From the IMG/VR virus record IMGVR_UViG_3300036719_004377, positions 1 through 26,026 of that record: 26,026 bases of DNA; one strand, written 5' to 3'. Shown piece by piece: positions 1 through 26,026 of this stretch (positions are counted from its first letter, which is position 1; each line of letters starts with the position of its first letter). The notes below the pieces were generated by a model. The model saw nothing but the letters and a program-made list of their open reading frames with translations. It did no database searches and was not told where the DNA came from. The translations under genes were made by a program, and so were the position numbers. Source of the DNA: a virus.

Positions 1-317
1 TTACTGGCTTTCTGAGAATTGATGATAGAGAGCTTGAGTGAAGCCCAGGAAATAAGGAATGGTTTTTTCATAATCGCAACTTTGTATCTATTGATACTGT
101 AGCAACGTATGGTTTTTACTGTTGTTCACTGAGATACATAAAGACGACGAAAAACGAAATTTACGTTAAGTAAAAGCAGAAACTAAAGGAAAGTAATTAT
201 GTATTGTATTTTCGGCCGAGCTATCGCGTTATGTCAAATAATGTAATTGTTACAACTAAGTAACCATGATGATAAGTTTAGTGTTGTCTGATAAACTTTT
301 GACGTTGCACTTTTCCG
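1..317. promoter_or_regulatory. Leader region with two consecutive inverted repeats
   Basis: No convincing gene was seen in this AT-rich stretch. Two inverted repeats lie near its right end. ATTGTTAC and GTAACCAT (246-253 and 260-267, 6-nt spacer, 7 of 8 pairs) could be an operator or a hairpin. AAGTTTA and TAAACTT (274-280 and 292-298, perfect 7 bp, 11-nt loop) form a second. The next gene starts 20 nt after the second repeat. A 26-codon open stretch at 22-102 encoding a short hydrophobic peptide was judged too weak to call. The region probably holds the promoter for the rightward genes, but no clear -35/-10 pair could be assigned. Confidence 0.4.
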
Positions 318-497
318 ATGCACCCTTCAAAGACCAAGACTCAGCACGAATTTGACGTTTTCGTGAAAAAGCCCAAGATCGGATGGAGATTCGACAGCAG
401 GGTTCAAGCAGATTCGCTGGAAAAAGCGAAAATAAAGTTCTTAGAAGAAAATCCATACGTTCCTAATAACTATGTGACCGTCTACCCCCGACGCTAA
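318..497 (+). CDS. Small hypothetical protein, 59 aa
   Basis: An ATG-started ORF of 60 codons ending in TAA. The protein begins MHPSKTKTQHEF and ends VTVYPRR. It is basic, with a predicted beta strand (FDVFVKKP), then a helix (VQADSLEKAKIKFLEENP), then a beta-rich end. This beta-alpha-beta pattern with a 'V.A.S.E.A...F...NP' core is common in small phage proteins, but I do not recognise a named family. It is preceded by a perfect 7-bp inverted repeat (274-298). Its stop codon lies inside a CCCC/GGGG hairpin-like stretch at about 484-500. The reverse-strand reading over the same bases is less protein-like. Confidence 0.6.
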   Translation: MHPSKTKTQHEFDVFVKKPKIGWRFDSRVQADSLEKAKIKFLEENPYVPNNYVTVYPRR

Positions 498-540
498 GGG
501 GTTGACGGATGCACCCGTTTTCAGTACGATACAGACCATG

Positions 541-569
541 GGTGGCACCGACCCTTAACGGGGTGCACC
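541..569 (+). promoter_or_regulatory. Imperfect leader hairpin before the 140-aa gene
   Basis: GGTGGCACCGACCC and GGGGTGCACC can pair with small bulges around a TTAAC loop. The structure ends 23 nt before the ATG at 593. It supports 541-592 being untranslated leader rather than coding sequence. A function in translation control or RNA processing is inference. Confidence 0.4.
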
Positions 570-592
570 AACATCACATCCACTTCAAAACC

Positions 593-1015
593 ATGATCCG
601 CACAACTGACTTGGTAAGTCTCGGCGCCACGGCTGCTGAAGCTTACGATGAATGCGACACTGCTCAAACCGAACTGAACGCTTCCTTTGGCGTTACGTTC
701 GAAGCAGCTAAAGACAACCTCCTGCGTGACTTCAAACTCGCAGAGTCTGAGGGTATGGATCTGAGCTGCTTTCAGGGTTCCGACAGCCGCTTTAAGTACA
801 ACCAGTTCAATACGAACATCGTTGTTCGCGTCACCAGAATCCCCACGCCTCATTCCAAACTGGAGAAGCTTGCTGCTCGGGTTGAGAAGCTGGAAGCAGA
901 GCTGAAGATTGCAAAGATGCAGCTCAAGCACACGGCTGAACAGCTCGTGGCCAGTGGAGACTGCGACGAACTGACCGATAAGGTTTCGCTCGCCTTCACG
1001 CGACTTAAGCGTTGA
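593..1015 (+). CDS. Hypothetical protein with C-terminal coiled coil, 140 aa
   Basis: The reading frame is open from an ATG at 509, but the first 28 residues from there are His/Pro-rich and overlap an RNA hairpin. The ATG at 593 (MIRTTDLVSLG...) is therefore preferred, giving 140 aa; the longer form would be 168 aa. Residues about 1-50 look helical. The C-terminal half contains heptad-like LEKLAARVEKLEAELKIAK, a coiled coil that suggests oligomerisation. No catalytic motif or membrane segment is visible and no family was recognised. No strong Shine-Dalgarno sequence precedes 593, which is frequent in this window. Confidence 0.65.
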   Translation: MIRTTDLVSLGATAAEAYDECDTAQTELNASFGVTFEAAKDNLLRDFKLAESEGMDLSCFQGSDSRFKYNQFNTNIVVRVTRIPTPHSKLEKLAARVEKLEAELKIAKMQLKHTAEQLVASGDCDELTDKVSLAFTRLKR

Positions 1016-1057
1016 TTGTAAAGACTGTTACAGATAAGATCTTCAAAACAGTATAAA

Positions 1058-1097
1058 CCGCATAAGATTCTACAAATCGTGTAGGATCTTCATGCGG
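1058..1097 (+). promoter_or_regulatory. Long stem-loop in the leader of the MoxR-VWA cassette
   Basis: The left arm at 1058-1074 and the right arm at 1080-1097 (CCGCAT... and ...ATGCGG) pair over about 16 bp with one bulge and an approximately 5-nt loop. There is no T-tract after it, so it is not a classical terminator. It covers an in-frame ATG at 1092, which argues that the real start of the next gene is the ATG at 1137. A small outer repeat, ACTGTT/AACAGT (1024-1029 and 1047-1052), precedes it. Confidence 0.55.
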
Positions 1098-1136
1098 TCA
1101 CACACCGCTCCTGTACTTCATTTCACTTTTACTGCT

Positions 1137-2342
1137 ATGCTTTCTCACTACCTTCTTTCCTGCTCCATCTCTGCTGATGTTCGGCAGAGTGTTCAGATCA
1201 AGTTCGACGATCTGAAGCTTCCTAAAAGTGTGATCGACACTCTTGAAGAAGCAAACACTGTGAGCATTCGCCCCAACCTTTCAAATGCTCTCAAGAAAGA
1301 ACTGGATCAACTTCGCATCCGTCAGCGTGAACTTTATGACGGCTATTGCATTCATTACGGCGATTCTCATTTTGTCACTAGCAGTTATTTTTATGACGCT
1401 AACGAATTGATTAAAGAGATCCGTAAAGAAGCTGAACAAGCAAACCTCCGAATGAAGGAGGTTTGGGAAGACGAGTTCGACCGCTGGCAAAAGACAACCG
1501 AAAGCATTCTGCGTCCTCTGTTTGTGGACGATGTGGAATACAAAATGGCGTTCGAAGCATACATGAGGTTCTTTCCAACTAAGGAAGAGTACAAGAAACC
1601 AATTCGCGTAAGCGTTCTTGGTCCGCTGCCCGTAACTCTAGAGAAAGTGAGTAAGCCAATCGAAGAAGATGTGGATGCTCTAATCGCTTACGAGAACAGC
1701 GTCAACACACAACAAGTTCTTCAAGCAGCCAAACAAAACGCAGCTGATCGCGCACTTAATCTCGGCGCACAACTTCTTGATGATCTTGATGCCAGACACG
1801 TTAGCAAGATCGGTAAGCAGCAAACAGGTTCACCTAAAAAGCGTGGATCCTGGCAAATTACTGCTGAACGACTGCAACTGATCAGTAACTCTGTTCCTGG
1901 TTTTGAAGTTCTTACCCGGCTCACCGAAAATCTTTTGGACATCGGTAACAGACTACAAGCAAAGGACTTCAATGTTCGTAACGAAGCTTCGACAGATCTT
2001 GTCGCCACGCAAGATGAAATTCGTAAGGAGTTAGCAGAGATCTGCTCTTCACGCGATTCCTCACAGGGATTGGAAAAGCTCAAGCAATCACTTGCGCTTT
2101 CAACTTCGTACAAGACTTTGTGCGAAAAGATTAAATCAGCAGAAAATTCCAACGCACTGAATTTGCTTATGCGCGATGTAAACCTTGAGGTTGACATCTA
2201 TGAGCAACGTTCGAAACAACTTAAGAAACTCATTGCTCAACGTAAAGAACTTATTGAAGATGCCTCCGACAACATCGATCAACTGATCAGTGAAGTCAAA
2301 GAAACGGATGCAACAACCGACGACCTTGAAACGGATTTCTGA
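1137..2342 (+). CDS. Coiled-coil protein heading the MoxR-VWA cassette, 401 aa
   Basis: The frame is open from 1092, but that ATG lies in the arm of a stem-loop, so the ATG at 1137 is chosen. The protein is almost entirely helical and charged. It has a long helix at about residues 55-125 and further coiled-coil stretches in the last 120 residues. A central SPKKRGSWQ segment looks like a flexible basic linker. No catalytic motif was seen. Its stop codon overlaps the next ATG by 1 nt, and it leads a chain of coupled genes ending in an AAA+ ATPase and a VWA protein. That context resembles plasmid and phage loci in which a DUF3150-type helical protein precedes a CobS/MoxR-like ATPase and a VWA protein. 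The DUF3150 link is a guess from context and length. Confidence 0.7.
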   Translation: MLSHYLLSCSISADVRQSVQIKFDDLKLPKSVIDTLEEANTVSIRPNLSNALKKELDQLRIRQRELYDGYCIHYGDSHFVTSSYFYDANELIKEIRKEAEQANLRMKEVWEDEFDRWQKTTESILRPLFVDDVEYKMAFEAYMRFFPTKEEYKKPIRVSVLGPLPVTLEKVSKPIEEDVDALIAYENSVNTQQVLQAAKQNAADRALNLGAQLLDDLDARHVSKIGKQQTGSPKKRGSWQITAERLQLISNSVPGFEVLTRLTENLLDIGNRLQAKDFNVRNEASTDLVATQDEIRKELAEICSSRDSSQGLEKLKQSLALSTSYKTLCEKIKSAENSNALNLLMRDVNLEVDIYEQRSKQLKKLIAQRKELIEDASDNIDQLISEVKETDATTDDLETDF

Positions 2343-2554
2343 TGAAAAAATCAATTTATGTCATTCAATCGGACAAAGGTTTCCTTTGCGACGTTGAAAA
2401 ATACACAAACGACATTCACAAAGCTGCTGTATTTGTAGATTACGATGTAGCAGTTAAGAAGCTATGTGCAGTTAGTGGTGTACTAACTACCGAATGTACA
2501 GTAACAACCTCGGCTATCGACTTTCCGCGACTCTATCCAATTTCAAAACAATGA
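2342..2554 (+). CDS. Small hypothetical protein, 70 aa
   Basis: This ORF is joined to its neighbours on both sides. Its ATG overlaps the upstream TGA by 1 nt, and its own TGA overlaps the downstream ATG (ATGA at 2551-2554). The protein starts MKKSIYVIQSDKGFLCDVEK, with a beta-hairpin-like opening, then an alpha/beta segment (HKAAVFVDYDVAVKKL). The pattern 'YVI....GF...V.....D...A..F..Y..A..K' resembles small phage proteins of unknown function. It may be a structural adaptor, but nothing in the sequence fixes a role. The double overlap is the best evidence that it is translated. Confidence 0.75.
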   Translation: MKKSIYVIQSDKGFLCDVEKYTNDIHKAAVFVDYDVAVKKLCAVSGVLTTECTVTTSAIDFPRLYPISKQ

Positions 2555-3741
2555 ACGAAACTCTCTTTATCAAGCTGCAAAACTTCCGATCCGCTCTCAA
2601 TAACTCGGCCCTTGAACGTGAGGAAATTGTTGACGGACTTCTGGCAACTTTGCTAAGCAAACAAAACGCATTCCTTTTGGGAGAACCAGGAACAGGTAAA
2701 TCAGATCTTGTCCGAACATTGTGTTCTGGTATTGAAGGGGCTAACTACTTTGGTTATCTCCTTACTCCCACGACGGATCCATCTGAAGTGTTCGGTCCTG
2801 TAGCAGTAACCAAACTGCTGCAGGATGAATACACAAGGGATGTGGACGGTTATCTTCCTTCTGCGCACATCGCATTTTTGGATGAACTCTTCCGTGGGTC
2901 ATCAGCGATTCTGAATTCGTTGCTGACTCTGCTTAATGAGCGGACGTTTAACAACGGAAAGCAAAACATTAAAACTCCGATTCAATCGATCATTGCTGCT
3001 ACGAACACATGGGCAGATGAAGAATCTCTGCAGGCATTTGCCGACAGATTTTTGTTTCGACCGACGGTTCGCAAACTACGTAAGCCTGCTTCAAAAGCTC
3101 TGCTTGATCAGTGGGCAGCTGGCATTCAAGAAAGACCAGAGGTAGCTTGCTTCTTAAGTTTGGATGAGCTAGCCGAGCTTCAGGCAGCTGCAGCAAACAT
3201 AAATATCTCAGAAGATTTTCTTTCAAAATTCAGTAGTGTGTGGGAAATGCTCGAACAGCGAAGCATCAGCATCTCAGATCGTCGACGCGTACAAATTCTT
3301 AAGTTCCTTAAAGCTTGGGCGATTGTACAGGGCGACGATGAACTAAGCCCAGAACATATGCACAACTCAGTGATTCACATCGTGTATCAATCTGAGGAAG
3401 ACAAAGACGTTATTAAAGCAGTTCTGGAGCAGGAGATTCCCACGGCTGAGCGTGTACTGAACGATGCACGGAGAGCAGCGACAGGAATCATGGCTGAGTA
3501 CAGCGCTGTGCACGCCAGACATCAAGCCAGGGGTTTGGGCGATCTGAATGACATGGTTATCCAGCTTCGTAAGTTTCACAAAGATATGTCTACAGTTCAC
3601 GAGAAAGTGAACGAGGTTTTAGACGGAAACAAATTTAAAATGTCAGTAACCGTTCGAGCGAACGGAGTCAAACTTACACGACAACTTCAAACTCACTGCG
3701 AAACCCTGGCTAAATCAATCAACGACCTTACAACATCATGA
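2551..3741 (+). CDS. RavA/MoxR-type AAA+ ATPase, 396 aa
   Basis: Walker A is GEPGTGKS at residues 44-51, Walker B is IAFLDE at about 107-112, and sensor 1 is IIAATN at about 147-152. The stretch FRGSSAILNSLLTLLNERTF after Walker B is the hallmark of the MoxR clade, and it resembles E. coli RavA more than CobS. The C-terminal approximately 200 residues are helical lid and coiled coil. The start is the ATG at 2551 inside an ATGA overlap; an in-frame ATG at 2494 would run through the upstream gene and is rejected. MoxR ATPases typically work with a VWA protein, and one follows with a 4-nt overlap. The likely role is ATP-driven remodelling or maturation of a protein or metal-loaded client. The client is unknown. 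Confidence 0.9.
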   Translation: MNETLFIKLQNFRSALNNSALEREEIVDGLLATLLSKQNAFLLGEPGTGKSDLVRTLCSGIEGANYFGYLLTPTTDPSEVFGPVAVTKLLQDEYTRDVDGYLPSAHIAFLDELFRGSSAILNSLLTLLNERTFNNGKQNIKTPIQSIIAATNTWADEESLQAFADRFLFRPTVRKLRKPASKALLDQWAAGIQERPEVACFLSLDELAELQAAAANINISEDFLSKFSSVWEMLEQRSISISDRRRVQILKFLKAWAIVQGDDELSPEHMHNSVIHIVYQSEEDKDVIKAVLEQEIPTAERVLNDARRAATGIMAEYSAVHARHQARGLGDLNDMVIQLRKFHKDMSTVHEKVNEVLDGNKFKMSVTVRANGVKLTRQLQTHCETLAKSINDLTTS

Positions 3742-5294
3742 ACTTCTCTCTCGAAACTAAAACCGAACTGATCCACCTTGTAGACAATGCCCCTCTTACT
3801 CTGGCGTGCTCAGCTCTTGCTGATTTTCTCTGGGATGATTTTGTTCGTGAAGCTCGTCCATCAGTAAAGTATCTCATCGAGAAATACAACATTAAACAGC
3901 TTTCACGTTTCGGGAAAGAACTATTTGAGCGCTTGTATAACGCAGACAGTGTTAAATGGTTAGTATCTGAAGAAGACTACGAGAACTATTACAGGAAAGT
4001 ATGTAACGGAGAAAAAACAGATCTGCCTGAGGGATACAAACCTGAGAATGGTTTCTGGTGGGCGATTATGTCTGAGCTCAGCCAAGCTGCAGCGTGGGGA
4101 GAACTTCTTAAAAGAAGTTATGGTTCTCAATTCAACGCAGGTAACAACGCAATCAATATCCTTAACGAGCTGTCTGAATACATTGAACAGCTTATTGAAT
4201 CTCAATCAGTTGACATCGAACTGTTAACTCAAAGCGGTGAAGAACTAGAAAAACTCAGGCAAAAATTCAAAGACGCGATTAAAGCTGGAGATAAAGCCAC
4301 AGCGGCAAAAGCTAGGCAGGATGGCAAGGAGTTAAATCAAAAACTGACTGAAGAAATTCAAAAGGCTCAGCAGTTGGTACAGGCACAAGTAGATAACGTT
4401 GTTGACGGTGCAGTAAAAAGCAATGACGAGATGTCTGAGAACATGAGCAATATGTATGGAGATAACGAAGGCTCGCTTTCGGAAACAACAGATTTAAACG
4501 AGAAGAAAGCTTTAGCTAAAAAGCTGGAGCAAAGTAAGCACTTAAGGGAAATCGCTAAGAAGTTGGGTGCGTTGAAACGCGCTTGGATAATGAGGAAGCG
4601 ACAGAAAAAAATTACAGCATCATACGAATCAATTACTGGAGCTCGTTATGGAAACGATTTAACGAAAGCTTTTCCTAGCGAGATTGCACTAGCGAATACG
4701 CCAGAAGGCAAAGCTCTTTTTGCTCTTAAATACTCGCAAAAGACACTGTTTATTAAGGACTACACCGCCACGGCAAAAGATCTAGCGAAAGGACCTGTGG
4801 TTATGTATGTCGACGTGTCGGGTTCGATGCTGGGAGAATCAGAGCTCTGGAGTAAAGCCGTTATGTTTGTTGTGGCGGAGAAAGCGTTGAAGGAAAAGCG
4901 AAGTGTACACGTTTATTTGTTCGATACAGCTATTAAAAGTGAAACTGTATTGGATTCCGTTAGGAAGAACAACAGTGAACTACTTGATCTAGTGGGACGA
5001 AGAGTCTCCGGCGGAGGTACAGCATTTAATTGTGTCATTTCCCACGCGCTCAACAATGCCGAGCTGGACGATCGTGCTGACATCCTCATGATCACGGATG
5101 GGCATTCAGACGTAAACCCTAAACTACTAAAAAGGTTGGAGGAATTCAAAAACAGTACAGGTACTCAATGGTCCACCATTTGTATTGGAGACTCAATGCC
5201 TTCTGTCTGTAAATCTTTTAGCGACGAAGTGTTCACGGTTGATATCCGCAATCAGAATGAAACGGTCGATGCCCTTTTGAAATGCGTTCGATGA
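3738..5294 (+). CDS. VWA-domain protein, ViaA-like partner of the MoxR ATPase, 518 aa
   Basis: The C-terminal von Willebrand A domain has a complete metal-binding MIDAS: DVSGS with D359/S361/S363, T428 in GGGTAF, and D454 in ITDGH. The first approximately 340 residues are helical. They include a charged coiled coil around residues 155-230 and a basic segment near 275-300 (KRAWIMRKRQKK). Overall length and domain order match E. coli ViaA (about 480 aa), which pairs with RavA. The start overlaps the ATPase stop (ATGA at 3738-3741), implying coupled translation and a stoichiometric complex. No signal peptide or membrane helix is seen, so it is probably cytoplasmic. The pairing is strongly supported; the biological role in a phage is open. 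Confidence 0.88.
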   Translation: MNFSLETKTELIHLVDNAPLTLACSALADFLWDDFVREARPSVKYLIEKYNIKQLSRFGKELFERLYNADSVKWLVSEEDYENYYRKVCNGEKTDLPEGYKPENGFWWAIMSELSQAAAWGELLKRSYGSQFNAGNNAINILNELSEYIEQLIESQSVDIELLTQSGEELEKLRQKFKDAIKAGDKATAAKARQDGKELNQKLTEEIQKAQQLVQAQVDNVVDGAVKSNDEMSENMSNMYGDNEGSLSETTDLNEKKALAKKLEQSKHLREIAKKLGALKRAWIMRKRQKKITASYESITGARYGNDLTKAFPSEIALANTPEGKALFALKYSQKTLFIKDYTATAKDLAKGPVVMYVDVSGSMLGESELWSKAVMFVVAEKALKEKRSVHVYLFDTAIKSETVLDSVRKNNSELLDLVGRRVSGGGTAFNCVISHALNNAELDDRADILMITDGHSDVNPKLLKRLEEFKNSTGTQWSTICIGDSMPSVCKSFSDEVFTVDIRNQNETVDALLKCVR

Positions 5295-5536
5295 ACGACA
5301 CTAGAAAACTAGGCAACATTTTAAATGAAATTGAACAAGTAAGTAACTCCTATAAAGAAAGAGTTAACAAGGTTGCTGGGATTGCTTCGTTTGACGCGCC
5401 TTATGTAACTGAATCGAATATGCCTGAAAGCGCTCAAATAGGAGACTTTTGGTACTGTTTAAACAGACAAGAACTATTTATTTGTAATGGTGTTGTAAAC
5501 GGAACCCCAAAGTGGAGCTCCATTTATGTCGACTGA
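5291..5536 (+). CDS. Small protein with virion-type GDFWY motif, 81 aa
   Basis: The ATG at 5291 overlaps the VWA stop (ATGA); an upstream in-frame ATG at 5282 would lie inside the VWA gene and is not preferred. Residues about 1-30 form a helix. The second half reads as a compact beta unit: GDFWYCLNRQELFICNG, then PKWSSI. The pattern 'G-D-x-W-Y....L-Y/F-I-x-x-G....W' is common in phage tail and fiber proteins, where it forms small beta repeats. Its presence in an ATPase-VWA cassette is unexpected. It could be the client or a decoy for the ATPase system (inference). It overlaps the next gene by 11 nt. Confidence 0.7.
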   Translation: MNDTRKLGNILNEIEQVSNSYKERVNKVAGIASFDAPYVTESNMPESAQIGDFWYCLNRQELFICNGVVNGTPKWSSIYVD

Positions 5537-5921
5537 AATAGAGGAGTTAGTAAAAGAGTACGGTGGCTCTGTATTGGAGTTCGACAAACTTTGCCGTTGG
5601 TTACTGACTTGTCTCTTCTTTAAATCCAAAAGTCCATCAGTGTTTTATCGAAGCACTTTAATAAAATGCGACGGTACAAATAATACGTTCAACTTAATTT
5701 ATTCGAATTATGAGCACGCCCTCTGGAAGGAAAAACAGATATCGATTGTTGACTACACAAAAAACCTATACGGTATGGAATGCTTTACCGCATTGGAACA
5801 AGTTTGCATTTTAGACCTCGAAGATAAAAAATTTATAAGTTTGGAAATAGCCAGAGACATAAACAGCTGGATAGACGCCAATCATGAAGAGCTTCAAACC
5901 CTACAGGATTGTAAAACTTAA
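5526..5921 (+). CDS. Hypothetical protein closing the MoxR-VWA cassette, 131 aa
   Basis: The ORF starts inside the upstream gene (11-nt overlap) and ends in TAA before a 77-nt gap. The N-terminal 30 residues are helical (EIEELVKEYGGSVLEFDKL), followed by an aromatic-rich alpha/beta middle and a helical end (ISLEIARDINSWIDANHEEL). No catalytic motif was recognised. The fold could be a small alpha/beta adaptor. Its place as the last of six overlapping genes suggests it belongs to the same module. The approximately 77-nt gap after it holds a weak CTAACC/GGTTAG-type inverted repeat and no obvious promoter. Confidence 0.68.
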   Translation: MSTEIEELVKEYGGSVLEFDKLCRWLLTCLFFKSKSPSVFYRSTLIKCDGTNNTFNLIYSNYEHALWKEKQISIVDYTKNLYGMECFTALEQVCILDLEDKKFISLEIARDINSWIDANHEELQTLQDCKT

Positions 5922-5998
5922 ATAAAAATTAAATCCGCACTCGCCCCTAGACAACCCTTTCACAGGTTAGTATTGTTCACACGTCATCCCTTATTGAC

Positions 5999-6784
5999 AT
6001 GACTATCCAATTCCTTTTGCAAGACCTGCCTCTTGATCGCAACGAGGTTCTAGCTTTGATGGAACCTAGCCTGGGAGGTAACTCAAAGCCTATCAAAGTC
6101 GATCTCAGCGAGTTTATTGTAGGCAGCTTCACAGACAGCCAGAAGTTGTTTGAGATGGCTGTCAAAAACAACAACAAGGGTTTGGTGGACATTGCGTGGA
6201 AGATAGCGATGAACACTCGTAAAACTCCCACGGTGGCTGTAAAAACCCCTAAAAAAGTTCTCTCAAAAGTTACCAAAAACTTCGAGAAAACTAACGATTC
6301 GGTAAAGGTTGAGGACCTTATCGAGAAGTTAAATTCGCACCAATCAAATTGGGCGACAGGCGCTGCCATGTTGCTTCAGGCAACCAGCAAGGGGGAGTGG
6401 AAAACCCTTAAAGAAATCGCTTGCGATTTTGTAAACAATAACTCCTTTAACCCTTCGTCTCTGAATTACAAAGGGTTTGAGCTTAATCGATACAACGGCC
6501 TGTACGAACCGGTAGAGCTGCGACCGTCAATCGAACGCAAGCTCACGTTCCATGTTTCGCCGCTGTACATCGGTTTGCGTGAAGGTCTGATCTGGTGCCG
6601 CAAACACGGGTTGGTGCAGCAAAAGAACGGGATTTCTTACGGTTCTACTACATCAACGGGATCCAGCATCAATCAAATGCAACGTGTGTTTTATAAGGTT
6701 AAAGCTACGGAGCGAGGCGAAGAGCTTGTTAAGCTCTGGGCAGACATTAATGATTATGTCATGAACTTCTGCATGGCTCGCTGA
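5999..6784 (+). CDS. Hypothetical protein with possible C-terminal winged helix, 261 aa
   Basis: The ORF begins MTIQFLLQDLPLDRNEV and ends before a terminator at 6807-6835. The first 70 residues look helical. A Lys-rich linker follows (about residues 75-95, TPKKVLSKVTK). The C-terminal 140 residues contain an LKEIACDFVNN...SLNYKGFELNR stretch and a GLVQQKNGISYGST beta-hairpin, suggesting a winged-helix DNA-binding fold. No enzyme motif is visible. It stands alone, between the MoxR-VWA cassette and DNA polymerase, with its own terminator. A regulator or DNA-binding accessory protein is a reasonable but weak guess. Confidence 0.65.
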   Translation: MTIQFLLQDLPLDRNEVLALMEPSLGGNSKPIKVDLSEFIVGSFTDSQKLFEMAVKNNNKGLVDIAWKIAMNTRKTPTVAVKTPKKVLSKVTKNFEKTNDSVKVEDLIEKLNSHQSNWATGAAMLLQATSKGEWKTLKEIACDFVNNNSFNPSSLNYKGFELNRYNGLYEPVELRPSIERKLTFHVSPLYIGLREGLIWCRKHGLVQQKNGISYGSTTSTGSSINQMQRVFYKVKATERGEELVKLWADINDYVMNFCMAR

Positions 6785-6806
6785 ACAGTCCTAAACCACT
6801 ATCATC

Positions 6807-6835
6807 AGCTCCTCGCCTGTCGGGGAGCTTTTTTT
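6807..6835 (+). terminator. Rho-independent terminator
   Basis: AGCTCCTCG and CGGGGAGCT pair (one T-G wobble) around a short CCTGT loop, followed directly by seven T. It ends the 261-aa gene. The ATG of DNA polymerase lies only 4 nt after the T-tract. The polymerase must therefore be expressed by readthrough or from a promoter that overlaps this element. Confidence 0.85.
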
Positions 6836-6839
6836 CTCC

Positions 6840-8735
6840 ATGAAAACTGTTTATCTGACAAACGATCAGGAAGCACAGCAGGCTATTTGTGAACTCCAGC
6901 CGAAATTAAAGCTCTGCCTTGATACTGAAACCACAGGGCTCCAAGCTGGAATTGCAAAAATACGCTTACTTCAAGTTTGCGAAGCAGATCCTACCGTCGA
7001 AGATCGAACAGTTTACGTCTTTGATTTATTTAAATTAAATGTATCCGAAGAACTTAAACGCCTAATTGAATCCAGAGAGTTACTGGTTCTACACAACGCC
7101 AACTTTGACTTACAGTTTTTGTATTTATTAGGTATTGATTATAGAAACAAAGTATTCGATACATACATTGCCGAACGTGTGTTACGAGCAGGATTTAAAG
7201 AGAAAAAAGTATCACCGCAAAAGAACAAACCTTATTTTGCTGACATCTCGTGTTCTCTAAAAGCTGTAGCAGAAAGGCGATTAGAACTTGAGATAGATAA
7301 AGAACAGCGACTTACTGATTGGAGTCAACCTGAATTGACTCTTGAGCAAATCGAATACGCCTCCAAAGACGTTGATATTCTGCCCGCAATTGCTGCAGGT
7401 CAGTTGCAGGAAATGAAAGAAGAAAACCTTTTAGACATTTACACGTTGGAATCAAAGTGTATTCGCCCAGTAGCAAAAATGTGCTACAGAGGATTTAATG
7501 TAGATGTTACAAAATTAAAGGCATTAAAAAGTAAAATAACAGAAGACTTAAATGCAGTTAATACTGAGTTCGTAGAGAGTTTAGATAGACGTTTACCAGT
7601 AGAAAAGAAGCTGCCACGTGGGGAGAATGGTTCGGTTCTTATCGGTAAAAAAGCAGGTAAAGAATTTAACCCCGGCTCCACTGCACAAGTAATTTCTGCG
7701 TTTACTGAAGCGGGAATCGAACTTCCCGTAAACGCAGACACAGGTAAATTTACCTTAAATCAAATTGCGTTATCCGAGTTTGACAGCCAGGACCCAACTT
7801 TGAATCTATATAGAGAACGAGCAAAAATAGAAACGCGTTTAGAGCACGTAGACAAATTAATAGACAACGTTAACCCTGTTACACATAGGATTCATTCTGG
7901 ATACAATCAGTTCGGAGCTAACTCTGGAAGATTTACGAGTAGCGGATCCCCTAAAGTCGCGAAAACAAAAACCAAAACCGTCTTTGGTGTAAACATTCAA
8001 CAGATACCTCGGTCAAAAGACTTCAGAGAAATTTTTACAGCTACAAAAGGATTCAAGCTCGTTATTTGCGATTGGGCGCAGATCGAGCTGAGGCTTGGCG
8101 CCGAATTGATTAATATCCCTCAGATGAAAAAAGCGTTTAACGAGAACATAGATTTGCACATTTTGACAGCTAGTTTGATTTACAAAAAAGACATTAAAGA
8201 AGTTACGAAAGAGGAACGACAAGACGGTAAAACTCTGAACTTCGCGCTTCAGTACGGTATGGGTTTTAGAAAATACAAGACATATGCAGCTCAAAGCGGA
8301 AAGATAATCTCGTTGTCTGAAGCCAAGGTGGCGCACGCAGCGTTCCATGCGGCATACCCACGGCTGCGGGAGTGGCACCAGGAGCGAGCTGCTCTGGTCA
8401 CTGACGGCTGGGCTTTTACTCGAACAGCCTGTGGCCGTAGAAGACTGCTGAGCTACGACGATGCCACAATGATGTGTAGCGCCAACACGCTCATACAAGG
8501 ATCGGGAGCGGACATTTTAAAAATTGCTATTGCAGAACTTAATCAGTATCTAAATGACGAAGCGTACATGGTGGCGTGTGTACACGACGAAATAGTTCTA
8601 GAAGTAATAGAGCACAAGGCAGAAGAATATAAAAATCTTTTAGAAAAAATTATGGTTGAAGCAGCACAGAAGGTTTTGAAGACTGTTCCGTCAGTTGCAG
8701 ATGCTAATGTAGGCGACTCATGGGCAGCAAAGTAA
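6840..8735 (+). CDS. polA: Family A DNA polymerase with 3'-5' exonuclease, 631 aa
   Basis: The N-terminal proofreading exonuclease has DTE (D28, E30), NANFD (D90) and YASKD (Y173, D177). The polymerase palm and fingers have motif A CDWAQIELR (D411), motif B with K464, F468 and Y472 in KTLNFALQYG, and motif C VHDE (H582-D583-E584). All key residues are present, so both activities are expected. There is no 5'-3' nuclease domain, as in phage replicative enzymes of this family. The residue equivalent to E. coli Phe762 is Phe (F468). The start is the only ATG near the motif-bearing frame. It has almost no leader, because a terminator ends 5 nt upstream. It is followed by a TAATG-overlapping gene. 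Confidence 0.96.
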   Translation: MKTVYLTNDQEAQQAICELQPKLKLCLDTETTGLQAGIAKIRLLQVCEADPTVEDRTVYVFDLFKLNVSEELKRLIESRELLVLHNANFDLQFLYLLGIDYRNKVFDTYIAERVLRAGFKEKKVSPQKNKPYFADISCSLKAVAERRLELEIDKEQRLTDWSQPELTLEQIEYASKDVDILPAIAAGQLQEMKEENLLDIYTLESKCIRPVAKMCYRGFNVDVTKLKALKSKITEDLNAVNTEFVESLDRRLPVEKKLPRGENGSVLIGKKAGKEFNPGSTAQVISAFTEAGIELPVNADTGKFTLNQIALSEFDSQDPTLNLYRERAKIETRLEHVDKLIDNVNPVTHRIHSGYNQFGANSGRFTSSGSPKVAKTKTKTVFGVNIQQIPRSKDFREIFTATKGFKLVICDWAQIELRLGAELINIPQMKKAFNENIDLHILTASLIYKKDIKEVTKEERQDGKTLNFALQYGMGFRKYKTYAAQSGKIISLSEAKVAHAAFHAAYPRLREWHQERAALVTDGWAFTRTACGRRRLLSYDDATMMCSANTLIQGSGADILKIAIAELNQYLNDEAYMVACVHDEIVLEVIEHKAEEYKNLLEKIMVEAAQKVLKTVPSVADANVGDSWAAK

Positions 8736-9244
8736 TGTCCGATTTCCTTTTAGAACTTCCTAAGTCCCCCGAAAAAGAGATTTTTACCGTTAGGCACGGA
8801 GATAAATACTTTGGTGTCATTACCGGTGAAAGTTCCCTCTATGTGCTGAAAGAGGAATTCGATTCTCCATTACGTGCTAGTAACCACGCCAGGTCGTTAA
8901 AACGGCAACACAAAATCAAAACGCTCATTAAAAACGAAAAAAATACTTTCGTAACTACAAATACGTTTAAACTGCTAAGGAACTCTCGACTCTACACCGA
9001 AGCCGAGATGGCCTCGCAGACTGGTTTAAAATTTAGAGAGGTTTGGATTATTGTAAGTCCTAAAGGAGAGTTTGTAAGCACTATGCTTTCAGACCAGACT
9101 GTAGTTACTTATGTAAAGGATAAAGACTTAGCAAAGACGTATAGAACATACGAAGAAGCGATCTTAAATTTAAAAACTTTGGACATGGTGGTTAAACGGG
9201 GGCACTCACTTAGAAGATTTTTTGAAAGGAACGACAGAGCATAA
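8735..9244 (+). CDS. Hypothetical protein coupled to DNA polymerase, 169 aa
   Basis: The ATG at 8735 overlaps the polymerase stop as TAATG; an ATG 15 nt upstream in the same frame is possible. The protein is basic and alpha/beta. An early segment (KEIFTVRHGDKYFGVI) and a later one (VWIIVSPKGEFVSTM) look like two related beta units, each followed by a helix-rich stretch (ASNHARSLKRQHK and RTYEEAILNLK). This suggests an internal duplication of a domain of about 80 residues. The 'I...G....T' and 'F.....A...A' signatures also occur in other small proteins of this window. No named family was recognised. Coupling suggests a replication accessory role. Confidence 0.7.
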   Translation: MSDFLLELPKSPEKEIFTVRHGDKYFGVITGESSLYVLKEEFDSPLRASNHARSLKRQHKIKTLIKNEKNTFVTTNTFKLLRNSRLYTEAEMASQTGLKFREVWIIVSPKGEFVSTMLSDQTVVTYVKDKDLAKTYRTYEEAILNLKTLDMVVKRGHSLRRFFERNDRA

Positions 9245-9254
9245 ACGCGTTTAT
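9241..9254. promoter_or_regulatory. Perfect 14-bp palindrome
   Basis: ATAAACGCGTTTAT is a perfect palindrome without a loop. It sits at the end of one gene and 26 bp before the GTG start of the next. Absence of a loop fits a dimeric protein-binding site better than an RNA hairpin. Binding is not shown. Confidence 0.4.
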
Positions 9255-9280
9255 AATCGAGTTAGACGTGTTTTAAGTTT

Positions 9281-10129
9281 GTGGCTTCCCGCAGAGTTAG
9301 CGTAAATTTAGCTGGTAGGGCTTTCGGCATAGATTTACCGAGTTTTGAAGCTGAAGATAACTCTGCGGAAACACAGTCGATATTAAGTGACTATTTTCCG
9401 GAACTTAAACTGACGTTTGGTAGTAAGTCTCAGAGAGGAGGTCGTTTAGGTCGTCAAACAGTATCGGTGACACCAGAAATATCATTAAGACAGCGAGAAG
9501 CTGCAGCAGCCGGTTCAGCTGCGCCTATCAGCACAAGTGTGCAACAACCTGCACCCACTCCGGCTCCCACGCCGACGCGGGAAAAACGTATTCCTACGAC
9601 TGAATTTGGTCAAAGTTCCACTTATTTCGGTGGAGAAGACTACTGGCGCAATATCGAACGTGGTGTTACTCCGCAAGAAATTAAAGACTGGGCTCAAAGT
9701 AACCCTCAATTATTTAGGGAACAAAATGTTAAAGGTAACCAAGAAGGTTTATACGAACAAATTATGAGAGGTAATGTTCGCGTTGAGTCAGCATTAACTT
9801 CGCAGCAGTCTGCACCTAAGCCAGCACCAGCTCCTACGCCTACTCCTGCACCAACTCCGACTGCGGCGCCTAAATTCGAGAACCCCCTGCAGACTCAAGA
9901 ATTCAGGTCTGCTTCCACAGCGCCTACAACAAAAGGTCCTATTTCTGCTGCATACGGTATCGATCCAGGTTATTTCGGCGGTGAAGACATTACAGCAGCA
10001 AAAAATCAAGGTTATACAGCACAAGAAATTTTTGATTACATTGATCGAAATCAAAATCTTCTTCGAGAGCAGAATGTAAAAGGAAAAGGAGGTCTCTACG
10101 ACATGTTGAAACAGGAAGCCGGACGGTAA
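9281..10129 (+). CDS. Pro-rich protein with duplicated YFGGED module, 282 aa
   Basis: The start is GTG (no ATG fits). The protein alternates low-complexity Pro/Ala/Thr linkers (APTPAPTP-type at about residues 88-100 and 175-195) with two copies of a module of about 50 residues. Copy 1 (about 115-165) reads YFGGED...GVTPQEIKDW...NPQLFREQNVKG. Copy 2 (about 227-279) reads YFGGED...GYTAQEIFDYI...NQNLLREQNVKG. The modules are small helical units; the linkers resemble spacers in virion or fiber-associated proteins. No signal peptide or membrane helix is seen. The 14-bp palindrome upstream may control it. A structural or scaffold-like role is inferred only from repeat architecture. Confidence 0.75.
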   Translation: MASRRVSVNLAGRAFGIDLPSFEAEDNSAETQSILSDYFPELKLTFGSKSQRGGRLGRQTVSVTPEISLRQREAAAAGSAAPISTSVQQPAPTPAPTPTREKRIPTTEFGQSSTYFGGEDYWRNIERGVTPQEIKDWAQSNPQLFREQNVKGNQEGLYEQIMRGNVRVESALTSQQSAPKPAPAPTPTPAPTPTAAPKFENPLQTQEFRSASTAPTTKGPISAAYGIDPGYFGGEDITAAKNQGYTAQEIFDYIDRNQNLLREQNVKGKGGLYDMLKQEAGR

Positions 10130-10137
10130 TTCAACCT

Positions 10138-10707
10138 TTGACAAACGAATATACGCTACTGTTGCAAAAAAACAATAGTAAGCTTTTAATACCTTTAAAA
10201 GCTTTTGATACTAACCACGCGCAAGCGCAGGCAAAAGACATACTTAGAGCACTAAATACAACCGAATTTAATCTTATTTATGAAAAAGCTAAAAGCACTA
10301 GATTATCGATTTTGTTTAAAAAGTTGGCTTTTAATGATTTCTGCAATTCAGAGTGTTTTGAGTGGGATGGAACTCGCACTAACAAATGCCCTTGTGTTTA
10401 TGTTTTTTCAAGTCGGTTGTATATAAAGGATGTGATTTTGCGTTATTTAGACATACCTAAAGAACGGTCCTACGCTAAAAATAGATGTAATAATACACGG
10501 TGTATAAATCCGTATCATTTTGAATATCACACAACCAAGAATTCAAAACTTACTTGCGGTGACACCAAACTTCTCCTAGCCTATCGGGGCCAAGGAACTG
10601 GGGTAAACCAGATCGCCGAGGCCCTAAACGTCCATCGTTCAACAATTTACAGAAAACTAAAAAATGAACGTCTTTCTTCTGGGTCTGCGAATCACAGCAG
10701 AAGCTGA
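10138..10707 (+). CDS. HNH-type zinc-binding protein with C-terminal HTH, 189 aa
   Basis: The frame opens with TTG at 10138, 9 nt after the previous stop; no better start was found. Residues about 115-135 carry the phage HNH signature RCNNTRCINPYHFEY, matching the 'C-x-x-x-x-C-x-N-P-x-H' pattern that holds zinc and the last catalytic His. Other Cys pairs (CNSECFEW, CPC) lie near residues 80-95. The last 45 residues (LLAYRGQGTGVNQIAEAL then STIYRKLKN) form a helix-turn-helix like that of resolvases. This combination suggests a DNA-targeting nuclease such as a homing endonuclease, or a regulator derived from one. Its 3' end overlaps the next gene by 44 nt. Confidence 0.72.
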   Translation: MTNEYTLLLQKNNSKLLIPLKAFDTNHAQAQAKDILRALNTTEFNLIYEKAKSTRLSILFKKLAFNDFCNSECFEWDGTRTNKCPCVYVFSSRLYIKDVILRYLDIPKERSYAKNRCNNTRCINPYHFEYHTTKNSKLTCGDTKLLLAYRGQGTGVNQIAEALNVHRSTIYRKLKNERLSSGSANHSRS

Positions 10708-11308
10708 TGAGAATGAAGGAGTTTTAAACGTCCTTGCTGAATCACTACCAGCAAGCGACAAAAGAGTTCCTACAAAAGTCCAACTGCTTCAACAAAAAAA
10801 TCATTATGTAGGCAAACTTCTTAAGGAGCTTAAAGAAAACCAAACAGTATTAGCCATTGGTCCCACGCGGCCAACCATCGATGGTGTTCTTCAAATGCAA
10901 CCGATCCTGGTTGTGACAAACGAAAACTTTGACGATCTTCTGGCCGTCAATCTTTTTATGATCACCGGGGGACTCGGACCTAAAGCCGATGAAGTGGAGC
11001 TTAACGACACCACGGTGACAAACCGTTCGTTGGCTTGGCCAAACGAAAACGGCGAAACCTCGTGGGCAAAAGTTACCGCATGGGCTGAGCTTTCAAAACA
11101 ACTCTCCGAACTTGCTCCTGGAACGCCAACAATTGCCGTTGGTAAAGTTTCAACAAGCGAGAAAGACGAGAAGCTGTATTTGAACTATAACGTTGATAAA
11201 ATTATGTACCTTCCTAAGTCCTCTAAAACAACTCCTAAAAAAGCTGCTGATCCAGAAAAAGGAACAGTGGCTGCTGCTGCTCTCGGTTCTATTGATTTCT
11301 CCCTTTGA
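10664..11308 (+). CDS. ssb: SSB-like protein with two OB folds, 214 aa
   Basis: Residues about 95-185 follow the single-stranded DNA-binding (SSB) pattern: VNLFMITGGLG, then WAKVTAWAELSKQL, then TIAVGKVSTSEKDEKLYLNY and VDKIMYLP. The first 90 residues look like a diverged copy. MNVFLLGLRIT opens it, and LLKELKENQTVLAIG, then ILVVTNENF, align with the second half. A Lys/Ala-rich tail ends GSIDFSL, short of the classical acidic DDIPF tip. It probably coats ssDNA during replication and recombination. It shares a 16-nt gap with the next gene, which ends in a similar IDF. The SSB call is by pattern and not by search. Confidence 0.72.
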   Translation: MNVFLLGLRITAEADENEGVLNVLAESLPASDKRVPTKVQLLQQKNHYVGKLLKELKENQTVLAIGPTRPTIDGVLQMQPILVVTNENFDDLLAVNLFMITGGLGPKADEVELNDTTVTNRSLAWPNENGETSWAKVTAWAELSKQLSELAPGTPTIAVGKVSTSEKDEKLYLNYNVDKIMYLPKSSKTTPKKAADPEKGTVAAAALGSIDFSL

Positions 11309-11324
11309 TTCGGACTAACTAACC

Positions 11325-12125
11325 ATGGTATTTATCGCTGGCAATTTTTCGGAAGACGAAATTCTTTGCAATCTTCCTCCGCACACTCTCCGTATTGATC
11401 TCCAAGCTCGTCGTTGGAAATCCGATGTTGATCCAGACTCAGCAATCGTAGATAAAAACGACAACGGTATTCCGATTGAATTTATCCTGATTGGTTTTAC
11501 TCCTTATTTCGGTAACCTCGGAATGAGGAATCAAGAGGAGTTCATCCGTATCGCATACATCGGCGTATCTCCTAACCACAGGTTGCTTCCGCCTCGGTGT
11601 GTAACAACCTCGATGATCTCCGGCAAATCGAGTCAGAAGAACTTCATCTCCTATTTCCAAACCCTTTATAACAACCGCATTAACTGCGCGTCTGTTGTTA
11701 CGTCTTCGAAGTTTGTGACTCGCTCGTTTAACGAGAAGGACCCAATGACCGGAGCTGATGGAGCCAAAATTAATTTCAATGCTCTTGAATTCTCTGATCG
11801 TCCACCTGCTGACGATAAAGAGAAGGCTTTGATCGAAGATGTAAACACGTGGCTTAACGCAGATGGCGGAAACATGATCGCTGCTGCTCTTAAGTCCCAC
11901 ATCCCTGGGGCCACCTTGGTGGAACTACCGCTAGGTGCAGACCACACCGCGATCAAAGCGGCGTTTGCAGAGTCCCATCCTTCTAGTGGTGAAAGGCAAC
12001 TTGCCTCAGCCAACGAAGAAAAAGCTCTGCCTCCGGCTGCCGCTCCCAAACAGGAACCAGCAGCTTCCAAGAAAGCTGTTGAGCTTACCGAGGAACAAGC
12101 AAAAGCTTTGGGAATCGATTTCTAA
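11325..12125 (+). CDS. Hypothetical protein, possible ssDNA-binding or recombination partner, 266 aa
   Basis: The protein starts MVFIAGNFSEDEIL and continues as a mixed alpha/beta domain of about 185 residues (IEFILIGFTPYFGNLGM, RIAYIGVSPNHRLLPP, SSQKNFISYFQTLYNN). An Ala/Pro/Glu linker (about 225-250) leads to a C-terminal tip AKALGIDF. The tip ends the same way as the SSB-like protein just upstream (GSIDFSL), and SSB-type proteins use such tails to recruit partners. Its place directly after the SSB gene and before a terminator suggests one operon. I do not recognise the family. A recombination mediator or a second DNA-binding protein are the likeliest options. Confidence 0.65.
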   Translation: MVFIAGNFSEDEILCNLPPHTLRIDLQARRWKSDVDPDSAIVDKNDNGIPIEFILIGFTPYFGNLGMRNQEEFIRIAYIGVSPNHRLLPPRCVTTSMISGKSSQKNFISYFQTLYNNRINCASVVTSSKFVTRSFNEKDPMTGADGAKINFNALEFSDRPPADDKEKALIEDVNTWLNADGGNMIAAALKSHIPGATLVELPLGADHTAIKAAFAESHPSSGERQLASANEEKALPPAAAPKQEPAASKKAVELTEEQAKALGIDF

Positions 12126-12147
12126 CTCAGTAAGAGAGCATTAAACT

Positions 12148-12171
12148 GCGGGGTGCAAACCCCGCTTTTTT
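12148..12171 (+). terminator. Rho-independent terminator
   Basis: GCGGGG (12148-12153) pairs perfectly with CCCCGC (12160-12165) around TGCAAA, followed by six T (12166-12171). It ends the SSB operon. The next ATG is the base right after the T-tract, so that gene would start leaderless or by readthrough. Confidence 0.88.
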
Positions 12172-12567
12172 ATGCACAAAAAAATCATTACACTCAGGCA
12201 ACGTGTTGGAAATCTGTGGGTTGCTTTGTTTTATGAACGGATCGGTGAAGATCTTTGGCACGTGGGAATAAATATCAACAAATCCCGCCGAGCACAGTCC
12301 GATTGGTACAAAAAAAGAAAAAATAAGCGTGCCCGAAGAGCAAATCAGATACCCACGGGGCGAAGCCAGCGTGGTCTAGCTGCCCTCTATCGGATGTTTA
12401 AAGCTACGCATACCAAGTTTCCAACGGGTTCAGCGTTTGTATCTATACCGACGTCTAAAAAACGGGAAGCAATTTCCAAATATATAGAACGTTTAGGTTT
12501 CAGTTATTTTCTTCAGGATGGTGTACCTCTTTGGGTGCTAATAACTCCTCAAAGCTCGGAAGAATAA
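12172..12567 (+). CDS. Basic hypothetical protein, 131 aa
   Basis: The ATG at 12172 directly follows the terminator T-tract. The protein is strongly basic (KKRKNKRARR at about residues 46-58). It opens with a beta-rich segment (ITLRQRVGNLWVALFYERI) and has a helix-rich second half (SQRGLAALYRMFKATH). The basic patch suggests contact with nucleic acid, but no enzyme motif is seen. Its last 68 nt overlap the 3' end of the reverse-strand nblA-like gene, so the two genes converge tail to tail. Family unknown. Confidence 0.62.
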   Translation: MHKKIITLRQRVGNLWVALFYERIGEDLWHVGININKSRRAQSDWYKKRKNKRARRANQIPTGRSQRGLAALYRMFKATHTKFPTGSAFVSIPTSKKREAISKYIERLGFSYFLQDGVPLWVLITPQSSEE

Positions 12568-12745
12568 TCTTGTTACTTGCGCACCACGCGGCTAACCGAG
12601 CAAACAAATGACTACGCAAAAGATATTGTTTATGAACACCTTCAAAAATTTGTAAAAGTTCTTCTTTGCTCAGTTTTTTTGCATCCATCATTACTCTCTG
12701 ATGTAAAAATTCTTGTTCTTGTGTCTGCCATTGGAGGTTCAGCAT
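12500..12745 (-). CDS. nblA: NblA-like phycobilisome degradation adaptor, 81 aa
   Basis: The first 55 residues fit the NblA pattern: TQEQEFLHQR (residues 8-17), then LSKEELLQIFEGVHKQYL (25-42) and LRSHLFARLA (43-52). These match the family core 'EQEF...V...S.EEL...........R.HL...L'. NblA is a small helical dimer that links phycobilisome subunits to Clp protease, causing antenna loss under starvation. Phages of phycobilisome-containing cyanobacteria are known to carry it. The length is greater than the usual 55-65 because of a tail of about 27 residues ending KEVHHPEENN. The start is an ATG at 12745. It is the only reverse-strand gene in the left two thirds of the window. The call rests on pattern and is fairly strong. 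Confidence 0.75.
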   Translation of the reverse strand: MLNLQWQTQEQEFLHQRVMMDAKKLSKEELLQIFEGVHKQYLLRSHLFARLAAWCASNKIILPSFEELLAPKEVHHPEENN

Positions 12746-12834
12746 AATCTAAGTCCTTTGTGTGACTGGTGTTAAGACCGTGAACTAAACGAGCCGAAAG
12801 CGGCTAAGCTGGACTGGTTTTAATATCACTGCAG
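12746..12834. promoter_or_regulatory. Divergent control region between nblA-like and methyltransferase-like genes
   Basis: This 89-bp gap separates two diverging starts. It contains a 14-bp direct repeat, GACTGGTGTTAAGA (12764-12777) and GACTGGTTTTAATA (12812-12825), with 12 of 14 positions identical and starts 48 bp apart. Between them lies a tight AGCCG-AAAG-CGGCT hairpin (12792-12805). The repeats could be binding sites for one regulator acting in both directions. No reliable -35/-10 pair was assigned. Confidence 0.5.
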
Positions 12835-13380
12835 ATGTCTATGTTTTACAGCATTCCAAAGGGTGTAACCCACACCTTAATAAAACATTCGTATCTGCAG
12901 GGAAAAATATTTGTCCCATACGACCCATTAAATGTACTCTCAGATCAACTAAAGGGACACAATTATCAGGTAACGACAAACACAGATAAAGAAAATTTAA
13001 CCAACCCTATTTGGTGGGTTGGTGAGCGAGACAAAGGTCACGACTGGGTAGTGGCGTCTACTTTAGGTTCAGAACCGGAGAATGACTACATCCTTGAGTA
13101 CGGATTAGAGATAGCTAAATGTGGGATTGCCGTGTTGGATCGGCTGTCCTTCATCGAACCTGTAGCTAAGCGGAGAGACTTCTTACTAAAAAATAAGCTT
13201 TCAAATATGATCGTTTTGTCCCCACGGCCTAAATTTAGAGCCATCGGCTCCAGCCGAGATTCCGTAACTGCTTGTTGGTTTGTGTTCCAGAAGCCAGAAC
13301 GATGGCATGATGGAACCCAAATAACATACGGAATCAATTGGGATCAAGTCGATCCTCTTCCCTCCCTCCAAGATTTATGA
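12835..13380 (+). CDS. Degenerate DNA-methyltransferase-like protein, 181 aa
   Basis: The second half matches a phage adenine-methyltransferase family: LDRLSFIEPVAKRRDFLL (residues 101-118), IVLSPRPKF (126-134), and DSVTACWFVF (142-151). The expected SAM-binding motif (EPxxGxG type) aligns with VPYDPLN near residue 27. The expected catalytic (D/N)PP(Y/F) aligns with the region STLGSE at about 75-80. Neither is present. The protein therefore looks like the fold without the chemistry. It may be a DNA-binding or substrate-mimic relative, or a decaying gene. It is open and intact, starting at an ATG in a control region and coupled by ATGA to the next gene. The family assignment is from pattern only. 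Confidence 0.6.
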   Translation: MSMFYSIPKGVTHTLIKHSYLQGKIFVPYDPLNVLSDQLKGHNYQVTTNTDKENLTNPIWWVGERDKGHDWVVASTLGSEPENDYILEYGLEIAKCGIAVLDRLSFIEPVAKRRDFLLKNKLSNMIVLSPRPKFRAIGSSRDSVTACWFVFQKPERWHDGTQITYGINWDQVDPLPSLQDL

Positions 13381-13754
13381 CTTCACCCAATGTCCGACGA
13401 CTCGAAGAGTTCCAAAAGCAGATCGTGGACCAGCTGGCAGCCACCAATGCCAAGCTTGATAAAATCGCTGCCTTACTCCTTTCTAACCAGCTCCTTGAAG
13501 AGTGCATCAGTCCAGACGGAGAAATCAGAACTGCGGAGGAATGCGCAGACATTGTTAGGGAGAGTTTTTGCGCAAGCCTTTGCCTCTCCCAAGAATTGAA
13601 CAGCAATCAAAAAGACTTTCAATACCAAGTTTCCGAGTTCTACCTGGACTCCGATGAAGACGAAGAAGATGAAGACGACGAAGATGAGTATGAGGACGAA
13701 GAAGATGATGACGATGATGACGGCGGTACAGTAAATTACTCGATGTCTTTTTAA
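13377..13754 (+). CDS. Protein with 25-residue acidic tail, 125 aa
   Basis: The ATG at 13377 overlaps the upstream stop (ATGA); an earlier in-frame ATG at 13338 lies inside the upstream gene and is rejected. Residues about 5-40 form a coiled coil (VRRLEEFQKQIVDQLAATNA). The middle has several Cys residues. Residues 91-115 are 23 Asp/Glu out of 25, followed by a short aromatic end (GGTVNYSMSF). Such tails can mimic DNA or bind basic proteins, as in SSB tails, histone chaperones and phage DNA-mimic inhibitors. No family was recognised. Coupling to the methyltransferase-like gene suggests they act together. Confidence 0.7.
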   Translation: MTSPNVRRLEEFQKQIVDQLAATNAKLDKIAALLLSNQLLEECISPDGEIRTAEECADIVRESFCASLCLSQELNSNQKDFQYQVSEFYLDSDEDEEDEDDEDEYEDEEDDDDDDGGTVNYSMSF

Positions 13755-13768
13755 GTTATTCTTAAAAA
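13748..13768 (+). other. AT-rich stem-loop before the exonuclease gene
   Basis: TTTTTAAG (13748-13755) and CTTAAAAA (13761-13768) pair over 8 bp around TTATT. The stem is A/T-rich and no T-tract follows, so it would be a weak terminator at best. It ends 11 nt before the next ATG. Confidence 0.3.
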
Positions 13769-13779
13769 AGTAATGTAAT

Positions 13780-14574
13780 ATGCGGGTAAATGACACAACT
13801 CCAGTGTCCCAAACCCGCTTAAGTATTGACGGCAAACGTTATTACAACTGCAACGGTGTTCCTAAACCGTTGCCTTCTGTGACTACTATTCTGTCGTCCA
13901 CACAGACTGAAGAAACGCGTAAAAAACTTGCTGCCTGGAATCTCTCGAACCCTGGTGCGTTAGAAAAAGCAGCAAGCAGGGGAACATGGATCCACTCGGC
14001 GACAGAGAATTACATTCGTGGTTTGCGCGTCGAACCACCTTCAGAATATTTACCGTATTGGAAAGACGTACCTGAAGCTCTCGATGACCTCCTTAAGAAC
14101 GGTAAGGTTCTGTGGAGCGAGTCGCCGTTCAACCAACCGCAGTGGCACAAGTATGTAGGTGACGATGGTGTGGGTCGCCTGCACTACTACGACGATAAAA
14201 CAGAACAAGGTTACGCAGGGTGTCCAGACTTAATTTATAAAGACGAAAACAACGAAGTAGTTTTAGCAGACTTTAAAACAAGCACATCACCTTATTCTTT
14301 AAAGTTTCCCAAAGCTAATTCGGGAATCCCAGACAACGTACGAAAAGCTCTGATCTCTGGTGTATTTAAGGCCAAGAAAACAATGCTGCAGATGGCGGCA
14401 TACTCCTTAGCAGCAGAGAAATGTCTTGGCGTTCATGTGGACAAAACGAGAATTATTGTGTCCACACCGCTGCCTGATTACAGCGTACAGGTGTTTTCTT
14501 TCAGCCGAAAAGAGCTCGAAAAACACATGGAAATGTGGTTGCAAGTTCTCCGACAATTTTACGAAAACGCCTGA
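13780..14574 (+). CDS. RecB/Cas4-type PD-(D/E)XK exonuclease, 264 aa
   Basis: Motifs in order: LPSVTTIL (about residues 31-38), RGTWIHSATE (about 67-76, the RGT..H signature), a GCPDLI...VVLADFKTS core (about 147-167) giving the nuclease D and D-x-K residues, and LQMAAYSLAAE (about 207-217, the Q...Y motif). These match phage exonucleases of the RecB-nuclease family. They likely process DNA ends for recombination, matching the SSB-like gene nearby. Length is typical. The stop TGA at 14572-14574 is followed by an open extension in the +1 frame that runs to the next gene (see 14575-14668). It is probably expressed with the primase gene. Confidence 0.92.
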   Translation: MRVNDTTPVSQTRLSIDGKRYYNCNGVPKPLPSVTTILSSTQTEETRKKLAAWNLSNPGALEKAASRGTWIHSATENYIRGLRVEPPSEYLPYWKDVPEALDDLLKNGKVLWSESPFNQPQWHKYVGDDGVGRLHYYDDKTEQGYAGCPDLIYKDENNEVVLADFKTSTSPYSLKFPKANSGIPDNVRKALISGVFKAKKTMLQMAAYSLAAEKCLGVHVDKTRIIVSTPLPDYSVQVFSFSRKELEKHMEMWLQVLRQFYENA

Positions 14575-14668
14575 AGAACTTACAAAAAGCAAGCCAGAAT
14601 TTAAGTTTTTCCTAGGCTGCGCCTGGGTTCCGCCCGTGCCAGAATGGCCAGACGACAGTGAGCCATGA
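14575..14668 (+). other. Open +1-frame extension after the exonuclease stop
   Basis: After the exonuclease stop, the +1 frame reads PEELTKSKPEFKFFLGCAW then VPPVPEWPDDSEP, ending in a TGA that overlaps the primase ATG exactly (ATGA at 14665-14668). The composition is protein-like, and the ATGA junction is typical of real gene ends here. No credible start codon lies within it; the nearest in-frame starts (about 14426-14435) lie deep inside the exonuclease. Two slip sites are possible: TTTT at 14557-14560, or the GCC-TGA stop itself. It could be a programmed +1 frameshift, a sequencing indel, or a small gene with a non-standard start. Confidence 0.45.
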
Positions 14669-17403
14669 ACTATTTCTTTAGTCACAACGCAGAGGTAAAA
14701 AAATATATTGATCCTCGTGTAGGTAAATTAAAAACCGGTGGTAATTACGCGGCGTTTAATGATAACTGGGAAGCTTGGGAAGGTACTATTTACGATGTCG
14801 AAGACTTTGTGTCTCTTGGAGAAGGTTTATGTGCGTGGCATTTAGTAAATGGTAAACGAACAAAAAATGAAACGGGGTGTATACAAGCTGGCTTAATTAT
14901 CATCGATGTAGATAATCAAGCAGATGGCAAAGATGCTAACGGTAATAAAATACAAAAGCAGGAATTAGATGTAGCGGGTATAAACAACCTAGAGATATGT
15001 AAAAAATATTTAAGTCTCGCTTATTATTCGCCGAGTCACACAGAGGAGTGGCCTCGATTCAGGTTGGTATTTGGTTTAGAAAAACCGATCATTGATACGC
15101 AGTTCTACCAATGGTTTACAAGGCAGATTGCGCAGCAAATACCTGGAGCTGACGTCAGGGCCACGCAGGTCCCAAACTTGTTTTACGGGTGTAAAAACAA
15201 GGGCGACATCATATGCGTAACAAATAAATTCATACCCTCAAATAAAATCGATGAAGGTTTTCGGGCGTTTGTAACGATCCCAAAATCAGAAGAGTCACTG
15301 AGCGATCCGCAGAAAGCGCTGGAACTCGACGTTGATCCCGAGGGCATCCCGCTAACAAAGCTTTTGAGTCGATCTGTTCAAGGCATCCTCGACGGGGAAG
15401 CGGTTGATGATAGATCCTCGACGATGGCTATGGCCTTCAAAGAGATCATCGGGTGGGCGAACTGGGTCCGGCAAAACAACGTGCCCGTAAGCACGGCACC
15501 CCTTGACGTAGCGAACCGAGTGTTCTATGCTATTTACGAGTACAGCTCCGAACTGGATGGCAAGTTTTCTAGAATTTTAAATAGTATTACATCTGCTGAT
15601 ACGCTTGAACCTGCAATTGTCTTGAGTTCAGACGAAAAAGAATTAGCAGCTTGGAAGAAAGTCAAAGCAAACAACCGACAAGTTTTTGAAAGCGTCTGCC
15701 CAGAAAACGTCAGGCAACAACTTAAAAACAACAAACCAAAACCAAAAAATTCAATCTTAACTTTTGACGATTCGTCGTTTGAGTTAGATACCCCGTCGAC
15801 ACCAAATCAAATGTCAAATCAAACCCCAAACACACCGAGCCAGCTTATACAGCTGCAGACTAATAACAAGCAGTTTAGTGAAAACGATATTGCAGATATT
15901 ATTGTAAACAACTATGGAGACGATTTTTTATTCGATTCTAGTCTGGACGAGTTCTTCACATACGATGAAGACGAAGGAGTGTGGTTTATAAACGACGAAC
16001 ATCACATTAAAAGACGCGTTGTAAAAACCCTTGATACATTCGTAAAGGCTGGAGTTCTTCCTAAGTACAGCTCGGCCACGGTCAACTCGGTCTTCCAGAT
16101 CCTGAAAGCGAAGCTGCTGCGGTCAGCACGTGGAGGAAGGGCATCGATCTGGCAAGCCTCCCGTGGTCTCATCCCGTTTAAAAATGGTGTCCTGGACGCA
16201 AAGACGCTGCAGTTTGACCCAGGCAACAAGCGCGAGCTGTATTTCCAGACCAAACTTCAGTTCGATTACGACCTCTCAAGCAAGTGCCCTAAGTTTCTGA
16301 CTTGGCTCGAATGGGCAGTTGGCAAAGATAAAGTCATACTTATTCGGGCTTTCTGCCGTGCTGTTCTTACTGGATACACAACGGGCGAACGCTTTTTGCA
16401 CCTCATCGGTCCGGGCGGATCGGGTAAGTCGACGCTGCAGCAGATCTTGATTGCGCTCGCCGGATACACAGGCACGCATACAAGCGATCTTGAAACAATT
16501 GAAACCAACCGATTTGAGTGCCATAGTTTGATCGGCAAACGACTCCTGCTGCTGACTGACGAAGCGTCGTTCAGTAAGCGACTGGATACCCTTAAAAAAC
16601 TTACATCCTCCAGCGACACCCTCCGTGCTGAGCGTAAGTACGGTACGCAAGTTATAAATTTCAAACCAGAACTTCTGGTGTCGATCGCGAGTAACGAGCA
16701 CATTAGCTCCAGCGACATCAGTAGCGGTCTGGAGCGCCGAAGGCTAACGATAGTTATGGATAAGGTTGTTAACCCTTCAAACAGGCGCAACCTGATCAGC
16801 GTGTTTAACGATCACATCGAAGGCGAGTTTGCGGAGGAGTTGTCGGGTATTGCCACGTGGCTCCTGCAGATGGATTTCGCAGAAATGCGGGATGTGTTGG
16901 CCAACCCGGTCAAGTATTGCAGTGATCTAAACGAGTCCAACCTTGATGCGCTGGTGTTCAACAACCCGATCTGCGCTTGGTTGGCTGACTGCACACTGTA
17001 CGCTCCGAACAGCTACGCAGTTCTTGGGGGTGGTGCATTCCGACCAACGGTCGATGAATCTGAAAAAGGCTTCTACGTCAAGAATGCGTACTCAGAACTG
17101 TACGCATCGTACGTTAACTACTGCAAATCAAACGGATACAAGCACAGCGCGAAACCTCGTTTCGTTGACCGTCTTAAAGAAACCGTAACCAACGTTGTAA
17201 AGATCCCCGGCATCACACCGAAGTACATCAACGGAAAAGCAATCGTCACGGGACTTCGACTCAAACCTTTCGATCCCACGACGGATCGAGCTTCGATAGG
17301 AAAAAATAGGCTACCCTCTCCAATAGACTGGGCTGCAAACCCAGACATCTGGCAATCCGCCTTCGCGGAACACGACCCACAAAAACCACAATCAGATGAA
17401 TGA
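14665..17403 (+). CDS. AEP-type primase fused to D5-like SF3 helicase, 912 aa
   Basis: The N-terminal primase domain carries GLIIIDVDN (D81, D83), the metal-binding DxD of archaeo-eukaryotic-type primases, followed by RFRLVFGLEK near residue 135. A Gln/Asn/Pro-rich linker covers about 350-405. A D5_N-type region follows, and then the helicase: Walker A GPGGSGKST at 582-590, Walker B LLLLTDEA at about 625-632, and an ASNEH sensor motif about 45 residues later. This is the arrangement of plasmid/phage replicative primase-helicases (P4/D5 type). It should unwind the fork and prime for the family A polymerase. Base composition changes sharply inside the gene. The start overlaps the upstream frame; the end overlaps the next ATG by 8 nt. 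Confidence 0.93.
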   Translation: MNYFFSHNAEVKKYIDPRVGKLKTGGNYAAFNDNWEAWEGTIYDVEDFVSLGEGLCAWHLVNGKRTKNETGCIQAGLIIIDVDNQADGKDANGNKIQKQELDVAGINNLEICKKYLSLAYYSPSHTEEWPRFRLVFGLEKPIIDTQFYQWFTRQIAQQIPGADVRATQVPNLFYGCKNKGDIICVTNKFIPSNKIDEGFRAFVTIPKSEESLSDPQKALELDVDPEGIPLTKLLSRSVQGILDGEAVDDRSSTMAMAFKEIIGWANWVRQNNVPVSTAPLDVANRVFYAIYEYSSELDGKFSRILNSITSADTLEPAIVLSSDEKELAAWKKVKANNRQVFESVCPENVRQQLKNNKPKPKNSILTFDDSSFELDTPSTPNQMSNQTPNTPSQLIQLQTNNKQFSENDIADIIVNNYGDDFLFDSSLDEFFTYDEDEGVWFINDEHHIKRRVVKTLDTFVKAGVLPKYSSATVNSVFQILKAKLLRSARGGRASIWQASRGLIPFKNGVLDAKTLQFDPGNKRELYFQTKLQFDYDLSSKCPKFLTWLEWAVGKDKVILIRAFCRAVLTGYTTGERFLHLIGPGGSGKSTLQQILIALAGYTGTHTSDLETIETNRFECHSLIGKRLLLLTDEASFSKRLDTLKKLTSSSDTLRAERKYGTQVINFKPELLVSIASNEHISSSDISSGLERRRLTIVMDKVVNPSNRRNLISVFNDHIEGEFAEELSGIATWLLQMDFAEMRDVLANPVKYCSDLNESNLDALVFNNPICAWLADCTLYAPNSYAVLGGGAFRPTVDESEKGFYVKNAYSELYASYVNYCKSNGYKHSAKPRFVDRLKETVTNVVKIPGITPKYINGKAIVTGLRLKPFDPTTDRASIGKNRLPSPIDWAANPDIWQSAFAEHDPQKPQSDE

Positions 17404-17989
17404 CCTTCTAAAAAACTCGCTGGTAGCTGCGGCGGGAGTCGCAGTGGTCAGCACCGCTGCGATTGCAACCAATTCAATTTCAAGTGCTGTAGCAGCAATC
17501 GGTGGCGCTACGTTCGGAACACTGTGCATCCGTTCCGAAGAAAATAAAAAAGCTCGTAAACGCGAGGAAGCTATTCGTGTAGCTACAGCTTTTAAAAGTT
17601 TTTACGAGCGCAACAAAGGGGTGATCGTTCCCGAAGAAATCAGTTTCTTTGCTGACATCGATCTGCCCACGGCGACTGTGTTCCTCGATGCGCTTGCAGA
17701 ATCGCAAAACGGACAGAAGTTAAGCGTAAACAACACCGTTGCGTATGCCTTCCCGCATACAGAAAACGTGTTGGATACACTTACGAAAAATTCACAAGCG
17801 TGGGTTGAATCTAGAACCCAACCTGTTTTGGCTGAGAATCAAGCCCTGAAACAGCAGATGATGATGATCCAAGCACAAATGCAGGCCCAGGCTATGGCTA
17901 AGCAGCAAATGCCTGCATACACACCAGAGCCCCAGGTTGTTCAACAAACAACTTCAACAGATGTTGACCCCTGGAAAAATCTGCTATAG
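17396..17989 (+). CDS. Membrane-anchored protein with cytoplasmic domain, 197 aa
   Basis: The ATG at 17396 overlaps the primase stop by 8 nt (ATGAATGA). Residues about 8-47 are hydrophobic and small (AAAGVAVVSTAAIA and AVAAIGGATFGTLCI), enough for a membrane hairpin. They are followed by a basic stretch (KKARKREE) expected to face the cytoplasm. Residues about 60-130 (YERNKGVIVPEEISFFADI...FLDALAE) could be a winged-helix-like domain. The Gln/Met-rich end (about 150-180) looks like a flexible coil. It may tether the replisome or DNA to the membrane. No homologue was recognised. The last gene of the rightward replication run. Confidence 0.68.
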   Translation: MNDLLKNSLVAAAGVAVVSTAAIATNSISSAVAAIGGATFGTLCIRSEENKKARKREEAIRVATAFKSFYERNKGVIVPEEISFFADIDLPTATVFLDALAESQNGQKLSVNNTVAYAFPHTENVLDTLTKNSQAWVESRTQPVLAENQALKQQMMMIQAQMQAQAMAKQQMPAYTPEPQVVQQTTSTDVDPWKNLL

Positions 17990-18008
17990 TTAGGAATGCG
18001 CCAGGAAA

Positions 18009-18029
18009 GATCCCCCCATGAAGGGGATC
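18009..18029 (-). terminator. Stem-loop between convergent genes, likely thyX terminator
   Basis: GATCCCC (18009-18015) and GGGGATC (18023-18029) pair perfectly over 7 bp. On the minus strand the stem is followed by TTTCC. It lies between the stop of the rightward gene (17989) and the stop of leftward thyX (18039). Confidence 0.55.
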
Positions 18030-18038
18030 GTACAGGTG

Positions 18039-18794
18039 TCACATCGAGTCGATGAATTGCCAGCCTCTTAACCCGAGGCTGGCATCATTTTTTGATGCCT
18101 CAATTACCGCTTCGATCACAGAAGGAAGCAGGGCTTGCAGACGCTGCCCAATCTGATTCGAAATGTGTTTGTGTTCCTTCTGTGTTCCCGGTGCTGAACG
18201 GACACCAACGAAGAACAACCAGTTCCGCAATGTGCCTTGCATATGAAGACGCGTAGGCACGCACAGCGGAAGAATATTTCGAGCGCACTCCCTAGCCACG
18301 CCGGACTCAACCATGTCGGTGTAGAGCTCGGAGCACAGAGCATACGCGTGGCGGATACGGTCGCGGAACTCTTCTTCGATCAGCTCGTTTTCATACTCGA
18401 TACTGTTCTGCCGATTTTTAGAATCCTGAGCTCGGAGTTCAAACTCCGGAGCCATATTGGAAAGCTCAGCTAAAACATCTAAAGGATTGCAGTATCGCTG
18501 GCTAGCTTCTTGAAACGAGAAAGAACGGTGACGAAGAATCTGCGGGGAGATACTCCGCGAGGTATAAATTTCAAATGAAGCGCACACTTGCTCGAAGACA
18601 CTAACGTGCCCCTCGCGAATGCAGTGTGTTAAAAGTTTTATATACTCTTCTCGGTCAGGATTCTTCGTCGACACACGGGCGTGCTTAGCCAGAACACGCT
18701 CCGGATTGTCCGTAATCCAATCGAGCTTGACTTTGTGAAGTTCCTTAAGAAGCGGCACTGGTGTTCTGGGCTTTCTTACCCGGAACGATAGCAT
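18039..18794 (-). CDS. thyX: Flavin-dependent thymidylate synthase ThyX, 251 aa
   Basis: The ThyX signature RHRSFSFQEASQRY is complete (RHRx7S at residues 88-98). Upstream is the expected KLDWITDNPERVLAKHAR opening. The later ESGVARECARNILP segment and the LFFVGVR stretch are also typical. The enzyme makes dTMP from dUMP using FAD and methylene-tetrahydrofolate, supplying dTTP for phage replication. The start is uncertain. A TTG at 18845 would give 268 aa, the ATG at 18794 gives 251, and a GTG at 18758 gives 239. The ATG is chosen; its first bases overlap the 54-aa micro-ORF. A plus-strand terminator is embedded in the 3' end. Confidence 0.95.
   Translation of the reverse strand: MLSFRVRKPRTPVPLLKELHKVKLDWITDNPERVLAKHARVSTKNPDREEYIKLLTHCIREGHVSVFEQVCASFEIYTSRSISPQILRHRSFSFQEASQRYCNPLDVLAELSNMAPEFELRAQDSKNRQNSIEYENELIEEEFRDRIRHAYALCSELYTDMVESGVARECARNILPLCVPTRLHMQGTLRNWLFFVGVRSAPGTQKEHKHISNQIGQRLQALLPSVIEAVIEASKNDASLGLRGWQFIDSM
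18058..18093 (+). terminator. Terminator for rightward transcription, inside the thyX 3' end
   Basis: TGCCAGCCTC (18058-18067) and GAGGCTGGCA (18075-18084) pair perfectly over 10 bp with a 7-nt loop. A run of six T follows at 18088-18093. On the plus strand this is a strong rho-independent terminator for the replication operon. On the minus strand the same bases encode the ThyX C-terminus (ASLGLRGWQ), so one sequence does both jobs. Confidence 0.85.
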
Positions 18795-18909
18795 CAGTGA
18801 TCCGCTCGACAAGGCCGGGATTCTGCTTCGCCACAGCGCCTGCAAACCTGCCGGAGGTCGGCTTCATCTGAGACGGATCCATGTAGATCTGTGGGCCTGC
18901 GAATCGCAT
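18745..18909 (-). CDS. Micro-ORF before thyX, 54 aa
   Basis: An ATG-started ORF of 55 codons in a different frame from thyX, overlapping its first ~50 nt. The product begins MRFAGPQIYMDPSQMKPTSG and continues RFAGAVAKQN, ending KKAQNTSAAS. It starts only 2 nt after the previous micro-ORF's stop. The Pro/Gly-rich opening and a helical core (VAKQNPGLVERITDAIV) look protein-like. The chain of short gaps supports translation. Function unknown; similar short proteins are common next to phage virion genes. Confidence 0.5.
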   Translation of the reverse strand: MRFAGPQIYMDPSQMKPTSGRFAGAVAKQNPGLVERITDAIVPGKKAQNTSAAS

Positions 18910-18911
18910 GA

Positions 18912-19043
18912 TTAGGTACGAGGGAAGGTTTGCTGATACCGAAGTCTAGCTGTGACTTCAGACGGAGTTAAACCAGGCAAACGGACGGCTTCTAGACCTA
19001 ACCGCTGACCAGCTAACCGAATAGGAAAATCTGTGTCCCTCAT
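18912..19043 (-). CDS. Micro-ORF, 43 aa
   Basis: The ATG at 19043 overlaps the upstream TGA as ATGA, the same coupling seen through much of the window. The 43-residue product begins MRDTDFPIRLAGQRLG and ends LRYQQTFPRT, with the core LEAVRLPGLTPSEVTARL. It is basic and probably a short helix-turn-helix-like hairpin. No named family was recognised. The overlap with the 165-aa gene and the short gap to the next ORF are the main support. Confidence 0.5.
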   Translation of the reverse strand: MRDTDFPIRLAGQRLGLEAVRLPGLTPSEVTARLRYQQTFPRT

Positions 19044-19537
19044 TTAATTTTACCCATTTTTTGTTTGGATAAAGCTAACAAGTTATTCATCATGTTATGA
19101 GTCAGCAGAGGATAATCAGACGTAGCAAGCGGAGTCTTTACAAAGTTCTGCTGAGCCGGACCGGTTTGCTGACGAAGATTCATCCTGTTTGCGGGATTCG
19201 CTTCGATAAGAGACGCCATGTACTGAGCCTGAGACATATCGTCAGGGCTCTCAGGAAGGGGAATGTTCCGCTGGTTGTAACCGGGAGCACCAGTTAACTG
19301 AGTGGATTTTTTGATGTTCCCCTCGCCGTACTCGACTGGCGGGATCGGGGGGCGACTATAAGTTCCGCGATCAACGGCAATCTGAGTCGCCACGCGATTC
19401 GTGTTATCGAGCTGAGTAACGCGGCGGAGACCGAGCTGGGGCTCGACGTTGTACCCGATCAGACCAGGGGGCAGCGACAGTCCCGCCCGCGCTTCAGGGG
19501 CTTTTCCGGTGATGTCTGAACGGGGAACGATAGCCAC
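19040..19537 (-). CDS. Pro/Asn-rich hypothetical protein, 165 aa
   Basis: The start is GTG at 19537, in a TAGTG overlap with the upstream stop. The protein is rich in Pro, Asn, Gln and Gly (YSRPPIPPVEYGEG, PGYNQRNIPLPESP), so it is probably extended or disordered. Two short helices near the end (SQAQYMASLIEANPANR and HNMMNNLLALSKQK) may be docking segments. No enzyme motif is visible. Such proteins are typical of minor virion or tail-associated components. The LIEANPA motif recurs in the 73-aa protein at 24887-25108. Confidence 0.65.
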   Translation of the reverse strand: MAIVPRSDITGKAPEARAGLSLPPGLIGYNVEPQLGLRRVTQLDNTNRVATQIAVDRGTYSRPPIPPVEYGEGNIKKSTQLTGAPGYNQRNIPLPESPDDMSQAQYMASLIEANPANRMNLRQQTGPAQQNFVKTPLATSDYPLLTHNMMNNLLALSKQKMGKIK

Positions 19538-19761
19538 TACTTGTCGCCTCTGTTGGCACTTCTAGATCTAATTCTAAGATTATCTGAGCTGTTATCTAGC
19601 GGATTTCCATTTTTATGATCAACATCTTTCCCGTCGTGTTTCTGCGCACGACCTTCGGCTTCTAAACGCCTACGAGCTTTGTTCCTAGCAGCACGACGCT
19701 TTTTCTGTTCGTCTGTACCGTGGTAGGACTCGTATTCTTCTTTGTAGTTTCTATCGCTCAT
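19537..19761 (-). CDS. Small HNH-type nuclease-like protein, 74 aa
   Basis: The C-terminal half carries DVDHKNGNPLDNSSDNLRI, the 'D-H....G.P.-D-N....N-L' pattern of phage HNH proteins, followed by NRGDK. The N-terminal half is basic and helical (KRRAARNKARRRLEAEG). Such short HNH proteins are widespread in phages; some nick DNA near packaging or act as homing nucleases. Its start overlaps the previous stop as TAATG. Whether it is active is unclear from its minimal length. Confidence 0.75.
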   Translation of the reverse strand: MSDRNYKEEYESYHGTDEQKKRRAARNKARRRLEAEGRAQKHDGKDVDHKNGNPLDNSSDNLRIRSRSANRGDK

Positions 19762-19973
19762 TATTTATACTCCTTCAACTCGATATTTTGCTCCAAAATT
19801 TGATCCCTAAAAGATAAAGCTAAACTTTCTTTATATAGAGTCCACAAACCGGTGTACAGACCATCTGTACAACCAAAAAAATCGTATAAGTAATCCAAAA
19901 ATTTAGTGCGAGCTTCTTGCTCCGCCAGTTCCCAACTAATAAGAACGTTGTCGATAGAATCCCTAGAAGTCAT
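19761..19973 (-). CDS. Small helical hypothetical protein, 70 aa
   Basis: The ATG at 19973 follows the endolysin stop by 3 nt. The protein is acidic and helical (IDNVLISWELAEQEARTKFL), with an aromatic middle (YLYDFFGCTDGLYTGLWTLY). One or two of its helices are amphipathic rather than membrane-spanning. Its TAA overlaps the next ATG. It lies directly after the endolysin, a place where lysis regulators or antiholins are often found, but nothing else supports that role. Confidence 0.62.
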   Translation of the reverse strand: MTSRDSIDNVLISWELAEQEARTKFLDYLYDFFGCTDGLYTGLWTLYKESLALSFRDQILEQNIELKEYK

Positions 19974-19976
19974 GAC

Positions 19977-21215
19977 TCAAAAGGAAAGCGTTTTAATGTA
20001 CCACCCATCCTGTGGGCCGTCGACCATCCACCGAGGGCCAAGATTTTTTTTACTGTAAGCCAGGTTCGCTCCCTTTGTACTTATATAAGAGCCTCCAACT
20101 AAATCCAATTCCCCAAAGGGGTCATTAACAATGTATTTAGTGAGATCTGCAGTACGTCCAATGACGGTTAACCAGTGACCAGTCCCTGTGGGCTTAGCTG
20201 CAGTTCCTTTGTGTAAGAATCCGATTGGGACAGGGATCTGTTTAACTAGCAGGCTGTCAATGTCGTTCCAAATACCATCCTGACGGAACTGAGCTTCCAC
20301 GCCGTAATGACGCAAGGCTTTGATCTGAACAGCGGGATCGACGGTATCACCGAACGAAAATACTGTCTTTATATAATCATCATCAGAAGAGATCGAATTG
20401 GGTTTTAGATACTTCAGCAGCATCGCGCACGAACTTGAAAAACAAGTGCGCATAGGATCTTTTTGATTATCCCGTTGGGAGTAATAAATAACGGGAAGAT
20501 GTATCTTGTTTAATTTGACAGGAGCAGGTTCTCTAGGTTTAGGGTCATTAATAATCTTGAAATGTCTAGGGAAGAACCACCAGGGTTTTTCGGTGTCCGC
20601 TTGTAGGTAAATCTTATAATGCGTCTCACCGGGAACAAGCTCCACTTTGTCCCACAGGTGGGCACTACCCTTAGGGACAAATACTTTTTGCTCCGGTTGA
20701 AGCTCAGAAGATTCTAAAGGTTCACGTTTTAACCAAGTATCTTGCTGAGCAACGATTGATGCGGAAAGCACGGGGTTCAAGATTTTCCGTAAAAATAGCT
20801 GCTTTTCCGCTTCACGCCGTTTAATTAAGCCTTCCAACACTTTTCCATCAGCCTTAGTCCAACGACTAAACTCAGATGCGACAACAGTGCGATCGGCGTT
20901 TTTATTAAGAACGTTTAATAAAGTTGAGTTACGAAAAGCGTTTAGGCCGATGTTAAAAGAAAAACAAACAAGAGCATCAAATTCATTCTGATTAATTGAT
21001 ACTTTTACAGCCTCCCTAACACCTTTTTCAAAGTGCGAAACATCACTGCGTAAGAGCTTCTCAGCTTCGGTTTGGGTTATCTTTAGACCCTCGGTTACAT
21101 GAGGGCCTGTGCTGCCGTAACCTATCGTCAAAACGCCCACGGCGTCTCGGTACGAAGTCAAACGACATCCTTCGAAGCTCTTTAAAAGCTTCAAACCCTC
21201 TTCAGACAGATACAT
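19977..21215 (-). CDS. Bifunctional endolysin: GH24 lysozyme plus C39-like peptidase, 412 aa
   Basis: Residues 1-145 form a T4/P22-type lysozyme. The catalytic E15, D24 and T30 keep exactly the spacing of T4 lysozyme (E-9-D-6-T), in KSFEGCRLTSYRDAVGVLT. A linker with a possible SH3-like domain follows (about 150-225, KVELVPGETHYKIYL). Residues about 240-410 form a C39-like cysteine peptidase: Q247 (YYSQRD), C258 in the CFSSSCAM motif, H347 in GHWLTVIG, and N364/D365 in VNDPFG. Both domains look intact, so it should cut glycan strands and peptide cross-links. No signal peptide was seen, so a holin is expected to release it. Neighbouring small membrane ORFs at 21749-22525 are candidates. Confidence 0.92.
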   Translation of the reverse strand: MYLSEEGLKLLKSFEGCRLTSYRDAVGVLTIGYGSTGPHVTEGLKITQTEAEKLLRSDVSHFEKGVREAVKVSINQNEFDALVCFSFNIGLNAFRNSTLLNVLNKNADRTVVASEFSRWTKADGKVLEGLIKRREAEKQLFLRKILNPVLSASIVAQQDTWLKREPLESSELQPEQKVFVPKGSAHLWDKVELVPGETHYKIYLQADTEKPWWFFPRHFKIINDPKPREPAPVKLNKIHLPVIYYSQRDNQKDPMRTCFSSSCAMLLKYLKPNSISSDDDYIKTVFSFGDTVDPAVQIKALRHYGVEAQFRQDGIWNDIDSLLVKQIPVPIGFLHKGTAAKPTGTGHWLTVIGRTADLTKYIVNDPFGELDLVGGSYISTKGANLAYSKKNLGPRWMVDGPQDGWYIKTLSF

Positions 21216-21216
21216 T

Positions 21217-21654
21217 TCAGGCTTCGATGACGTCGATACCGATGCGATACTCAGCGCCGCTGCGACCCCTCAGCTGAATGTAGGTGTAGTAAGTGCCAGA
21301 AGAACCGATTCGCTGCGTGGTGGTGGAATTAGCGCGGCTACTTAACTTGGAAGGAGAAGCGGTCATCACTTCATTTCCGCTGGAATCAAGGATGATGACG
21401 TCGCCGCAACTGTTCTGATCGCGGATATTGACTTGCAGGAGACCCGTAGCGTTAATCGTTAAGGGGTAGTAATCGGAAATTCCGTATGCGCCGTCAGCAG
21501 CGTAGGTGCGAGCGGTGGAGTCAACGACCACGACGCCGCTGGCGTTCAATGAGCGACGTTGATCAAAGGCGGTGGAGTAGGCGCGATACTCGGTCGTCGA
21601 AACTCCACTGGACAACACGTTGTCTAATTCCTTGTTTTTCGTGAATTGCGACAC
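21217..21654 (-). CDS. Beta-sandwich fiber- or PPC-like protein, 145 aa
   Basis: The start is GTG at 21654. The sequence is beta-rich: YYPLTINATGLLQVNIRDQ, DVIILDSSGNEVM, then GTYYTYIQLRGRSGAEYRI. This fits the pre-peptidase C-terminal (PPC) or similar jelly-roll fold, which often occurs in cyanobacterial secreted and phage fiber proteins. A helical start (SQFTKNKELDNVLSS) precedes it. There is no signal peptide. The stop is 1 nt before the endolysin ATG (TGAAATG), suggesting co-expression. It may be a tail fiber tip or an adhesion domain; the choice is open. Confidence 0.65.
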   Translation of the reverse strand: MSQFTKNKELDNVLSSGVSTTEYRAYSTAFDQRRSLNASGVVVVDSTARTYAADGAYGISDYYPLTINATGLLQVNIRDQNSCGDVIILDSSGNEVMTASPSKLSSRANSTTTQRIGSSGTYYTYIQLRGRSGAEYRIGIDVIEA

Positions 21655-21748
21655 AGTTTAAGCTCACTCGATATAAAAATTCTAAACCAAGCCATAACGA
21701 ATTCAAAGGCGACAATGAATTAAAATTCTTATAGAGTAAATTTAAGCA
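21655..21748. promoter_or_regulatory. Divergent promoter region
   Basis: This AT-rich gap separates the minus-strand fiber/endolysin run from the plus-strand membrane-protein run. A 10-bp direct repeat AAAATTCTWA occurs at 21676-21685 and 21722-21731. TTATAG near 21729-21734 could be a -10 for the rightward genes, and TATAT-like bases near 21670 a -10 for the leftward ones. Promoter calls are tentative. Confidence 0.4.
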
Positions 21749-22012
21749 ATGGGAAGCGAGACCATTGTCGCGTTAGCGATGGGTTTGGTTGGGTTCTTAA
21801 CTTGGAGCCACGAGAGAAAACAAAAAACCATTGACGTCCGCTTTGAATCCGTAAAGCGAAAAATAGAAGCTACAGAAAAAACTCTGGCCGATATGCCCTT
21901 AAAATACGTTCTGAAGGCCGACTTGGATAGTCAGTTAGACGATATTCGCGGATGGCTAAAAAACATCAACAACAAACTCGATCAACTTATTTTGTCTAAA
22001 ACCCATGAATGA
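21749..22012 (+). CDS. Single-TM, coiled-coil protein, 87 aa
   Basis: Residues about 5-20 (TIVALAMGLVGFLTW) form one membrane helix near the N-terminus, followed by a basic turn (SHERKQK) and a long coiled coil (VKRKIEATEKTLADM, then IRGWLKNINNKLDQLIL). This layout matches phage spanin-like or XhlA-like small membrane proteins, which take part in lysis. The endolysin lies nearby on the other strand. The length is typical of such proteins. No cleavable signal peptide or lipobox was seen. Confidence 0.68.
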   Translation: MGSETIVALAMGLVGFLTWSHERKQKTIDVRFESVKRKIEATEKTLADMPLKYVLKADLDSQLDDIRGWLKNINNKLDQLILSKTHE

Positions 22013-22319
22013 CACTAAATTCAATATTTGGAACGCATATATTTACGAAATACTTTTGGTATTAAGAGACGAATACAACTTATTTAAAAATAATAAAACA
22101 GTATCCATAATTTTAAATTACTGTAAGCCAGATTGGGTATTGTGGAAGGTTCATAAAACTCTAAAAGAAATTGATGTTGAAATAGATAAAATAAAAACAA
22201 TGTGGGAAAAAGAAGAGGAGTCTAAATTTAAGTTTATAGAGCACAAACCAGACGGATCGGAAGCACAAGAGATTTTAGGAGGAGCTATCGAGATACGAAG
22301 CACGTTTAAACGAAGCTAG
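22005..22319 (+). CDS. Hypothetical protein, 104 aa
   Basis: The ATG overlaps the upstream stop by 8 nt (ATGAATGA), the same junction as at 17396. The protein is helical and Lys/Glu-rich (LKEIDVEIDKIKTMWEKEEE), with an aromatic N-terminus (FNIWNAYIYEILLVLRDEY). The early hydrophobic stretch is short and interrupted by charges, so it is probably not a membrane helix. No family was recognised. Coupling to the single-TM gene suggests a shared role, perhaps in lysis control. Confidence 0.6.
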   Translation: MNDTKFNIWNAYIYEILLVLRDEYNLFKNNKTVSIILNYCKPDWVLWKVHKTLKEIDVEIDKIKTMWEKEEESKFKFIEHKPDGSEAQEILGGAIEIRSTFKRS

Positions 22320-22348
22320 TAGAATTAAAGAAACGGCATATACCCGTC

Positions 22349-22525
22349 ATGGACAACATTATTCAACACGCAAAGAGTCTTGTTGAGATTCTTCTCGCTA
22401 TCCACGCGGTGGCGCTGCTGATTGTCAACCTCACCCCGACTCAAAAAGATAACAATGCGGTTGCAAAGTATTACCGCGTTGTCGAAATTCTCGCTGGTAT
22501 TGTTACTCGCTTTGCCAAGCAGTAG
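22349..22525 (+). CDS. Small membrane protein, holin candidate, 58 aa
   Basis: An ORF of 59 codons starting with ATG and ending in TAG right before the minus-strand HNH gene. Residues about 8-27 (AKSLVEILLAIHAVALLIVN) form a strong membrane helix. The sequence then reads LTPTQKDNNAVAKYYRVVEI and a weaker hydrophobic segment (ILAGIVTRFAKQ). The size, one or two membrane segments and short polar loop fit small phage holin-like proteins. It lies in the same small membrane-protein run. Third-party homology would confirm it; I only recognise the general type. Confidence 0.65.
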   Translation: MDNIIQHAKSLVEILLAIHAVALLIVNLTPTQKDNNAVAKYYRVVEILAGIVTRFAKQ

Positions 22526-22909
22526 TTAATCTGCTGGTTTCAAAATATTTAAGCGGCGGAGGTCTTCATAGGCTTTCGCCGCTTCTGTTTTTATAGGGTC
22601 TTCGTAAATCCATTGTAAAACTCTTAACTCTCTTTCTTCGCACCAGAATTCTTGCGATCTCCACCAAGTAAAATAATCGCTATCTGACTTTTGTAGATTG
22701 CAGTCAGCACAGGCTGCTACCAAGTTATTTCTAGTGGTTGGTCCTCCCTTAGCCCTCGGTATCACATGATCTAACGTAGAGGGATCTTTCCGATCACAGT
22801 ACGCACAACGATGTTCCCAAGCTTCAAAAATATCTTTTCTAAATCTTTTTCTGGCTGAACTTCTCTGTAAACAGTTAAGTTCAAACAGTAATTGCTGTTC
22901 GTCGCTCAC
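22526..22909 (-). CDS. HNH endonuclease, 127 aa
   Basis: A compact HNH domain: zinc pair CAYC (C35, C38), LDHVIPRAKGG (H48), NNLVAACADC (N62, C67, C70), then NLQKSD. This is the HNH pattern of mobile endonucleases and of McrA-like restriction nucleases. The start is GTG at 22909, inside speD, giving a 29-nt overlap. The N-terminus (RSSARKRFRKDIFEAWEHR) is basic and may contact DNA. It could be a homing nuclease that inserted next to speD. All zinc and metal ligands look intact. Confidence 0.9.
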   Translation of the reverse strand: MSDEQQLLFELNCLQRSSARKRFRKDIFEAWEHRCAYCDRKDPSTLDHVIPRAKGGPTTRNNLVAACADCNLQKSDSDYFTWWRSQEFWCEERELRVLQWIYEDPIKTEAAKAYEDLRRLNILKPAD

Positions 22910-23315
22910 AAATTGTGTGCGGCTTTGTATCCATTCTATCTAAACAAGTTGTAGCAACAGGTTTAATAAAATCTGGAATGTAACGATCCAGCGTAATGAT
23001 GTGCTGGCTGCGAGCTTCGAAGGCTTCAGCTAAAAAAGCACAGGCTTGTTCCGGATCTGTGGTTTCCCCGCACGTAAACACATCCACAGCGGCGTAACCG
23101 GATTCAGGCCAGGAATGAATACTGATATGACTTTCGGCTAATAATGCAAATCCTGTAACACCTTGAACAGGAAACGAGTGCACAGTTACGTCTAACAGAG
23201 TTGCGGATGCAACGAGCGAAGCTTGCGTAAGAGCCTGTTTAACAAAATCTGCATCGTTAAGTTTTTCAGGATTTGCGTTATAAAGCTCCTGAACGCAGTG
23301 CTTTCCCGACAACAA
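22881..23315 (-). CDS. speD: S-adenosylmethionine decarboxylase SpeD, 144 aa
   Basis: The autocatalytic site LLAESHISIHSWPE is present: cleavage between E61 and S62 creates the pyruvoyl group, H63 and H67 follow, and C82 in FTCG is the conserved cysteine. The opening GKHCVQELYNANPEKL matches bacterial SpeD. The enzyme makes decarboxylated AdoMet for spermidine synthesis, and speD is a known metabolic gene of cyanophages. The start is TTG at 23315 because a TGA lies upstream in frame and no ATG fits. Length is typical, apart from a C-terminal tail of about 20 residues (after PVATTCLDRMD). It overlaps the HNH gene. Confidence 0.93.
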   Translation of the reverse strand: MLSGKHCVQELYNANPEKLNDADFVKQALTQASLVASATLLDVTVHSFPVQGVTGFALLAESHISIHSWPESGYAAVDVFTCGETTDPEQACAFLAEAFEARSQHIITLDRYIPDFIKPVATTCLDRMDTKPHTICERRTAITV

Positions 23316-23487
23316 AGGCTCTCACAGCTTATTAAAGTTTAGAGCTTTCGAAATGCAAAACCATAGGTCATCTAAAAACCGCAAAATTTAAAAAAATGAG
23401 AAAAATTAAGAACGTATAAAACTGTAACAAAGATTAATACGAGGACGCTTCTGTGTACTGTAAGCTACATCTACTCGTACAAGCAAA
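23316..23487. promoter_or_regulatory. Integrase-speD intergenic region with repeats
   Basis: This AT-rich gap separates divergent speD and integrase. It holds two ACTGTAA repeats (23421-23427 and 23457-23463, starts 36 bp apart) and a TACGAG/CTCGTA inverted repeat (23438-23443 and 23474-23479). These could be integrase arm sites or operators. No attP core could be identified without the host junction. Confidence 0.4.
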
Positions 23488-24336
23488 GTGACAACACTTC
23501 AAGAAGCGTGGACACAGTTTATGAATGAGAAAAAAGTTGCAATCTACCCCACGAGCTTCGCGGCAGACTATGTTCAGGCAACTAAATGGTTAAATCGTTG
23601 CCCGATAACGGATTTGGCCGAAGGACGGCAAGTCATCACCTGGGTTTTAAATCAGCGACCAATTAAGGCGAGTAGGCGAGTCACAATGTACGTAAAAAGT
23701 CTATATAGATGGGCGTCTAGCGAAGACGTAGGATTACTTTCAAAAAATCCTGTTCAGAGTTTTAAATTACCAAAGCCTCCTCAAGAGGATGAAGAAATTA
23801 TTGTGATCCCTAAAAGGGAAACGCAGATCGTATTACAAGCTTTAGGTAGCAGAAGAACAAAATACGACTGGTACGCTTACGCCGACTTCATGCTGCAAAC
23901 CGCAATGCGGACGGGAGAGGTAAGAGCACTTAAGTGGGAAGATATTAAAGAAGATAAAATTTTGGTTCACACGAACTACACGCTCACGCACGGTTTAAAA
24001 ATGTCTACGAAGACAAATAAAAAACGGTGGGTGCCTTTAAATGAAAGATGCCAAGAAATCTTAAACAAGCAAGATAAAACAGAGGATTTTATATTTCCCT
24101 ATAACCGATACGCTTTTCAAAGCTATTTTTACGACCGAATGAAAGAACTGCACGCACAAGATTTAATCGAGCACAGATACAGACCGTACGACTTAAGGCA
24201 CACCGCTATTAGTCGTTGGATTGAAGCAAAAATACCCGTGGCGCAAGCAGCTAAGTGGGCTGGCAACAGCTCAGAAGTTATCTGGAAGCATTATGTAAAT
24301 GTAACGCAGGATTATGATATGCCTGTCTTAACTTAA
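23488..24336 (+). CDS. int: Tyrosine recombinase (integrase), 282 aa
   Basis: The N-terminal core-binding region runs from residue 1 to about 95. The catalytic domain has R141 in TAMRTGEVRALKW, a candidate beta-hairpin Lys near 175 (STKTNKKRWVPL), the box PYDLRHTA with R237, AGNSS (G259, N260), and the nucleophile Y269 in KHYVN. Where most recombinases have His-x-x-Arg this one has Tyr-x-x-Arg (Y234), and the late His/Trp position is Asn. This matches an AGNS-type branch often seen in cyanobacterial integrases. The start is GTG at 23488. It catalyses integration or excision at an att site. Nearby repeats may be arm sites. Confidence 0.93.
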   Translation: MTTLQEAWTQFMNEKKVAIYPTSFAADYVQATKWLNRCPITDLAEGRQVITWVLNQRPIKASRRVTMYVKSLYRWASSEDVGLLSKNPVQSFKLPKPPQEDEEIIVIPKRETQIVLQALGSRRTKYDWYAYADFMLQTAMRTGEVRALKWEDIKEDKILVHTNYTLTHGLKMSTKTNKKRWVPLNERCQEILNKQDKTEDFIFPYNRYAFQSYFYDRMKELHAQDLIEHRYRPYDLRHTAISRWIEAKIPVAQAAKWAGNSSEVIWKHYVNVTQDYDMPVLT

Positions 24337-24338
24337 AA

Positions 24339-24518
24339 TCAAGAATATGGGTCCGTTATGTCTTGGTAAGGAATCCACCAATCAAAATCTTCTACCGAGC
24401 TTAAATTGCGTAGTTCCCACGCGTAGTTCATGCGGCTAAACCACCAGCAACAACCTGTACTGGGGTCTAAATCTTCCTGTCCAGGCATTTTACTGTTTTT
24501 ATGATACGCGAGCGCCAT
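24339..24518 (-). CDS. Trp-rich micro-protein, 59 aa
   Basis: An ORF of 60 codons, too short for most callers. It begins MALAYHKNSKMPGQEDL and contains CCWWFSRMNYAWELRNL and DFDWWIPYQDITDPYS. The high Trp/Tyr content and ordered-looking end argue it is not random. Its stop (24339) is 2 nt from the stop of the convergent integrase (24336). No membrane segment or known family. A 6-bp stem-loop precedes it (24561-24576). Confidence 0.55.
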   Translation of the reverse strand: MALAYHKNSKMPGQEDLDPSTGCCWWFSRMNYAWELRNLSSVEDFDWWIPYQDITDPYS

Positions 24519-24560
24519 AGTGCGTTGAACTACTACTTTTAAAACTCGGAGTTGATCTTG

Positions 24561-24576
24561 CGACCGTTGACAGTCG
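24561..24576 (-). promoter_or_regulatory. Stem-loop in the minus-strand leader
   Basis: On the minus strand, CGACTG and CGGTCG pair over 6 bp (one T-G) around a TCAA tetraloop. It lies between the stop of the 29-aa ORF and the start of the 59-aa ORF, 43 nt upstream of the latter. Confidence 0.35.
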
Positions 24577-24579
24577 TAA

Positions 24580-24669
24580 CTATGGCAAAATTAATTTAAA
24601 AAAACAGATTACTAATGCGCAAACTAACCAATAAACAATACAAAGTAAAACAAAAAATTCCCAGTCCAT
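24580..24669 (-). CDS. Single-TM microprotein, 29 aa
   Basis: An ATG-started ORF of 30 codons. The product opens MDWEFF and continues VLLCIVYWLVCALVICFF to KLILP, one membrane helix with three Cys. The ATG is 2 nt after the stop of the upstream 67-aa gene, an arrangement typical of coupled genes here. Phages often use such peptides as holin accessories or superinfection-exclusion factors; a specific role cannot be assigned. Confidence 0.45.
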   Translation of the reverse strand: MDWEFFVLLCIVYWLVCALVICFFKLILP

Positions 24670-24671
24670 AA

Positions 24672-24875
24672 TCACAGATCTTTAAGTTTTTGTTTTAACT
24701 CCCGCCACTTATTGGCTTGTTGTTCGTAGGAAGTAATCCACGAATCAATGCCGGACGCAAGGGCTTTAAGCGCCCCATCGACACCGATATTGTCGTCACT
24801 TATTAAAGACTCCAACTCTTCAGAAATGCTTTCGCTGGAGTCACTTATGTACTCTTCAGGTGTTTTCATAAACAT
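24672..24875 (-). CDS. Small acidic helical protein, 67 aa
   Basis: The protein begins MFMKTPEEYISDSSE and is acidic. Its first 30 residues (SISEELESLISDDNI) form an amphipathic helix. A second helix covers IDSWITSYEQQANKW and RELKQKLKDL. No enzyme motif or membrane segment is present. It is followed by the 29-aa membrane microprotein with 2-nt spacing. Family unknown. Confidence 0.6.
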   Translation of the reverse strand: MFMKTPEEYISDSSESISEELESLISDDNIGVDGALKALASGIDSWITSYEQQANKWRELKQKLKDL

Positions 24876-24886
24876 AAGTAGTTAAC

Positions 24887-25108
24887 TTAAACGCCACGGA
24901 TTGGGGGTAACGAAGCGCCGGGTAGGTACATTTCGCGAATTTGATCGGCAAAAGCAGGATTTGCTTCTATAAGACGTCGAACATCGGCAGGACTTAATCC
25001 TTTCCGCGACCGACGAGCATCGCCTGCTTGACCTTCAACTTCAAAACTTGGAGATCCAGCTAAAAGTTGATAGGCAATAAACTGATCTAAAAATGGGCCT
25101 GGGTCCAC
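24887..25108 (-). CDS. Small hypothetical protein with ANP module, 73 aa
   Basis: The start is GTG at 25108; an in-frame stop lies 8 codons upstream. The first 20 residues (GPFLDQFIAYQLLAGSPSF) could be a helix. A Gly/Arg-rich linker then leads to KGLSPADVRRLIEANPAF, with ADQIREMYLPG following. This end resembles the GVTPQEIKDW...NPQLFREQNVKG module repeated in the 282-aa protein at 9281-10129 and the ASLIEANPANR stretch at 19040-19537. That suggests a shared small helical docking module in several virion-type proteins. Function unknown. Confidence 0.6.
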   Translation of the reverse strand: MDPGPFLDQFIAYQLLAGSPSFEVEGQAGDARRSRKGLSPADVRRLIEANPAFADQIREMYLPGASLPPIRGV

Positions 25109-25170
25109 GGGTGAAGCTGCTTTTAGTTCATTTTAGCTTTATGAAGTAACTAAAACACTATTGGAAGCGA

Positions 25171-25251
25171 CTACGAGGTTTCATTTTGTTCTTGAGCGTA
25201 CTCCTCTTGTTTATCTAAACGCCGCTCCAGCTCTTCAATGCGGGAAATCAA
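25171..25251 (-). CDS. Short coiled-coil ORF, or frameshifted tail of the 254-aa protein, 26 aa
   Basis: A TTG at 25251 overlaps the 254-aa gene's TGA as TTGA. The product is ISRIEELERRLDKQEE then YAQEQNETS, a clean coiled coil. The same frame is also open upstream inside the larger gene for about 28 codons, reading NYLSLPGGRISVW, CAGAWETS and LLITNL. Those residues look more like a natural protein end than the gene's own last 30 (EITCRSQGDESVFG...). So this is either a small coupled ORF or the true end of the larger protein, reached by a frameshift or hidden by an indel. Confidence 0.4.
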   Translation of the reverse strand: MISRIEELERRLDKQEEYAQEQNETS

Positions 25252-26012
25252 ATTCGTGATGAGCAGGGAAGTTTCCCACGCTCCGGCGCACCAAACACTG
25301 ATTCGTCCCCCTGGGAGCGACAGGTAATTTCTTCTGTTTCTACTTCTTTTTCATTAGGTGTTTTCCAAAAATAATCGTCACACTCGCCTAGGCGTCCCCA
25401 TTTAGGTGCACTTTCGACATCGAAGTATCTAGTTGAAACCTTAAAGTCAGGCGTCTTTAGATCATTGTTTGTCAATGATGGGTCGATCATTCGGCAACGA
25501 TTGTTAGGATAAGCCCCAATTTGGCCATTGTCCAAAGCCACAATGTTGTGCGATTTGTGCTCATCTGGAAACTCCGAGAAATAAAAGTCAGGCTCGTTAC
25601 GATGAGGATGGTAATTGTCAACTGTGAATAAGTATGTGCCCTGCATTACACCTTGAGATCTTGTCAGGACCTCAAAACGCATATTAAAAATAAGATTCTT
25701 TTCTACCACCGTAAGACCATGATCAAAGCCGTTCCAAAACTGGAGATCGGTTAGTTCCAAATCAGGTGTGGGCGGAACGGGTTCATTTGGATGGTCAGAG
25801 TCCCACGATAAAAAGGCACTGATAGGCAGTTTGTCGTATAAAGCGCCGTACTCAGTCAGGTACGTTTCAAAATACAAAGCCCTTCCAGTAAGAGATTTGC
25901 ATGTCACCCAATAACCAGGCGTATATTCTCCATGTCCTTTTTGGAGGTCATACAAATATTCTTTTCTGACCCACACTTTTACAGGTGGTACGTTAGCAAC
26001 TAGAGTAGTCAT
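25248..26012 (-). CDS. Conserved-type phage hypothetical protein, 254 aa
   Basis: The ATG at 26012 opens MTTLVANVPPVKVWVRKEYLY. The protein is beta-rich and aromatic: GEYTPGYWVTCKSL, RALYFETYLTEYGALYDKLP, FNMRFEVLTRSQ, YLFTVDNYHPH, and HNIVALDNGQIGAYPNNRCR. A late DFKVSTRYFDVES segment precedes a Glu-rich end. It has no signal peptide, membrane segment or clear catalytic motif. The sequence style resembles proteins seen widely in cyanobacterial phages, but no function is known to me. Its C-terminal 30 residues may be out of frame (see 25171-25251). The last gene in the window on this strand. Confidence 0.72.
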   Translation of the reverse strand: MTTLVANVPPVKVWVRKEYLYDLQKGHGEYTPGYWVTCKSLTGRALYFETYLTEYGALYDKLPISAFLSWDSDHPNEPVPPTPDLELTDLQFWNGFDHGLTVVEKNLIFNMRFEVLTRSQGVMQGTYLFTVDNYHPHRNEPDFYFSEFPDEHKSHNIVALDNGQIGAYPNNRCRMIDPSLTNNDLKTPDFKVSTRYFDVESAPKWGRLGECDDYFWKTPNEKEVETEEITCRSQGDESVFGAPERGKLPCSSRI

Positions 26013-26026
26013 AGTTTTTGTTCAGT

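Follow-up and report, generated by a model that had tools for sequence, protein, structure and literature searches.

On the strand opposite its replication genes, the 26,026-nucleotide stretch of viral DNA analysed here (IMG/VR record IMGVR_UViG_3300036719_004377; hereafter the window) carries a small open reading frame (ORF) whose product had been likened, in a sequence-only reading, to NblA, the adaptor that brings phycobilisome proteins to a ClpC-dependent protease (PMC7966870). The locus raises the question of whether this ORF is a gene at all, whether its product is truly related to NblA and what such a protein would do in the infected cell.

A minus-strand gene facing the replication block

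The ORF occupies positions 12500-12745 of the minus strand. It starts with an ATG at 12745, stops at 12500 and spans 81 codons; coordinates, start and length (81 aa) are all as first proposed. The sequence AAAGGA at 12754-12759 (minus strand), 9-14 bases upstream of the start, constitutes a plausible ribosome-binding site. Scanning viral contigs for relatives, here called family a, yielded 29 loci when one sequence served as query and 98 when an alignment did. Comparison of the window copy with its closest divergent relatives, L007 and L009, gave a dN/dS ratio of about 0.05 in the part of the gene that lies outside the overlap with a convergent ORF (the L045 row, misregistered by one codon, was left out). 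The ORF is a genuine gene selected as a protein.

The location of the gene is equally constant. In all of the 39 longer loci compared, it occupies the same slot, between ORFs corresponding to 12835-13380 and to 12172/11325, and faces the polymerase/primase/nuclease block on the opposite strand, as the sequence-only reading had it for the window. The same reading was also right in describing it as the only minus-strand gene in the left two thirds of the window, since all other likely genes between 509 and 17989 lie on the plus strand; from ThyX (18039) onward, genes are mostly on the minus strand. The divergent neighbour (12835-13380, plus strand, 181 aa) adjoins the nblA-like gene in 38 of the 39 loci, the sequence of the remaining one beginning at the nblA-like gene itself. 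The convergent neighbour (12172-12567, plus strand, 131 aa) overlaps the 3′ end of the gene by 68 bp. This overlap might suggest that the minus-strand ORF is no gene but an antisense shadow of the convergent one, an idea to which we attach next to no credence: 178 of the 246 bp lie outside the overlap, and the low dN/dS ratio was measured in that part. Furthermore, since six of the 39 loci keep the nblA-like gene while the convergent ORF is undetected, the former cannot be a by-product of the latter. Conservation outside the 68-bp overlap had already refuted this reading.

The nblA-like gene and the 12835-13380 gene share a divergent intergenic spacer of 89 bp (12746-12834), the putative control region of the sequence-only reading, whose length ranges roughly from 86 to 105 bp across distant relatives. 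The best-conserved box of the spacer, GCTAAGCT, is an 8-bp element of the form TANNNT at 12803-12810 (plus strand). Its position is kept across relatives; in most of the distant ones the distance to the nblA start is about 57-62 bp and that to the start of the plus-strand gene about 30 bp. Judging from its form and placement, the box is likely the -10 box of the plus-strand gene, a reading that fits at least as readily as that of an nblA element, and it possibly serves a shared regulation of both genes. A sigma-70 scan produced one weak site, no more than shuffled sequences give, and identified no nblA promoter.

A pattern scan of 84,980 prokaryote genomes, which reaches moderately close relatives only, returned one family-a relative, L081. 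It sits on a 3.8-kb contig (JAURMN010000017.1) binned into a Balneolales metagenome-assembled genome and is probably a stray phage contig. This being the single match, the scan revealed neither a cellular donor nor a prophage for family a.

Similarity to NblA

Searched alone, the window protein has no NblA match in Pfam, PHROG, NCBIfam or the PDB, nor in a tblastn search of phage records; likewise, the NblA cores of S. elongatus and Anabaena have no tblastn matches in phage records. The picture changes when relatives are included. The Pfam NblA model (PF04485) is matched by 20 of 34 non-redundant family-a members (best E-value 1.3e-5), one of which, L073, located in the same slot and sharing about 52% identity with the window copy, scores 26.0 bits, above the curated cut-off of 25. 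The absence of an NblA hit in a sensitive profile search, which the sequence-only reading had named as grounds for abandoning the idea, is thus what the single sequence gives if taken literally, but not what the family gives.

Profile comparisons point the same way. The best PDB match of the family-a profile is S. elongatus NblA (3cs5), with an E-value of 0.032 that is marginal alone; residues 8-52 fall on residues 11-55 of 3cs5 without a gap. When family a was aligned by hhalign to 14 NblA sequences, residues 7-53 paired with NblA residues 7-53 over 47 gapless columns (E 1.4e-4 at a probability of 53%; hhalign probabilities overall were only 53-59%). With gap-trimmed alignments the score was 26.5, against 10.6 ± 2.2 (maximum 16.9) for 200 column shuffles, none of which reached the family-a value, and 12.6 for reversed NblA. 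Circular rotations of NblA were rejected as a null model: they are unfair because local matches are kept. An NblA profile run over the 9,738 ORFs of the collected loci gave 46 matches at E < 0.5, every one of them to an NblA, to family a, to the second family described below (family b) or to a protein of Synechococcus phage S-EIV1. Genuine NblAs are themselves remote from each other, 3cs5 matching 1ojh with an E-value of 0.017 and 2qdo with 0.15.

The region of similarity (12590-12724, minus strand) corresponds to residues 8-52, which align without gaps to NblA residues 8-52 in the Anabaena numbering. The window copy shares E10, Q11, F13, S26, Q40, R44 and L51 with NblA and has F48 in place of Y48. 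E10, Q11 and F13 do not vary in either family a or NblA, Q40 is invariant in family a, and most sequences of both groups have an aromatic residue at position 48. L51 is 97% conserved in family a, whereas K53 of NblA is not conserved; according to Bienert et al. (2006), L51 and K53 are reportedly C-terminal residues that contact phycobiliproteins. The boundaries originally assigned to the NblA core, residues 8-52, are therefore right, although the core can be demonstrated only through the family and not from the window copy alone. Taken together, these comparisons give good support to the view that the 12500-12745 product is a distant NblA homologue.

AlphaFold2, supplied with 34 sequences, predicts helices at residues 9-24 and 27-57 and a short helix at 65-68 (pLDDT 77 on average and about 79-92 in the core blocks). 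The first two form a two-helix hairpin, a helix-loop-helix monomer of the kind expected of an NblA. Foldseek comparison of two models with the PDB gave no meaningful match, a result of little weight because the protein has two helices.

The core is followed by a C-terminal tail (residues 53-81; 12503-12589, minus strand) in which W54, C55, P63 and L68 are invariant and L62, H76 and P77 nearly so. An extra tail of about 27 residues had been proposed. The tail is present and is a hallmark of the family: 29 residues follow the core and, since solved NblA chains measure 54-65 aa, the net excess is about 16-27 residues.

Phage lineage and a second NblA-like gene

The relatives of the window phage include an 81.8-kb contig with the same gene order (G013), which shares 27 of its 124 ORFs with S-EIV1. 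The terminases are 52% identical and the likely capsid proteins 68%, the latter protein matching S-EIV1 only among 50,697 phage records. Genes of the window itself shared with S-EIV1, at 23-53% identity, include those for polymerase, primase, a PDDEXK nuclease, ThyX, lysozyme, an HNH protein and SpeD. By these shared genes, the phages are distant relatives of S-EIV1, and the host is for the same reason likely to be a cyanobacterium of Synechococcus type. This lends indirect support to the phycobilisome-containing host implied by the sequence-only reading. The photosynthesis genes psbA and psbD, sought as host markers, are absent from 18 related records; Ma-LMM01 likewise carries nblA without the photosynthesis genes that marine cyanophages have (PMC4103541).

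Several other genes of the window deserve mention. The protein encoded at 25248-26012 (minus strand) shows 82% identity over 239 aa with one of S-EIV1 (region annotated PurM); the gap from the 23-53% seen elsewhere would reflect either a recent exchange or unusual constraint. Host-like metabolic genes with S-EIV1 relatives are those for SpeD (S-adenosylmethionine decarboxylase; 22881-23315, minus strand) and ThyX (18039-18845, minus strand). A tyrosine recombinase is encoded at 23488-24336 (plus strand; Pfam Phage_integrase, 1e-16) which suggests a possibly temperate phage; S. elongatus UTEX 3055 is reported to carry an S-EIV1-like prophage (PMC9239245). A pair of genes for a MoxR-type AAA ATPase and a vWA protein (2494-5294, plus strand; bpMoxR 3.9e-56, VWA_CoxE 9.3e-08) is conserved ahead of the polymerase in related loci. 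Finally, around ORF 10138-10707, whose product has a C-terminal resolvase-type HTH, identity to L004, L006, L007 and L009 falls to about 63-72% between blocks of 90-99%, a pattern that marks positions about 10000-10500 (plus strand) as a local replacement hotspot.

Scanning whole records with the Pfam NblA model uncovered a second NblA-like gene, family b, in 53 viral contigs (examples are L088:4925-5173 and L115:5001-5249). The model is matched by 20 of 25 family-b members, and the family-b profile aligns to NblA with an E-value of 2e-5 and a probability of 77%. Family b bears no discernible resemblance to family a (hhalign E 0.09); it is characterised by an invariant CGLTLEDEF.LTR and by an acidic tail end with a GI.VDTN..LFDD motif. 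Exactly one member of each family occurs in all eight searched contigs of 75 kb or more (G002, G004, G006, G013, G015, G025, G026 and G027), which are near-complete relatives; 21-31 kb separate the two genes on the assumption that the contigs are circular. In G013, family b directly precedes a protein whose N-terminus, judged by eye, is lysozyme-like. The 26-kb window contains no family-b partner; at 21-31 kb upstream on the nblA strand, that of the window gene would fall beyond the window end.

S-EIV1 itself, an isolated cyanophage, encodes an NblA-like protein. AHV82245.1, annotated as a hypothetical protein and located beside the lysozyme gene (L096:7903-8223, corresponding to 73902-74222 of KJ410740.1), matches our local NblA profile with an E-value of 7.7e-5 and Pfam NblA with 0.014. 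It has an acidic tail and, unlike family a, lies away from the replication block; it matches neither family a nor family b. A 2017 survey credited the S-EIV1 group with only hli and ptoX, and no nblA (PMC5332604). Other viral contigs hold one more group of NblA-like phage genes (ELTVEQEFQLRKL...; NCBIfam NblA, 0.0065), at L109:2989-3234 and L112:2983-3204.

Probable role and relation to known NblA proteins

We consider it probable that the window gene belongs to a divergent NblA subfamily, specific to phages, that works as a ClpC adaptor in phycobilisome degradation and may be one member of a pair. By homology, antenna degradation is the most likely function of the window protein. During infection, the protein would form the four-helix bundle of an NblA dimer, either by itself or together with family b. 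The C-terminal part of helix 2 would bind phycobiliproteins and the N-terminal motif ClpC, so as to deliver phycobilisome subunits to the Clp protease; the ensuing loss of antenna would lower light capture and release amino acids. In known NblAs, conserved motifs near the N terminus are reported to bind ClpC and those near the C terminus phycobiliproteins (PMC4103541). Expression of other phage nblA genes in cyanobacteria leads to a loss of phycobilins (PMC9602691). As for the conserved tail, it probably adjusts the choice of partner or substrate, which is a guess.

The co-occurrence of the two families allows a more specific, and more tentative, proposal: the S-EIV1-related lineage quite possibly encodes a two-protein NblA system, in which the partners form an obligate heterodimer or serve different antenna targets or times, with the tails setting substrate choice. 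The two adaptors, mutually unrecognisable, would be encoded one beside the replication genes and the other beside a lysozyme-like gene. Synechocystis NblA1 and NblA2 reportedly form a heterodimer (Baier et al. 2014). Families a and b could do likewise or act separately. The Synechocystis pair resembles the phage pair in that one genome holds two NblA-type proteins; the phage proteins are far more divergent and their genes unlinked.

Two other explanations were weighed against antenna degradation. Strong divergence from canonical NblA, the extra conserved tail and the loss of K53 would also fit a reuse of the NblA fold, either in a ClpC adaptor or blocker that has given up phycobilisomes and delivers another host protein to the Clp protease, or in a protein whose inactive dimers with host NblA protect the antenna during infection; the presence of two NblA-like proteins in these genomes would allow such a division of roles. 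We regard this as rather unlikely, as the N-terminal E10, Q11 and F13 are retained together with L51, and those phage NblAs that have been tested break down phycobilisomes (PMC9602691). Less probable still is a chance resemblance to NblA in a small helical phage protein, perhaps one derived from the N-terminal domain of a Tn3-type transposase. DUF4158 is matched by 14 of the 34 family-a members (best 0.0036), and the window copy matches an NCBIfam Tn3 transposase model with an E-value of 0.032. Yet the best DUF4158 score, 17.6 bits, stays below the curated cut-off of 27.4 and covers about 46 of 165 positions, limited to part of helix 2 and the tail, whereas the NblA matches span nearly the whole model, with one member above its cut-off and a score reached by no column shuffle. 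Moreover, searching plasmids with the family-a consensus retrieved no transposase.

Family a shares with cyanobacterial NblA (PF04485; 1OJH, 2Q8V, 2QDO, 3CS5) a core of about 45 residues that aligns without gaps and with identical numbering, as well as E10, Q11, F13, an aromatic residue at 48, L51 and the predicted two-helix hairpin. It differs in its overall identity of about 20%, its length (81 aa, the solved chains having 54-65), its restriction to phages, and the invariant W6, H15 and W54-C55 and conserved LP..ELL tail, not seen in the cyanobacterial proteins. The NblAs of Ma-LMM01, MaMV-DC, PaV-LD and marine cyanophages are likewise products of small nblA-like cyanophage genes, and are recognisable directly or by HHpred as similar to host NblA (PMC4103541, PMC9602691); family a, seen only with a family profile, belongs to another phage lineage, the distinction resting on published descriptions of the former. 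Family b matches NblA independently and occurs in the same genomes, but has its own tail motif and lies 21-31 kb away. Since phage nblA is already known, the kind of system is not new. What appears new, as far as the literature examined shows, is the divergent tail-bearing subfamily, its pairing with family b and the NblA-like protein of S-EIV1; these families may in part coincide with the nblA genes of Nadel et al. 2025. A review citing that work (PMC12892361) puts the reduction of light capture that viral NblA causes in cyanobacteria at up to 5% worldwide. The paired arrangement makes the use of heterodimers by phage NblAs testable and, if the families act as other viral NblAs do, a lineage-wide set of viral NblAs escapes single-sequence searches: family a was found in 98 viral contigs and family b in 53, against 13 retrieved with canonical NblA patterns, a rough comparison given that the patterns differ.
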